DNA of 64,000 nucleotides from an uncultured Pelagibacteraceae bacterium (lineage in GTDB: Bacteria; Pseudomonadota; Alphaproteobacteria; Pelagibacterales; Pelagibacteraceae), in NCBI GenBank assembly GCA_902514945.1, contig CABXSO010000002.1:1-64000 (forward strand), read 5' to 3'. The notes beneath the pieces are model-generated. The model worked only from the letters and a program-made list of their open reading frames with translations. It was not told the origin of the DNA and did no database searches. Made by a program: the position numbers and the translations under genes. Positions 1 to 64,000 of the stretch are shown in pieces (position 1 is the stretch's first letter; each line of letters begins with the position of its first letter).

Positions 1-600
1 GAGCCCCTAGATATTGAAACAATTGAAAGTAAAATTTCCAAAAAAGTTGATGTAGAAAAGACATTATTAAAACTACAAAGTGAATATTCTGATCGGGGAA
101 TAAATTTAATTTGTATTTCAAAAAAGTGGTCGTTTAGAACTTCCTCTTCCTTATCTGGTTTGATGCAACAAGAAAAAACTTTTGAAAAAAAATTATCCCG
201 TGCAGCAATTGAAACACTTGCAATTATTGTTTATCATCAACCAGTTACAAGATCCGAAATTGAAGAGATAAGAGGTGTTGCATTTGGAACGAATACTCTT
301 GATATTTTAATGGAGTTAAATTGGGTTAAACCAGGCGGTAGAAAGGATGTACCAGGAAAACCAATTCAGTATGTGACTACAGATGATTTTTTGAGTCATT
401 TTAATCTTCAAAAATTATCTGATTTGCCAACTGTGGATGAATTAGGGGCGGCTGGATTAATAGACAATACAAATATCGATAGTGCTATTTTTGGGACAGG
501 CAAATTTTATAAAGAAAAAGAAAACAACAAAAAAGAAGATATTTATTCAAATATAGATGAAATGTTAAGTAGCACATTAGAGTCAGATGATAAAAAATAA
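1..600 (+). CDS. scpB: Segregation and condensation protein B (5' truncated by window edge)
   Basis: The frame is open from base 1 (EPLDIETIESKISKKVDVEK...). The winged-helix ScpB core AAIETLAIIVYHQPVTRSEIEEIRGV is present, and tatABC follows as in many alphaproteobacteria. Confidence 0.93.
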   Translation, partial: EPLDIETIESKISKKVDVEKTLLKLQSEYSDRGINLICISKKWSFRTSSSLSGLMQQEKTFEKKLSRAAIETLAIIVYHQPVTRSEIEEIRGVAFGTNTLDILMELNWVKPGGRKDVPGKPIQYVTTDDFLSHFNLQKLSDLPTVDELGAAGLIDNTNIDSAIFGTGKFYKEKENNKKEDIYSNIDEMLSSTLESDDKK

Positions 601-664
601 GACTTTATATTTAGATTAAAAAAGTCACTTTCAAATTGATAATAAAAGATATATAAGATTTCTT

Positions 665-865
665 ATGAGCATTGGAATTTGGCAAATAGCAATAGTAGTT
701 ATACTTGTTGTTCTTCTTTTTGGTAGAGGCAAAATATCTAGTTTGATGGGTGACGTTGCTAAAGGCATTAAAAGTTTTAAAAAGGGGATGGCATCAGATG
801 TTACTGATGACAATGAACCTAAAAATATTTCCAAAGATAATCAAGATAGCGATAAAAAAGATTAA
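665..865 (+). CDS. tatA: Sec-independent translocase TatA
   Basis: Short N-terminal TM, then amphipathic [24 protein letters not shown]; next to tatB and tatC. Confidence 0.93.
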
Positions 866-870
866 ATCAC

Positions 871-1080
871 ATGCCTACTATTGGTTGGTTTGAGATCTTA
901 ATTGTAGTAGCCATAGCCATAGTTGTTCTTGGTCCAAAAGATTTTCCTATAATGTTAAAAAAAGTCGGATCTTGGATTGGTGCTGGTAAAAAATACATTA
1001 ACAATATTCAAAATGAAGTTTCAAATATTGATATTGAGGATAGTAAGGTAGAAAAAAAAGAAGATAAAAAAGATGAATAA
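871..1080 (+). CDS. tatB: Sec-independent translocase TatB
   Basis: TatB-like N-terminus (GWFEILIVVAIAIVVLGPKDFP) located between tatA and tatC. Confidence 0.88.
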   Translation: MPTIGWFEILIVVAIAIVVLGPKDFPIMLKKVGSWIGAGKKYINNIQNEVSNIDIEDSKVEKKEDKKDE

Positions 1081-1843
1081 TGAGGAGAAAGAAGGTGGCT
1101 TCACAAGTCACTTAGTAGAATTAAGAAAAAGATTAATACATAGTTTTATTTTTCTTATGATTTTTTTTGTAGGTTGTTACTTTTTTGCAGAACATTTGTA
1201 TGGTTTTCTTGTTGATCCCTTTGCTCAGGCAGTCAAAGATGATGGAAACAATAGAAGATTAATTTTTACAGCACTACAAGAAACATTTTTAACCTATCTA
1301 AAAATTTCATTTTTCACAGCATTTTTTGTAACGTGTCCATTTATATTAATACAAATCTGGAAATTTATTGCGCCAGGCCTTTACAAGCATGAGAAGAACG
1401 CAATATTACCATATCTAATATTAACACCTGTCCTTTTTTTTCTAGGTGGTATGCTGGTTTATTACTTAATAATGCCTTTAGCTATAAAGTTTTTTTTATC
1501 ATTCGAAAGTACGGGACTATCAACAAATTTACCGATCCAATTAGAAGCCAAAGTAAATGAATATCTTTCATTGGTTATGAAGTTGATTTTTGCATTTGGT
1601 ATAAGTTTTCAATTACCTGTTGTTTTAAGTCTATTGGCAAGAATAGGAATTGTTGACTCTGAATTTTTAAAAAAAAGAAGAAAATATGTTGTGGTGATAA
1701 TTTTTGCTGCAGCAGCGTTACTAACACCTCCAGATCCTGTCACCCAAATAGGTCTAGCTATACCATTGTTAATTTTATATGAATTATCTATTTTTTCTGT
1801 AAAATTTATAGAAGATAAAAAATTAAAAGACTCAAATGCATAA
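1073..1843 (+). CDS. tatC: Twin-arginine translocase subunit TatC
   Basis: HLVELRKRLIHS start, six TM segments, LTPPDP motif. Confidence 0.96.
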   Translation: MNNEEKEGGFTSHLVELRKRLIHSFIFLMIFFVGCYFFAEHLYGFLVDPFAQAVKDDGNNRRLIFTALQETFLTYLKISFFTAFFVTCPFILIQIWKFIAPGLYKHEKNAILPYLILTPVLFFLGGMLVYYLIMPLAIKFFLSFESTGLSTNLPIQLEAKVNEYLSLVMKLIFAFGISFQLPVVLSLLARIGIVDSEFLKKRRKYVVVIIFAAAALLTPPDPVTQIGLAIPLLILYELSIFSVKFIEDKKLKDSNA

Positions 1844-3095
1844 TTTAAAAGAAATTAGAAAGAATTTTGATTTTTTTAAAAAGTCTCTTGAGGGAAGATT
1901 TGTCAAAATTGATTTTAATCAAATTAAAGATTTGGATATTCAAAATAGAAGTTTTATCCAAGAAAAAGAGAGTTTAGAAAATGAAAAAAAAGAGATATCA
2001 AAATCTAAAGACCAAAAACTATTTGAAAAATCAAAAAAAATTTCAACCGAAATAGAAAAAATTTCTAAACAACAAAAAAAAATAAAAGATGAACTTGACC
2101 AAATATTATCTATTATACCAAATATTCCCCACAAAGATGTTCCACTTGGAAAAGATGAAAATGACAATGTGGAATTAATGAAATCTGGTCAAACACCTAA
2201 TTTTGATTTTAAACCACTATCTCATTACCAATTAGGCGAAAAACTGGGTATGCTTGATTTTGATTTAGCAACAAAAACCACAGGTTCACGTTTTGTATTT
2301 GTCAAAAATAAATTAGCATTATTAGAGAGAGCTATTTCAAACTTTATGTTAGATACTCACATTTCAAAAAATGGTTATGAGGAAATTTCCCCTCCTTTAT
2401 TAGCCTCAGAAAATACAATGTTTGGCACTGGTCAACTCCCCAAATTTGAAAATGATCAATTTGAAGTTAAACTAGAAGAGGGAAGTGACCGAAAATTTTT
2501 AATACCTACAGCAGAAGTAATCTTGACCAACATTGTCAAAGATAAAATTATTAATACAAAAGACCTACCAATGAGATTTGTTGCTTCTACCCCTTGTTTT
2601 AGAAAAGAAGCGGGCAGTTATGGTAAAGATACCAAAGGTATGATCAGACAACATCAATTTTATAAAGTTGAAATGGTCAGTATTGTTGAGCAAGAGAAGT
2701 GTTTAGAAGAATTGGAAAGAATGACAAAGTGTGCAACATCAATTTTAGATCTTTTGGAATTACCTTACAGAAAGATGATTTTATGTAGTGGTGATATGGG
2801 TTTTAGTGCTGAAAAAACTTACGATATTGAAGTTTGGCTTCCTTCTGAGAATAAATACAGAGAAATTTCCTCTTGTTCATCTTGTTCTACGTTTCAAGCA
2901 GTAAGAATGAAAGCGAGATATAAGAGTAAAAAAAATGAAACTCTTTTTGTGGGTACTCTAAATGGTAGTGGCTTAGCAGTTGGAAGAACTTTAATAGCAA
3001 TTTTAGAAAATTATCAAAAAAAAGATGGTTCGGTTACAATTCCAAAAGTTTTAAGACCTTATATGGACAATTTGGAAATAATTTCACTCAAATAA
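1836..3095 (+). CDS. serS: Seryl-tRNA synthetase
   Basis: N-terminal coiled coil and class II motifs (FRKEAGSYGKDTKGMIRQHQFYKVEMV; REISSCSSCSTFQAVRMKARYK; LNGSGLAVGRTLIAILENYQ). Confidence 0.97.
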   Translation: MHNLKEIRKNFDFFKKSLEGRFVKIDFNQIKDLDIQNRSFIQEKESLENEKKEISKSKDQKLFEKSKKISTEIEKISKQQKKIKDELDQILSIIPNIPHKDVPLGKDENDNVELMKSGQTPNFDFKPLSHYQLGEKLGMLDFDLATKTTGSRFVFVKNKLALLERAISNFMLDTHISKNGYEEISPPLLASENTMFGTGQLPKFENDQFEVKLEEGSDRKFLIPTAEVILTNIVKDKIINTKDLPMRFVASTPCFRKEAGSYGKDTKGMIRQHQFYKVEMVSIVEQEKCLEELERMTKCATSILDLLELPYRKMILCSGDMGFSAEKTYDIEVWLPSENKYREISSCSSCSTFQAVRMKARYKSKKNETLFVGTLNGSGLAVGRTLIAILENYQKKDGSVTIPKVLRPYMDNLEIISLK

Positions 3096-3149
3096 AGTTG
3101 TTTTACTCTTTTAGATAGTATAAATAATCAATTTTAATTAAGGAGTTTT

Positions 3150-3437
3150 ATGGATAGTGCAGGAATAGGACAATTTATACCTCTAATTTTAATTTTTGTT
3201 ATTTTTTATTTTTTCTTAATAAGGCCTCAGCAAAAAAAAGTTAAAGAACATAAAGCAATGGTTGAAGGGCTTAAAAAAGGTGACAAAATTGTAACTTCTG
3301 GAGGCATCACAGGAACAATTTCAAGAGTGATAGACAATGACAAGATTGAAGTAGAAATTGCTGATAATGTTACTGTAGAAGTTATCAGGGGCACCGGTGT
3401 GCAGAGTTTGATGAATTCTCAAGAAATAAAGAAATAA
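3150..3437 (+). CDS. yajC: Preprotein translocase subunit YajC
   Basis: TM plus FYFFLIRPQQKKVKEHKAMVEGLKKGDKIVTSGGI, followed by secDF. Confidence 0.95.
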   Translation: MDSAGIGQFIPLILIFVIFYFFLIRPQQKKVKEHKAMVEGLKKGDKIVTSGGITGTISRVIDNDKIEVEIADNVTVEVIRGTGVQSLMNSQEIKK

Positions 3438-3453
3438 TTTTTACAAATATAAA

Positions 3454-5007
3454 GTGCTATATTTCTCTAAATTAAGAATTATTTGTATCACTTTAATATC
3501 TTTATTTTTTATTGTAATTGCATCATCAAATCTTTTAAAATTTGATAACGATTTATTGGACAAAAAAATAAATCTTGGTTTAGATCTGCAAGGCGGTTCA
3601 TATCTATTATTAGAAATTGATAATGATCCAGTAATTGAACAAAAACTTCAAAATTTAACAGTTACTATCAGAAATTATTTTAAAGACAAAGATATTAAAG
3701 TCACAAATTTTAAGCTTATCGAACAAACATTATTATTTTCCACTGATAAAAATTTTCAACAAGTTGTTTTAAATGAATTTCAAGCAGAAGATAGTAAGAT
3801 TAATCCTTATTATCAAAGGTTTAAATCACATCAACTAGATATAGAACAAGAAGAAAATTTTTTTAAAGTTTCTTATTCTAAGCAAGGTATTATTAATCTT
3901 AAAACATCTTCACAAGATCAAGCTTTAGAGATAGTTAGAAGAAGAATTGATGAAATTGGAACTAACGAGCCAAATATTCTTAAAAGAGGTAATGATAGAA
4001 TTTTAGTTGAATTACCTGGATTGGATGATCCAATGAGAATTAAATCATTATTAGGAAAAACAGCAAATTTAACTTTTAGATTTGTAACAAATAGTAACGA
4101 AGATTCTTTTGGTGCAGATAAATTGCAGTTTGAAGACGGCTCAGAAGAAGCAATTGTAAGTAAAAGAATTATCCTTAGTGGAGATAATCTTTTAGATGCT
4201 CAGCCAAGAATGAATAGTGAAACCAATGAGACTGTTGTAACTTTTTCACTTGATAGAGTAGGTGCTAAAAGATTTGGTAAAGCAACATCAAATGGTATTG
4301 GTAAAAGACTAGCTATAGTATTAGACGGAAATATTATTAGTGCACCAGTCATAAGAGATAAAATTGCTACTGGATCTGGTCAAATAAGTGGTGGATTTAC
4401 GTTTCAATCAGCGACTGATCTAGCATTACTTTTAAGATCTGGGGCATTACCGGCCCCTTTAAACATCATTGAGGAAAGAACCGTTGGTCCTGATTTAGGT
4501 CAAGACTCAATTAAGGCAGGTATAATTGCTTTAATTATTGGATTTATTTTAGTAATTCTTTTCATTTTTGTTAAATATAAAATTTTTGGTGCAATTACCA
4601 ATATAACTTTAGTTATAAATTTATTCATACTTATTGGTATTTTAACTTTATTTGAAGCAACATTAACATTACCTGGTATAGCTGGAATTATCTTAACTGT
4701 AGGTATGGCTGTTGATGCAAATGTATTAATTTTTGAGAGAATTAGGGAAGAACTAAAAGATGAAAAAAATAATCTAATTGCCTTTGATAGCGGCTACGTG
4801 AAATCAAGAACTGCAATTTTAGATGCAAATATAACAACTTTATTAGCTGCAATTATTTTATTTTTTATGGGATCTGGTCCAATCAAAGGTTTCTCATTAA
4901 CGTTAGGGATTGGAATATTTACAACACTATTTTCAGTTTATTTCATAGCAAGGTTATTGACTGTCTTATATGTATCTAAAAATAAAGAAAAAGAAGGACT
5001 AATTTAA
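3454..5007 (+). CDS. secD: Protein translocase subunit SecD
   Basis: LGLDLQGGSYLLLEID and AGIILTVGMAVDANVLIFERIREELK motifs. Confidence 0.97.
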   Translation: MLYFSKLRIICITLISLFFIVIASSNLLKFDNDLLDKKINLGLDLQGGSYLLLEIDNDPVIEQKLQNLTVTIRNYFKDKDIKVTNFKLIEQTLLFSTDKNFQQVVLNEFQAEDSKINPYYQRFKSHQLDIEQEENFFKVSYSKQGIINLKTSSQDQALEIVRRRIDEIGTNEPNILKRGNDRILVELPGLDDPMRIKSLLGKTANLTFRFVTNSNEDSFGADKLQFEDGSEEAIVSKRIILSGDNLLDAQPRMNSETNETVVTFSLDRVGAKRFGKATSNGIGKRLAIVLDGNIISAPVIRDKIATGSGQISGGFTFQSATDLALLLRSGALPAPLNIIEERTVGPDLGQDSIKAGIIALIIGFILVILFIFVKYKIFGAITNITLVINLFILIGILTLFEATLTLPGIAGIILTVGMAVDANVLIFERIREELKDEKNNLIAFDSGYVKSRTAILDANITTLLAAIILFFMGSGPIKGFSLTLGIGIFTTLFSVYFIARLLTVLYVSKNKEKEGLI

Positions 5008-5895
5008 ATGATAGCTTTTAATAAACACTATAACAAATTTAATATTGTTTCATTGTTACTAGTGATTGTCTCCTTACTTTTATTAACATTTAAAGGTCTT
5101 AATTTTGGGATAGATTTCAAGGGAGGAACTCTTATCGAATTGAGGAGCTCAGACTCAAAAATAAATGTCTCTTCATTAAGAGATAATTTAAATCAGATGA
5201 ATTTAGGTGATGTCTCAGTAAAAAATTTTGGTAATGAAAAAGACTTTTTAATTAAATTTGAAAATAGCGATGATAAGAATGTTATTGAGAAAATCAAAAA
5301 AAGTTTAGACGGATCATTTGGTAATGTTTTTAACTTTAGGCGAGTTGAAAATGTTGGTCCGAAAGTAAGTGCCGAATTATTAAAATCTGGTGTAATAGCT
5401 ATATCAGTTGCTTTAGCTTTAATGCTTATTTATATTTGGATAAGATTTGAATGGCAGTTTAGTTTGGGTGCGATAATGGCTTTGTTTCACGATGTTATAG
5501 TCACTCTAGGCATCTTTTCTTTGATGAGTCTTGAAATAAATTTGTCAATTATAGCAGCAGTGTTGACGATAGTCGGATATTCTATGAATGATACGGTTGT
5601 TATATTTGATAGAGTAAGAGAAAATTTAAGAAAATACTCGGATATCAAAATTTTTGAATTAACAAATATTTCAATCAATGAAACTTTATCTAGAACTTTA
5701 ATAACTTCTATAACTACTTTATTAGCTTTGCTATCAATATTCTTTTTTGGAGGTGAAGTTTTAAAGGGGTTTTCATTAGCAATGATTTTTGGTGTTATAT
5801 TTGGAACTTATTCATCAATTTATATTGCCAATACAGTACTTGTAAGACTTAACGTTTCACAAAAAACAGTTCTTAAAGACGATAGTAAAATTTAA
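5008..5895 (+). CDS. secF: Protein translocase subunit SecF
   Basis: GIDFKGGTLIELR and VGYSMNDTVVIFDRVRENLR motifs. Confidence 0.97.
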   Translation: MIAFNKHYNKFNIVSLLLVIVSLLLLTFKGLNFGIDFKGGTLIELRSSDSKINVSSLRDNLNQMNLGDVSVKNFGNEKDFLIKFENSDDKNVIEKIKKSLDGSFGNVFNFRRVENVGPKVSAELLKSGVIAISVALALMLIYIWIRFEWQFSLGAIMALFHDVIVTLGIFSLMSLEINLSIIAAVLTIVGYSMNDTVVIFDRVRENLRKYSDIKIFELTNISINETLSRTLITSITTLLALLSIFFFGGEVLKGFSLAMIFGVIFGTYSSIYIANTVLVRLNVSQKTVLKDDSKI

Positions 5896-5905
5896 TATAA
5901 ATTTT
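5887..5905. terminator. Probable bidirectional hairpin at secF/puuD-like convergence
   Basis: AAAATTTA-ATA-TAAATTTT, a perfect 8-bp stem containing the overlapping stop codons of both convergent genes. Confidence 0.5.
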
Positions 5906-6494
5906 GTGCAGCTACCATAGTTAGTAGCATTGGTAATGATAAAAGTGTATTTGTCCTTGAAAACAACATTGCAGTTTTTGCAGATTTAGCTTTTAATTCA
6001 GGTTCGCATTCTACAATTCCAAGTGCTCTTTTTTGGTTTGGCCAAATTACAAACCAAACATTAAAGGCCATAATAATACCCAACCACATTCCAATTCCAA
6101 TTGCAGTATGCTTTGGTACACCTGAACCTAAACTTAAAGTCATAGCATCATGCAGGTATCCATTTAATCCAGCTACTATTAACCCAGATAAAATTGTAAA
6201 AGCTGCTGCCCATCTAAAATAAAAAAGTGCTGCAGGGGCAATTACTTTTCCGATAGCAGGTTTTTGCTCATCTGGAATTTTCCCCATGTTCGGTATTTGA
6301 ACAAAATTAAAATACCAAAGTAGCCCGATCCACATTATACCAACTATCACGTGAACATATCTTGCTAAACCACTCCAAAAAATTCTGTCAAAACTGAAAC
6401 CATCATTTTGATAAAATAAACCAATAAATAAAATGATAGCAATTGCGAGTGAAGCATGAACTGTTTTGGATAATGATGACAACATATTAATCAT
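5892..6494 (-). CDS. Membrane protein of the PuuD / urate oxidase N-terminal domain family
   Basis: Multi-TM protein with WSGLARYVHVIVGIMWIGLLWYFNFVQIPNMGKIPDEQK and FNVWFVIWPNQKRALG. Confidence 0.75.
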   Translation of the reverse strand: MINMLSSLSKTVHASLAIAIILFIGLFYQNDGFSFDRIFWSGLARYVHVIVGIMWIGLLWYFNFVQIPNMGKIPDEQKPAIGKVIAPAALFYFRWAAAFTILSGLIVAGLNGYLHDAMTLSLGSGVPKHTAIGIGMWLGIIMAFNVWFVIWPNQKRALGIVECEPELKAKSAKTAMLFSRTNTLLSLPMLLTMVAAQNLY

Positions 6495-6519
6495 ATATAT
6501 ACTTATATACTATTTTTAA

Positions 6520-9375
6520 TTAATTCAAAAGTGGTTTCAAAAATTTACCTGTATAACTTTCGTTAATTTTACAAATTTCCTCTGGCTTTCCTTCTGCAAT
6601 TATCTTACCACCTTTTACACCTCCCTCTGGTCCCATATCGACAATATAATCTGCAGTTTTAATCACATCTAAATTATGTTCAATCACTACTACAGTGTTT
6701 CCTAATGCGACAAAAGTGTGAAGTATCTCTAATAGTTTTTTAATATCATGTTGATGTAATCCTGTTGTAGGTTCATCTAAAATATACATGGTTCTTCCTG
6801 TTGATCTTTTGGATAATTCTTTAGCTAATTTGATTCTTTGAGCTTCACCACCAGATAAAGTTGTAGCTTGTTGACCAATTTTTATATACCCCAAACCAAC
6901 CTTCTTAAGAGTAAGTAATTTTGTTTTGATATTAGATATATTTTCAAAGTATTCACATCCTTCATCAACGGTCATATTCAAGACATCAGCGATACTTTTA
7001 TCTTTAAACTTGATTTCTAAAGTTTCTCTATTATATCGAGTGCCCTTACATTCATCGCATTGAATATATACATCAGGCAGAAAATGCATTTCATAAGTAA
7101 TTACACCATCTCCTTCACAAGCTTCACATCTACCACCCTTTACATTAAATGAAAATCTCCCAGGCTTATAACCTCTAGATTTTGACTCAGGTAATCCAGT
7201 AAACCAATCTCTGATTGGTCCAAAAGCACCAGTGTACGTTGCTGGATTTGATCTTGGTGTTCTACCGATTGGTGATTGATCGATATCAATTATCTTGTCA
7301 ATCAATTCAGTTCCTTTAAATCCTTTAAATGGTTTTGGTATTTTTCTCGATTTATTATTATTTAATGTAAGATTTAAGGCATTGTATAAAGTTTGAAGCA
7401 CTAGTGTAGACTTACCACTACCAGACACGCCTGTTACACATGTCAAACTTCCTAAAGGAATTTTAAGGTTTACATTATTAAGATTATTACCTGTTGCGCC
7501 TGTAATTTCTAAAAATCTTCCATTCTTAGCCAATCTTCTCTTTGTAGGCACATTTATCTTAAATTTGTTAGATAAGTATTTTCCAGTAATACTATTTTGA
7601 TTTTGACTTATTTCTTTAATTGATCCTTGGGCAACTATTTCACCACCTCTATTTCCAGCTTCTGGCCCAAGATCAATTATATGATCTGCATTTTCCATCG
7701 TTTCAGTGTCGTGTTCAACTACAACGACTGTATTACCTAAATCTCTCAATCTTTTAAGAGCATTAATTAATTTAACATTATCTTTTTGATGAAGTCCAAT
7801 TGATGGTTCATCTAATACATATAAAACACCTGTTAATCCCGAGCCAATTTGTGATGCTAATCTTATTCTTTGTGCTTCTCCACCAGACAACGTTCCAGAT
7901 TCTCTTGATAAAGTTAAGTAATCAAGACCTACATTTAATAAAAAATTTAATCTTTCATTAATTTCTTTTAAAATATGTTCGGCAATTTTTACTTGTCTCT
8001 TATCTAAATTATTTTTTAGATTATCAAACCATACTGCAGCATCTGATATCGATTTTTCAGTCACTTCACTAATATGAAGATCATCTATCTTAACACATAA
8101 TGCTTCATCTTTTAATCTATGACCATTACATCTTTCACATTTAGTATCTGATTGATATTGAGCAATTTCCTCTCTTTTCCAATCACTGTCGGTCTCAAGA
8201 TATCTTCTTTCCAGATTATTTATTACTCCTTCAAAAGTTTTTTTATGTGAATATTTCTCATATCCATCATCATACGTAAATTTAATTTCCTCATCGTCAG
8301 ATCCATAAAGAATTATATCCTTTATCTTTTTTGATAATTTTGACCATTTTTCTTCTAAGGAAAATTCATAATGTTTAGCTAGAGAACTTAGTGTTTGAGC
8401 ATAATATAAAGTTGTTGTTTTTGCCCACGGTTCGATAGCACCATCAATTATACTTTTTTTCTCATTTGGTATAACCAAATTTGGATCAACATTTAGTTTT
8501 ATTCCGATACCCTCACATTCTTCACAGGCACCAAATGGACTATTGAAAGAAAATAATCTTGGCTCAATTTCTTCAATTGTAAATCCACTTTCGGGGCATG
8601 CAAATTTTGTTGAAAAAACTAATTTTTCTATTTTTCTAAATTTTTTTGGGAGAGTTTCATCTTCATATTCAACAAATATAAGACCATTTGCTAACTGTAT
8701 TGAAGTTTCTATAGCCTCTGCTAATCGATTTCCCAAGGTTGAGTTTAGAACTATTCTATCAACAAGTATTGATATGTCATGTTTAATTTTCTTATTGAGT
8801 TCAGGAACTTTTTCTATGTCGTATAAAACATCGTCAATTTTAATTTTTCTAAAACCTCTTTTTTTATAATTTAAAATTTCTTTTCTATATTCACCTTTCC
8901 TTCCTCTTACCACTGGAGCATAAAGATAAATCGTTGATTTTTTTGGTAATTTTTTAATTTTATCTACTATTTGAGTGACTGTTTGAGACTCTATGGGTTT
9001 TCCAGTGAAAGGTGAGTACGGAATGCCTGCTCTAGCATACAAAACTCTCATGTAATCATAAATTTCAGTAACTGTTGCTACAGTAGACCTTGGATTTTTA
9101 GATGTATTCTTTTGTTCGATTGATATTGCAGGACTTAAACCCTCAATTAAATCAACGTTTGGCTTTTTCATCTTATCTAGAAACTGCCTTGCGTATGCTG
9201 ATAAGCTTTCAACATACCTTCTTTGACCTTCAGCATAAATTGTATCAAATGCTAGTGAAGATTTTCCCGAACCGGATAGGCCCGTTATTACAACAAATTT
9301 ATCTTTAGGAATTTCTAAAGATAAATTTTTTAAATTATGTTCTTTTGCACCCTTTATAACTATCTTTTTAATCAT
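6520..9375 (-). CDS. uvrA: Excinuclease ABC subunit A
   Basis: Two ABC cassettes, [35 protein letters not shown], and Zn-finger CEACEGDG...CDECKG. Confidence 0.98.
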
Positions 9376-9466
9376 ATTTTTTGTTGCTTTGACTTAATAA
9401 AATTAATATTCAGAGTAAAATTGTGATATAGTTTAAATAACTTAATTTAACAATTAATAAAATATT

Positions 9467-9922
9467 ATGGCTGGGAGTTTAAATAAAGTACTTTTAATTG
9501 GTCGTTTGGGCGCAGATCCAGAAGTTAAACAAATGGTAAATGGTAAAAGTGTTGCTAGGTTAAGCCTTGCTACAAGTCAATCTTGGAAAGATAAGAATAC
9601 GGGTGAAAAAAAAGAGAAAACAGAGTGGCACCGTATAGTTGTATTTAACGAAGGTTTAGTAAATGTAGTTCAACAATATTTAAAAAAAGGAGCACAAATT
9701 TATGTAGAAGGACAATTAACTACAAGAAAGTGGAAAGATGAACAATCTGGACAAGATAAATATTCTACTGAAATTGTAATCCAAGGTTACAATTCCTCGT
9801 TAACTATGCTAGGTGGTGGTAATTCTGGTGGAGGAATTGCAAACGATAATTCACAAATATCAAATAATACTGAAGATTTATCTCAAGTACAAAATGATAT
9901 GGATGATGATATTCCATTTTAA
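9467..9922 (+). CDS. ssb: Single-stranded DNA-binding protein
   Basis: OB fold ([16 protein letters not shown]...TEWHRIVVF) and acidic tail DMDDDIPF. Confidence 0.97.
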
Positions 9923-9927
9923 TTCTT

Positions 9928-12507
9928 ATGGAAAAAAACGAAGTTTCTAAAAATCAAAATATAAAATTAATATCAATGCATGATGAGATGAGCTCATCTT
10001 ATCTTTCTTATGCCATGAGTGTTATTGTAAGTCGAGCTCTACCGGATATAAGAGATGGGCTAAAACCTGTTCATAGAAGAATTTTATATGCAATGTATAA
10101 AGGTGGCTATGATTGGTCTAAACAGTTTAGAAAATCTGCAAGAATTGTTGGAGATGTAATTGGTAAATATCATCCACATGGTGATCAATCAGTTTATGAT
10201 GCACTTGTTCGAATGGTTCAAGATTTTTCGATGAGCTTACCTTTAGTAGAGGGTCAAGGAAATTTTGGTTCTATAGATGGTGATCCTGCAGCTGCAATGA
10301 GATACACAGAGACAAGATTATCAAAAGTTTCCCAATTTTTAATTGATGATATTGAAAAAAATACAATAGAATTTAAAAGTAATTACGATGAAACAGAAAA
10401 AGAACCATCTGTTTTGCCAGCTCAATTCCCAAATTTACTTGTAAATGGTGCAGGTGGTATTGCCGTTGGTATGGCAACTAGTATTCCACCGCATAATTTA
10501 GGAGAAATTATTGATGGTACATTAGCCTTAATTGACAATAGAGACATAAAGATTAAAGATTTAATGAAGCATATACCAGGACCTGATTTTCCGACTGGAG
10601 GTGTGATAATAGGAAAAGATATCATCAAGCAAGGATATAATAAGGGAAGAGGTTCTTTTAAAATTAGAGGTGAGATATCAAATGAATCTCAAAAGAATGG
10701 TAGAGATAGATTAGTTATTAATTCCATTCCATACCAAGTTAATAAGTCTGTTCTTAATGAAAGAATAGCCCAATTAGTAAGAGAAAAGAAAATAGAGGGA
10801 ATTAAAGATATACGTGACGAGTCTAATAGAGAAGGTATAAGAGTCTCGATCGATTTAAGAACCGGGGTTGAACCTGAGACAGTGAAAAGACAATTGTATA
10901 AAAATACTCAGATAGAAAGTTCATTTGGTTTTAATACTTTAGCAATTGTTGATGGTAAACCAAAAACTTGTAGCCTTAAAGATTTTTTAGAGAGTTTTTT
11001 AATTTTTAGAGAAGACATTGTACTTAGAAAAACTAAGTTTGATTTAAATAAAGCTGAAGATAGAGCACATATATTAATTGGTCTTTCAGTTTCAGTTGAA
11101 AATTTAGATAAAGTTATAAAAATAATACGTACTTCTAAAACTCCTGAAGAGGCAAAGAAGTCATTGTTAAAGATAAAATGGAAAATTAATAAATCTCAAA
11201 AAATTATTACTTTAATTGAAAATAAAAAACAAAAGAATTTGTATTTTTTATCATCACCTCAGGTTGATGCTATTTTAGAATTAAGGTTACAAAAATTGAC
11301 TGCTCTTGGTATTAATGAAATTGAAATTGAAATTAAAAAACTTTCTGAATTTATTATAAAATTAAAGAAAATTATATCGTCTAAAAAAGAATTATTAAAA
11401 GTTATCAGTCATGAATTGAAAGATATTAAAGAAAAATATGCAGTACCAAGGCGAACTAAAATAATTGATGCTGTGTTAAATTATGATATTGAGGAAACAA
11501 TCCAGAAAGAAACTGTTCTTATTACAGTTACTTTGCAAGGATATATCAAAAGAGGGTCTCTAAAAACTGTTAAAATACAGAAAAGAGGAGGTAAAGGAAA
11601 AACCGGCATTACCACTCGAAATGAAGACTCTGTAATACAAACGCTTTCAGTTAACACACATACTTCGGTCTTATTTTTTTCAACAGAGGGTCTTGTATAT
11701 AGAATTAAAGCGTGGAAAATTCCTGAGGGCTCAGCATCTTCAAAAGGAAAGTCTTTGTTCAATATTTTACCGTTAAAAAATCATCAATCTATAAGTTCAA
11801 TAATGCCTTTTCCGGAAAAGGATGATGACTCAAGCAAATATCAAATAGTTTTTGCTACTTCAAAAGGAAAGATTAGAAAGAATAGTCTTGAAGACTTCTC
11901 ATCCATTAATACATCGGGTAAAATTGCGATGAAATTAGATAATAATGATAAAATAATTGGTGTTAAGATTTGTAAGGATGATCAAGACATAATCTTAAGC
12001 ACTAAATTTGGAAAATGTATAAGATTCGAGTCTAAAAAATTAAGAATTTTCAAGGGTAGGTCTTCTAAGGGTATAAAAGGTTTAGAATTAGCAAAAGATG
12101 ACGAAATAGTATCTTTATCAATCATAGATAATAATAAAATGAATAAAAATGGAAAAACCAGTAAAGATGAAAAATCGGAATTAATAGCAAAACAAAAATT
12201 TATTTTATCAATTAGTGAAAATGGATATGGTAAAAAAACATCACACTATGATTATAGAACTACAAATAGAGGTGGAAAAGGAATTATCGGAATAATCAAT
12301 TCACCAAGAAACGGAAATATAGCATCATCTTTCCCTGTAAATGAGGGTGATGAAATCATGATTTCCACAAACAAAGGTAGAGTTATTAGGCTATTTGTTA
12401 AAGAAATTAGAACAGCTGGAAGAAATACTCAAGGAGTAAAAATTATTAAGCTATCAGGAGATGAAAAAGTGGTTTCAGCGATTAAAATTGATGATAATTT
12501 ATTGTAA
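9928..12507 (+). CDS. gyrA: DNA gyrase subunit A
   Basis: [33 protein letters not shown], catalytic region AAAMRYTE, C-terminal beta-propeller. Confidence 0.97.
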
Positions 12508-13001
12508 TGTCTAAAACCGCTATTTATCCCGGAACGTTTGATCCAATTACGTTTGGTCATATAGATGTAATTAAAAAATCTTTAAAGTTATTTGATAAAG
12601 TTGTTGTAGCTGTTTCAGACGGTGAAAATAAGAATTATTTATTTGATGTTGAAGAAAGAATTGAAATTGTAAAGAATGCTCTTTTTAAAGATTTGAATAT
12701 GAATAGAAAAAAGATAATTATTATTTCCTTCAAGTCTTTAACAACTACACTTTGTAAAAAATATAAATCCAATATAATTTTAAGAGGATTGAGGGCGGTC
12801 TCGGATTTTGAATATGAATTTCAACTCGCTGGGATGAATAGAAAGTTAAATGACAAGATAGAAACAATATTTTTAATGTCAGATGTTGAAAATCAGATTA
12901 TATCTTCAAAATTTGTAAAAGAAATTATCAAACTTAAAGGGGATATAAAAAAATTTACTACCAAAACTACAATTAAAGCTTTAAAAAATAAATATGAGTA
13001 A
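12507..13001 (+). CDS. coaD: Phosphopantetheine adenylyltransferase
   Basis: YPGTFDPITFGHIDVI and LRGLRAVSDFEYEFQLAGMNRKL. Confidence 0.96.
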   Translation: MSKTAIYPGTFDPITFGHIDVIKKSLKLFDKVVVAVSDGENKNYLFDVEERIEIVKNALFKDLNMNRKKIIIISFKSLTTTLCKKYKSNIILRGLRAVSDFEYEFQLAGMNRKLNDKIETIFLMSDVENQIISSKFVKEIIKLKGDIKKFTTKTTIKALKNKYE

Positions 13002-13554
13002 GTTTTTAATTAAGATAATAATTATTCTCTTACTTTTAACCAATAAATCGTTTACAGAGGAGAATATAATGATTTTAAAATTAAAAGATGGTGATGTAAA
13101 AATTGAGTTGTTTGATGATAAAGCACCAAACCATGTAAAAAGAATTAAGGAACTTGCAGAAAAAGGTAAATACGATAATGTTGTATTTCACAGAGTTATT
13201 GATGGATTCATGGCTCAAACAGGTGACGTTCAGTTTGGGAATTCAAGTTCAAATGATTTTGACCTGAGAAGAGCTGGGATGGGAGGCTCTGATTTACCTG
13301 ATCTTAAACAAGAGTTTAGTAATCTTCCTCATGATCGTGGAACTTTATCAATGGCAAGATCATCTGATCCAAATAGTGCGAATAGCCAATTCTTTATTTG
13401 TTTTAAACCAGCTCCTTTCCTTGACAAACAATATACTGTTTTTGGTAAAGTTATTGACGGGATGGAGTTTGTAGACAAAATAAAAAGAGGTGACGAAAAA
13501 AATAATGGATCAGTCACAGATCCTGATAAAATAATAAGTTTCAAATCTCAATAA
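12994..13554 (+). CDS. Cyclophilin-type peptidyl-prolyl cis-trans isomerase with signal peptide
   Basis: FHRVIDGFMAQTGD and GTLSMARSSDPNSANSQFFICF motifs. Confidence 0.95.
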   Translation: MSKFLIKIIIILLLLTNKSFTEENIMILKLKDGDVKIELFDDKAPNHVKRIKELAEKGKYDNVVFHRVIDGFMAQTGDVQFGNSSSNDFDLRRAGMGGSDLPDLKQEFSNLPHDRGTLSMARSSDPNSANSQFFICFKPAPFLDKQYTVFGKVIDGMEFVDKIKRGDEKNNGSVTDPDKIISFKSQ

Positions 13555-13568
13555 TACTTTAATTAAAA

Positions 13569-14675
13569 TTGAAAAAATTTGAATTTGAAATTCTAAAAAA
13601 GTATAAATTTGCAAGACTAGGTTTAATAAAAACACATAGAGGCAATATTGATACTCCTGCCTTTATGCCAGTTGGTACACAGGCCACTGTAAAAGCTTGT
13701 ACTATTGACGATATAAAAAAAACAGGCTCTCAAATTATTCTATCAAATACATATCATCTAATGATAAGACCAGGGATGGAAAGAGTACGTAATGCTGGTG
13801 GTCTTCATGAGTTTATGAATTGTGATCTTCCTATTCTTACTGATTCCGGAGGATTTCAGGTAATGTCATTATCTAGAATTAATAAAATTGATAAAGAAGA
13901 AGGAGCAATTTTCAATTCTCATGTTGATGGTAAAAAGTTTTATCTAAGTCCTGAAGAAAGTATAAAAATTCAATTAGGTCTGAATTCAGATATAGTGATG
14001 ATAATGGATGAATGCCCAAAAAAAACTGATGATTATGAAATTATAAACAAATCAATGCATCTTTCTTTATACTGGGCTGAAAGATCAAAGAAGGCTTTTG
14101 GTAATAATCCTCATAAAGCTTTATTTGGAATCATTCAGGGAGGTTTATTTAAAGACTTAAGACTTAAATCATTAGGAGGTTTATCAAAGATTGGTTTTGA
14201 TGGTTATGCTCTGGGAGGTTTGGCAGTGGGAGAAACTCAAAAGGAAATGTTTGATGTTTTGGATAATATTAAAGAATATATGCCTAATGATAAGCCACAT
14301 TATTTAATGGGCGTAGGAACTCCTAGTGATATTTTGGGTGCTGTTAAAAGAGGAATTGATATGTTTGATTGTGTATTGCCAACTAGGTCAGGTCGAACCG
14401 GTCTAGCTTTTACATGGGAAGGAAGAGTAAATATCAAAAATAACAAATACCAAACTGATAACAGTCCCTTAGATCCAAATTGTACCAACCTTAATTTAAA
14501 TAAATATTCTAAAAATTACTTAAATCATCTATTCAATACAAATGAGATTTTAGGCTCAATGTTGCTCACATTGCACAATATAAATTTCTATCAAGAGTTA
14601 ATGAAGGCTATTAGACACAATATCAAAAATGACACATTTGATGAATTTCACGATAAATACATAGATAAATTGTAA
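13569..14675 (+). CDS. tgt: tRNA-guanine transglycosylase
   Basis: THRGNIDTPAFMPVGTQATVK, ILTDSGGFQVMSL, FGIIQGG, HYLMGVGTPSDIL. TTG start likely. Zn motif is atypical (see findings). Confidence 0.95.
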   Translation: MKKFEFEILKKYKFARLGLIKTHRGNIDTPAFMPVGTQATVKACTIDDIKKTGSQIILSNTYHLMIRPGMERVRNAGGLHEFMNCDLPILTDSGGFQVMSLSRINKIDKEEGAIFNSHVDGKKFYLSPEESIKIQLGLNSDIVMIMDECPKKTDDYEIINKSMHLSLYWAERSKKAFGNNPHKALFGIIQGGLFKDLRLKSLGGLSKIGFDGYALGGLAVGETQKEMFDVLDNIKEYMPNDKPHYLMGVGTPSDILGAVKRGIDMFDCVLPTRSGRTGLAFTWEGRVNIKNNKYQTDNSPLDPNCTNLNLNKYSKNYLNHLFNTNEILGSMLLTLHNINFYQELMKAIRHNIKNDTFDEFHDKYIDKL

Positions 14676-14755
14676 TTAGATTTGTTTTTCTACAAATTCG
14701 TATTTGAAATATTTAGATAATTCTATATATACAATTTTATTTAAGTAACATTTGT

Positions 14756-14831
<76 letters not shown>

Positions 14832-14841
14832 CATATTTTTT

Positions 14842-15669
14842 TTAAGATACTTTAATTGGTGGATACTTAATTATTATTTCATTAGTCCATTGATTTATCA
14901 TTTTAATTCTATTGTCAGCAGATGGGTGCGTACTTAAAAATTCTGGTTGAGCTTTGCCTTTATTTTGCTCTTTCATTCTTTCCCATATTTTTCTAGTCTC
15001 TCGAATGTCATAACCAGAGAGAGATGAAAAAATCATTCCCAAATAATCAGCTTCACTCTCTTGTTTACGATTAAAAGGGTTCATAATTCCTATTTGTGAT
15101 AATAAGCCAACTGTATTCATTCCTGTAACACGATTGACACTAGATAATTTTCCACCACTTAAAATATCTATAACTTGAGTTCCAGTATTTAACAAAACTC
15201 CTCTACTAGCCCTTTCGACGGAGTGTTTAGCAACCGCATGGGCAATTTCATGACCCATTACTGCAGCTAAACCATTAGTATTTTTTGTAACATCTAACAT
15301 ACCGCTATAAACAGCTATTTTACCACCTGGCATACACCATGCATTCTTAATTTTTTTATTATCAATTAGAATATATTCCCAATCAAAATATGTTGTTGGA
15401 TCTGGTAAATTAGAATTTTCAAAATAAATTGATATAGCATCTTCCATTTTTGCACCGATTTCTTTTATTTCACTAAGAGATTTAGAATCTTTAATTAATT
15501 TTTCTTTTTCTTTTATTTTTTCATAAATTTGCGCAGCTTGCGCATTTAATTTAGCCTCGGGTATGAGCTTTAATTGCTTTCTCTCAGTGATTGGTGCTGT
15601 AGAGCAAGCGTTAATAACAAATCCACAACAACTACAACCTACATAAGTTAAAAATTTTCTTCTATCCAT
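14842..15669 (-). CDS. M48-family periplasmic metalloprotease
   Basis: Signal/lipobox-like N-terminus, HEIAHAVAKH zinc motif, ESEADYLG. Confidence 0.92.
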   Translation of the reverse strand: MDRRKFLTYVGCSCCGFVINACSTAPITERKQLKLIPEAKLNAQAAQIYEKIKEKEKLIKDSKSLSEIKEIGAKMEDAISIYFENSNLPDPTTYFDWEYILIDNKKIKNAWCMPGGKIAVYSGMLDVTKNTNGLAAVMGHEIAHAVAKHSVERASRGVLLNTGTQVIDILSGGKLSSVNRVTGMNTVGLLSQIGIMNPFNRKQESEADYLGMIFSSLSGYDIRETRKIWERMKEQNKGKAQPEFLSTHPSADNRIKMINQWTNEIIIKYPPIKVS

Positions 15670-15698
15670 TTTAATAAGTCCTTGATAATATATAGATT

Positions 15699-15776
15699 AT
15701 GAATCTTAATAATAAAATATTATTAATATTATTCATAATAGCAATAACTTTTGTAATATATTCAAGTTATAAATAA
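15699..15776 (+). CDS. Candidate 25-aa membrane microprotein translationally coupled to the DUF502 gene
   Basis: ATG...TAA encodes MNLNNKILLILFIIAITFVIYSSYK. Its TAA overlaps the next ATG as TAATG. Too short for the ORF track. Confidence 0.4.
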   Translation: MNLNNKILLILFIIAITFVIYSSYK

Positions 15777-16396
15777 TGGCAAAAATAAAGAAAAAAAAAT
15801 CATTAAGCTTAGTTCTTAGAAACTATTTTATTACTGGTGTGGTGGTATTAATACCTATTGGTTTTACATTATATCTTAGTAAAATTTTAATAGGAGTTTC
15901 ATCCAAAGTAATTCCACCTAATATAAACCCTAATAATTATCTGCCATTTGCAATTCCTGGAATTGAAATTATTATCTCGATAATTTTTATAACTATCGTA
16001 GGGGGTCTATCTTTATCTTTCTTAGGCAAACGAATTCTTAAACTCATCGATGATTTGTTTAAAAGAATTCCTGTTTTAAGAACTATTTACTCTGCAATAG
16101 TTCAAATGACAGAAACATTTTCTAATAAAGATGAAAATGGTAAAAAAAGTGTTGTTTTAATAGAATATCCTAGAAAAGGTGTTTGGGCTGTTGGTTTTGC
16201 AACTAAAGAAAACAAAGGTGAGATGGCAGAAAAAACAAATAAAAAATTAATCAATGTTTTTGTTCCTACAACACCAAATCCTACAAGTGGTTTTTTATTA
16301 ATGTTCCCAATTGATGAAGTTATATATTTAAATATGACATTTGAGGAAGCATCTAAATTTATTGTTTCCGCCGGAACGTCTACAGGTAAAAATTAA
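15776..16396 (+). CDS. DUF502 family membrane protein
   Basis: NYFITGVVVLIPIGFTLYL, RIPVLRTIYSAIVQMTETF, VFVPTTPNPTSGFLLMFP. Confidence 0.92.
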   Translation: MAKIKKKKSLSLVLRNYFITGVVVLIPIGFTLYLSKILIGVSSKVIPPNINPNNYLPFAIPGIEIIISIIFITIVGGLSLSFLGKRILKLIDDLFKRIPVLRTIYSAIVQMTETFSNKDENGKKSVVLIEYPRKGVWAVGFATKENKGEMAEKTNKKLINVFVPTTPNPTSGFLLMFPIDEVIYLNMTFEEASKFIVSAGTSTGKN

Positions 16397-18444
16397 GCAA
16401 TATCATTTATTATATCAGCTCTATCATATAATTTAATTAATGGTTTGAATCTGCTAATATCTTCATTTTCATTTTCAATTCTTTTGATTTCTTTTTCAGC
16501 CAAAATAAAAAGATTATGATTATGTACTGGGTCCGCTAATTTAAAGTTTTTTATTCCACTCTGTTTGAAACCCAGAATGTCGCCAAAACCTCTTAATTTC
16601 ATATCTTCTTCAGATATTTTAAATCCATCATTTGAATCTTTAAGTATATTAATTCTTTTTTTTGCATTATCACTTAAATTTGTCTTAAACAATAAAATGC
16701 AAGATGACTCTTTATTTCCTCTTCCCACTCTACCTCTGAGTTGATGTAATTGGGATAAACCAAATTTATTCGCATTTTCAATAATTATTACATTAGCATT
16801 AGGGAAATCTATACCAACTTCAATTATAGTGGTTGAAACTAAAATTTTAAAATCATTCTTTAAAAATCTGTTTAAGATAATTTCTTTTTCTTCAATAGTT
16901 GTTTTCCCGTGAAGTAAGAAAACTTGTTCAGGAAATAATCTACGTAGGAATTCAGATTTTTTAACCGCTGAAGTATGATCAATTTTTTTGGACTCATCAA
17001 TTAAGGGACATACCCAGAATATTTGGTTACCTAATTGAATTTCTTTTTTTACAAATTTTATTACATCATCAATTTTATTTTCAAGTTTACTATATGTTTT
17101 AATAGGTTTACGAATATTTGGTTTTTCGCGAATAATTGAAAGATCCATATCGCCATATATTGTCATAGTTAAAGTACGTGGTATTGGTGTTGCGGTCATT
17201 AAAAGAACATCACAATCCTTTCCAGCCTTATCAGATAATTTTTTTCTTTGACTTACACCAAACTTATGTTGTTCATCAATGATTATTAGTCCAAGTTTTT
17301 TAAATTTAACCTTTTTTTGAAAAAGAGCGTGAGTTCCAAAAACAATATCAATTTGTTTGTCTGATATTCTTTTTAAAATATTCTTTTTATCTTTATATGA
17401 AGATTTGCCAGAGAGTAATTCTATATTTATGTTTTTAGGAAATATCTTTTTAGCTAATAAGAAGTGCTGTCTTGCCAATATTTCAGTAGGTGCCATCACT
17501 GCTACTTGAAAACCTGAGCTGATAGTATTAAAAGCAGATAACAAAGACACTATTGTTTTTCCACACCCTACATCGCCCTGAAGTAATCTGAACATTTTAT
17601 TTTCGGAGCTTAAATCTTTATTTATTTCATTTAATGTTTTATTTTGATCATTTGTCAGCGAGAAATTAAGTTTAGACATAATTTCATCCTGTTTTTTGAT
17701 GTTAAATTTTTTTTTTGTTTTCTTTAATTTTTTGATTTTTTTTCTTATCTCTGAATTTACTAAAAAAGTCGAGAAAATTTCATCAAATGCAAGTCTTTGA
17801 TAAAAATTTTCTTTAAATTTTCCAATATTTTCTGGTTTATGTAATTTTTTAATTGAGTCATTCCAACTTATATTATTAAATTTTCTTAATATATTTTTTG
17901 AATGCCATTCATTGATTTGAGGTAAATTATTAATTATTTGCAAAATTATTTTATTATAAACCTTTTCACTAATTCCCTCAGTTAATGAATAACTATTGTG
18001 TTTTTGCCTAATTATAGAAGAGTCCTCTGAGACATATTTGGGATTAGTTAGCTGATATTTATTTCTAAAATATTTGATTTTGCCACTTATAGTAACTTCT
18101 TTTCCTATGGGTAAAATTTTCTTTATGTAACCTTCATAGCTATTAAAAAAAACACAATCTATCTCTCCAGTTTCATCTTTACATAAAACGCGATTTGGCA
18201 AGTTTCTAATTCTTGGAAATGAATATTTGATAGGTATTATTGTTATTGTTTGTACTTCATCTAATCTTAAATCAATTATTTTAGACGATAAGCTCCTATC
18301 AGTGTAAGATTTAGGTAATTTCCACAATAAATCAAAAACATTATTTATTTTTTTTTTTTTAAGTAAATTTGAGGTTTTAATCCCGACACCTTTAAGTGAG
18401 CTAAGGTCAGATAATAAGTATTCATAACTTCTTTTAATATCCAT
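16393..18444 (-). CDS. recG: ATP-dependent DNA helicase RecG
   Basis: RLLQGDVGCGKTIVSLL, IIDEQHKFGVSQR, MTATPIPRTL, QLRGRVGRG. Confidence 0.97.
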   Translation of the reverse strand: MDIKRSYEYLLSDLSSLKGVGIKTSNLLKKKKINNVFDLLWKLPKSYTDRSLSSKIIDLRLDEVQTITIIPIKYSFPRIRNLPNRVLCKDETGEIDCVFFNSYEGYIKKILPIGKEVTISGKIKYFRNKYQLTNPKYVSEDSSIIRQKHNSYSLTEGISEKVYNKIILQIINNLPQINEWHSKNILRKFNNISWNDSIKKLHKPENIGKFKENFYQRLAFDEIFSTFLVNSEIRKKIKKLKKTKKKFNIKKQDEIMSKLNFSLTNDQNKTLNEINKDLSSENKMFRLLQGDVGCGKTIVSLLSAFNTISSGFQVAVMAPTEILARQHFLLAKKIFPKNINIELLSGKSSYKDKKNILKRISDKQIDIVFGTHALFQKKVKFKKLGLIIIDEQHKFGVSQRKKLSDKAGKDCDVLLMTATPIPRTLTMTIYGDMDLSIIREKPNIRKPIKTYSKLENKIDDVIKFVKKEIQLGNQIFWVCPLIDESKKIDHTSAVKKSEFLRRLFPEQVFLLHGKTTIEEKEIILNRFLKNDFKILVSTTIIEVGIDFPNANVIIIENANKFGLSQLHQLRGRVGRGNKESSCILLFKTNLSDNAKKRINILKDSNDGFKISEEDMKLRGFGDILGFKQSGIKNFKLADPVHNHNLFILAEKEIKRIENENEDISRFKPLIKLYDRADIINDIA

Positions 18445-18466
18445 AAACTGATATTATATTCTTATT

Positions 18467-18724
18467 ATGACTGCTGATATAGAACAAATAAAAAAAAAGA
18501 TTATTTATCGATCAAATTATCGCGGCACAAAAGAAATGGATAAACTTTTAGGAGCTTTCACAAGTAAGTACTTAGATGAATTAGAAGGTGATGATTTAAA
18601 TCAATTAATTAAACTTATAGAAATTGATGATAACAATCTTTACAATTTTTATAATGGCTTAAATACAGATATAAAATTTGAAGATAATAAGATCAATAAT
18701 TTATTTAAAAATTTTAAATATTAG
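18467..18724 (+). CDS. sdhE: FAD assembly factor SdhE (succinate dehydrogenase assembly factor 2 family)
   Basis: IIYRSNYRGTKEMDKLLGAF; divergent from recG. Confidence 0.9.
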   Translation: MTADIEQIKKKIIYRSNYRGTKEMDKLLGAFTSKYLDELEGDDLNQLIKLIEIDDNNLYNFYNGLNTDIKFEDNKINNLFKNFKY

Positions 18725-18733
18725 TAGTTCAAA

Positions 18734-18823
18734 TGGCGGAGAGACTGGGATTCGAACCCAGGAAAGAGTTGCCCCTTTGCCGGTTTTCAAGACCGGTGCT
18801 TTCAACCGCTCAGCCATCTCTCC
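18734..18823 (-). tRNA. tRNA-Ser (UGA)
   Basis: Reverse complement GGAGAGATGGCTGAGCGGTTGAAAGCACCGGTCTTGAAAACCGGCAAAGGGGCAACTCTTTCCTGGGTTCGAATCCCAGTCTCTCCGCCA; long variable arm; anticodon TGA; encoded CCA. Confidence 0.96.
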
Positions 18824-18968
18824 GTTTGGATGGTTTTATAAGTATAATCTTAAATATCAACTAAAAAACAAAGGTATATTTTTATGTATTTGAGTAATTA
18901 GTATTAATCTTTCATGTAAAAATGTTTAATCATTTGGTAAAGTTAGAAACTTTAAATCATCTTTTATA

Positions 18969-20231
18969 ATGAAATACGATTTTTTAAAAACCTTTAACGT
19001 AGTATTAATATTTATAGCACTTTACATTTCACTTATCGTTGGTTTTTTTTTTGATGAAAACCTTAACCTTGGAGCAAAACCTGATTGGTATTTTGGTGAT
19101 ATACCAGTATTAGAATCTTTATCTGTAGATTTAAAAAAAACGCTTATAAACTATGATGTTTATAGTCATCGACATTCGCCAGTATATTTAATTTTTTTAA
19201 GTTTTTTGAAAAATATTGGTTTAGATTTTGACTTAATCAGATTTATACATCTTAATATATCTATTCTTCTAATTTATTTTTTTTACAAATGTTTACTATT
19301 AAAATTTGATAATATTGAAAAAAATATTCTTTTAATTTTTTCATTTTCAATTCTTTTATCACCAACATTTAGATCTTTGGCAATATGGCCGGATACAAGA
19401 ATAATTGGATTATTATTTTTTGTAATTTCAATATTAGAATTTTTGAAATATTTAAAACATAAGAAAAAAATATATATATGGAAAAACACAATTTTTTTAA
19501 TTTGCTCTTCATACATAAGTCCTAATTTTTCACTTTTTATAATTTTTTTTGGATATCACTATATAAAAGAAAGTAATTTTAGAGATTTATTTTTTTTATA
19601 TCTTTTTTGTTTGTTAAGTTCTTTACCAGTTTTTTATTATATAATTATATTAGATGTAAATTTTTTTATGGTAAACACGCCAGGTGAAATCGCTGGTGAA
19701 AATATAAGCCTAAGCTTAAATATTTCAGACAAAATTTTAATCATAAGTAGTATTATATTATTCCACTTAATCCCTTTTCTTTTGAATAAAGATTTTTTAT
19801 ATAAAACAATCGAAAGTCTAAAAAAAGATCTTTTAATTGTTGGTGTTATATTTACAATTCTTTTATATTTTTTTAACTATCAGATAAGTTATACAGGTGG
19901 TGGAATTTTCTTTCAAATTTCAAATCTTATTTTTAAAAATAATGCTTTATTTTATTTTATAAGTTTTGCATCATTAATCATAGTATATTCTTTTGTAAAA
20001 AATAATCTAAATAATTTTCTTATTTTCTTTCCTCTTATTTTTTCCAATATACAAAATACTATTTATCACAAATATTATGACCCACTTATTATGATACTTT
20101 TTTTTTCTATAATTATTATTCCTGATAGTTTGAAATTTTTTAATAAAAAAAAAAATATATTTATAATTTATATTTTTTATATTCTTTATATTTTCTTAAG
20201 AATAGTTAAAAACAATTTTTTTAGTATTTGA
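18969..20231 (+). CDS. Polytopic membrane protein of unknown function
   Basis: 420-aa ORF, very hydrophobic, many TM segments; no family signature I could recognise. Confidence 0.8.
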   Translation: MKYDFLKTFNVVLIFIALYISLIVGFFFDENLNLGAKPDWYFGDIPVLESLSVDLKKTLINYDVYSHRHSPVYLIFLSFLKNIGLDFDLIRFIHLNISILLIYFFYKCLLLKFDNIEKNILLIFSFSILLSPTFRSLAIWPDTRIIGLLFFVISILEFLKYLKHKKKIYIWKNTIFLICSSYISPNFSLFIIFFGYHYIKESNFRDLFFLYLFCLLSSLPVFYYIIILDVNFFMVNTPGEIAGENISLSLNISDKILIISSIILFHLIPFLLNKDFLYKTIESLKKDLLIVGVIFTILLYFFNYQISYTGGGIFFQISNLIFKNNALFYFISFASLIIVYSFVKNNLNNFLIFFPLIFSNIQNTIYHKYYDPLIMILFFSIIIIPDSLKFFNKKKNIFIIYIFYILYIFLRIVKNNFFSI

Positions 20232-20239
20232 ATTAATTA

Positions 20240-21118
20240 ATGAACGACAAATTTAATAAAGGTTTAATTCTAACATCATTAGGTTCTTTTTGGTGGGGTT
20301 TTATTGGTGTTATTTATTTTGAAATGGTCTCATTTATTGGTCACATTGAACTTGTGGTTCATAGATGTTTGTGGACAGCTGTAATGTTGATAATTACCAC
20401 AATTTTTTTAAAAAAATGGAAAATTTTTATAGAAATAATTTCTAACAAAAAAAAACTTGCATATCTTTTTTTATCTGGGCTATTAATTTTCATGAATTGG
20501 GCAATTTGGATTTACGCGGTAGCTACTAATAGAATTATAGATGCTAGTTTTGGATACTTTATAATGCCAATTATTAGTGTTTTATTGGGGTACATATTTT
20601 TTAAAGAAGAACTAAATAGAAATAGATTTTTTTCAATAATACTAGTTTTCATTTCAATTTTATTTATAATTTTTTTTAATTATCAAACACTTCCCTGGGT
20701 TGGTATAATAGTCGCTTTAAGTTGGGCTTTTTACAACCTTGTAAGAAAAAAAATTAATGTGGATACGGACATTGGCCTTTTAATAGAAAGTTTATACATT
20801 TTTCCTTTTGCATTAGTTGTGTTCTATTTAATAGTTACTAAAGGTTTTAATGATTTTAGTATTACTAATCCAAGTCTAAGCCTATTTCTTTTATTAGCAG
20901 GGCCAATGACTGTGATTCCTTTATTTTTGTATGTAAGAGGTGTCGAGTTAATAGGACTGGGCGCTACAGGCATGATATTTTATATAACACCTACTTTGCA
21001 GTTTATTTTAGGGTATTTTTTTTACAATGAGGATTTTTCTATAATAAAATTAGTTAGTTTTATTATCATTTGGATTGCTGTAATCATATATCTTAAAGAT
21101 CTTTATGAAACTGGTTAA
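20240..21118 (+). CDS. rarD: RarD-type EamA/DMT permease
   Basis: KGLILTSLGSFWWGFIGVIYFEMVSFIGHIELVVHRCLWT resembles RarD; ten TM. Confidence 0.88.
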   Translation: MNDKFNKGLILTSLGSFWWGFIGVIYFEMVSFIGHIELVVHRCLWTAVMLIITTIFLKKWKIFIEIISNKKKLAYLFLSGLLIFMNWAIWIYAVATNRIIDASFGYFIMPIISVLLGYIFFKEELNRNRFFSIILVFISILFIIFFNYQTLPWVGIIVALSWAFYNLVRKKINVDTDIGLLIESLYIFPFALVVFYLIVTKGFNDFSITNPSLSLFLLLAGPMTVIPLFLYVRGVELIGLGATGMIFYITPTLQFILGYFFYNEDFSIIKLVSFIIIWIAVIIYLKDLYETG

Positions 21119-22106
21119 TTTAACAATTTTATTATTATTGTTACTTTCACTGAATAGTGTTTCAGATGATAATATTGATTTTAAAAAATGGAAAAAGAAT
21201 TTTAAAGTAGTTGCATTAAAAAAAGGTATTTCTGAAAAAACTTTTAATATAACAATGCAAAACGTTAAATTTTTACCTAAGGTAATTGAATATGATCGTT
21301 TTCAACCTGAATTTTATGAAGATACAAAAACCTATATTACAAAAAGAACATCTAATAAAAAACTAAAAAAAGGTTTAGATTTTTATAAAAACAACATCAT
21401 TTTAATAAATATAGTTGAAAAAAAATTTGAAATAGAAAAGGAATTACTTTTATCCTTGATGGGTATTGAAACAAATTTTGGTACTTACGTAGGAAAAATG
21501 GATATTTTATCATCTCTTGCAACATTAAGTTATGATAAGAGAAGATCTGAATTTTTTACAAATGAACTTTTGACACTATTAAGATTGGTTGATAATAATA
21601 AAATTAATCACGAAACCCTTTATGGTTCATGGGCAGGTGCTTTTGGTTTTTTTCAATTCATGCCATCTACAATCAAAAATTATGCATTTGATTATAATAA
21701 GGATAGATATATTGATTTAAAAAATTCTGAAGACGCTTATGCATCAGCAGCAAATTATCTAAATAAGATTGGTTGGAAAAAAAATGGCCTCTGTTTCAAA
21801 AAAGTTGAATTAAATGAAGATGTTCCTTCCCAGCTATTAAATGTTTCTGCAAAAAAAATTCATAGCAAAAAAATGATAAAAAAATACAAAAAATATATCA
21901 AAAACTATTCAGATCTTAATATAAAAGATGAAAATCAGAAAGTTGCAATTGTAACCCCTGATAAAGATATTATTCCTAACGCACTAACTTTAAGTCCTGC
22001 ATATGTAGTCTTTGATAACTATGAAATTATTCTTAAATGGAACAGATCTTTAAGATTTGCACTTGCAGTATGTACTTTAAAAGATAAATTTAGAAATGAA
22101 ATTTGA
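21105..22106 (+). CDS. Lytic murein transglycosylase (MltB family)
   Basis: LLSLMGIETNFGTYVGKMDILSSLATLSYDKRRSEFF, GSWAGAFGFFQFMPSTIKNYA. Confidence 0.93.
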   Translation: MKLVNLTILLLLLLSLNSVSDDNIDFKKWKKNFKVVALKKGISEKTFNITMQNVKFLPKVIEYDRFQPEFYEDTKTYITKRTSNKKLKKGLDFYKNNIILINIVEKKFEIEKELLLSLMGIETNFGTYVGKMDILSSLATLSYDKRRSEFFTNELLTLLRLVDNNKINHETLYGSWAGAFGFFQFMPSTIKNYAFDYNKDRYIDLKNSEDAYASAANYLNKIGWKKNGLCFKKVELNEDVPSQLLNVSAKKIHSKKMIKKYKKYIKNYSDLNIKDENQKVAIVTPDKDIIPNALTLSPAYVVFDNYEIILKWNRSLRFALAVCTLKDKFRNEI

Positions 22107-22867
22107 TAAATTAATAATTTTAAGCGTTTTACTTTTATTACTTGGCTGTGATCAATATTCCAATAATCAATCTAAAATAAAAAGTTTTGTATTAGAAAAT
22201 AAATATAAAAATAGTGGCTTTTCATTAGTTTATAATGACAAATTAAAGATAAAGAAAATTGACCAAAGATCACTAACTATATTTCACAGAACTCTAAAAA
22301 AAAAATCATATGTTAAAATAACCAATCCTGTAAATGGGAAGTCATTAATTGCAGAGGTTAAATCTAATAGAGTAGAGTTTTCACCATTTTATAATTCTAT
22401 AATTACAGAGAGAATAGCTAACGATTTGGAATTAAACCTTGTAGAGCCATATGTAAGTATCATTTTAATATCAAGAAATTCAACATTTATTGCGAAAAAA
22501 TCTAAAACATTTGATGAAGAAAAAAAAGTCGCAGAAAAGGCTCCTATAGATGGTATTAAGATAAGTAACTTGAATGTAGATGAAAAAAACAAAAAGAAGT
22601 CAAAAAAAAATCAAAAATTTTCTTATTCAATAAAAATAGCTGATTTTTATTACAAAAAAATCTGCTCAAAATATGATAAAAAAAATTAAAAAAGAAGTTC
22701 AATTTACCAACTTTAAAATTATTCAAATATCTAAAACAAATTATAGGTTAATATTAGGTCCTTTTAATGATATAAAATCTTTAAAAGATACTTTTGAAAA
22801 AATCAATTCTTTATATTTTGAAAATTTGGAAATACTAAAAAAATGTTTAAAAAACTTATTTTTGTAA
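22096..22867 (+). pseudogene. RlpA-like lipoprotein with SPOR domain, interrupted by a +1-nt frameshift
   Basis: ORF 22096-22689 (lipobox LLGC, DPBB-like region) breaks at an A7 run (22654-22660). Removing one A restores YSIKIADFYYKKSAQNMIKKIKKEVQFTNFKIIQISKTNYRLILGPFNDIKSL..., a SPOR-like domain continuing in ORF 22673-22867. Confidence 0.75.
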
Positions 22868-23993
22868 TTTTACTAAATCTCGTATCTTTTTTTACTGTAA
22901 ATGCAAATATTGATATAAAAGCTAGAACTGTAATTCTTCAGGATTTTTTATCTGAAGAAATTTTATATGAAAAGGATGCTGATGAATCTATTTATCCAGC
23001 ATCAATGACTAAAATCATGACATCAATAATTGCTTTCGATTTAATAAAGTCTGGTGACCTATCTTTAGATGATAAATTTATTATTTCTGAGAGAGCTTGG
23101 AGGTTATCAACTGCTGGATATTCTTCCATGTTTATTATGGTTGGTGATGAAGTTTCGGTTGAGGATTTGTTGTTAGGAATAATAATTGCATCTGGAAATG
23201 ATGCTTGCGTAGCTATAGCTGAAGGCATAGCTGGCACAGAGGAAGAGTTTGCAATTTTGATGACTTCTAAAGCTAAAGAATTAGGAATGGAAAATACTAA
23301 TTTGCGAATTCATCTGGGATCAATGATCCTGATAATTATTCTACAGTTAGAGATATTTTAAAAATGTCAAATTACTTAATAAAGGAACACCCAAAATACT
23401 ACGAATGGTTTGCAGAAAAAGAATTTACATGGGATAGAACTGGTGGAGATCCTATAACACAAGGTAATAGAAATCCACTTTTATACAAAAATATAGGAGC
23501 TGATGGTATTAAAACTGGTTATTTGGCAGTTGAAAAATATTCTTTAGCATCATCTATATTTAGGAAGGGAAGAAGGTTAATTGCTGTTGGTAGTGGATTT
23601 GAAACTAAAAGTTCAAGATCAAGAGAAAGTTCAAAATTACTTACTTATGGTCTTACGAATTTTGATTTAGTTGAAATTAACAAATCAAAAGAACCTATTG
23701 ATCAAATAGAAGTATGGTTAGGTAAACAAGGTTATGTTGATGTACACATTGACACAGACATATATAAAACAATAAAAAAAGCAAAAAAAAAATTATTAAA
23801 AATATCTATTAAGTATGATGGCCCAATTGAAGCACCTGTTAAAAAAAATCAAAAAGTAGGAATTTTTAAGGTTGTTTATGATCAGGAATTAATCGGTGAA
23901 TATGATTTATTGGCCTCAAATGATGTACAAAAAGTTAATATTTTCTCTAGATTAATTAAATCATTGAATTATTTGATTTGGGGTGATGTCTAA
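22843..23993 (+). pseudogene. dacA: D-alanyl-D-alanine carboxypeptidase (DacA-type PBP5/6), interrupted by a frameshift
   Basis: ORF 22843-23361 carries SxxK (PASMTK) and SGN (ASGNDACVAIAEG). ORF 23364-23993 carries KTG (DGIKTGYL). Adding one base near 23301-23304 restores NTNFANSSGINDPDNYSTVRDILKMSNYLIKEH. Confidence 0.85.
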
Positions 23994-24600
23994 TAAACCT
24001 GTCATTGTTTTTGAGGGTATAGAGGGAAGTGGTAAAAGTCATCATATAAGCATTGTCTCAAAATATTTAAAAAGAAAAAAAATTTCATTTTTGAAAATAA
24101 GAGAACCTGGCGGAAGTATTAATTCAGAGAAAATTAGAAAATTAATTCTTAACAAAAAATCAAATTTTAATCCTAACACAGATTTATTACTTTATTTAGC
24201 CGCGAGAAGTGAGAACATTAATTTACTTAAAAAATTTTATAAAAAAAAAATAATTTTAATCGATAGATTTATTGACTCAACTATTGCTTATCAACATTAC
24301 GGTTTAGGTGTAAACATTGATCTAATAAAAATGATTAACAAGCACATTTTATCGGGTTTTAAAATAAATTTTACTTTTCTAAATATCGTTAGTCATAAAA
24401 ATATGCTCAAAAGACTAAAATCAAGAAAATTATTAAATAGATACGATAATTTTAATAAAAACTTTTATAATAAAGTACAAAATGGTTTTTTAAAATTATC
24501 TAAATTAAATAAAACTAAATATAAAGTTATCAATTCGAATTTAGATATTAAATTAAACGAAAATTTGATAATTGATAAAGTAAAAAAAATAATTAAATGA
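23983..24600 (+). CDS. tmk: Thymidylate kinase
   Basis: FEGIEGSGKSHHI P-loop, REPGG, DRFIDSTIAYQHYG. Confidence 0.95.
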   Translation: MMSNKPVIVFEGIEGSGKSHHISIVSKYLKRKKISFLKIREPGGSINSEKIRKLILNKKSNFNPNTDLLLYLAARSENINLLKKFYKKKIILIDRFIDSTIAYQHYGLGVNIDLIKMINKHILSGFKINFTFLNIVSHKNMLKRLKSRKLLNRYDNFNKNFYNKVQNGFLKLSKLNKTKYKVINSNLDIKLNENLIIDKVKKIIK

Positions 24601-25526
24601 ATTTAAAGCCAATTTATCAAACTAAACTTTATGGACTAGATAATTTTTTTTTAGATTTTGTAAGATTGTATCAAAATAAAACGCTTCCAAATAAAATTTT
24701 GTTAAGTGGTGATAAAGGATTAGGTAAGTCAACTTTAGCTTATCATTTAATTAATTATGCATTATCTAAAGATGAAAAATTTAATTACGATATTAAAAAA
24801 TTTGAAATTAATCCAGAAAATAAATCTTATAAGCTAACAATTAATGGGTCAAATCCAAACGTAAATTTAATTGACACTTTATTTGAAAAAAAAACTATCG
24901 ATATAGATCAAATTAGGGATTTAATTTCTAAATTAAATAAATCCTCATTTAACAACAATGATAGATTTGTAATTATAGATAATATTGAAAATTTAAATGT
25001 AAATTCAATTAATGCACTTCTAAAGATTTTGGAAGAACCACCTCCTCAAACTTTTTTTATCTTAATTAACAATGATAGATTTATTATGCCAACATTAAAA
25101 TCAAGATGTATAAATTATAAAGTTTTTTTAAATTATAATAATGTAATAAATGTTACAAATAAATTACTAGGTGATGATGTTTTAAATCATTTAAATAAAG
25201 ATTTATTGAATTATTATTTAACTCCTGGAAAAATATATAGTTTGATTAATTTTTTTGAATCAAATAGCTATGATTTAAAAAGATATAATCTTAAAGATCT
25301 TTTAAAATTGATTATAAAAGAGAGTTTATACAAGAAAAATTTAGTTATTAAAAATATTGTATTTGAATGTGTTGAATTATTTTTTAGAAAAAATATTAAT
25401 AACATCAAGATAAATCCATTTGACGCTTATAACTATTTTATTAAAAAGATTAATGATACTAAAAAATTTAACTTAGACGAAGAATCTTTATTTATGGAAT
25501 TTGAATATAAAATTTTAAATGGATAA
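24597..25526 (+). CDS. holB: DNA polymerase III subunit delta'
   Basis: KILLSGDKGLGKSTLAYHL, NSINALLKILEEPPPQTFFILINN; between tmk and metG. Confidence 0.92.
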   Translation: MNLKPIYQTKLYGLDNFFLDFVRLYQNKTLPNKILLSGDKGLGKSTLAYHLINYALSKDEKFNYDIKKFEINPENKSYKLTINGSNPNVNLIDTLFEKKTIDIDQIRDLISKLNKSSFNNNDRFVIIDNIENLNVNSINALLKILEEPPPQTFFILINNDRFIMPTLKSRCINYKVFLNYNNVINVTNKLLGDDVLNHLNKDLLNYYLTPGKIYSLINFFESNSYDLKRYNLKDLLKLIIKESLYKKNLVIKNIVFECVELFFRKNINNIKINPFDAYNYFIKKINDTKKFNLDEESLFMEFEYKILNG

Positions 25527-27060
25527 AAGTTTTTATATTACAACACCGATTTACTATCCTTCTGGGAGACCGCATATGGGACATGCCTATTCGAGTATTA
25601 TTGCTGACTTTTTTGCAAGATTTAAATCAATCGATGGTTATAATGTCCATTTTTTGACTGGTACGGATGAGCATGGTTTGAAAATACAAAGATCTGCTGA
25701 AAAAGCAGGGCAGGAGCCTAAGGAATTCTGTGATAAAATTAGTCAAACATTTAAAGATCTCTCAAAAACATTAAATTTATCTAATACTGATTTTATAAGA
25801 ACCACTGAAGATAGACATAAAAAAACAGTTCAACATCTCTGGTCTCTTCTTGAAAAAAACGACGATATCTATTTGTCAAATTATTCTGGGTGGTATTCAG
25901 TTTCAGATGAGGCTTTTTATAACGAAGATGAAATAGAAGAACTTGAGGGAAAAAAAATTGCAAAACTATCAAAGTCCACAGTAGAATGGATAGAGGAGGA
26001 GTCCTATTTTTTTAGGCTTTCGAAATGGCAAAAACCTTTATTAGAATTTTATGAAAATAACCCAGACTTTATTTTACCTGAGTCAAGGAAAAATGAGGTA
26101 ATTAGTTTTGTAAAAAGTGGTCTTAAAGATCTGTCTGTAAGTCGAAAAACTTTTACTTGGGGGATATCAGTACCAAATAACGATAAGCATATTATTTACG
26201 TATGGCTCGACGCATTAACAAATTATTTAAGTGCATTAAATTATCCAGATACAAATAATGAGCTTTTCAAGAAATTTTGGCCAGCTTCAATTCATTTAAT
26301 TGGCAAAGACATTTTGAGATTTCATGCTATTTATTGGCCTGCATTTCTTTTAGCTGCTAAAATTGAATTACCAAAAAAAGTTTATGGTCATGGATGGATA
26401 TTATCTAATGAAGAAAAAATGTCAAAATCCAAGGGAAACATATTAGATCCTTTAAAAATTATAGAGGAATATGGCTTGGACCCTCTAAGATACTATTTGA
26501 TTAAAGAGGTTTCATTTGGAAACGATGGTAATATTTCTCAAGACAGACTAGAAGATTGTATAAATAGCGATCTGGCAAATAATTATGGTAACTTATGTCA
26601 AAGAGTTATTGCTTTCGTGATAAAAAATTGTGATGGAAAGATACCTTTAAAAATTGACTTCCAGCCAGATGATTTAAAAATATTAAATAGATATCAAGAA
26701 AACTTAGACACTATTAGATCTAAAATTAATGAACAAAATATAAATTTTTATATTGATTTTATTGTCAATTCTCTATTTGAGGCAAACAAATATTTTAATG
26801 ATCAAGAACCTTGGAAAAAAAAGAGTGATTTAGTTAGATTAAATACTATTGTATACACAACTTTAGAAATAGTCAGAAAAATAACCTTTTTGCTTTATCC
26901 AATAATCCCTGAAACATCATTGAAAGCATTAAAAATTTTTAATTTGTCAGAAAAGGACATCAAATTTAAAACTATTTCAAATAATGAATTTATTATTAAA
27001 GGCAATATGATAAATAAGATTGATATATTGATTAAAAAAATAGAAAAAAAAAATGATTGA
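25519..27060 (+). CDS. metG: Methionyl-tRNA synthetase
   Basis: TTPIYYPSGRPHMGHAYSS, KMSKSKGNILDP. Confidence 0.97.
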   Translation: MDKSFYITTPIYYPSGRPHMGHAYSSIIADFFARFKSIDGYNVHFLTGTDEHGLKIQRSAEKAGQEPKEFCDKISQTFKDLSKTLNLSNTDFIRTTEDRHKKTVQHLWSLLEKNDDIYLSNYSGWYSVSDEAFYNEDEIEELEGKKIAKLSKSTVEWIEEESYFFRLSKWQKPLLEFYENNPDFILPESRKNEVISFVKSGLKDLSVSRKTFTWGISVPNNDKHIIYVWLDALTNYLSALNYPDTNNELFKKFWPASIHLIGKDILRFHAIYWPAFLLAAKIELPKKVYGHGWILSNEEKMSKSKGNILDPLKIIEEYGLDPLRYYLIKEVSFGNDGNISQDRLEDCINSDLANNYGNLCQRVIAFVIKNCDGKIPLKIDFQPDDLKILNRYQENLDTIRSKINEQNINFYIDFIVNSLFEANKYFNDQEPWKKKSDLVRLNTIVYTTLEIVRKITFLLYPIIPETSLKALKIFNLSEKDIKFKTISNNEFIIKGNMINKIDILIKKIEKKND

Positions 27061-27814
27061 CTCACATTGCCATCTTGATCATGAACCATTACTTAGTGAT
27101 CTTTCAAATATTCTTAAAAGATCTAAAGATATTGGTATTAAAAAGCTATTAACTATATCCACATCTTTCGAAAGTTTTTCTAAAGTTAAAGATATAGTAA
27201 ATGAAGATGAGATTATATATGGAACAGTAGGTATTCATCCACATGAAAGTAATACTAATACAATAACTAAAAATGAAATAATTAAAAGTCTTAAAGAGAA
27301 CCCAAAAATTATTGGAGTTGGAGAAACAGGTCTAGATTATTATTACAATAACAGCGATAAGGAAAAACAAATAACTAGTTTTAAAACTCATATTGAAGCG
27401 GCAATAGAATGTGATGTACCTATTATTGTGCATTCAAGGAATGCCGAGGATGATACCTTTGAAATACTTAATGAATATAAAGGACATAACACAAAGATTT
27501 TGATGCATTGTTTTACTGGATCAAAAAAATTTTCAGAAAAACTCCTTACATTAAATTCTTATTTTTCTGCAAGTGGAATTATCACTTTTAAAAACTCAAC
27601 TGATCTTCAGGAAACTTTTAGATCTCTACCAATGGATAAAGTTTTAATAGAGACTGATAGTCCTTATTTGGCACCAGTTCCAAATAGAGGAAAAAAAAAT
27701 GAACCCTCTTTTATTGATTTTACAGCTCATAAACTCTCCGAGATAAAAAAAATTTCCAAGCTTGAACTCATAAATAAGACTACAGAAAATTTTAACAGAT
27801 TATTTTTTCAATAA
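27053..27814 (+). CDS. tatD: TatD-family DNase
   Basis: MIDSHCHLDHE, GETGLDYYY, ETDSPYLAPVPNRGKKNEPSF. Confidence 0.96.
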   Translation: MIDSHCHLDHEPLLSDLSNILKRSKDIGIKKLLTISTSFESFSKVKDIVNEDEIIYGTVGIHPHESNTNTITKNEIIKSLKENPKIIGVGETGLDYYYNNSDKEKQITSFKTHIEAAIECDVPIIVHSRNAEDDTFEILNEYKGHNTKILMHCFTGSKKFSEKLLTLNSYFSASGIITFKNSTDLQETFRSLPMDKVLIETDSPYLAPVPNRGKKNEPSFIDFTAHKLSEIKKISKLELINKTTENFNRLFFQ

Positions 27815-27820
27815 TATTTT

Positions 27821-28591
27821 ATGAAATTCATAATTCTAGGCTGTGGAAGTTCAATGGGTGTGCCAAGACCAGATGGTTTTTTTGGTAATTGTGATCCTAA
27901 CAATAAAAAAAATTACAGAACAAGATGTTCAGCTTTGATTAATACTAAAGATGAAAATATTCTTATAGATACTTCTCCCGATCTACGACAGCAACTTTTA
28001 AGGCATAAAATTAAAAAAATTAATAAAGTACTATTTTCTCACATGCATGGTGATCAAACTCATGGAATTAATGATTTGAGATCTTTTTATATTAATAGCA
28101 GAAAACAACTTGATGTTTATGCAGATAAATTTACTTCAAAATATCTTAAATCTACGTTTTCTTATATTTTTAAAAGCAATTCAAAAGAATACCCTGCGAC
28201 TCTTAAACTACATAAGTTGCCTAAACATATAATTACCAAAAATAATAAAAAAAAAATTCGTATCCAATCAATTATGGTTGATCATGGAAATGTTAAATCA
28301 AATTGTTTTATAATTGATAAAAAACTAGCTTACATAAGTGATGTAAACAAAATTTATAAAAAAGACTTTAAATATTTTAAAAACTTGAAATATTTGATAA
28401 TAGATTGTTTATGGTATAATTTTCATCCATCACATTTTAATCTAGAAACTTCATTAGCTTTAATTAAAGATTTTAAACCAAAAAGAGCTATTCTTACAAA
28501 TTTATCGCCAGTACTAGATTATAAAATCCTTAAAAAACTACTTCCTAAAAATGTTATTCCTGCACATGATGGTTTAACGGTAAAACTATAG
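27821..28591 (+). CDS. MBL-fold (PhnP-like) phosphodiesterase/hydrolase
   Basis: GCGSSMGVPRPDGFFGNCDP, HMHGDQTHGINDL; follows tatD as in many alphaproteobacteria. Confidence 0.9.
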   Translation: MKFIILGCGSSMGVPRPDGFFGNCDPNNKKNYRTRCSALINTKDENILIDTSPDLRQQLLRHKIKKINKVLFSHMHGDQTHGINDLRSFYINSRKQLDVYADKFTSKYLKSTFSYIFKSNSKEYPATLKLHKLPKHIITKNNKKKIRIQSIMVDHGNVKSNCFIIDKKLAYISDVNKIYKKDFKYFKNLKYLIIDCLWYNFHPSHFNLETSLALIKDFKPKRAILTNLSPVLDYKILKKLLPKNVIPAHDGLTVKL

Positions 28592-28610
28592 AATATTTTC
28601 TATAGTTTTA
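28581..28610. terminator. Bidirectional hairpin at convergent gene overlap
   Basis: TAAAACTATAGAA-TATT-TTCTATAGTTTTA, a perfect 13-bp stem with 4-nt loop spanning the stop codons of both genes. Confidence 0.75.
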
Positions 28611-29128
28611 ATTAGCTTTTTTGACATTGGTTTAGTCATAGATGAAAATGTATCTTCTATCTTGCCTTCTTTATTAATTAAAATTTTGTAAAAATTCCAC
28701 TTAGGAACAGCTGATTTACCGTGATTTTCTTTTGCCCATTTGAAGATTTCATGAGCATTTTCACCTTTAACCTCTGTTATAGCTGTCAATGGAAAGTTAA
28801 TATTAAAATTTACTTCACAAAATTCTTTTACTTCTTCATTATTATTTTTTTCTTGATTAAATGAATTGGATGGAACTCCAAGTACAATCAAACCTTTTTC
28901 TTTATATAAGTCCCATAATTTCTGTAATTCATCATATTGTCTTGTGAAACCACAATAACTAGCTGTATTTACAACTAAAATAACTTTATTTTTGTAATCT
29001 TTGAAATCAATTGTCTCACCAGTTATATCTTTAATGCTGAAATCGTAAATTTTTTTCTCATAATTTGCAGTAGCTGAATTTTTAAAAAAAAACATAATTA
29101 TAGTTAATAGAAATATTATTTTTCTCAT
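28586..29128 (-). CDS. Glutathione peroxidase family protein
   Basis: NTASYCGFTRQYDELQKLW, LGVPSNSFNQEKNNNEEVKEFC, PKWNFYKILINKEG. Confidence 0.93.
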   Translation of the reverse strand: MRKIIFLLTIIMFFFKNSATANYEKKIYDFSIKDITGETIDFKDYKNKVILVVNTASYCGFTRQYDELQKLWDLYKEKGLIVLGVPSNSFNQEKNNNEEVKEFCEVNFNINFPLTAITEVKGENAHEIFKWAKENHGKSAVPKWNFYKILINKEGKIEDTFSSMTKPMSKKLIKTIENIL

Positions 29129-30306
29129 TTGTTAGGTTTATTTGGTGTAAGTAATATCAAAAAATAACCAAATAAAGTGGATAATAAAGACCCAGTTAAT
29201 ACTCCAATTTTAACACCATCCATATATTGCATGGTTTCAGCGAATGCCAAATTTCCTACAAATAAACTCATTGTAAAACCAATCCCTGTGAGAACTCCCA
29301 CACCATAAAAATTATACCAACTCGTATTACTGGGCATTTGAGCTATTTTTGTTTTTATTGCTACATATGAAAAAATAAATACACCTAATTGTTTACCTAG
29401 AAATAATCCTAACACAATACCCAGAGGTACTTTATCGAGTAATGATGCAAAAGATAAGCCTTCTAAGGAGACACCGGCGTTTGCAAAAGCAAATAAAGGC
29501 ATTATCCCAAAAGCAACATAAGGACTTATTGCATGTTCAATTTTGATTAAAAGAGAAAAATCTTTTTCTTTTTTGCGGTGAGGTATTGTCATCGCTAGCA
29601 AAACACCAGCAATTGTTGCATGTATTCCAGAATTGTGAGTAAAATCCCAAAGGAAAATACCAATAATTAGATAAGGTAAAAATTTTTTAATATTAAATTT
29701 ATTTATTACCAGTAATATCAAAAATGCTAACAGCATTAGACTTAGATATTTAATACTTAAGTCCCCGGAATAAAATAGGGCTATGATTACAATAGCACCC
29801 AAATCATCAATTATTGCTAGAGCTGTCAAAAAAACTTTTAATGATAAAGGTACCCTTTTTCCTAATAATGATAATACACCAAGTGAAAAAGCAATATCGG
29901 TAGCAGATGGTATTGCCCAGCCATTCATTGTTTCGCTATCCCCAAAATTGATAAACACGTAAAATAGTGCAGGAACTAACATTCCACCCACTGCTGCGAT
30001 TATAGGCAGTAATGCCTGTTTTATATTAGAAAGTTCACCTTGTAAAAATTCTCTTTTAATTTCCAAAGTAACAAAAAAAAAGAATATTGCCATTAAAGCA
30101 TCATTTATCCAATGAATAACTGATAATTTAAGTCCAAAGTTGTTAATACCAACGAATAAATATTGATTTAAAGTCGAAAAATATAATTCTGATAAACCTG
30201 AATTGCTTATTATTAATGCAATAACTGCCGCAAATAACAAAACTAATCCGCTAGCAGCTTCAAGTTTAAAAAACCAAATAAATGGTTTTGATAAATAACT
30301 AATCAT
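29125..30306 (-). CDS. nhaA: Na+/H+ antiporter NhaA
   Basis: GMLVPALFYVFINFG, WAIPSATDIAFSLGVLSLLGKRVPLSLKVFLTALAIIDDLGAIVIIALFYS. Confidence 0.97.
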   Translation of the reverse strand: MISYLSKPFIWFFKLEAASGLVLLFAAVIALIISNSGLSELYFSTLNQYLFVGINNFGLKLSVIHWINDALMAIFFFFVTLEIKREFLQGELSNIKQALLPIIAAVGGMLVPALFYVFINFGDSETMNGWAIPSATDIAFSLGVLSLLGKRVPLSLKVFLTALAIIDDLGAIVIIALFYSGDLSIKYLSLMLLAFLILLVINKFNIKKFLPYLIIGIFLWDFTHNSGIHATIAGVLLAMTIPHRKKEKDFSLLIKIEHAISPYVAFGIMPLFAFANAGVSLEGLSFASLLDKVPLGIVLGLFLGKQLGVFIFSYVAIKTKIAQMPSNTSWYNFYGVGVLTGIGFTMSLFVGNLAFAETMQYMDGVKIGVLTGSLLSTLFGYFLILLTPNKPNK

Positions 30307-30307
30307 T

Positions 30308-30754
30308 TTAATTTAGATCTTTAGCAAAAAGTATTAAATCTCTCAAGGTTTCAAATAAATTATATAATATAAGTTCTAAATCAGGAAAAATATTACTTAA
30401 AGGACCCTTAAATGTATCTAATAAAATTATAATTGCCATAAAAGTTATTATAGAGACAATTATATAACTTAAAAATTTTCCAAAAGTAAAATTATTTTTT
30501 GGTTTGTATTTTACTAACTCTGATCTTGGTTTTATAGGGACATCAGATAGTGATTTATCTGTATTCTCATCTTTGTATAAAATCTTTTTTTGTTTAACAG
30601 GCTTATTAATTAAAGGTTCTATTGGATTATTGTCATTTTTATTAAAGAACCACGTTTGATCACATGATCCACATTTCAATAATCTACCTTTATCTGGAAT
30701 TAATTTTTCATCTACTTCGAATTTTTTTTCACAACATGGACAAATTATAATCAT
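30308..30754 (-). CDS. MJ0042-type zinc-ribbon membrane protein
   Basis: IICPCCEKKFEVDEKLIPDKGRLLKCGSCDQTWFF plus one TM. Confidence 0.85.
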   Translation of the reverse strand: MIIICPCCEKKFEVDEKLIPDKGRLLKCGSCDQTWFFNKNDNNPIEPLINKPVKQKKILYKDENTDKSLSDVPIKPRSELVKYKPKNNFTFGKFLSYIIVSIITFMAIIILLDTFKGPLSNIFPDLELILYNLFETLRDLILFAKDLN

Positions 30755-30847
30755 TAGCTTTATATAACAGATTCTGATTAAAAATCCCTTGTTTTACACA
30801 TCTTTATACATTGAAAAAATAAATAACTACTGTATTAGTACTTCATT

Positions 30848-30924
<77 letters not shown>

Positions 30925-30927
30925 TTT

Positions 30928-31212
30928 ATGAAAAAAAAAGCAAAAATTTACAAACCCAATAAAACTGCCATGCAATCAGGACTAGGTAAAACAGATAAAT
31001 GGATATTGGAATTTGAGACTGATAACCCAACAAAAAACCCACTAATGGGTTGGGAAAGTTCTGCTGATACTTATTCAGAATTAAAACTAGAGTTTTCAAC
31101 TAAAGAATTAGCAGTGACTTATGCAAAAAAAAAGAAAATTAATTTTGAATTGATAGAACCAAAAAAAAGAAAGATCGTTAAAAAATCGTATGCGGATAAT
31201 TTTCTAAATTAA
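30928..31212 (+). CDS. NDUFS4-like complex I accessory subunit (ETC complex I subunit family)
   Basis: KAKIYKPNKTAMQSGLGKTDKWILEFE...NPLMGWESSADTYSELKLEFSTKELAVTYAKKK. Confidence 0.9.
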   Translation: MKKKAKIYKPNKTAMQSGLGKTDKWILEFETDNPTKNPLMGWESSADTYSELKLEFSTKELAVTYAKKKKINFELIEPKKRKIVKKSYADNFLN

Positions 31213-31216
31213 AATT

Positions 31217-32215
31217 ATGTTTAAATTTTTTACAGATAAAAGATGGCATTTGTGGAGTATTGGAGGAACAATTCTTATTTTAGCTGCTACATGGTATCAA
31301 GTTCAATTAGATGTTAGAATAAATGAATGGTTTGGTGAGTTTTATGATACCTTACAAAAAGCTCTAGCCGAACCCGGAGCGGTAACAGAAAAAGAATTTA
31401 TTGCTTATCTATTCACTTTTGCCAAAATTGCAGCTGTATATATATTGGTTGTAATTTTAAGTGACTATTTTACTAGTCACTGGACTTTTAGATGGAGGAC
31501 AGCAATGGCTGATTTTTACCATGATAAATGGGATTTTGCTTCATCAATTGAAGGAGCTTCCCAAAGAGTTCAAGAAGATACACTTAAATTTGCAAGAATA
31601 ATGGAAGGTTTAGGTGCTGAATTACTAAGAAGTGTTATGACACTAATTGCCTTTACTCCAATCTTATGGGGTTTATCTAAAAGTATAACAGTACTTCCAT
31701 GGATTGGAGAGGTTGATCATGCATTAGTTTGGGTTGCAATAATATCTGCATTAGGAGGCACATTTATACTTGCATCAGTAGGAATCAAATTGCCCGGTAT
31801 TGAATATGATATTCAAAAAGAAGAGGCAGCTTATAGAAAAGAGCTAGTGCTTGGAGAAGATTTCAAAGAAAATGCACAACCAGCTAAGATTGAGAATTTA
31901 TATGGTGGAGTAAGAAAAATTCATTACAAAATGTATTTTCATTATTTATATTTTAATGCTGTTAAATGGAGTTATTTACAAGGAATGGTCATTGTCCCTT
32001 ATTTGGCTTTAGCGCCAACAATAGTAACAGGAGCAATTACACTAGGTTTTGTTCAGCAAATTATCAGGGCTTTTGGAAGAGTAGAAACTTCATTACAATA
32101 TCTTGTTAGAAGTTGGCCAATAATAGTTGAATTAATTTCCGTGTGGAAAAGATTAACTGAGTTTGAAAATAAACTTAAAATAAATACTGAGGAAAAATCA
32201 ACAGAAAAAATCTAG
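31217..32215 (+). CDS. SbmA/BacA-like family transporter
   Basis: WYQVQLDVRINEWFGEFYDTLQKAL, SHWTFRWRTAMADFYHDKWD, EGASQRVQEDTLKFARIMEGLG. Confidence 0.88.
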   Translation: MFKFFTDKRWHLWSIGGTILILAATWYQVQLDVRINEWFGEFYDTLQKALAEPGAVTEKEFIAYLFTFAKIAAVYILVVILSDYFTSHWTFRWRTAMADFYHDKWDFASSIEGASQRVQEDTLKFARIMEGLGAELLRSVMTLIAFTPILWGLSKSITVLPWIGEVDHALVWVAIISALGGTFILASVGIKLPGIEYDIQKEEAAYRKELVLGEDFKENAQPAKIENLYGGVRKIHYKMYFHYLYFNAVKWSYLQGMVIVPYLALAPTIVTGAITLGFVQQIIRAFGRVETSLQYLVRSWPIIVELISVWKRLTEFENKLKINTEEKSTEKI

Positions 32216-33165
32216 TGGCTTTAAAAAAAGACTTTATTAATGATATCATAACCGTAACCTCTAAAGCAGCTATATCATGCCATGAGTTTATAGGAAAAAA
32301 TGATAAAATAAATGCTGATAAAGCTGCAACAGACTCAATGAGGAATGAAATTAATAAACTTAAGATAAATGGTGAGGTTGTGATAGGCGAGGGTGAACTA
32401 GATGAAGCTCCAATGTTGTTTATTGGTGAAAAATTGGGTGTAGGTGGCAATTTAGATATCGACATTGCAGTTGACCCACTTGAAGGTACAAATTTTGTTG
32501 CTAAAAACTTACCTGGAGGACTTTCGGTAATAGCTGTTGCAGAGAAGGGGAATCTATTTAATGCACCAGAGACTTATATGGATAAAATAGCAGTCTCTAA
32601 TAAGGTACCCATAGAAGCAACAGATTTAGATTTTCCATTAGAAAAAAATATAGGTAATATAGCTGAATCATTAAATAAGAGTGTTAATGATATAACTGTT
32701 TGTCTTTTAGATCGACCTAGACATAAGGAAATAATTAATAAATTAAAACAAATGAATGTAAAAATGAGATTAATTTCAGATGGTGATATCTCTGGTGCCT
32801 TAATGGTAACGGATAAGAAGTATAATGTAGATATTTTTTTAGGAGTTGGTGGAGGTCCTGAGGGTGTTTTAGCTGCTTCGGCAATCGACGCATATGGGTG
32901 TAAATTTCAAGGAAGGTTTATTTTTGATAATGATAAAGATATCCTAAGAGCAAAACAAATGGGTATTAAAGATTTAAAAAAGAAATATAATCTAAATGAA
33001 ATCATAAAAGGGGACTCAATTTTTTGCGCAACTGGAATCACTTCTGGAGATTTAGTTAAAGGGGTTCAAATGAGAGACGATAAGTTAATCACTGAGACCT
33101 TAGTTACTCACAAAAACTCAAATATGTGTAAAATTGTAATACGAGAAGACACTATAAAAACTTGA
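32215..33165 (+). CDS. glpX: Class II fructose-1,6-bisphosphatase (GlpX)
   Basis: GEGELDEAPMLFIGEKLG, AVDPLEGTNFVA, GVGGGPEGVLAASAI; GTG start. Confidence 0.95.
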   Translation: MALKKDFINDIITVTSKAAISCHEFIGKNDKINADKAATDSMRNEINKLKINGEVVIGEGELDEAPMLFIGEKLGVGGNLDIDIAVDPLEGTNFVAKNLPGGLSVIAVAEKGNLFNAPETYMDKIAVSNKVPIEATDLDFPLEKNIGNIAESLNKSVNDITVCLLDRPRHKEIINKLKQMNVKMRLISDGDISGALMVTDKKYNVDIFLGVGGGPEGVLAASAIDAYGCKFQGRFIFDNDKDILRAKQMGIKDLKKKYNLNEIIKGDSIFCATGITSGDLVKGVQMRDDKLITETLVTHKNSNMCKIVIREDTIKT

Positions 33166-33200
33166 TAAATATTATTTTATACAATAAAAGATCCAAGTTT

Positions 33201-33275
33201 GGTCCCTTCGTCTATCGGTTAGGACACGTGGTTTTCATCCTCGAAAGAGGGGTTCGATTCCCCTAGGGACCGCCA
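33201..33275 (+). tRNA. tRNA-Glu (UUC)
   Basis: GGTCCCTTCGTCTATCGGTTAGGACACGTGGTTTTCATCCTCGAAAGAGGGGTTCGATTCCCCTAGGGACCGCCA; anticodon TTC; encoded CCA; T.T mismatch in anticodon stem. Confidence 0.95.
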
Positions 33276-33280
33276 AAAGA

Positions 33281-33544
33281 ATGCCTCATTATGTATATAT
33301 GCTTAAAAGCATATCCCATTCAAAAACCAAAACATACGTTGGATATAGTGTTAATTATAAAAATAGACTAGTTAAACATAATTTAGGTCTGGGAGCCAAG
33401 TCTACAAAAGGTTATCAATGGATATTAATTTATAAAAAGCTTTTTAAATCTAAATCAAAAGCACTTAAATTTGAATATGAGCTTAAAAAAAATAGAAAAA
33501 TACGGTTAACTATATTACAAGAATATAATGAGCAAAGATCTTAA
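33281..33544 (+). CDS. GIY-YIG nuclease superfamily protein (UPF0213/YhbQ-like)
   Basis: YVYMLKSISHSKTKTYVGYSVNYKNRLVKHNLG, KSKALKFEYELKK. Confidence 0.9.
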   Translation: MPHYVYMLKSISHSKTKTYVGYSVNYKNRLVKHNLGLGAKSTKGYQWILIYKKLFKSKSKALKFEYELKKNRKIRLTILQEYNEQRS

Positions 33545-35645
33545 AATTGCTACTATATTACCTTATAAAGAAAATTACACATTTAACAAAGCTCAAGCTG
33601 CCGCAATATGGGTATGTGATTTTTTTAAATTTTCAAAGTTTAAAAATAAAAATTATATTTTTGGAAATACAAAAGGAAAAGATTATCTAACAAAAAATTA
33701 TGTTAATATTAATATTAATAATCTTAAATCAAAATTTTCAAGTTCCACACACGAGTATTGTAAAAATTTCATAAAAAGAACAGAAAACGTATATTTTGAT
33801 ATTATAGAAATACATAATAGACCTCTAGTTTTTAATATCTTAAAAAAGGAAATAAATACGAAATACATTGTGTACTTTCATAATGATCCGCTATCAATGA
33901 ATGGATCAAAAACTATTAATGAAAGATTAAGACTATTAGATGAAATTGATAAAATTATTTTTGTGAGCAAATGGGTGCAAAACCGATTTTTCTTAAATCT
34001 AGATAAGAAACTAATTAACAAAACAGAAGTAGTTTATCCCAGTATCCATAAAGAAAAAAAGATTTTTAAAAAAGAAAAAAAAATTACTTTTGTAGGAAAA
34101 TTAAATCAATCCAAAGGTTACGATATTTATAAGGATGCAGTAATTAAAATTTTAGATGAGTTCAATAACTGGAAAGCCTACTCCATAGGTGATGAAAGCA
34201 GAAGTAGACCAATGATAAATCATAAAAATCATATAGAATTAGGTTTTTTAAAACATAAAAAAGTTTTAGAATTTTTGAATAAATCAGAAATAGCAGTAGT
34301 TCCATCTAGATGGGAAGAGCCATTTGGTAGAACAGCGTTAGAATCCTCATCGCGGGCATGCGCAACTATTATTTCAAATAAGGGTGGCCTACCAGAAACC
34401 ACTGATTATTGCGTTACATTAAAAAAATTAAACTCACATGAATTATATTTACAAATCAAAAAATTAATCAAGAATGAAAAATTTAGAAAAAAGATTCAAT
34501 ACGATGGTTTTAAAAAAGTTAAACATCTTATTAAAGAAAACTCAAAGTTTATAGACAAAATACGAGAAAACTGTGCGCAAAAATTTAATCTAAACTTTAT
34601 TAGAAATAAATTAAGAATTATAAATATTTACAATACAGGACAAAAACTTAATCATAGATTATACAATATTTCCCTTGGTAAAAAATTCACCAATGGATTT
34701 ATAAGAAATGGTCATGATGTATTAGAAATTAGTGATAGAGATTTTATTAGACAAAATAGAACCTTTTCTTTAAAAAATAGCTCATCAAAATTTCAAGATT
34801 TCTTAACAGAAACTTTTAAAAATTATAATCCTGATTTACTTTTTTTTGGTCATACAAAAAATATTGATTTAGAAACAATTGATTTATTTAGAGCAATAAA
34901 TAATAACATTATAATTTCTCAATGGAATGAGGATCCTATTATGCCAAGTTTAGATTATTCAAAGACAAATATTAGAAATATATCTTATTATGCTAACTTA
35001 GTAGACCATAACTTTATTACAACCGATCCAAGTGTATTTATAAAACAAAATCCAAAAGTTAAAAATTTACATTTTTTCTTTGTTCCTGTTGATAGAAATA
35101 TTGAGTGTTTTGATGTTTATAAATTAAATCCCACAAGAGATATTTTTTACGCTATGAGTCATGGTGTAAATAGAGCCAAGCTTAAAAAAGGTAAAACAGA
35201 TAGTAGAATTAATTTTTTAAATAATTTAATCAAAAGAATTGACGACATCAATTATGATTTTTATGGTTTTGCTAATAAAGAACCCATATGGGGTGACAAT
35301 TTTTATAAAGCTTTAGTAAATTCTAAAATGGGACTAAATCTAAGCAGGGGATTACCTACAAAATACTATTCTAGCAACAGAATTGCTTCTTTAATGGGTA
35401 ATGGGCTTTTAACATTTATTGATAAAAAAACACAAATGTGTGATTTTTTTAATAATAATGAAATCATTTTTTATAATGACATAAATGATTTATCTGAAAA
35501 AATTAAATTTTATAAAAAAAATGAAAAATCTAGAATAAAAATTGCCAGAAATGGTAAGAAAAAATATTTCAAACTTTTTAATGAATTAAAAACCACAAAG
35601 TATATAATTGACAAATCCTTGGGCAATAAGACGAATTTATATTGA
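33528..35645 (+). CDS. Two-module glycosyltransferase (GT4-like N-terminus, CgeB-like C-terminus)
   Basis: N-half: ITFVGKLNQSKGYDIYKDAV, VVPSRWEEPFGRTALESSSRACATIISNKGGLPE. C-half: ALVNSKMGLNLSRGLPTKYYSSNRIASLMGNGLLTFIDKKTQMCDFF. Confidence 0.8.
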   Translation: MSKDLKIATILPYKENYTFNKAQAAAIWVCDFFKFSKFKNKNYIFGNTKGKDYLTKNYVNININNLKSKFSSSTHEYCKNFIKRTENVYFDIIEIHNRPLVFNILKKEINTKYIVYFHNDPLSMNGSKTINERLRLLDEIDKIIFVSKWVQNRFFLNLDKKLINKTEVVYPSIHKEKKIFKKEKKITFVGKLNQSKGYDIYKDAVIKILDEFNNWKAYSIGDESRSRPMINHKNHIELGFLKHKKVLEFLNKSEIAVVPSRWEEPFGRTALESSSRACATIISNKGGLPETTDYCVTLKKLNSHELYLQIKKLIKNEKFRKKIQYDGFKKVKHLIKENSKFIDKIRENCAQKFNLNFIRNKLRIINIYNTGQKLNHRLYNISLGKKFTNGFIRNGHDVLEISDRDFIRQNRTFSLKNSSSKFQDFLTETFKNYNPDLLFFGHTKNIDLETIDLFRAINNNIIISQWNEDPIMPSLDYSKTNIRNISYYANLVDHNFITTDPSVFIKQNPKVKNLHFFFVPVDRNIECFDVYKLNPTRDIFYAMSHGVNRAKLKKGKTDSRINFLNNLIKRIDDINYDFYGFANKEPIWGDNFYKALVNSKMGLNLSRGLPTKYYSSNRIASLMGNGLLTFIDKKTQMCDFFNNNEIIFYNDINDLSEKIKFYKKNEKSRIKIARNGKKKYFKLFNELKTTKYIIDKSLGNKTNLY

Positions 35646-36499
35646 TGAAATTATCAATATTAATACCAACATTTAATAATTTACCTTATTTAAAATTTTT
35701 TCTAAATTCTATAAACAATAATTCCACATTTCATCACGAAGTAATAATTCACGTTAATGATGGTTCTGATGGCACCTTAGAATATGTTACAAACAAAAAT
35801 CTAAAATTTACTCATAGTAAAGAAAATATAGGTTTATGTAGTTCGTTAAATAATGCCTATAAATTGAGTACCTCGGATTTCATATTATATGCTCATGATG
35901 ATATGTACTTCTGTAAAAATTGGGACAAATACCTTATAGATGAAATAAAAAAACAAAGAAACAATTTTTTCTATTTGTCTGGTACAAACGTTTCCACAAG
36001 ATTTGGTTTAATAAATTATGATTGTGGAAGAGACATTGATAATTTTGATGAAAATAAATTTTTGAAATTTTGTACTGATGATACAACCCCTGATTTACAA
36101 AGTTCACATTGGGCCCCTCATCTAATTCATAGAGAGTTATGGAATAAAATTGAGGGTTTTAGTGAAGAATTTAATCCCGGTGATGGATCTGATCCTGATT
36201 TCTGTATGAAATTATGGCTCAATAATGTAAGAGTTTTTAAGGGTATATCTAAATTTAAAGTTTACCATTTTAACTCACTAACAACTAGAAATAATAAAAT
36301 AAAATTAAATAATGGAACCAAAACTTTTTTGCTAAAGTACGGATTTAATCCAAGATTTTTTAGAAAATATTATTTAAAAGGTAACAATTCAATAATACCT
36401 TATAATGGTTCTCTAGATGATCCAAAATTAAATTTTTTAATGTTGTTTGATTTGCTAATCAATAAAGTTAAGTATATTTTTAATAAAATTAAATCTTAA
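35642..36499 (+). CDS. Family 2 glycosyltransferase
   Basis: LSILIPTFNNLPYLKFFLNSI, HVNDGSDGTLEYV, AHDDMYF. Confidence 0.9.
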   Translation: MMKLSILIPTFNNLPYLKFFLNSINNNSTFHHEVIIHVNDGSDGTLEYVTNKNLKFTHSKENIGLCSSLNNAYKLSTSDFILYAHDDMYFCKNWDKYLIDEIKKQRNNFFYLSGTNVSTRFGLINYDCGRDIDNFDENKFLKFCTDDTTPDLQSSHWAPHLIHRELWNKIEGFSEEFNPGDGSDPDFCMKLWLNNVRVFKGISKFKVYHFNSLTTRNNKIKLNNGTKTFLLKYGFNPRFFRKYYLKGNNSIIPYNGSLDDPKLNFLMLFDLLINKVKYIFNKIKS

Positions 36500-36506
36500 T
36501 TTTATT
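36482..36506. terminator. Bidirectional hairpin at glycosyltransferase/integrase convergence
   Basis: AATAAAATTAA-ATC-TTAATTTTATT, a perfect 11-bp stem with 3-nt loop containing both stop codons. Confidence 0.6.
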
Positions 36507-37442
36507 TAACGCATTATTTTTAAATAGATTTGCCTCTTTTATATATCTTCTAACCATCTGGGTTGTTTTGTGACCTGTCATCGCCATTATGCTACGTTCA
36601 TCAGCTCCAGATTCGGCAGCAACAGTTGCAAAACCTGATCTCAAACTATGACCAGCAAAATTTTTATTTTCGATACCTGCTAAGTTCAAATATTCTTTGA
36701 TCAGCAAAACTACAGATTGATCAGTTAATCTTTTGTCAGTGAACGATAAACCTTTAGAAAATCTTCTAAAAATTGGTCCAGATTTAATTTTAGAAATTTC
36801 TAACCATTTTTTAAGATTGACAATTGGACAATAAGTTTCATTAGTGAAGTAGGGTAGTCCTTTAATCATCCCTTCGCCGTATTGATCTGTTTTTGATTTT
36901 TTAATGGTAATTTTGAGCCCCTCAGGTATAAATTCTAAATCATCATAATCAATTGAAATAAGCTCAGTTCGTCTAAATCCACCTCCAAAGCCGACTAAGA
37001 TTATTGACTTATCTCTAAATTTCTTAATATCACCAATTTTTTGTTCATTTATTACATTAATTATTGATTTTAAATGATTGATTAATAGAGGTTTTTTACC
37101 TTTCTGAATACTTCCTTTCACCCTTCTTATTCCCATTAAGTTTTCAACAATGATTGGATGTTTTGTATCTAAATAATGCCCTTTAAGTTTATGAACCATG
37201 CTAATTGATACTAACCGTCTTCTTAAAGTGCTAATTTTGGAATTTTTAGAAAGATTTGTAAGGTATAAAGAAACTATTTTAGGCTCAGAAGGTAAAGAAT
37301 TTAAATTATGTCTAGAACAAAAAGCTGCAAAATCTTTGAAGTCTGATTTATATGCTCTTAAAGTATTATTTGCCTTTGAGTTTTTAAGATTATTAATAGT
37401 TGCCTCATGAAGCAATTTTAGGTCTGTTGTAAGTTCATTCAT
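36489..37442 (-). CDS. Tyrosine recombinase / phage-type integrase
   Basis: Catalytic residues look intact: GGGFRRTELISID (R), GHSLRSGFATVAA (HxxR), MAMTGHKTTQMVRRYIK (H...Y). Confidence 0.93.
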   Translation of the reverse strand: MNELTTDLKLLHEATINNLKNSKANNTLRAYKSDFKDFAAFCSRHNLNSLPSEPKIVSLYLTNLSKNSKISTLRRRLVSISMVHKLKGHYLDTKHPIIVENLMGIRRVKGSIQKGKKPLLINHLKSIINVINEQKIGDIKKFRDKSIILVGFGGGFRRTELISIDYDDLEFIPEGLKITIKKSKTDQYGEGMIKGLPYFTNETYCPIVNLKKWLEISKIKSGPIFRRFSKGLSFTDKRLTDQSVVLLIKEYLNLAGIENKNFAGHSLRSGFATVAAESGADERSIMAMTGHKTTQMVRRYIKEANLFKNNALNKIKI

Positions 37443-37487
37443 ATAATTACTATTGATAACAATTAATTATCATTAGTAATATATTAA

Positions 37488-37700
37488 GTGATTTATAATG
37501 TCAATAGTTTAAATTATAAATTTATGGGTTCAATTGATGGTGAGATTCCAGCTGTGTGGTTTTTGATAAGCTCAATTGGTTTTATTATTTTGAGTTTCAT
37601 TCAATATAGAAATACTGGTAAGAGTATTAATACAATTTTTTTAAGCATAATGGCCATTTTGTTTTTATTTAGCTATTTTATATTGCTTTTTAAAACCTGA
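37488..37700 (+). CDS. Small two-TM protein of unknown function (start may be ATG at 37524)
   Basis: MGSIDGEIPAVWFLISSIGFIILSFIQYRNTGKSINTIFLSIMAILFLFSYFILLFKT; no family recognised. Confidence 0.5.
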   Translation: MIYNVNSLNYKFMGSIDGEIPAVWFLISSIGFIILSFIQYRNTGKSINTIFLSIMAILFLFSYFILLFKT

Positions 37701-37794
37701 TTTATCCCCATTATTCACAAGGAAATGAGAAAAATAATAGAATCACCTAAAAAGTGATACATTTAAAATCAGTATTTGTTAAATTAATTATGAA

Positions 37795-37972
37795 TTAAGG
37801 GGCAACTCTTAACTGGCCGGTTGGAGAAAAGCCGAGAGGTACAATTCCAGGGGGCAGAAAGCTTCACAAAGCATCGCTGAACATGTGGAGCGGGAGGCAT
37901 GGCGGTAGCGCATCAACGACGTGCCAAAACAACTGTTCTTTGCACCCTCAAAAGTGCAAGGAAACAGGGGTT
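37795..37972 (+). ncRNA. Candidate structured RNA (standalone ncRNA or 5' leader of the downstream methyltransferase gene)
   Basis: GC-rich island in very AT-rich surroundings with several helices: TTAAGGG-GCAA-CTCTTAA (37795-37812); CTGG/CCAG with nested CGGTT/AGCCG (37813-37850); GCTT/AAGC (37861-37872); CGCT/AGCG (37875-37892); GGCATG/CGTGCC (37896-37925); CTGTTCTTTGCAC/GTGCAAGGAAACAG (37933-37967), followed by GGGTTTTT. Confidence 0.6.
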
Positions 37973-37980
37973 TTTCACTA

Positions 37981-38256
37981 ATGATACTCAAAGGAACTAA
38001 ATTTCAGTTAAAAGTTTGGAAATATCTTAAAACCATCCCCAAAGGTGAGGTAAAAACCTACAAACAAGTAGCTATTAGCATAAAAAGCCCTAAATCAGCC
38101 CGTGCTGTCGCTAATGCTTGCGCTAAAAACCCATATGCCCCGAAAATACCCTGTCATAGAGTGATTAGATCAGATGGAGCTCTTGGAGGATACTCTGGAA
38201 GAGGTGGAATGAAGCAAAAGCTTAAATTACTTAGATCTGAAAAAACAGCAATTTAG
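37981..38256 (+). CDS. Methylated-DNA--protein-cysteine methyltransferase (Ada C-terminal/AGT domain)
   Basis: FQLKVWKYLKTIPKGEVKTYKQVA and active-site PCHRVIRSDGALGGYSGR. The ORF-track start at 37921 would run into the RNA-like region, so ATG 37981 is preferred. Confidence 0.9.
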   Translation: MILKGTKFQLKVWKYLKTIPKGEVKTYKQVAISIKSPKSARAVANACAKNPYAPKIPCHRVIRSDGALGGYSGRGGMKQKLKLLRSEKTAI

Positions 38257-38718
38257 CCTTATTTTAAGGATTTTTTATGTTAAAAAACTCAGGAAAATCA
38301 ACGTTTTTTGATCTTTTTAATTAATTTGATATAGAATAGTATAATTCACCCTTTAGTTGTACCATATATAAGCCTAAGCTTAAAAGAGACCCCTATTTGG
38401 ACGTTTAAATGCTATATTCAATTAGTGCATCGCTCTAATACCTAACTATATCAACACTTTTAGACTACCCAAAATATTCATGATTTTCTTTTTCCTTATG
38501 CTCAAAAAGTCCCGATTTTAAACGATAATCTAATTTTTTTTTGATTTAGCTCAAAATTTAAGCACTTAAACTAAAGTCAAGTATGTTATATATTTATAAT
38601 ATCCATTTCTATCATATTTTTTGTTAAATATAAAATTTAATAAAAATATAATAATTACAATAGTTTACAATGTATAATTAATGTAATACTTTATATATTA
38701 GTAAATAAATAATACCCA

Positions 38719-39573
38719 TTATTTAATTTTTTTAACTATACTCTCTCTCCTAGAGATATAGATGCCGCTTAATACAATGATAAATAATCCTAAAAAAGTC
38801 CAATTATCTGGGAAATCACTAAAGAAATAATAACCTATGATTATGTTAGTAATGATCTCAAAGTAGCTAAATGGTGCTAATTTAGAGGCATCAGCGTATT
38901 TTAGAGATAATATTAAAAATAAATGACCTAGACAAGCAAAAATCCCTATAGCAGCCATCATAGACCATTGATTTAAAGAAGGCGCAACCCAAACAAATGG
39001 CATTATTGTGGAAACTATCATGGCCCCTACTACACCAGTTAATAATAAAGTTAATAAAGGGTTATCTGAAGTACTTAATTTACGAGTAATAATTAAATAA
39101 AACCCATACATTATTCCAGTTCCAAGAGCTGCTAAACTTGCTGAGTTAATTTCCACAAAACCAGGTCTTATAACTACCAATGAACCTATAAATCCTATAA
39201 TTACAGCAGACCATCTTCTAAAACCCACCTTTTCCCCTAAAAAAATTGGAGAAAAAGCTGTAACAATCAAAGGTGCAACAAAAGCTAAAGTTAATGCTTT
39301 TGCTAATGAAATTACTGAGATTGAATAAAAAAAACAGATATTAGCGGTTAAAAGAATGAGACCTCTAATAAATTGTAATTTTGGTTTATCTGTCCAAACA
39401 AGATTTTCTCTAAAAAAGAAAAACATAATTGGAAGAGTAAATGCAACTGTGAAAAAATACCTTGCCCATGTAATTTGTAAAACAGGAAGGTCTGCACTTA
39501 AATACTTTGCAAATCCGTCCATAATTGGAAGCATTACCCATGCTAAAAGATTGAAAGTTATAGCCTTCATCAA
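38719..39573 (-). CDS. EamA/DMT family permease
   Basis: Ten-TM DMT pattern; WVMLPIMDGFAKYLSADLPVLQITWARYF; FLGEKVGFRRWSAVIIGFIGSLVVIRPG. Confidence 0.9.
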   Translation of the reverse strand: MMKAITFNLLAWVMLPIMDGFAKYLSADLPVLQITWARYFFTVAFTLPIMFFFFRENLVWTDKPKLQFIRGLILLTANICFFYSISVISLAKALTLAFVAPLIVTAFSPIFLGEKVGFRRWSAVIIGFIGSLVVIRPGFVEINSASLAALGTGIMYGFYLIITRKLSTSDNPLLTLLLTGVVGAMIVSTIMPFVWVAPSLNQWSMMAAIGIFACLGHLFLILSLKYADASKLAPFSYFEIITNIIIGYYFFSDFPDNWTFLGLFIIVLSGIYISRRESIVKKIK

Positions 39574-39588
39574 CTTAAAGGATATAGA

Positions 39589-40485
39589 TTAATTAAAGTA
39601 TTTTAAAGCAAAGAATACAACAATTGGAATAGTTATAAAGGACATTAAAGTTGAAACAACTATTGTGCTAGCAACACTATCAACAATTTTTTTTGGTGAA
39701 TACATGGTGCCAACTAAATAGTTTAATATAGCACTGGGCATTGCACTTTGTATAAGTAAAACGCCCGCGGCCAGTCCTGATAGATCAAAATTATAGATCA
39801 AAGTAAATGCTATTAAGGGTCCTATTATTACCCTACATAAGGATAAAATAATTGAGTTTTTCAATGAAAATTTAAATTTAGTAAGAGCAATACCTAATGA
39901 CATTAAAACTAAGAAAATTGTTGCGTATGTTAAAAGGAATGTTGTGTTCTCAAGAAATAAAGGTGTGTCAATTTCAAAATATAAAAAGAAAACAGATATA
40001 ATAATAGCGTACACTGGTGGACTTTTAATTAAAATATCAAAAGAAAAACTTTTTTTTGCTAAAAAAACACCTAACGTAAAATGAAACAAAATTATGACAG
40101 ATGCTATAGCAGAAGCAACACCAAGACCCTGAGTACCATATGCAAAAAGACAAATTGGAACACCCATATTTCCTGTATTTGGTAGAATTAATGGAGGAAG
40201 CTCCATGCTTAAATCTTTTTTAAGAAAAAAAAGAAGAAAAAGCCCAACAACTGCAAAACCAGCAATCATTATTATAGCATAAATAAAATAATGAATAAAA
40301 ACACTTAGAGTAATCCCTGTTGTTGTTACTGTATAAAAAATCATTGCTGGTGTACCAATGTTACCAGCAAAATTTGTTATAAAATTAGTATCGAATTTAG
40401 GGTTTTTCTTACCAAGATAATAACCAACGCCAATAACAAAAAAAACAGGAAAAATAACTTCAAAAATTTTAATATAAATTTCCAT
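39589..40485 (-). CDS. AEC (auxin efflux carrier) family transporter
   Basis: FPVFFVIGVGYYLGKK, LPNTGNMGVPICLFAYGTQGLGVASA. Confidence 0.9.
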   Translation of the reverse strand: MEIYIKIFEVIFPVFFVIGVGYYLGKKNPKFDTNFITNFAGNIGTPAMIFYTVTTTGITLSVFIHYFIYAIIMIAGFAVVGLFLLFFLKKDLSMELPPLILPNTGNMGVPICLFAYGTQGLGVASAIASVIILFHFTLGVFLAKKSFSFDILIKSPPVYAIIISVFFLYFEIDTPLFLENTTFLLTYATIFLVLMSLGIALTKFKFSLKNSIILSLCRVIIGPLIAFTLIYNFDLSGLAAGVLLIQSAMPSAILNYLVGTMYSPKKIVDSVASTIVVSTLMSFITIPIVVFFALKYFN

Positions 40486-41777
40486 TAATTATATAGTCTA
40501 ATTAATGTTGGAAATTTTAAAATATTTCTATTCTTTCTAAATATCGATAAACAATTTCTTGCATTTTTTTCTGATGTTTTATGGGTAATTATGACAATAG
40601 TAGCTGAATTTCTTTTTTTATCAGGTGTTTGTATAATTCTTTTTACAGAAATTTTATATTTAGCCAGTCGATTAGTTATAGAAGATAAAACACCTTGTTT
40701 ATCTTTAACTTCAAATCTTAAATATAGAGAATTAGAGTAGTCATCGTTATTAAAAGCCTTTACAGCTTTTCTTTTGTTTGAGGAAATTCCAAAAGGATAT
40801 TTTATATTTCCTCTAAGAATAGACAATAAATCAGATAATAAAGAGGATGAAGTAGGTCCTGGTCCTGCGCCCTCCCCTTGAAGTATGTTCTCACCAACAG
40901 GCTTTCCCTCCGTAATAACAGCGTTCATAACACCATTTACATTACCTATGTATGTGTCTTTACCAACTAAACACGGATGAACAGTTTCAAATAAACGATT
41001 ATTTGTCATTTCACATATACCAAGTAACTTAATTCTAAGATTTAATTGATTTGCAATTTTGATATCTTTTAAATCAATATTTTCTATACCTTCCATAATA
41101 CATTTGTGATAGGAAATTTGATTATTGAATGCAAGAGCTGATAAAATCCTAACTTTTGCAAAAGCATCAAACCCGTTCAAATCTAATTTAGGATTACTTG
41201 GTTCAGCATAACCAAGTTCTTGAGCTTTTTTTAAAACTTTATCAAAAGCCTCATTTGAATTTTCCATCTCTGTTAGAATATAATTAGTTGTTCCATTTAA
41301 AATTCCATATACTTTCTTTATCTTATTTGTAGCCAAACCTTCTTTAATCGTTCTAAGTATTGGAATTCCTCCAGCAACAGAGGCTTCAAATTCTAAATTT
41401 ACATTATTCTTCTCAGCTAATTTAGCTAATTCATTACCGTGTTTAGAAATTAAAGCTTTATTTGGTGTTATAACATTAATCTTATTCTTTAACGCCATCA
41501 CAACAATTTTTTTTGAAATTCCATCGGATTGTCCAATAGACTCAAATAAAATATCTATTTTTTTTTCTTTCAGAATTTTAAAAGGGTTCGTATAAAAAAT
41601 TTTTTTGTTAATATTATATTTCCTCTTTTTATTTTTATTTTTTGCAGAAATTGCAACGATATTTATCTTTTTTCCTGTTTTTATTTCTATTTCTTTTTTT
41701 TTTAACCTTAATTCATTGTAAAGATAAATGCCTACTTGACCTAAACCAACAATTGCAATGTTAACTATTTTATTCAT
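40485..41777 (-). CDS. hom: Homoserine dehydrogenase
   Basis: VGLGQVG dinucleotide fold, GGIPILRTIKEGLATNKIKKVYGILNGTTNYILT, ACT-like C-terminus. Confidence 0.95.
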   Translation of the reverse strand: MNKIVNIAIVGLGQVGIYLYNELRLKKKEIEIKTGKKINIVAISAKNKNKKRKYNINKKIFYTNPFKILKEKKIDILFESIGQSDGISKKIVVMALKNKINVITPNKALISKHGNELAKLAEKNNVNLEFEASVAGGIPILRTIKEGLATNKIKKVYGILNGTTNYILTEMENSNEAFDKVLKKAQELGYAEPSNPKLDLNGFDAFAKVRILSALAFNNQISYHKCIMEGIENIDLKDIKIANQLNLRIKLLGICEMTNNRLFETVHPCLVGKDTYIGNVNGVMNAVITEGKPVGENILQGEGAGPGPTSSSLLSDLLSILRGNIKYPFGISSNKRKAVKAFNNDDYSNSLYLRFEVKDKQGVLSSITNRLAKYKISVKRIIQTPDKKRNSATIVIITHKTSEKNARNCLSIFRKNRNILKFPTLIRLYN

Positions 41778-41931
41778 CTATATTTGGATAATCACTGTTA
41801 TCTACGTAAACTTTTAAATTTGATTTAAATTCTTCAAAAGTTAGATCTTTTGAAAAATTAATTTTTTTCTCAGTTTGAATAGGGGCACAAGAAAAAACTA
41901 GAAAGAAAATTAATAGTGGTAATTTTTTCAT
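41770..41931 (-). CDS. Small predicted lipoprotein (53 aa), not in the supplied ORF track
   Basis: MKKLPLLIFFLVFSCAPIQTEKKINFSKDLTFEEFKSNLKVYVDNSDYPNIDE. Lipobox-like VFSC. The start overlaps the argC stop (ATGA) and the 3' end overlaps the hom start. Confidence 0.75.
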   Translation of the reverse strand: MKKLPLLIFFLVFSCAPIQTEKKINFSKDLTFEEFKSNLKVYVDNSDYPNIDE

Positions 41932-42950
41932 ATTAATCCCTCATTATTTTTAAAACCAAATTTCAAATTCATATTTTGAACTGCTTGACCTGCTCCTCCT
42001 TTGATAAGATTATCAATGACTGATAAAATTATTATTTTATCTTTAAATTTGGTTTTACAGACAGAAATAAAGCAATAATTAGTATTCATAACGTCATTTG
42101 TGCTCAAAAAAGAGTTAATACTTTTTATCTTTACAAATTTATTCTTTTTATGAAATATTTTCAAAATATTTTGTACTTTATTTAAAGTAACACCAGGTTT
42201 TAAGTCCAAATAAATTGTACTTAATATACCTCTAAACATTGGAATAATATGAGGTGTAAAAGTAAAATTGATTTTAGAGGAAGAATTTTTTTTTAGTTCT
42301 TGATCAATTTCTGAATTATGTCTATGAAAACCTACTCCATATGCGCTAAGAGATTCGTATAAATTTTTGTTTTTGAATTTTTTGTGCGCTCCTCTACCCG
42401 CTCCAGAATATCCAGATTTAGAATCTATAATTATATTCTTTAAGTTGATCGATCTTTTTTTAACTAATGGAACAAGTGGTAAAAGTATTGATGTAGGATA
42501 ACAACCTGGACACCCAATAATGCTAAATTTTTTAACTAATTTTCCTGTTATTTCAGGTAAAGCATAAATACTATTTTTTATATTACTTAACGCTTTATGC
42601 TTTTGTTTATACCATTTTAGATAATCAGAAGCTTTATTTAGTCTAAAATCTGCGGCTAAATCAATTAAAGTATTTTTTTTTAATAAATCTTTTGAGATTA
42701 CTTGAGCTTCTCCATTGGGCAGGGCTGTAAATATAACATCAACATAACTCAAGTATTTTTTATTATACTTAGTAATTCTTGGTAATTTTTTTGATTTTAA
42801 GGAAGTTTCATAAGATGAGATTTTTTTTCCAACAGAGGAATTACCACATAAATATTTTATATTAACATTCTTGTGTTTAATTAATAATTTTATTAATTGA
42901 ACACCAATATATCCTGTTGATCCAGCAATTAGTACATTAAGCTTGCGCAT
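41928..42950 (-). CDS. argC: N-acetyl-gamma-glutamyl-phosphate reductase
   Basis: GSTGYIGVQLIKLL, IIGCPGCYPTSILLPL, SKSGYSGAGR. Confidence 0.95.
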   Translation of the reverse strand: MRKLNVLIAGSTGYIGVQLIKLLIKHKNVNIKYLCGNSSVGKKISSYETSLKSKKLPRITKYNKKYLSYVDVIFTALPNGEAQVISKDLLKKNTLIDLAADFRLNKASDYLKWYKQKHKALSNIKNSIYALPEITGKLVKKFSIIGCPGCYPTSILLPLVPLVKKRSINLKNIIIDSKSGYSGAGRGAHKKFKNKNLYESLSAYGVGFHRHNSEIDQELKKNSSSKINFTFTPHIIPMFRGILSTIYLDLKPGVTLNKVQNILKIFHKKNKFVKIKSINSFLSTNDVMNTNYCFISVCKTKFKDKIIILSVIDNLIKGGAGQAVQNMNLKFGFKNNEGLI

Positions 42951-42983
42951 TTGATATTATAACAGTTAAAAGTTAAAAAAGAA

Positions 42984-43421
42984 TTATCTTTTAGAGAATT
43001 GAAAGCTTCTTCTAGCCTTTTTACGTCCAGGTTTTTTTCTTTCGACTGATCTGGAGTCTCTAGTGGTCAATTTTTCGGTTTTAAGTGTAGATTTTAATTT
43101 TTCATCGAATAAAACTAAAGCTTTAGAAATACCGTGTACCATTGCTCCTGCTTGACCTGTTGGACCTCCACCTTTAACACTACATCTTACATCGTATTCT
43201 GTAGCTTGATTAATAAGTTCAAAAGGTCTTACTATTTGCATTTTATGATTATCACTTGAAAAATAATCACTAAAAAGTTTACCATTTACATAAATTTTAC
43301 CAGAACCTTTTTTTAGCCAAACTTTAGCTATTGAAGTTTTTCTTCTTCCAGTAGCATACTTACTGTCTTTAAAATCTAGTTTTATTTTTGGGGCTTTAGA
43401 TGATGTTTGAGTATTTTCCAT
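42984..43421 (-). CDS. rpsI: 30S ribosomal protein S9
   Basis: YATGRRKTSIAKVWLKKGSGKIYVNGK, C-terminal RRSFQFSKR. Confidence 0.97.
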   Translation of the reverse strand: MENTQTSSKAPKIKLDFKDSKYATGRRKTSIAKVWLKKGSGKIYVNGKLFSDYFSSDNHKMQIVRPFELINQATEYDVRCSVKGGGPTGQAGAMVHGISKALVLFDEKLKSTLKTEKLTTRDSRSVERKKPGRKKARRSFQFSKR

Positions 43422-43422
43422 T

Positions 43423-43881
43423 TTAATTTCGTGCTATGTTTTTAGAGTTTAATTTATCCAATTCTATAACTTGAGGATTTTGGGCTGAATGAGGATGATC
43501 ATTTCCAACATATATTTTCAATTTAGTAAGTTGTTTTTTTCCCAACACTCCCCCTGGAAGCATTCTTTTTACTGCAAGTTTTAGAGCTTCACCTGGTTTT
43601 TTTTCAAATAGTTTCTCTGGTGTAGTCTCCTTTATTCCACCGGGATGACCTGTATGTCGATAATATTTTTTATCTTGAAATTTATTTCCAGTAAATTTGA
43701 TTTGTTCGATATTTTTAACAACTACAAAATCTCCGTCATCCATATGGGGTGTAAAAGTTGTTTTATTTTTACCTCTAATAATTTTTGATATAACAGTTGC
43801 TAATCTGCCTACCACAGCATTTTTAGCATCTATTTCATACCAATTAGACAATAATTGATCTTTTTTGAGGAATTTTGTCAT
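43423..43881 (-). CDS. rplM: 50S ribosomal protein L13
   Basis: NWYEIDAKNAVVGRLATVISKIIRGK, KMLPGG-type motif (RMLPGGVLGKKQLTKLKIY). Confidence 0.97.
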   Translation of the reverse strand: MTKFLKKDQLLSNWYEIDAKNAVVGRLATVISKIIRGKNKTTFTPHMDDGDFVVVKNIEQIKFTGNKFQDKKYYRHTGHPGGIKETTPEKLFEKKPGEALKLAVKRMLPGGVLGKKQLTKLKIYVGNDHPHSAQNPQVIELDKLNSKNIARN

Positions 43882-43965
43882 TGTGCCAGGATTAATACTA
43901 TTAATAAGATCAAAGTCAAATTGATATTTATATTGTTTTAAGCCTTTTTTTTGTTATATTGATTT

Positions 43966-44026
43966 TGCCGATTTGTACCTATTGCGGGCTTACAGCTAAA
44001 GAGGAAATCATCATACAAACTCGGTA
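43966..44026 (+). promoter_or_regulatory. SAM-II-like riboswitch aptamer (first of tandem)
   Basis: GATTTGTACCTATTGCGGGCTTACAGCTAAAGAGG resembles the SAM-II core (GAUUU...ACC...UUGC...GCUAAA). Upstream of metY. An alternative pairing CCGA-TTTGTA / TACAAA-CTCGG is also present. Confidence 0.65.
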
Positions 44027-44028
44027 GG

Positions 44029-44082
44029 CATTTGAACTATATTGTGCGCCTTGATTAAAGCTAAAGCACTAAAAAAGGAGTA
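44029..44082 (+). promoter_or_regulatory. SAM-V-like riboswitch overlapping the metY ribosome-binding site (second of tandem)
   Basis: GCATTTGAACTATATTGTGCGCCTTGATTAAAGCTAAAGCACTAAAAAAGGAG. CCTT can pair with AAGG of the SD; GCTAAAG core; ATG at 44085. Confidence 0.75.
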
Positions 44083-44084
44083 AA

Positions 44085-45413
44085 ATGAGTAAAAAAAGAA
44101 ATAATCCTGAAACCATTGCCATACATGGTGGTGATTACAGAAGCGACCCAGCAACTAATGCTGTTGCTGTGCCAATATATAGAACAACATCATATCAATT
44201 TCAAAGCACAGAGCATGCAGCAAATTTATTCGCATTAAAGGAATTTGGTAATATCTACACTAGGATTATGAATCCCACTAATGATGTTTTAGAAAAAAGA
44301 ATTGCAGCATTGGAAGGTGGATTATCTTGCGTAACAGTTTCATCTGGACAAACAGCTTCAAGTTTTGCAGTTCTAAATATTGCTCAATCCGGTGATAATA
44401 TTGTAAGTTCTACGGATCTTTATGGTGGAACAGTCTCATTATTTACACATACGTTGAGTAAACTTGGTATTGAAATAAGATATGCAGATCCAAGTGATCC
44501 TAAAAACTTTGAAAAAGCAATAGATGATAAGACCAGAGCTTTTTATGGTGAAACATTACCTAATCCATATTTAAGAGTGTTCCCTATCAAGGAAGTTTCT
44601 GATATTGGAAGAAAATACAATATTCCACTGATAATGGATAATACTGCTGCCCCAGTAATATGCAAACCAATAGAACACGGAGCAGCTGTTGTTATACATT
44701 CACTAACAAAATATATTGGTGGACATGGAACTGCTGTTGCCGGGAGCATAGTTGATAGCGGTAACTTTGACTGGACTGCAGATCCTAAAAGACAACCTTT
44801 ATTTAATGAACCTGATGCAAGTTATGGAGGTGTAGTTTGGGGAAAAGCTGTACCAGAGTTGACAGGAGCTAATGTACCTTTTGCAGTCAGAGCAAGAGTT
44901 TGTTTACTTAGAGATTTAGGTTCAGCTTTAGCACCAGATAATGCTTTTGCAATAATTCAAGGCCTTGAAACAGTGGCTCTAAGAATGAAACAGCATTGTG
45001 AAAATGCTGAAAAAGCAGTTAATTTCTTAAAGAAACACAAAGAAGTTACTAAAGTTATCTATTCAACAGAACACGAGAGGAAAATTGCTGATAGAGCTAA
45101 ACAATATCTAAAAGGTGGAAATGGACCAATGATTGGTATTGAACTCAAAGGTGGCATTGAGGCTGGAAAAAAATTTATTGAGTCTTTAAAAATGTTCTAT
45201 CATGTAGCTAATATTGGTGATGCAAGAAGTTTAGCTATACATCCTGCTAGTACTACTCATAGTCAATTAAATGAGAAAGAGTTAGCAGCATCAGGTGTGA
45301 CTCAAAGTTATGTTAGACTATGTATAGGTATTGAGCACATTGATGATATTATTGATGACTTAGATCAAGCGTTAAACAAATCCTCCAAAGGAAATTTAAA
45401 AGCTGTTAGTTAA
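44085..45413 (+). CDS. metY: O-acetylhomoserine aminocarboxypropyltransferase / Cys-Met metabolism PLP enzyme
   Basis: ETIAIHGGDYRSDPATNAVAVPIYRTTSYQF, VVIHSLTKYIGGHGTAVAGSIVDSG (PLP Lys), long MetY-type insert. Confidence 0.95.
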   Translation: MSKKRNNPETIAIHGGDYRSDPATNAVAVPIYRTTSYQFQSTEHAANLFALKEFGNIYTRIMNPTNDVLEKRIAALEGGLSCVTVSSGQTASSFAVLNIAQSGDNIVSSTDLYGGTVSLFTHTLSKLGIEIRYADPSDPKNFEKAIDDKTRAFYGETLPNPYLRVFPIKEVSDIGRKYNIPLIMDNTAAPVICKPIEHGAAVVIHSLTKYIGGHGTAVAGSIVDSGNFDWTADPKRQPLFNEPDASYGGVVWGKAVPELTGANVPFAVRARVCLLRDLGSALAPDNAFAIIQGLETVALRMKQHCENAEKAVNFLKKHKEVTKVIYSTEHERKIADRAKQYLKGGNGPMIGIELKGGIEAGKKFIESLKMFYHVANIGDARSLAIHPASTTHSQLNEKELAASGVTQSYVRLCIGIEHIDDIIDDLDQALNKSSKGNLKAVS

Positions 45414-46422
45414 ATTTTGTATTTAAATAAAAAAAATAAATACTTGAACTAACTAAAAAAATTGAACTTATTTGGTGCATAGATGCAATATAAATCTGTG
45501 CACCATATAATACTGTAAAAATACCTAATATAATTTGAAGAATTATGAATATTCCTAAATAGTTAATAGATTTATATAAATCATGCATCTTGTTTACATA
45601 GACCATGCATAAGATCAAAACATAAAAGATTCCTATCAAATAAGCTAAATTACGGTGTATAAATTGCACTAAGGATGGATCACTTAAAGCAGTAACCTCA
45701 AAAAGATTATTTAAATTGTTATCATCAGGAAAGTATGAGTTACCCATCAGAGGCCAAGAATTATAGACTTTTCCAGCATCCATACCTGAAACAAAGGCAC
45801 CAATCAAAATTTGTAAAAAAATTAGAATTAAGAACAATAAAGGAATAAATATATTTAGTTTGTTTGTAATTTTTTTGGATATGTTAATCTTTAGATAATT
45901 CCAATAAATTAGAGATAAAATCAAAAAAGCAATAAGCAAATGCGCAGATAATCTAAAGTGACTCACGTCTACCCTTTCAATTAATCCACTACTAACCATA
46001 TACCAACCAATGAAACCTTGAAAGCATATTAGAAAAAATATGAAATATAAATTTAATAACCGAGAAAACTTTATTTTAAAAGAAAAGTAAATTAGTGGTA
46101 TCAAATATCCAAGACCAATCAATCTACCGAGAAATCGATGAGCCCATTCCCACCAAAAAATAACTTTAAATTCATTTAAAGTCATATTGTAATTTTGTAA
46201 TTTAAATTCAGGAATTTCTTTGTAGAGATTAAAATATATTATCCAATCATTATGGTTAGCAGGTGGAAAAAAACCAGAAAACAATTCCCATTCTGTTATC
46301 GAAAGACCCGAGTCAGTGAGTCTCGTTAAACCACCAACAATTATCATAAAAGAAATAATCCAAAACATTACAATTAACCAAATTGATAGCTGGTTGTTTA
46401 TTTTTGTATTTGTTGTGTACAT
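45406..46422 (-). CDS. ctaA: Heme A synthase (COX15/CtaA family)
   Basis: GGLTRLTDSGLSITEWELFSGFFPP, WWEWAHRFLGRLIGLGY, FIHRNLAYLIG. Confidence 0.95.
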   Translation of the reverse strand: MYTTNTKINNQLSIWLIVMFWIISFMIIVGGLTRLTDSGLSITEWELFSGFFPPANHNDWIIYFNLYKEIPEFKLQNYNMTLNEFKVIFWWEWAHRFLGRLIGLGYLIPLIYFSFKIKFSRLLNLYFIFFLICFQGFIGWYMVSSGLIERVDVSHFRLSAHLLIAFLILSLIYWNYLKINISKKITNKLNIFIPLLFLILIFLQILIGAFVSGMDAGKVYNSWPLMGNSYFPDDNNLNNLFEVTALSDPSLVQFIHRNLAYLIGIFYVLILCMVYVNKMHDLYKSINYLGIFIILQIILGIFTVLYGAQIYIASMHQISSIFLVSSSIYFFYLNTKFN

Positions 46423-46465
46423 GTGATGATAAATATAATAATTTTCATATTATCCAAATATATAA

Positions 46466-46756
46466 ATGTCGCCTTTAAAAATAAAAAAGCTTAATAAAAT
46501 AAGATTAGAATTAGATAAACTAGATAATTCGTTAATTAAAATAATTAAAAAAAGAACAAATTTAGTTAACCAGGTTCTAAAACTAAAAGATAAAAAGAAA
46601 GAGATTATAGATAATAGAAGAATAAAAATGATTTTAAGTAATATTAGAAAAAAATCTATTACGAATAAAATAGATCCTAAAATTACAAATCGTATTTGGA
46701 AAAATATGATTTGGTCCTATATTGATTACGAAAAAAGAAATTTCAAAAAGAAATAA
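46466..46756 (+). CDS. Chorismate mutase-like (AroQ class) protein
   Basis: IRLELDKLDNSLIKIIKKRTNLVNQVLKLKDKKKEIIDNRR. Confidence 0.82.
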   Translation: MSPLKIKKLNKIRLELDKLDNSLIKIIKKRTNLVNQVLKLKDKKKEIIDNRRIKMILSNIRKKSITNKIDPKITNRIWKNMIWSYIDYEKRNFKKK

Positions 46757-46948
46757 TTATTTACTGTGAGGAGGAAGTTTTTTTTCAACGAAAACTTCAT
46801 GCTTTCTAGTGCTTGGATTATATTTTCTTGCAGACAGTTTGACCTTAGCTTTTTCACCACCAGCGGGTTTTTTTACGTAATAAAAAAAAGAGCTATCAGG
46901 TTTACTTTCAGGTACTAATCTAACTTTAATATGTGTTTTCTTTGCCAT
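46757..46948 (-). CDS. rpmG: 50S ribosomal protein L33
   Basis: MAKKTHIKVRLVPES...KLSARKYNPSTRKHEVFVEKKL. Confidence 0.93.
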   Translation of the reverse strand: MAKKTHIKVRLVPESKPDSSFFYYVKKPAGGEKAKVKLSARKYNPSTRKHEVFVEKKLPPHSK

Positions 46949-47331
46949 TATTTATAATCTTTTAAGTTTTTAACAATTTTAGAAATATTTAGAACTTTAT
47001 TTTTTAAATTGCTATTTCTTATAGAATTATTTGAAATTTCGTCAAGATTTAAAGTACTACCATAATTTGGGTTATTTAAGATTTTTTTAACCCCATTTAT
47101 TGTTAAACCCAAATCTTTAAGAAGAAACTTAATCTTTTTTAAAATATCAATTGTTTTTTGATCATAATATCTTCTGTTAGAATTTAAAAATTTTGGTTTT
47201 ATTTGCTTAAATTGTGTTTCCCAAAATCTAATAGTATGCGTTGACAATATTCCATTTTTTTTTGATTTTAACCCGAGAATTTTAGCCACTTCACCTATAG
47301 TTTTATAAGCGTTATCAAACTTATCAGTCAT
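46948..47331 (-). CDS. MerR-family transcriptional regulator
   Basis: YKTIGEVAKILGL...THTIRFWETQFKQIKPKFLNSNRRYYDQKTIDIL. Start set to MTDKFD (47331), because the longer track ORF overlaps ihfA in another frame. Confidence 0.88.
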   Translation of the reverse strand: MTDKFDNAYKTIGEVAKILGLKSKKNGILSTHTIRFWETQFKQIKPKFLNSNRRYYDQKTIDILKKIKFLLKDLGLTINGVKKILNNPNYGSTLNLDEISNNSIRNSNLKNKVLNISKIVKNLKDYK

Positions 47332-47620
47332 CTTTATTATTAATAAATTTTTTGAATTCCTTTGAAGGTTTAAATAAAACAACATCTCTACTTGATATAA
47401 TTTTTGCTTCCTTAGTCTTGGGATTTCTGCCAATTCGAGATTTTTTTTGTCTTATTGAAAAAGTGCCGAATTTTGACAATTTTAATTTTTTTTCATTTTT
47501 AATGTTAAAAATTATAGTTGATAAAAAATCATTTATTAAATTTTCAGAAACCTGTTTCGAGAAACCTAGTTGCATATATACTTGATTCACCAAGTCTTTT
47601 TTAGTTAAATTTATTCTCAT
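47324..47620 (-). CDS. ihfA: Integration host factor alpha-like DNA-binding protein
   Basis: KLSKFGTFSIRQKKSRIGRNPKTKEAKIISSRDVVLFKPSKEFKKFIN. Confidence 0.92.
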   Translation of the reverse strand: MRINLTKKDLVNQVYMQLGFSKQVSENLINDFLSTIIFNIKNEKKLKLSKFGTFSIRQKKSRIGRNPKTKEAKIISSRDVVLFKPSKEFKKFINNKDD

Positions 47621-47624
47621 TTAA

Positions 47625-48626
47625 TTAAATATTTAGTTTAATTTTTTTTATTAAGTTTCCTTTAACAATTCTATTACAAACATCTAAGGAATTTGAAAAA
47701 CCAATATAATCTGTTCCACCATGGCTTTTGACAACAGGTGAATCTAATCCTAAAAAAATAGCACCATTATATAATCTTGGGTCTAGACGTTCTTTAAATT
47801 TTTTCAAATTAGAATAATTTAAAAATGATGAAACCTTTCCTAAAATGGAATTAGTCATTGATTTTTTAAGTTCTTTTATAATAAAGTTTGCTGTGCCCTC
47901 TGCGGTTTTAAGCGCAATATTACCTGTGAACCCGTCAGAAATTATAACATTAACATCACCATCCATTATTTGATTACCTTCAATATATCCAGCAAAGTTG
48001 TAATTAGAAGTTTCTTTTGTATTTAAGATTTTAAAAGTTTCCTTAATTGTTTCATTACCTTTGAGCTCCTCAGATCCAATATTTAACAGACCTATATTTG
48101 GTTTTTTATCAGGATATAATGATGTATACAGAGATGCACCCATAATTGAAAAATCAAATAAATTTTTTGAACTACACTCAATATTTGCACCCAAGTCTAA
48201 CACAACACTCATTCCACTTTTATTAGGCCATAAAGCAGAAAGTGCTGGTTTGTCAATATTTTCAATCATTTTTAAATTTAATTTTGCAATAACTAATAAA
48301 GCTCCAGTGTTTCCTGCAGATATAATTATATCAGTCTCTTTTTTTTTTACACTTTCTATGGCCAACCACATACTGGTATCTTTTCCTCTTTTAGCTGCTT
48401 CTAATGGACTATCTGTACTAAGAATAAAATTTTCTGTATGAACAATTTCAAAATTATTATTATTTATCTTGTCATTAATTAATACTTCAATTTCTTTCTT
48501 GTTACCAAAAATCTTAAAAAAAATTTTTTTATTTTTTTGATGATTATAAATTAAGCCATCAATGACTTTCTTGGGAGAGTTGTCACCACCCATTGCATCA
48601 ATTGCAATTTTTACAAAATCCGACAT
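47625..48626 (-). CDS. plsX: Phosphate acyltransferase PlsX
   Basis: IAIDAMGGDNSPKKVIDGL, GAIFLGLDSPVVKSHGGTD. Confidence 0.96.
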   Translation of the reverse strand: MSDFVKIAIDAMGGDNSPKKVIDGLIYNHQKNKKIFFKIFGNKKEIEVLINDKINNNNFEIVHTENFILSTDSPLEAAKRGKDTSMWLAIESVKKKETDIIISAGNTGALLVIAKLNLKMIENIDKPALSALWPNKSGMSVVLDLGANIECSSKNLFDFSIMGASLYTSLYPDKKPNIGLLNIGSEELKGNETIKETFKILNTKETSNYNFAGYIEGNQIMDGDVNVIISDGFTGNIALKTAEGTANFIIKELKKSMTNSILGKVSSFLNYSNLKKFKERLDPRLYNGAIFLGLDSPVVKSHGGTDYIGFSNSLDVCNRIVKGNLIKKIKLNI

Positions 48627-48644
48627 CTTGAGATATTAAATTAT

Positions 48645-48827
48645 TTAGTCTTTAGGGTCTATAACTTGACGACCTTTGTACATGCCAGTTTTTAGATCTA
48701 AATGATGAGATAATCTATACTCACCGGATTTTTTATCTTCAACAACGTTTTTTGATGAGAATTTCATATTCTGAGCTCTCCTCATTCCTGTTCGTGATGG
48801 GGTTTGTTTTCGTTTAGGTACAGCCAT
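48645..48827 (-). CDS. rpmF: 50S ribosomal protein L32
   Basis: [19 protein letters not shown]...[17 protein letters not shown]. Confidence 0.95.
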
Positions 48828-48829
48828 AA

Positions 48830-49291
48830 TTATTGGTTAATTACACTTTTTAAGTAAGAATTTAAAGTTTTTTTTGAGAGATTTTCTAAATATTTATCAA
48901 AATATTCTACCAATTCATCGATATTTGTAAAATTTTCCAAAAATTTTGAAATGATTTCTTTTTTTTTTACTAAACTATTGTCGTTCCAAAAATGAATATC
49001 TGATATAATAGCATGAAAAACATTTATATAGTCTTTCATTTTCTTATTAATGGATTGATCACCATAACCTATTTCTCTTATACTTAGTTCTAGTTGTCTA
49101 AAATTGAAATCATAAATATCTTGAAGTAGTTTTTCATTTTCTACATTTTTAAAATTCTTAAGAAAAAAAGCAAAATGTAAAAGAAAAACAATTAAGCGGT
49201 CATTAAAACTATCTTGTTTATTGAGACTTTTATAAAGTAATTTATTAGTGGTTAATTTAATTAAATTGTTATAAAGATTTATGTAACTCAT
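48830..49291 (-). CDS. Ubiquinol-cytochrome c chaperone (CBP3-like) family protein
   Basis: [32 protein letters not shown]. Confidence 0.85.
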
Positions 49292-49294
49292 ATA

Positions 49295-49759
49295 ATGAAA
49301 ATATTATTAATTATTTTAACTTTATTTTTATCTAATTGTAAATTAAATAAAATTGTTAAACATCATGGGATACATAATTTGGAGAATAAAAGTAAAGAAT
49401 TGACAATAAATAGTTCTAATATTAATGATATTAATAAAATTCTTGGACCACCTTCTTCAACTAGTTATTTTGATAATGATGTATTAATTTATATTGAGCA
49501 AAAAACATCAAATTCAAAATTACTAAAACTTGGAAAGAGAAAACTTATTGCTAACAATGTTCTTCTGCTAGAAATTGATAATCGAGGGATGCTTATTAAA
49601 AAAGAATTATTAAATAAAAATGATATTAATGAACTACGAGTTTCAATGAAAAAAACTGACGTCAGTAGTGATAAAGACTCATTTTTAATTAAAAGCTTAT
49701 CTAATGTAATGAAAAAAATAGATGATCCACTAGGAAAAAAAAGAGGTGAAGTAAAATAA
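49295..49759 (+). CDS. bamE: Outer membrane assembly protein BamE/SmpA-like lipoprotein
   Basis: Lipobox LFLSNC; INKILGPPSSTSYFDNDVLIYIEQK; divergent from the CBP3-like gene. Confidence 0.85.
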   Translation: MKILLIILTLFLSNCKLNKIVKHHGIHNLENKSKELTINSSNINDINKILGPPSSTSYFDNDVLIYIEQKTSNSKLLKLGKRKLIANNVLLLEIDNRGMLIKKELLNKNDINELRVSMKKTDVSSDKDSFLIKSLSNVMKKIDDPLGKKRGEVK

Positions 49760-49760
49760 T

Positions 49761-51866
49761 CTATCCAGCTATAACTGCTAATAACAATAGTGCTACTATA
49801 TTTGTTATTTTAATCATAGGATTCACTGCGGGACCAGCTGTATCTTTATATGGGTCACCAACAGTATCTCCAGTTACAGCAGCCTTATGAGCTTCAGATC
49901 CTTTACCACCATGATTACCATCTTCAATAAATTTTTTCGCATTATCCCATGCACCACCGCCTGCAGTCATAGATACGGCAACAAAAAGTCCCGTAATTAT
50001 AACTCCTAATAACATGGCACCCACAGATGCAAGAGCAGCTACTTGACCCCCAATTGATAAAATTATGAAATACAAAACAACAGGTGAAAGAACTGGTAAT
50101 AATGAGGGAATAATCATTTCCTTTATCGCTGCAACTGTTAACAAATCAACTAATTTTGCATAATCAGGTTTTTGTTTTCTTTTCATTATTCCTGGATATT
50201 TTTTGAATTGTCTTCGAACTTCGACAACTACAGCCCCACCTGCTCTACCAACAGCTTGCATTCCCATTGATCCAAATAAGTATGGTAACATTCCACCGAT
50301 TAATAAACCAACAACAACGTAAGGATTAGATAAGTCAAAGGTAACCACAATGCCTTCTAATGCAGAGCCTGCTTCTTTAGAAAAATGTTTAATATCCTCA
50401 GTATACGCTGCGAATAAAACTAGTGCCCCTAGTCCGGCGGATCCAATAGCATAACCTTTGGTAACCGCTTTCGTTGTGTTACCAACAGCATCAAGTGCAT
50501 CTGTAGTTTTTCTTACTTTTTTATCTAAATTTGACATTTCTGCTATTCCGCCGGCGTTATCAGTTACAGGACCGTATGCATCTAAAGCTACAACCATACC
50601 AGCTAATGCAAGCATCGTTGTTACAGCAATCGCAATACCGAATAAGCCAGCAATTAAATTTGTAATTAATATTCCCGCAACAATAATTAATGCTGGGATA
50701 GCTGTTGCTTCCATTGATACAGCTAAACCTTGAATAACATTCGTACCATGGCCAGTAGTTGAAGACAAAGCCACTGATTTTACAGGTCTATAACCTGTTC
50801 CAGTGTAATATTCAGTAATCCAAATTAATAACCCGGTAATTATAAGACCAATCACACCACAATAATATAAATCTTTACCATTAAAAGTTTTATCATTTAC
50901 TGTAAATTCACTAGTAAAACCAATTACATAATCAGTGACAGGCCATAATATCACAAGTGATGTAATAGCTGAAACAACAAAACCTTTGTATAAAGCATTC
51001 ATAACATTATTATTTTTTCCAAGTTTTACAAAAAAAGTACCAATTATAGATGTTATTAAACATGCAGCTCCGATTGAGAGAGGATAAATCATCATGTTTA
51101 AATCACCAATAAAAAAAATCGATGATAAAACCATTGTTGCTACGATTGTAACAGCATAAGTCTCAAATAAGTCTGCAGCCATACCTGCACAGTCACCAAC
51201 ATTATCTCCAACATTATCAGCAATTACAGCAGGATTTCTTGGATCATCTTCGGGTATCCCTGCCTCGACTTTACCAACTAAATCAGCACCAACGTCTGCT
51301 CCTTTAGTAAAAATTCCTCCTCCTAATCTTGCAAAAATTGAGATTAGAGATGCCCCAAAACCTAATGCTACAAGCGCGTTTACAATTTCTCTTTCCTCAA
51401 CATTAAATTTTAACAATAAATAATAATAAACAGCTATGGATAATAAAGCTAATCCAGCAACTAACATTCCAGTTACAGCCCCAGATTTAAAAGCTACTGA
51501 AAGACCTTCAGCCAAACCTTTTCTTGAAGCTTCTGCGGTTCTAACATTTGCTTCGACTGAAACCAACATACCAACATAACCAGCTATTCCAGACAATGCT
51601 GCACCAATTAAATAACCAAGACCAACTAATGGGCTAAATGCGATACTAACAATAACCAACACAACTGTTCCAACAATTGCAATAGTTTTATACTGTCTTG
51701 CTAAATATGCTTTCGCGCCTATTTGAATTGCAGATGCTATGTCTTGCATTTTTGAATTTCCAGCACTTGAACTTAAAATATTTTTTCCAGTTAAAAATCC
51801 ATAAACTATAGATAATAAACCAGCGACGATTGTGTATAGTAGAATTGTTTCAACTGTTTCGTTCAT
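49761..51866 (-). CDS. hppA: Membrane-bound H+-translocating pyrophosphatase, K+-independent type
   Basis: [64 protein letters not shown] has Lys at the position associated with K+-independence. Confidence 0.97.
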
Positions 51867-51942
51867 ATAAACCTTGAGTTATTAGTTGTTAATTTTAAAG
51901 GCGGACAATACAAAAAAAGGTAAAAAAGACAACGATTAACTT

Positions 51943-52902
51943 TCAAAATTCATGTTTGTAAGCGGTATTAATAGCCTTAATTTGCTTACCTTTTACATCA
52001 ATTATCCTAGAATTTTTTTTGCCTGATATGATTTTACCAATTTTTGTAATTTTTACTCCTAATTTTTTTGAGATCCTTTTAATGATTCTGCTTTTATTTA
52101 AACTTGCCGTGAATAAAATTTGATAATCATCTCCATTTGTAACGGTATTAATCTTTTTAAATTTTTTTTTAGATATTAACTTTTTCAAGTTTAAAGATAT
52201 TGGTATTTTATTCTCATTTATTAAAAAAGAAAAATTTTGTCTATTAACCATTTTTTCTAAATCTCCAATAAGACCATCAGAAATATCTATTGAGGTGTTT
52301 GCAAATTTCAATAAATAATTGGTTAATTTAATTTGTAACTCTGGATGGAAATATTTTTTTATAAAGAAATTAGAAATTTTTTTGTTAATTGTAATCTTAT
52401 TTTTTAAAATCTGGAGACCTATATAACTATCTCCTATATTTCCTGTTACATAAATATCATCATTTAATTTAGCCTTATTTCTATAAACTATTTTTTTTGA
52501 ATAACCTAATGAGGTAATGGTAAAACTTAATTTGTTTGAAAAAGTAGTATCGCCACCACATAAATTAAGGTTATATATTTTTTGCTCTTTTTTAAGTGAT
52601 TTTGAAATTTGTAGTAAGTTTTTTTTAGAGAATGTTTTACTGTTTCCAGAACCTGAAATAAAATAAAATTTTGGCACCACCCCTTTACAAATCAAATCAG
52701 ATATGGATGATCTTAATATTTTTTTGATAACAAAGTTAGGTGAGTTAAAATTAACAAAATGAATACCATTAATATAAGTATCGACAGAAATTACTACACC
52801 TTTTTTTTTATCAAAAAAAACATCATCATTAAGATTAAGTGCAGCTTTATTTTTCTTAGAAATTTTAGAAAAATAATTATTTATTAATTCAAATTCATGC
52901 AT
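51943..52902 (-). CDS. thiL: Thiamine-monophosphate kinase
   Basis: DDVFFDKKKGVVISVDTYINGIHF, NLCGGDTTFS, ISDGLIGDL. Confidence 0.92.
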   Translation of the reverse strand: MHEFELINNYFSKISKKNKAALNLNDDVFFDKKKGVVISVDTYINGIHFVNFNSPNFVIKKILRSSISDLICKGVVPKFYFISGSGNSKTFSKKNLLQISKSLKKEQKIYNLNLCGGDTTFSNKLSFTITSLGYSKKIVYRNKAKLNDDIYVTGNIGDSYIGLQILKNKITINKKISNFFIKKYFHPELQIKLTNYLLKFANTSIDISDGLIGDLEKMVNRQNFSFLINENKIPISLNLKKLISKKKFKKINTVTNGDDYQILFTASLNKSRIIKRISKKLGVKITKIGKIISGKKNSRIIDVKGKQIKAINTAYKHEF

Positions 52903-53299
52903 TATTAGATCTTAGTTTTTTTCCTAAATTATCTAATAGAGCGTTTAGATATTTTGTTTGCGAATTTTCTATGAAAAAATTTGATGAGTTTAAATATTCT
53001 TTGATAATAATATTTATAGATAGATTGGGTTTATACATAAATTCGTAAGTTGCTGCTTTTAAAATTGTTTGTAAGATTTTATCTAATTTTTCAAAAGTAA
53101 AATCCTCTCCAAGTTTATTGTTTAATTCATCAAGTATAAGGTCATTTCTTTCAATAGTCCCATAAACTATATCTTTAATAAATTTTTTGAATCTATGTTT
53201 AGGAAAGTCTAAATCATTTTCATCATTATAAAATTTACTATATAATTTTTGAATTATAATTACTCTTGGATTATTTTTCGGATTAAAGTGAGTTCTCAT
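52895..53299 (-). CDS. nusB: Transcription antitermination factor NusB
   Basis: ILDELNNKLGEDFTFEKLDKILQTILKAATYEFMYKPNLSINIIIKEYLN; between ribH and thiL. Confidence 0.88.
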   Translation of the reverse strand: MRTHFNPKNNPRVIIIQKLYSKFYNDENDLDFPKHRFKKFIKDIVYGTIERNDLILDELNNKLGEDFTFEKLDKILQTILKAATYEFMYKPNLSINIIIKEYLNSSNFFIENSQTKYLNALLDNLGKKLRSNNA

Positions 53300-53685
53300 T
53301 TTAACGACAAAATAGAAATTACAGCTTTTGCAGCTTCCGCACCTTTTATCTTTCTAGCTTTAGCTTGTGACATATTCAGGCAAGTAATTATTCCATTACC
53401 AATAGGTTTTTTACTTGTAATTGATAAACCCATTATTGCATTTATTGAAGCTTGAGAAATAAAATCAAAGTGTGGAGTTTTTCCTTTAATAACACAACCA
53501 AGGGCTAAAAAGGCATCATATTTATTAATATTCCGTGAAATAACCACAGGTATTTCAAAAGTGCCTGGTACTTCAATTATTTTAACCCTGCTCGTTTTGG
53601 GGATTAATTTTAAAGCACTACTAATCAAACCTCTTGCAATATCTTTGTAATAGTTTGCAGAAACAATAAGAATTTTTTTTTTCAT
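53296..53685 (-). CDS. ribH: 6,7-dimethyl-8-ribityllumazine synthase
   Basis: IEVPGTFEIPVVISR, FLALGCVIKGKTPHFDFISQASINAIM. Confidence 0.95.
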   Translation of the reverse strand: MKKKILIVSANYYKDIARGLISSALKLIPKTSRVKIIEVPGTFEIPVVISRNINKYDAFLALGCVIKGKTPHFDFISQASINAIMGLSITSKKPIGNGIITCLNMSQAKARKIKGAEAAKAVISILSLK

Positions 53686-54785
53686 TAAATTAATTCCTGT
53701 TTTTTAATTTTAATTCCATATCCATCTAAACCAATAACTTTTTTAAGTGATCTGGTTATTAATATCATATTTTTAATATTTAGATCTTTAATTATTTGAG
53801 CACCAATACCATAATTTTTAATTGATTTATCACCTCCTTTTTTTTCAAATTCTTTATTTTTATATTTCTTCAAAGTTTGTGTAACAGATCTTAAATTTGT
53901 ATCTTTAATAAATATTAAAACACAATTTTGATATTTTTTGAAATAATTAAGAGTTTTATTAAATGAATTAGGTAATTTTTGATTAATCAAATAATTTTGT
54001 ACAATGTTAGACGAAATTACTCTCACTCTTGGTGTTATACCCTTTTTGATCTTACCTTTTATAAGTGCAAAGTGTTCAGAGCCATCTAATAAGTTTTCGT
54101 AAATTTTAATTTTATATTTTTGTTTTTTTACAATAATTTGACTTTGTTTTTTTAGTTTAACAAGTTTTTCTTTTTTTAATCTGTAGGCAATTAAATCTTC
54201 AATTTTTGCAATTTTAAGTTTATGTTTCTTCGCAAAATTAAATAAATTTTGACCCCTAGCCATTGTTCCATCCTCATTCATGATTTCGCATATGACTGCT
54301 GAATTATTTTTTTTTGCTAATCTAGAAATATCTACAGATGCCTCGGTATGACCTGCTCTAACAAGAACACCCCCATCCTTAGCTATTATGGGGAAAACGT
54401 GACCAGGAGAAACGATCTCATTTTTCTTTACGTTTCTTTTTGATGCAATTTTAATGGTCCTCGCTCTATCTTTAGCAGAAATACCTGTAGTAATTCCCTT
54501 TTTAGCCTCGATAGAAATTGTAAATGCAGTATTGTTTCTAGATTGATTAACCGGTGACATAAGAGATAGATTTAATTTTTTTGCTTGTAGCGAGTCAAGT
54601 GCAAGACAAATTAGACCTCTTCCATATTTAGCCATGAAATTAATATTTTTTGAATTGGTATCTGATGACGAAATTACTAAATCACCCTCATTTTCTCTTT
54701 TTTCATCATCAACTAATATGAACATCCCACCTTTTTTAGCTACGGATATAATGGTTTCAATTGGTGCAAAATTATTTTTTATCAT
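53685..54785 (-). CDS. ribB: 3,4-dihydroxy-2-butanone 4-phosphate synthase with degenerate GTP cyclohydrolase II-like domain
   Basis: DDEKRENEGDLV, RVRAGHTEASVD-like (VLVRAGHTEASVDISRLA). The C-terminal domain lacks the RibA Cys cluster. Confidence 0.92.
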   Translation of the reverse strand: MIKNNFAPIETIISVAKKGGMFILVDDEKRENEGDLVISSSDTNSKNINFMAKYGRGLICLALDSLQAKKLNLSLMSPVNQSRNNTAFTISIEAKKGITTGISAKDRARTIKIASKRNVKKNEIVSPGHVFPIIAKDGGVLVRAGHTEASVDISRLAKKNNSAVICEIMNEDGTMARGQNLFNFAKKHKLKIAKIEDLIAYRLKKEKLVKLKKQSQIIVKKQKYKIKIYENLLDGSEHFALIKGKIKKGITPRVRVISSNIVQNYLINQKLPNSFNKTLNYFKKYQNCVLIFIKDTNLRSVTQTLKKYKNKEFEKKGGDKSIKNYGIGAQIIKDLNIKNMILITRSLKKVIGLDGYGIKIKKQELI

Positions 54786-55365
54786 GAAAATAATTTCTAA
54801 CGTATTTAGATAATATATCTATCTCAATATTCACTAAGTCTGATTTGTTTAACATCGATAGATTCGTTTCTTTATAAGTGTGTGGAATAATCCAAATTTG
54901 AAAACCTCTTTTAGTAACTTTTGATATAGTAAGTGAAATACCGTTCACACAAATTGATGCCTTTTCAATAAGATTATTTCTCTCTTTTTTGGGAATTTCA
55001 AAATCAAAAAGGTAAGATTTATCAATCTTTGTTATATTCAAAATTTTTGCGACTGTATCAACGTGGCCTTGGCATATATGACCAGAAATTTTTGTTCCGT
55101 ATTTTAAAGGCAGTTCTAAATTAATTTTATCACTATTTTTCAAAAATTTAAATTTTGACCGCGAAATGGTTTCTTTAGAAAGGTAAAACTCCATAATCTT
55201 TGATTTATATGAAATTAATGTCAAACAAACGCCATCACAGGCAATTGATAAACCCATATCCTTCTTTGAAATCTTTAGATTGGTTTTTATAAATAAATTT
55301 ATACCTTTTGATCTTTTTTTTATCTTTGAAACAACACCCTGATTATATATTATTCCATTAAACAT
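54772..55365 (-). CDS. ribE: Riboflavin synthase alpha subunit
   Basis: MFNGIIYNQGVVSKI, ACDGVCLTLIS, GHICQGHVDTVAKI, SICVNGISLTISKV. Confidence 0.95.
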   Translation of the reverse strand: MFNGIIYNQGVVSKIKKRSKGINLFIKTNLKISKKDMGLSIACDGVCLTLISYKSKIMEFYLSKETISRSKFKFLKNSDKINLELPLKYGTKISGHICQGHVDTVAKILNITKIDKSYLFDFEIPKKERNNLIEKASICVNGISLTISKVTKRGFQIWIIPHTYKETNLSMLNKSDLVNIEIDILSKYVRNYFHDKK

Positions 55366-55366
55366 A

Positions 55367-56473
55367 TTATCTCTTAAATAATGTAATTTTGTCTTTTCCT
55401 AATTTTAAATTTAATTTAATTTTTTTTTTATATTTTTCTCTTAATAAATCAAAATCATTAAATTTCAAATAATCAGAGAATTTTGAGAGAGTTCTTTGAC
55501 CTTTATACAAATAAAACTCATTAAAAACTCTTTTCTTTAAGAGATTATTAGTCAATACACCTCCCCCTTCAATCAATAAATTTCTACAACCCATTTTAAA
55601 TAATTTTTTTAAAATATCTTGAAAATCAAAGTTTTTATCTTTGTTGACTCTTGATCTTACAAGTAAAATCTTTTTTTTTTTAAAACTTAAAATTTTTGAT
55701 TTACTTGCTTCGTTATAAAATATTATTGTGTTATTTTTTTTTGCATTTGTAATTATGTACTTATTGAGTTTACTATTTAGTTTATTATCTAAAATTATTC
55801 TTTTTGGTGAAAAACTTTCTAATCCTTTTAATCTACAGTTGAGTTTTGGGTTATCTTTATTTAACGTTCTGTATGAGATTAAAATAGAGTCGTTTTTGTA
55901 TCTTAAAAGATGAGTGAATTTATCTGAATAATTATTTGTAATTTTTCGACTTATGTTGCTATAAATAAGATTATTTCTAGAGACAGCAATCTTTCCTGTG
56001 ACATACGGAAGTTTATTTTTTCTGTTAATATTATAAGATTTATAAAAATCTTTTGATAAACTTTTTAAAAGTCCTCTATTGACCTTTATTTTATTCTTAG
56101 TTAAAATTTTAAAACTTTTTCCTTTTACTTTTTTATCAATATCCTCAGTTGGATAATAAACTTGACTAATACCGCTTTTAATAATTTTATTTGTACATGG
56201 CGGTGTTTTTCCATAATGATTGCATGGTTCAAGTGTAACATACATTTTAGAACCATTTAAATTTTCATGGCAATCTTTAATTGTATTGTATTCCGCATGT
56301 GGTCTACCTCCTAAACCGGTTCGACCAACTGAAATTATTTGATTTTTTTTAGTAATTACACAACCTACAGCTGGATTATCTCCGGTGAGACCTTTGCGTG
56401 AACTTGCTAAATTAAAAGCAAGTTTCATTAAATACTTATCTTGTAATGTAAATTTATCTTTTTTTGTAGACAT
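55367..56473 (-). CDS. ribD: Bifunctional diaminohydroxyphosphoribosylaminopyrimidine deaminase / reductase
   Basis: [40 protein letters not shown]. Confidence 0.95.
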
Positions 56474-56912
56474 CTAATTTGTCCACAAATTGTACAAAAT
56501 CTTTTTCTTCTCGAAAATTTCTGTATACAGAGGCGAAACGAACATAAGCAACAGGATCTAACTCTTTTAATCCCTCCATAACCATTGTTCCTATAGTATT
56601 TGTTGAAATCTCACTTTGTCCAAGTTCTTCCAAGGTTCTAGAAATTTTACTAATAAATTTTTCAGTAGTTTCAGTATCTATTGGACGTTTTTTCATAGCT
56701 ATATAAATTGACTTTGATAATTTGTCTCTATCAAATGCAGATTTTCTTCCATTCTTTTTGATTACCATAATTTCCCTAAATTGAACTCTCTCAAATGTAG
56801 TAAAACGCGCACCACATACACAAAGTCTTCTTCTTCTTATTGCTGTTCCATCTTCTGTAGGTCTAGAGTCGACAACAGAGGTCTCCCCTTTTTTACATAT
56901 TGAACAAATCAT
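56454..56912 (-). CDS. nrdR: Transcriptional repressor NrdR
   Basis: [47 protein letters not shown]-cone domain. Confidence 0.97.
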
Positions 56913-56915
56913 TTA

Positions 56916-58223
56916 CTATAAGTTCTTATATATCGGAAACGATGAGGTTAAAGATATAACCTCATTTTTTACTTCATTTTCAATCTTACTATTGTCTGTT
57001 GGATTTTCTGATAGGCCCTTAATTGTTTTTGTAATTAATTCACCTACTGTTTTGAATTCATTTAAACCAAAACCTCTTGTGGTTGCCGCTTGCGTCCCAA
57101 GTCTAATACCAGAAGTAATCATTGGTTTTTCTGTATCGAAAGGAATACCGTTTTTATTGCAAGTAATATTTGCTCTAGATAAACTTTCAGCTGCAAGATT
57201 ACCTTTTACATTGTAAGGTCTTAAATCTACTAACATTAAATGTGTATCTGTTCCATTTGAATAAATTTTAAATCCGTTGTTTTTTAAAGTTTCTGCTAAA
57301 ATTTTAGCATTAGCTAAAACTGTTTTTATGTAATCTTTAAACTCTGGCTGTAAAGCTTCAAGAAATCCTGCAGCTTTAGCTGCAATGATGTGCATTAAAG
57401 GTCCACCTTGATAACCAGGAAATACAGCTGTATTAAATTTTTTAGCAAGATCCTCGTGGTTAGTTAAAATTATTCCACCCCTCGCACTTCTGAAAACTTT
57501 ATGAGTTGTTGAAGTGACTACATGAGCATGATCACAAGGATTGGGGTAACCTTTACCAGCAACTAAACCTGAAAAATGTGCCATATCTACCATTAAATAA
57601 GCACCAACTTTATCAGCAATTTCTCTAAATCTCTTGAAATCTATAACTCTTGAGTAAGCACTCCCGCCAGCTATGATAAGTTTTGGTTTATGCTCTAATG
57701 CAAGTTTTTCAACATTATCGTAATCAATTAATTCAGATACTTTATCTACATCATAACCAATCGCATTAAACCATTTACCTGACATTGAAATTTTTAATCC
57801 ATGGGTAATATGTCCACCAGAATTTAAACTCATCCCCATGAAAGTATCACCAGGATTTAATAAAGCTAAAAAGACTGCGCCGTTTGCTTGCGCACCTGAA
57901 TGTGGTTGAGAGTTAGCAAACTTACAATTAAATAATTTTTTTAATCTATCATTAGCAAGACTTTCCGCTACGTCAACGTGCTCGCATCCATTATAATAAC
58001 GTTTGCCAGGATAGCCTTCAGCATACTTATTAGTTAATACAGAACCCTGAGCTTCTAATACGGCCTGTGAAACAATATTTTCTGATGCAATTAATTCAAT
58101 ATGTTGTTGCTGTCTTAAAAGTTCATCTTGAATAGCTTTATAAATTTCAGGATCTTTTACAGATAAACTATCCTCAAAGAAACTTTTGTAACTATCGTTC
58201 AAATAATTTTTTTCACTAGACAT
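56916..58223 (-). CDS. glyA: Serine hydroxymethyltransferase
   Basis: [60 protein letters not shown]. Confidence 0.98.
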
Positions 58224-58226
58224 AAT

Positions 58227-58652
58227 TTATATCTTTTTTATTCTTTTTAAGTGTCTTCCACCATCGAAACCTGTTTTTAAAAAAATACTCACAAATTTCA
58301 AGGCATTTTTTTTACTAATCAACCTTGATCCCAATGTAATGATATTTGCATCATTATGCAATCTGGATAATTTTGTTGATTTTGCATTGAAACACTGTGC
58401 TGCACGTACGTTTTTATGCTTATTTGCCGCAATATTCATCCCAGTTCCGGATCCACACACAAGAATTCCAACATTATTCTTATTAATTTTTACTTTTTTA
58501 GCTAATTTGTGGGCATAGTCAGGATAATCAACTCTATTATCATTAATTGGGCCTAAGTCCTCAAATTTTAATTTTTTTTTTTTTAGTGAAATTTTAATGT
58601 CCTCTTTTAATTTAAATCCAGCATGATCAGATGAGATAAAAATTTTTTTCAA
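58227..58652 (-). CDS. rpiB: Ribose 5-phosphate isomerase B
   Basis: ISSDHAGFKLKEDI, GILVCGSGTGMNIAANKHKNVRAAQC. Confidence 0.95.
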   Translation of the reverse strand: MKKIFISSDHAGFKLKEDIKISLKKKKLKFEDLGPINDNRVDYPDYAHKLAKKVKINKNNVGILVCGSGTGMNIAANKHKNVRAAQCFNAKSTKLSRLHNDANIITLGSRLISKKNALKFVSIFLKTGFDGGRHLKRIKKI

Positions 58653-58653
58653 A

Positions 58654-59292
58654 TTAGTTAAATTTATAATCTAAAACACATGCAACTAAATGTATTCTAT
58701 TTTCTTCGCCACCATTAAATGCATTGTGATATTTTGTGTTATTTGTAATCCAAACTGATCCATCTGCTGACATATGCTGAGCTACATTGTCTATAACCAT
58801 TATACACCCTGGATTAGTAATGATGGGTATATGTAATCTTGGTTCTGGATCTCTATGCCAACTCAAAGTAGATCGAGGTTCTTTGAGTAAAATTCTCATT
58901 CTACCTAATTTATACTTAGTTGATAAAACATCATACACATGTTTAAAATATGTATTTTCGTAATCTTTTATAAACTCAGAATAAGCTGATTCATCAATTG
59001 TTTGGTCTCTGACAACTTCTTTGCCTGACTTGTCAGGTTTCGTCCAATACACACCTCTAGCTTTATTTCCTTTTATAGAGTCTGGATCACCAGGTATTTG
59101 TGTTAAGGATATGGCTCCAAAGTGAGTAACGCCTGCATCTTCAAATTTTTTAATTTGAATTATTTGATTATAAGCCTCTTGAAGTTTTAATATGTCAAAT
59201 TTAAGTTCTTGTTTTTGAAAGTCTCTAAAATCCAAAACTCTCTCATTTTTTTTTATATCTAAATTTATAACTTTTGTATTTTCTTTTTCCAT
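58654..59292 (-). CDS. Aspartyl/asparaginyl beta-hydroxylase-like 2OG-Fe(II) oxygenase
   Basis: LSWHRDPEPRLHIPIITNPGCIMVIDN...HNAFNGGEENRIHLVACVLD, with an HxD...H arrangement. Confidence 0.8.
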   Translation of the reverse strand: MEKENTKVINLDIKKNERVLDFRDFQKQELKFDILKLQEAYNQIIQIKKFEDAGVTHFGAISLTQIPGDPDSIKGNKARGVYWTKPDKSGKEVVRDQTIDESAYSEFIKDYENTYFKHVYDVLSTKYKLGRMRILLKEPRSTLSWHRDPEPRLHIPIITNPGCIMVIDNVAQHMSADGSVWITNNTKYHNAFNGGEENRIHLVACVLDYKFN

Positions 59293-59365
59293 CTTGGTTG
59301 CTTTGTATTCTTTTTGTTATATATGTGTATATTACATTTGTCGCATATTTTAAATATATATAGTT

Positions 59366-60355
59366 ATGATTACAGGAAAATATCCTAATTTAAGACTAAG
59401 AAGAAGCAGGAGATACAATTGGTCTAGAAGACTAATAGCTGAAAATAATTTATCTGCAAGTGACTTTATCTTGCCAATATTTCTTACTGAAGGGAAAAAT
59501 AAGATACAATCGATCAAATCTATGCCTAATGTTAATAGATACTCTATTAATAACTTAGGTGGAATTTTAGATCGTGCTATAAAAAATAAGATACCAATGG
59601 TTGCTTTATTCCCACATACATCAACAAAATTAAAAAATAATATAGGCAGTGAGTCCCTTAATGAGAATAATTTAGTTTGTAAAGCTATAAGATATATAAA
59701 AAATAGATATAAAGATAAAATTGGAATAATGTGTGATGTCGCTTTAGATCCTTATACATCACACGGACACGATGGTATTTTAAAATCTGGATATGTTTTA
59801 AACGATGAAACTATAGAGATATTGATAAATCAATCTTTGTTGCAAGCTCAGATGGGCTGCGATGTACTAGCACCATCTGATATGATGGATGGAAGAATTG
59901 GTAAAATTAGAAAAGTATTAGATAAAAAAAATTTTAAGAATGTCCAATTACTCTCATATGCTGTAAAATATTCATCTAGTTTTTATGGACCATTTAGGGA
60001 TGCTGTAGGATCAAAAATTGCTCTAAAAGGAAATAAAAAGACTTACCAAATGGACTTTAGAAATAGCGATGAAGCTCTTAGAGAAGTTGCTTTAGATATA
60101 AAAGAAGGAGCTGATATGGTTATGGTTAAACCAGGTTTACCATACCTAGATATAATAAAATCAGTTAAAGAAAAATTTAAAATTCCAGTATTTGCTTATC
60201 AGGTTTCTGGAGAATACAGCATGTTATCTAATGCAGTTAATAAAAAAATTATAGGAAAAGAGGCTATTTATGAAAATTTAATGAGCTTTAAAAGAGCTGG
60301 AGCAAATGCGATTGTTAGTTATTATGCTGACAAGTTAAATGAGATTTTACCCTGA
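59366..60355 (+). CDS. hemB: Delta-aminolevulinic acid dehydratase
   Basis: CDVALDPYTSHGHDGIL, PSDMMDGRIG, MVKPGLPYLDII. Confidence 0.97.
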   Translation: MITGKYPNLRLRRSRRYNWSRRLIAENNLSASDFILPIFLTEGKNKIQSIKSMPNVNRYSINNLGGILDRAIKNKIPMVALFPHTSTKLKNNIGSESLNENNLVCKAIRYIKNRYKDKIGIMCDVALDPYTSHGHDGILKSGYVLNDETIEILINQSLLQAQMGCDVLAPSDMMDGRIGKIRKVLDKKNFKNVQLLSYAVKYSSSFYGPFRDAVGSKIALKGNKKTYQMDFRNSDEALREVALDIKEGADMVMVKPGLPYLDIIKSVKEKFKIPVFAYQVSGEYSMLSNAVNKKIIGKEAIYENLMSFKRAGANAIVSYYADKLNEILP

Positions 60356-61036
60356 TAGCTTAATAGAATCTATAAAATGAGTTCTACTAATTGGATAATT
60401 TAAATTATTAGGTTGCAGAATATTTTTTTCTAAAAAATCACTTACTAATTGTAATCCTTTTAGAAGTGTATTCAAATCATCTACATGAAGATTTTTATCA
60501 ATCAAAAAATTTGGCACTACTTTTTTTTCGTTTTTAGACTTAACAACATATATAGTTTTATTATCAATTAATTCTTTGGTAACCAGGCTACTTAATTCTA
60601 GATCAAATCCTAGAACTTTAAGTAGCTCTAATTCCCAAAAAATATAATCTTTTAACCATTCATCCTTTGAAATGATGTAATAGAATTTTTCAATAAGGCC
60701 AAAAATATTTATATTTGACTGAGACTCTGCAGTTAGTAAACGAACTAAATTCATTACAGAATATATACAGCTAATTTTTTCACGATGTTCAAAATATATA
60801 GGTGAAAACGCATTTTGAATTTCTAATTTAAAATAACCTATTCTATTTTCAGATTTTGAGTTATAATTCACATGTAACTGGTTTCCAATTTGAAGATAAT
60901 TTTTTATTTTTTTTGAGGTTCCTCCAAAAACTAATCCTGTTACCTTACCATGATTCCTTGTGTAAATTTCTGAAATAAGTGAATTTTCGTTATATTTATT
61001 TTTAGAAACCAAAAAACCTGTGTCATCCCATTTCAT
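60347..61036 (-). CDS. recO: DNA repair protein RecO
   Basis: DTGFLVSKNKYNENSLISEIYTRNHGKVTGLVFGG; next to rnc. Confidence 0.9.
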   Translation of the reverse strand: MKWDDTGFLVSKNKYNENSLISEIYTRNHGKVTGLVFGGTSKKIKNYLQIGNQLHVNYNSKSENRIGYFKLEIQNAFSPIYFEHREKISCIYSVMNLVRLLTAESQSNINIFGLIEKFYYIISKDEWLKDYIFWELELLKVLGFDLELSSLVTKELIDNKTIYVVKSKNEKKVVPNFLIDKNLHVDDLNTLLKGLQLVSDFLEKNILQPNNLNYPISRTHFIDSIKLSG

Positions 61037-61701
61037 TATTTAAAATTCTTTTCTAAACAAAGGAATGCAGCACTTTGTTCAGCTTCTTTTTTGGATTTAC
61101 CCTCACCATTAAAAAATTTTGTGTTATCTAATTTCACCGCAACCTTAAAAATAGGTTTATGTCTTGGTCCAGTGTTGGATATAGTCTTATAGATAGGGAG
61201 TTTCTTAAATTTTTTTAAAGAAAATTCTTGAAGTTTGGTTTTTGCATCAATTTGAGTAATTGCACTTTTTTTAATTTTTTCTCTCCATAATTCCAAAATT
61301 ATTTTTTCAGTTATATTAAAGCCTTTTTCTAAATATATTGCACCAATTAAAGCTTCGCAACTGTCAGAAATAACTTTATCTTCGATATTAATTGGTTTAT
61401 TTTTTGGATTAAAAACTAAGATGTAGTTTTTCAAATCGATGTATTCAGCTATTTCTAAGCACGCTTTTTTATTTACTAAAGATGCGTACTTTTTATCTAA
61501 GATACCCTCTTTTTCATTAGGATATATCTCTAAAAGTTTTTTAGCGATTATTAATCCTAATACTCTGTCACCTAAAAATTCCATTTTTTCATTATTATTT
61601 AATTTGTTAAAACTCTTGTGAGTAAGACTGGTAATAAGTAAATTTTTATTTTTAAATTTAATATTTATTTTTTTTTCAAGTTTAGAGTAGTCAATTTTCA
61701 T
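61036..61701 (-). CDS. rnc: Ribonuclease III
   Basis: NNEKMEFLGDRVLGLIIAKKL, SDSCEALIGAIYLEKG, dsRBD. Confidence 0.96.
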   Translation of the reverse strand: MKIDYSKLEKKINIKFKNKNLLITSLTHKSFNKLNNNEKMEFLGDRVLGLIIAKKLLEIYPNEKEGILDKKYASLVNKKACLEIAEYIDLKNYILVFNPKNKPINIEDKVISDSCEALIGAIYLEKGFNITEKIILELWREKIKKSAITQIDAKTKLQEFSLKKFKKLPIYKTISNTGPRHKPIFKVAVKLDNTKFFNGEGKSKKEAEQSAAFLCLEKNFK

Positions 61702-62435
61702 TAGGTAATCTTTTTAAAAAATCTGTCAAAACGAATAGATTTATTCCATTTCCAGAATTCAAATATACTTCCTACTAATATATCAGATGAAAAAAAGATA
61801 AATCTCGCTTTTCCAACAAGATTGTTTTTATGAACGTAACCTACACTTGTTAAGAACCTACTATCTTTAGAACAATCTCTATTGTCCCCTAAGAAAAAAT
61901 AATGCTCCTCAGGAACAGTAAATATATCAGAATTCTTAAAGGTAAAATTTGTAAGATACACTGTTTTATGTGACTTTCCATTAGGTAGTTTTTCCTCAAA
62001 TGTAATAACATTAATTTTTTTATTGCCACAATATATTGTGTCAGTTTCAGATTTTTTAGATTTTATAATCTCACTATTATTTATAAATAAATTCGAATCT
62101 ATGAATTGAATTTGGTCGCCCGGGACTCCAATTAATCTTTTAATGTAATCAGTTCTGTTGTCTACCGGTGTTTTAAAAACTACTACATCTCCTCTTTCTG
62201 GTTCAGTAAATAAAATTCTATTATTAAAAATAGGAGGACTAAAAGGAAAAGAATGTTTGCTATAACCATAGGAATATTTTGTTACAAAAAGTCTATCCCC
62301 CACTAAAAGGTTAGGTTCCATAGATGAGGATGGAATATAAAAGGGTTGAATAAAAATAGACCTTATTAATACAGCAATAATAAGTGCATATAAAAGTGTT
62401 TTAAGATTTTCTAAGATAAATTTTTTATTAAACAT
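61701..62435 (-). CDS. lepB: Signal peptidase I
   Basis: FIQPFYIPSSSMEPNLLVGDRLFVTKYSYGYS, RGDVVVFKTP, YIKRLIGVPGD, FFLGDNRDCSKDSR. Confidence 0.96.
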   Translation of the reverse strand: MFNKKFILENLKTLLYALIIAVLIRSIFIQPFYIPSSSMEPNLLVGDRLFVTKYSYGYSKHSFPFSPPIFNNRILFTEPERGDVVVFKTPVDNRTDYIKRLIGVPGDQIQFIDSNLFINNSEIIKSKKSETDTIYCGNKKINVITFEEKLPNGKSHKTVYLTNFTFKNSDIFTVPEEHYFFLGDNRDCSKDSRFLTSVGYVHKNNLVGKARFIFFSSDILVGSIFEFWKWNKSIRFDRFFKKIT

Positions 62436-62820
62436 TTTTTGTTTGTATCATTGTAAAAGCTATTGAATAATGTTTTTCATCTGAAACAGATAAGAAAATA
62501 TCAAAATTTTTTACTTTTTGATTTTTTAAGATTAACCTTTTTAATTTTTGGTTCAATCTATAATAGGGTTTTCCTAAATTATCATTTAAGATTTCAATAT
62601 CTTTAAAATTCAAACCCTCTCTAAAACCAGTTCCAAGAGCTTTAGAAAATGCCTCTTTGGCTGCAAATTTTTTTGCATAATAAGATGCTTTATTCTTTAT
62701 ATGTTTTGAATTTTTAATCTCTAGTAAAGTGAATAATCTTAAAAGAAAGTTTTTATTTTTAATGGATTCTTTTATTCTATCATTTTTAATTATATCAACG
62801 CCAATACCTAATATCTTCAT
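62428..62820 (-). CDS. acpS: Holo-[acyl-carrier-protein] synthase
   Basis: GIGVDIIKNDRI, KKFAAKEAFSKALGTG, VSDEKHYSIAF. Confidence 0.95.
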   Translation of the reverse strand: MKILGIGVDIIKNDRIKESIKNKNFLLRLFTLLEIKNSKHIKNKASYYAKKFAAKEAFSKALGTGFREGLNFKDIEILNDNLGKPYYRLNQKLKRLILKNQKVKNFDIFLSVSDEKHYSIAFTMIQTKNV

Positions 62821-62821
62821 G

Positions 62822-63541
62822 CTAACTCTTAATGATTTTTTTAAATTTTTTGATCACATTAGCAAAACCAAAAAAAATTGATTCTCCAATTATAAAATGA
62901 CCAATGTTAAATTCTTTTATTTCATTGATCCTCGATAATATTTTTGTTGACTTGTAATCCAAACCATGACCAGCATGAACTTCGATACCGTTTTTTGCAG
63001 CTAAGATAGAGCAATTTTTAATTTTTGATAATTCTTCATTGTAATTTTTTTTTGATTTAATTAAATTAGCAAAATAGCCTGTATGTATTTCAATACAATC
63101 AGCCCCAATATCTTTGGATAATTTGATATCTTTTATTTTAGGATTAATAAATAAACTTGTTCTTATTTTTTTTTGTTTAAATTTCGATACTATGTCTTTA
63201 AGTTTTTTTTTATTAGAAAAAAGATTTAGTCCTCCTTCTGTTGTAATTTCATTTCTATTTTCAGGTACAATACAAATATACTTTGGTTTGATTTTTAGAG
63301 CATTTTTAATAATACGTTTATTTGTCGAAATCTCTAAATTGACATTAAGTTTTTTTATTGAACAAATTCTCTTTGCATCTAAATCTCTTATGTGTCTTCT
63401 ATCTTCACGTAAGTGAATAGTTATTGAATCTGCTCCCTTTTTTTTTACAAATAGAGCTGCCTTATAAGGATCAGGATGAGTCTCACCTCTGGCGTTTCTT
63501 ACAGTAGCTACATGGTCGATGTTTACTCCTAGACGTTTCAC
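62822..63541 (-). CDS. pdxJ: Pyridoxine 5'-phosphate synthase
   Basis: LGVNIDHVATVRNARGETHPDP, ITIHLREDRRHI, EVHAGHGLDY. Confidence 0.97.
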   Translation of the reverse strand: MKRLGVNIDHVATVRNARGETHPDPYKAALFVKKKGADSITIHLREDRRHIRDLDAKRICSIKKLNVNLEISTNKRIIKNALKIKPKYICIVPENRNEITTEGGLNLFSNKKKLKDIVSKFKQKKIRTSLFINPKIKDIKLSKDIGADCIEIHTGYFANLIKSKKNYNEELSKIKNCSILAAKNGIEVHAGHGLDYKSTKILSRINEIKEFNIGHFIIGESIFFGFANVIKKFKKIIKS

Positions 63542-64000
63542 TTAATAAATCGACTTCCTGGCTTAGTTATGGGGATTGATTTTAATTCCTTTGGTAAATT
63601 TTTTAATTTAAAAGTAGGTACATTAATTTTAAGGTGAGAGACGATCTTCATCTTTATTTTAAGTGTTTTTTTTGTTGATCTATCAATAATAGATGCAAAA
63701 CCTATTACGGAGGCTTTGAGCTTTTTAACAAGTTGCGCACATTCCATACTCGATTTACCAGTAGTAATAACGTCTTCAACAATTAGGACTTTAGAACCTT
63801 TTCTAATATTAAAACCTCTTCTTAATCTAAATTTACTTTTAACTCTCTCACAAAATATTGTTTCCTTATTTAAAAGTCTTCCAATTTCATAACCTATTAT
63901 TATACCGCCCATAGCTGGTGCTAGAATAAGATCAAATTTTTTGAATTTTTTTTTAATTTTTTTTGACAGAGATTTACAAATTTTTTCTGCTTTTTTTGGG
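63538..64000 (-). CDS. pyrE: Orotate phosphoribosyltransferase (truncated by window edge)
   Basis: LIVEDVITTGKSSMECAQLV PRPP motif. The frame stays open to base 64000 (...KKFKKFDLILAPAMGGIIIGYEIGR). Confidence 0.92.
   Translation of the reverse strand, partial: PKKAEKICKSLSKKIKKKFKKFDLILAPAMGGIIIGYEIGRLLNKETIFCERVKSKFRLRRGFNIRKGSKVLIVEDVITTGKSSMECAQLVKKLKASVIGFASIIDRSTKKTLKIKMKIVSHLKINVPTFKLKNLPKELKSIPITKPGSRFIK

Follow-up and report, generated by a model that had tools for sequence, protein, structure and literature searches.

The IMES-2 motif was reportedly described in 2009 from marine metagenomes and is said to have no known function. We searched the open literature, a search that lay apart from the original 2009 descriptions, and retrieved nothing on what IMES-2 does. 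Several better characterised RNAs share individual properties with it. In the retroviral dimerisation site and in the L2-L3 contact of purine riboswitches, two hairpin loops are joined by five to six Watson-Crick pairs, and the retroviral loop is palindromic. At tRNA and tmRNA genes that serve as integration sites, a foreign version replaces the 3' half of the RNA gene and the gene stays functional. 6S RNA is a single-copy, standalone RNA of ~190 nt.

Here we describe an IMES-2 locus in a 64,000-nt stretch of DNA (the window; contig CABXSO010000002.1) from an uncultured Pelagibacteraceae bacterium, together with its homologs in related genomes. This copy agrees with the Rfam entry in its full-length match over 141 model positions, in its four hairpins and in the type "Gene". 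To the entry our analysis adds the host lineage, the copy number, the loci and a 3' hairpin, and what is new beyond it is a predicted kissing loop, a private upstream element, a history of loss and, above all, an apparent in-place exchange of the 3' half.

Results

The island under study is the GC-richest place in the window. Its GC content over 140 nt is 52.9%, compared with 28% for the window, and this value was matched in just 8 of 12,772 sampled 140-nt segments, every one of which overlapped the island. Folding of the 193-nt strand gave -66.4 kcal/mol (z = -3.7), and none of 200 shuffles was equally stable. An earlier sequence-only reading had singled out this island as GC-rich and as a structured RNA; the first claim is borne out, and the second is strongly supported by the Rfam match and by covariation. 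The island is real, and only its proposed start at 37795 has to be corrected, since the RNA match begins at 37788. Infernal run against all of Rfam returned a single match at the island, to IMES-2 (RF02035), at 37788–37927 on the forward strand, with 139.6 bits (E 4.3e-36, gathering threshold 54.7 bits) and covering model positions 1–141 of 141. The models for 6S RNA (RF00013) and alphaproteobacterial tmRNA (RF01849) did not match the island. By its covariance-model match the island is a copy of the known family IMES-2 and not a new class of RNA, and we consider its identity settled. The sequence-only reading had therefore rightly preferred a functional RNA, but the family to which it found no match was one already known. 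Elsewhere in the window, a SAM-V riboswitch (73.1 bits) was found at 44017–44083, directly before a 442-aa protein (44085–45413) that reads like an O-acetylhomoserine sulfhydrylase, which we take to be the expected arrangement of SAM-V in SAR11.

The RNA is composed of a 5' domain with two hairpins and an exchangeable 3' domain with two more, all on the forward strand. P1 (37795–37812) carries the GCAA tetraloop, of the GNRA type, that had been recognised from the sequence; all its cells were paired in an alignment of 45 diverse copies, and 4 of its 7 pairs showed double changes. P2 (37813–37857), which contains an internal loop, was 95–96% paired, with double changes in 12 of 15 pairs. P3 (37861–37891) forms the first half of the 3' domain and showed double changes in 8 of 8 pairs, and P4 (37896–37925), its second half, was 87% paired, with double changes in 7 of 9. 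Over the whole alignment, standard pairs occupied 93.4% of cells. The covariation that had been proposed as a check on homologous loci was present, with double changes in 33 of 44 pairs; in the shuffle control 0 of 500 scored as high on all measures, and sliding the structure by one column collapsed the pairing. Compensatory changes and length variation exclude protein coding through the island, which had been considered as another reading of it. Within the P4 stem, alignment columns 125 and 144 never formed a standard pair in the 45 sequences and were, as judged by eye, mostly G-A or A-G, which suggests a conserved non-canonical pair.

P3 and P4 carry loops that can pair with each other base by base. 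The P3 strand (37874–37878, forward) reads UCGCU in the window copy and GCGCU in the commonest form, and the P4 strand (37907–37911, forward) reads AGCGC. Both variable positions were paired in all 158 distinct copies, compared with a shuffled maximum of 136, and when the loop columns were left out of tree building, at least seven changes of the loop pair were required, always concerted. The 45 diverse copies show six loop combinations, palindromic ones and non-palindromic ones alike. Four of the five kissing pairs are standard in the window copy, in which U37874 faces C37911; a U-A pair at the equivalent of these two positions occurs in 2 of the 158 copies (L154 and L180), which are related to the window's U-facing-C group. 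As judged from these concerted changes, the P3 and P4 loops form a predicted kissing-loop pseudoknot, either within one molecule or between two. The structure line of cmscan shows no P3-P4 pairing, but cmscan prints no pseudoknots, and the pairing may be noted elsewhere in Rfam. The commonest IMES-2 loop, AGCGCU, is palindromic like that of the retroviral dimerisation site. In contrast to dimerisation-type kissing RNAs, IMES-2 also has non-palindromic variants, which show P3 pairing with P4, in cis or in trans.

A conserved element, here CACCTAAAAAGTGATA and in the family CAAcyAnAAAGTGATA, lies upstream of the RNA (37744–37759, forward) at the position of a -35 box and its upstream extension. 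Its GnGAT core was present in 88 of 88 distinct upstream sequences, at a near-fixed distance (4-nt range) and in every genomic context, and a weak consensus ~17 nt past the element marks a putative, approximate -10 region (37775–37784, forward). Among the 26 genomes scanned the element was essentially private to IMES-2, and it was absent from the tRNA promoters of the window. A wider regulon was considered and rejected, the remaining matches lying in or before unrelated genes. Rare other matches in L118, L115 and L120 are situated within coding sequence or precede a LacI-type regulator, and are probably due to chance. The 3' end is occupied by P5, a predicted intrinsic terminator (37933–37975, forward) identified by folding; its 13-bp hairpin with one bulge (37933–37967), followed by GGGG and five T, is as the sequence-only reading had described it. 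A hairpin and T-run follow the RNA in 169 of 207 homologous loci, with no clear T-run in about a fifth. With promoter, ends and terminator all being predictions, IMES-2 appears to be an independent transcription unit, with a promoter private to it and an intrinsic terminator at its end. In g2-type loci we also saw by eye the sequence TTATCCACA upstream, which raised the idea of a DnaA box or replication origin.

Four genomic settings of IMES-2 were identified. In genus g1 it lies between a tyrosine recombinase and ogt, represented in the window by a recombinase at 36489–37442 on the reverse strand (PF00589, E 4.6e-19) and by a 91-aa O6-methylguanine-DNA methyltransferase domain at 37981–38256 on the forward strand (PF01035, E 4.9e-32). 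Both neighbours lie outside the RNA, and the Pfam matches confirm that an integrase stands beside the island and that the ATG at 37981 opens the methyltransferase reading frame. In most other genera IMES-2 is located between mnmA and an opposite-strand membrane protein, in g9 between an SNase-like gene and an opposite-strand SRAP gene, and in g7 between rmuC and a gene that is called SelO-like from reading its sequence only. The upstream element or a close variant precedes the RNA in all four settings. Because the contexts vary, while the upstream element is kept in all of them and the 3' hairpin with T-run in most loci, a separately transcribed RNA is favoured and a general role as leader of ogt is ruled out; of the two readings offered earlier, the standalone RNA with a predicted end at a hairpin and U-tract is the one supported. 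The Rfam type, "Gene" and not cis-regulatory, fits this independence from neighbours, as the marine origin of the motif fits a SAR11 host. The suggested link to the integrase is not supported, the recombinase-ogt pair being kept in relatives without the RNA and the RNA being carried by other genera without the recombinase.

A probable membrane ORF of 70 aa (37488–37700, cluster C7) is situated between the recombinase and the RNA; it matches no Pfam family and is conserved in part of g1, including where the RNA is absent. Across the window the cumulative GC skew reaches its maximum at 36–38 kb and then falls, and genes converge there (34000–40000). The skew peak and the tyrosine recombinase could reflect a replication terminus, or just local gene orientation.

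Of 147 genomes from the window's family, 98 carried IMES-2, and so did 108 of 247 from its order, always as exactly one copy. Sampling across the class, 385 genomes in all, turned up 3 carriers, all SAR11. Among the Alphaproteobacteria tested, IMES-2 occurs only in SAR11, as a single-copy gene with a patchy pattern of loss; the named carrier genomes are Pelagibacteraceae (SAR11) single-cell and metagenome assemblies. A model built from the 45 diverse copies found nothing credible in the near-complete genomes lacking IMES-2. Three weak matches to a diverged IMES-2 were returned, the strongest of which lies across the beginning of rplQ and seems fortuitous. In the UvrA tree the deepest branches (g7 and g9) carry IMES-2, and the absences need at least four losses or gains on well-supported branches, a count that is approximate as it comes from one gene. 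This pattern points to an RNA that is probably ancient in the family and was lost several times. Some relatives carry a clean empty site and are natural knock-outs: in G003, whose UvrA is 98% identical to that of the window, a small upstream ORF is followed directly by ogt, and promoter, RNA and terminator are all missing. Repeated loss shows the RNA to be dispensable and makes any core housekeeping role less likely.

Carriage by viruses was also considered. Five viral contigs with the 18-base 5' motif showed no IMES-2 match, and the same was true of 5'-motif hits in SAR116, Smithellaceae, Negativicutes and a cyanobacterium. Patterns for the 3' half, the terminator and the downstream region had no match in viral contigs or phage records.

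The two halves of the RNA differ in their conservation within genera. The minimum identity was 92% for the 5' half and 51% for the 3' half in g4, and 82% and 50%, respectively, in g2; the low values for the 3' half arise because a second class of 3' half exists. This class II, recognised by the motif CGAAGGUAGnnCUUCAACAGCG or a near variant, comprises a divergent P3-P4, often with the terminator, and was found in seven genomes belonging to g2, g3, g4, g6 and g10. An eighth carrier in the named set is L170, and the window copy belongs to the common class I. In L080 (g4), for example, the 5' half is 97% identical to its own genus and the 3' half is 91% identical to that of L077 of g2. On the mnmA tree, class II needs seven changes for seven genomes, each on its own branch, and a single clade was rejected (p-AU 4e-56). 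With the 3' half alone, class II was accepted as one clade and g4, g2, g3 and g6 were rejected as clades, whereas with the 5' half alone the genera were accepted and class II was rejected (p 0.024).

The C2 gene downstream is native in five of the seven class II loci, and for this reason contamination or simple chimeras fail as an explanation. L075 has kept its native terminator, which places the switch inside the RNA. Past the terminator, class II loci contain additional DNA, of which L076 (g3) and L077 (g2) have ~60 bp in common, with a 19-base core absent from all other fetched loci. Near class II copies, these draft genomes yielded neither an integrase nor an intact element, and no class I 3' half that had been displaced. 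In L076 a GC-rich region with a strong hairpin (CGTCCGCTTCCGCGGACTCGG) and no Rfam match is located at 2714–2830, ~110 bp past the class II copy, and the rest of the contig lacks the usual membrane-protein neighbour. The conflict between the trees indicates horizontal exchange, across genera and in place, of half an RNA gene, its 3' domain; the 5' half and the genes on either side are native. This pattern would result from recombination with its anchor in the conserved 5' half, or from integrative elements that target IMES-2 and leave remnants there. SAR11 bacteria are thought to recombine often, so the exchange could be neutral.

Discussion

The best explanation as a whole, and one that we hold to be probable, is that IMES-2 is a free-standing two-domain RNA with a kissing loop and an exchanged 3' domain, acting in trans. 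Its 5' domain (P1 and P2) would be constant and serve a common partner, and its 3' domain (P3 and P4) would be exchangeable and set specificity, a role that the exchange pattern alone suggests. IMES-2 would act as a compact, structured RNA that binds protein, not as an antisense RNA; we give roughly even chances to such a protein-binding fold with a constant 5' and an exchangeable 3' domain. Once the loops pair, the alignment leaves no long conserved single-stranded stretch. As conserved unpaired bases are few and mostly used by the kissing loop, a protein-binding fold would be expected rather than an antisense RNA.

The alternative that IMES-2 is a trans-acting antisense sRNA, repressing mRNAs by base pairing with the aid of a chaperone, would agree with a free-standing gene of ~190 nt with its own predicted promoter and a 3' hairpin with a U-tract. 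As a rule, the seed of an sRNA is conserved and left single-stranded. In IMES-2 the conserved unpaired bases sit in the kissing loop or in very short joints, and we regard this alternative as distinctly unlikely. Substitution for a SAR11 housekeeping RNA, 6S RNA or tmRNA, seems improbable. It is invited by the Rfam 6S model, which finds nothing in 30 of 30 Pelagibacteraceae genomes yet finds the Caulobacter RNA; 6S RNA may be missing from SAR11, or present in a form that cannot be recognised. However, 6S RNA goes undetected with and without IMES-2 alike, and tmRNA was detected in 13 of 13 genomes regardless of IMES-2, with only a match below cut-off in the window's incomplete genome. IMES-2 resembles 6S RNA in being single-copy, standalone and ~190 nt long, but it differs in secondary structure, without the long bulged helix, and it is repeatedly lost. 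Hardly credible is the proposal, made in the sequence-only reading, of a cis-regulatory leader (riboswitch or thermosensor) of the methyltransferase gene. In g1 the ogt ATG lies ~10 nt past the terminator hairpin, the GGGG could be a ribosome-binding site, and read-through could add to ogt expression. Against this, ogt is the neighbour only in g1 and is present without the RNA in close relatives; in other genera the RNA precedes rmuC or a convergent gene (on the mnmA side, or at SNase-like/SRAP), so that in most of them the downstream gene faces it. For the IMES-2 family as a whole the leader reading is already refuted.

Other explanations concern the class II pattern. It is highly improbable that chimerism in single-cell or metagenome assemblies produced it as an artefact: most class II genomes are indeed draft assemblies, some with 3–8% contamination, but a single contig holds mnmA, RNA and downstream gene, the genes on both sides are native in the five loci noted above, the switch point is common to seven genomes, and class II copies still fold and have the kissing pair intact. 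An unlikely alternative is that IMES-2 is the integration site of a mobile element that brings a replacement 3' half, class II copies being its scars. The exchange runs from the P2-P3 joint onwards and includes the 3' end, and the extra DNA past class II terminators, including the stretch common to L076 and L077, would be accounted for. The parallel with tRNA and tmRNA integration sites is the replacement of the 3' half by a foreign version in a gene that stays functional. The differences are that we saw no integrase or intact element, nor a displaced class I 3' half, and that the replaced part is about half divergent from the native one; the 3'-half patterns searched occurred in no viral contig or phage record, and the native terminator of L075 means that ordinary recombination also suffices. 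Returning to the two-domain RNA acting in trans, we put forward only tentatively, at well below even likelihood, that the 3' kissing-hairpin module is a specificity cassette under balancing or conflict-driven selection (from phages or rival strains, for example), swapped between SAR11 genera at a fixed locus, with the 5' module and neighbours inherited vertically.

An orphan from marine metagenomes since 2009, IMES-2 is now placed in SAR11, which is among the ocean's most abundant bacteria. Its locus, likely ends, predicted pseudoknot and empty-site relatives make its function testable. Away from tRNA-type integration sites, it would be unusual for half a non-coding RNA gene to be exchanged horizontally in place, and the pattern points to either a module that sets specificity or an integration site so far unrecognised.
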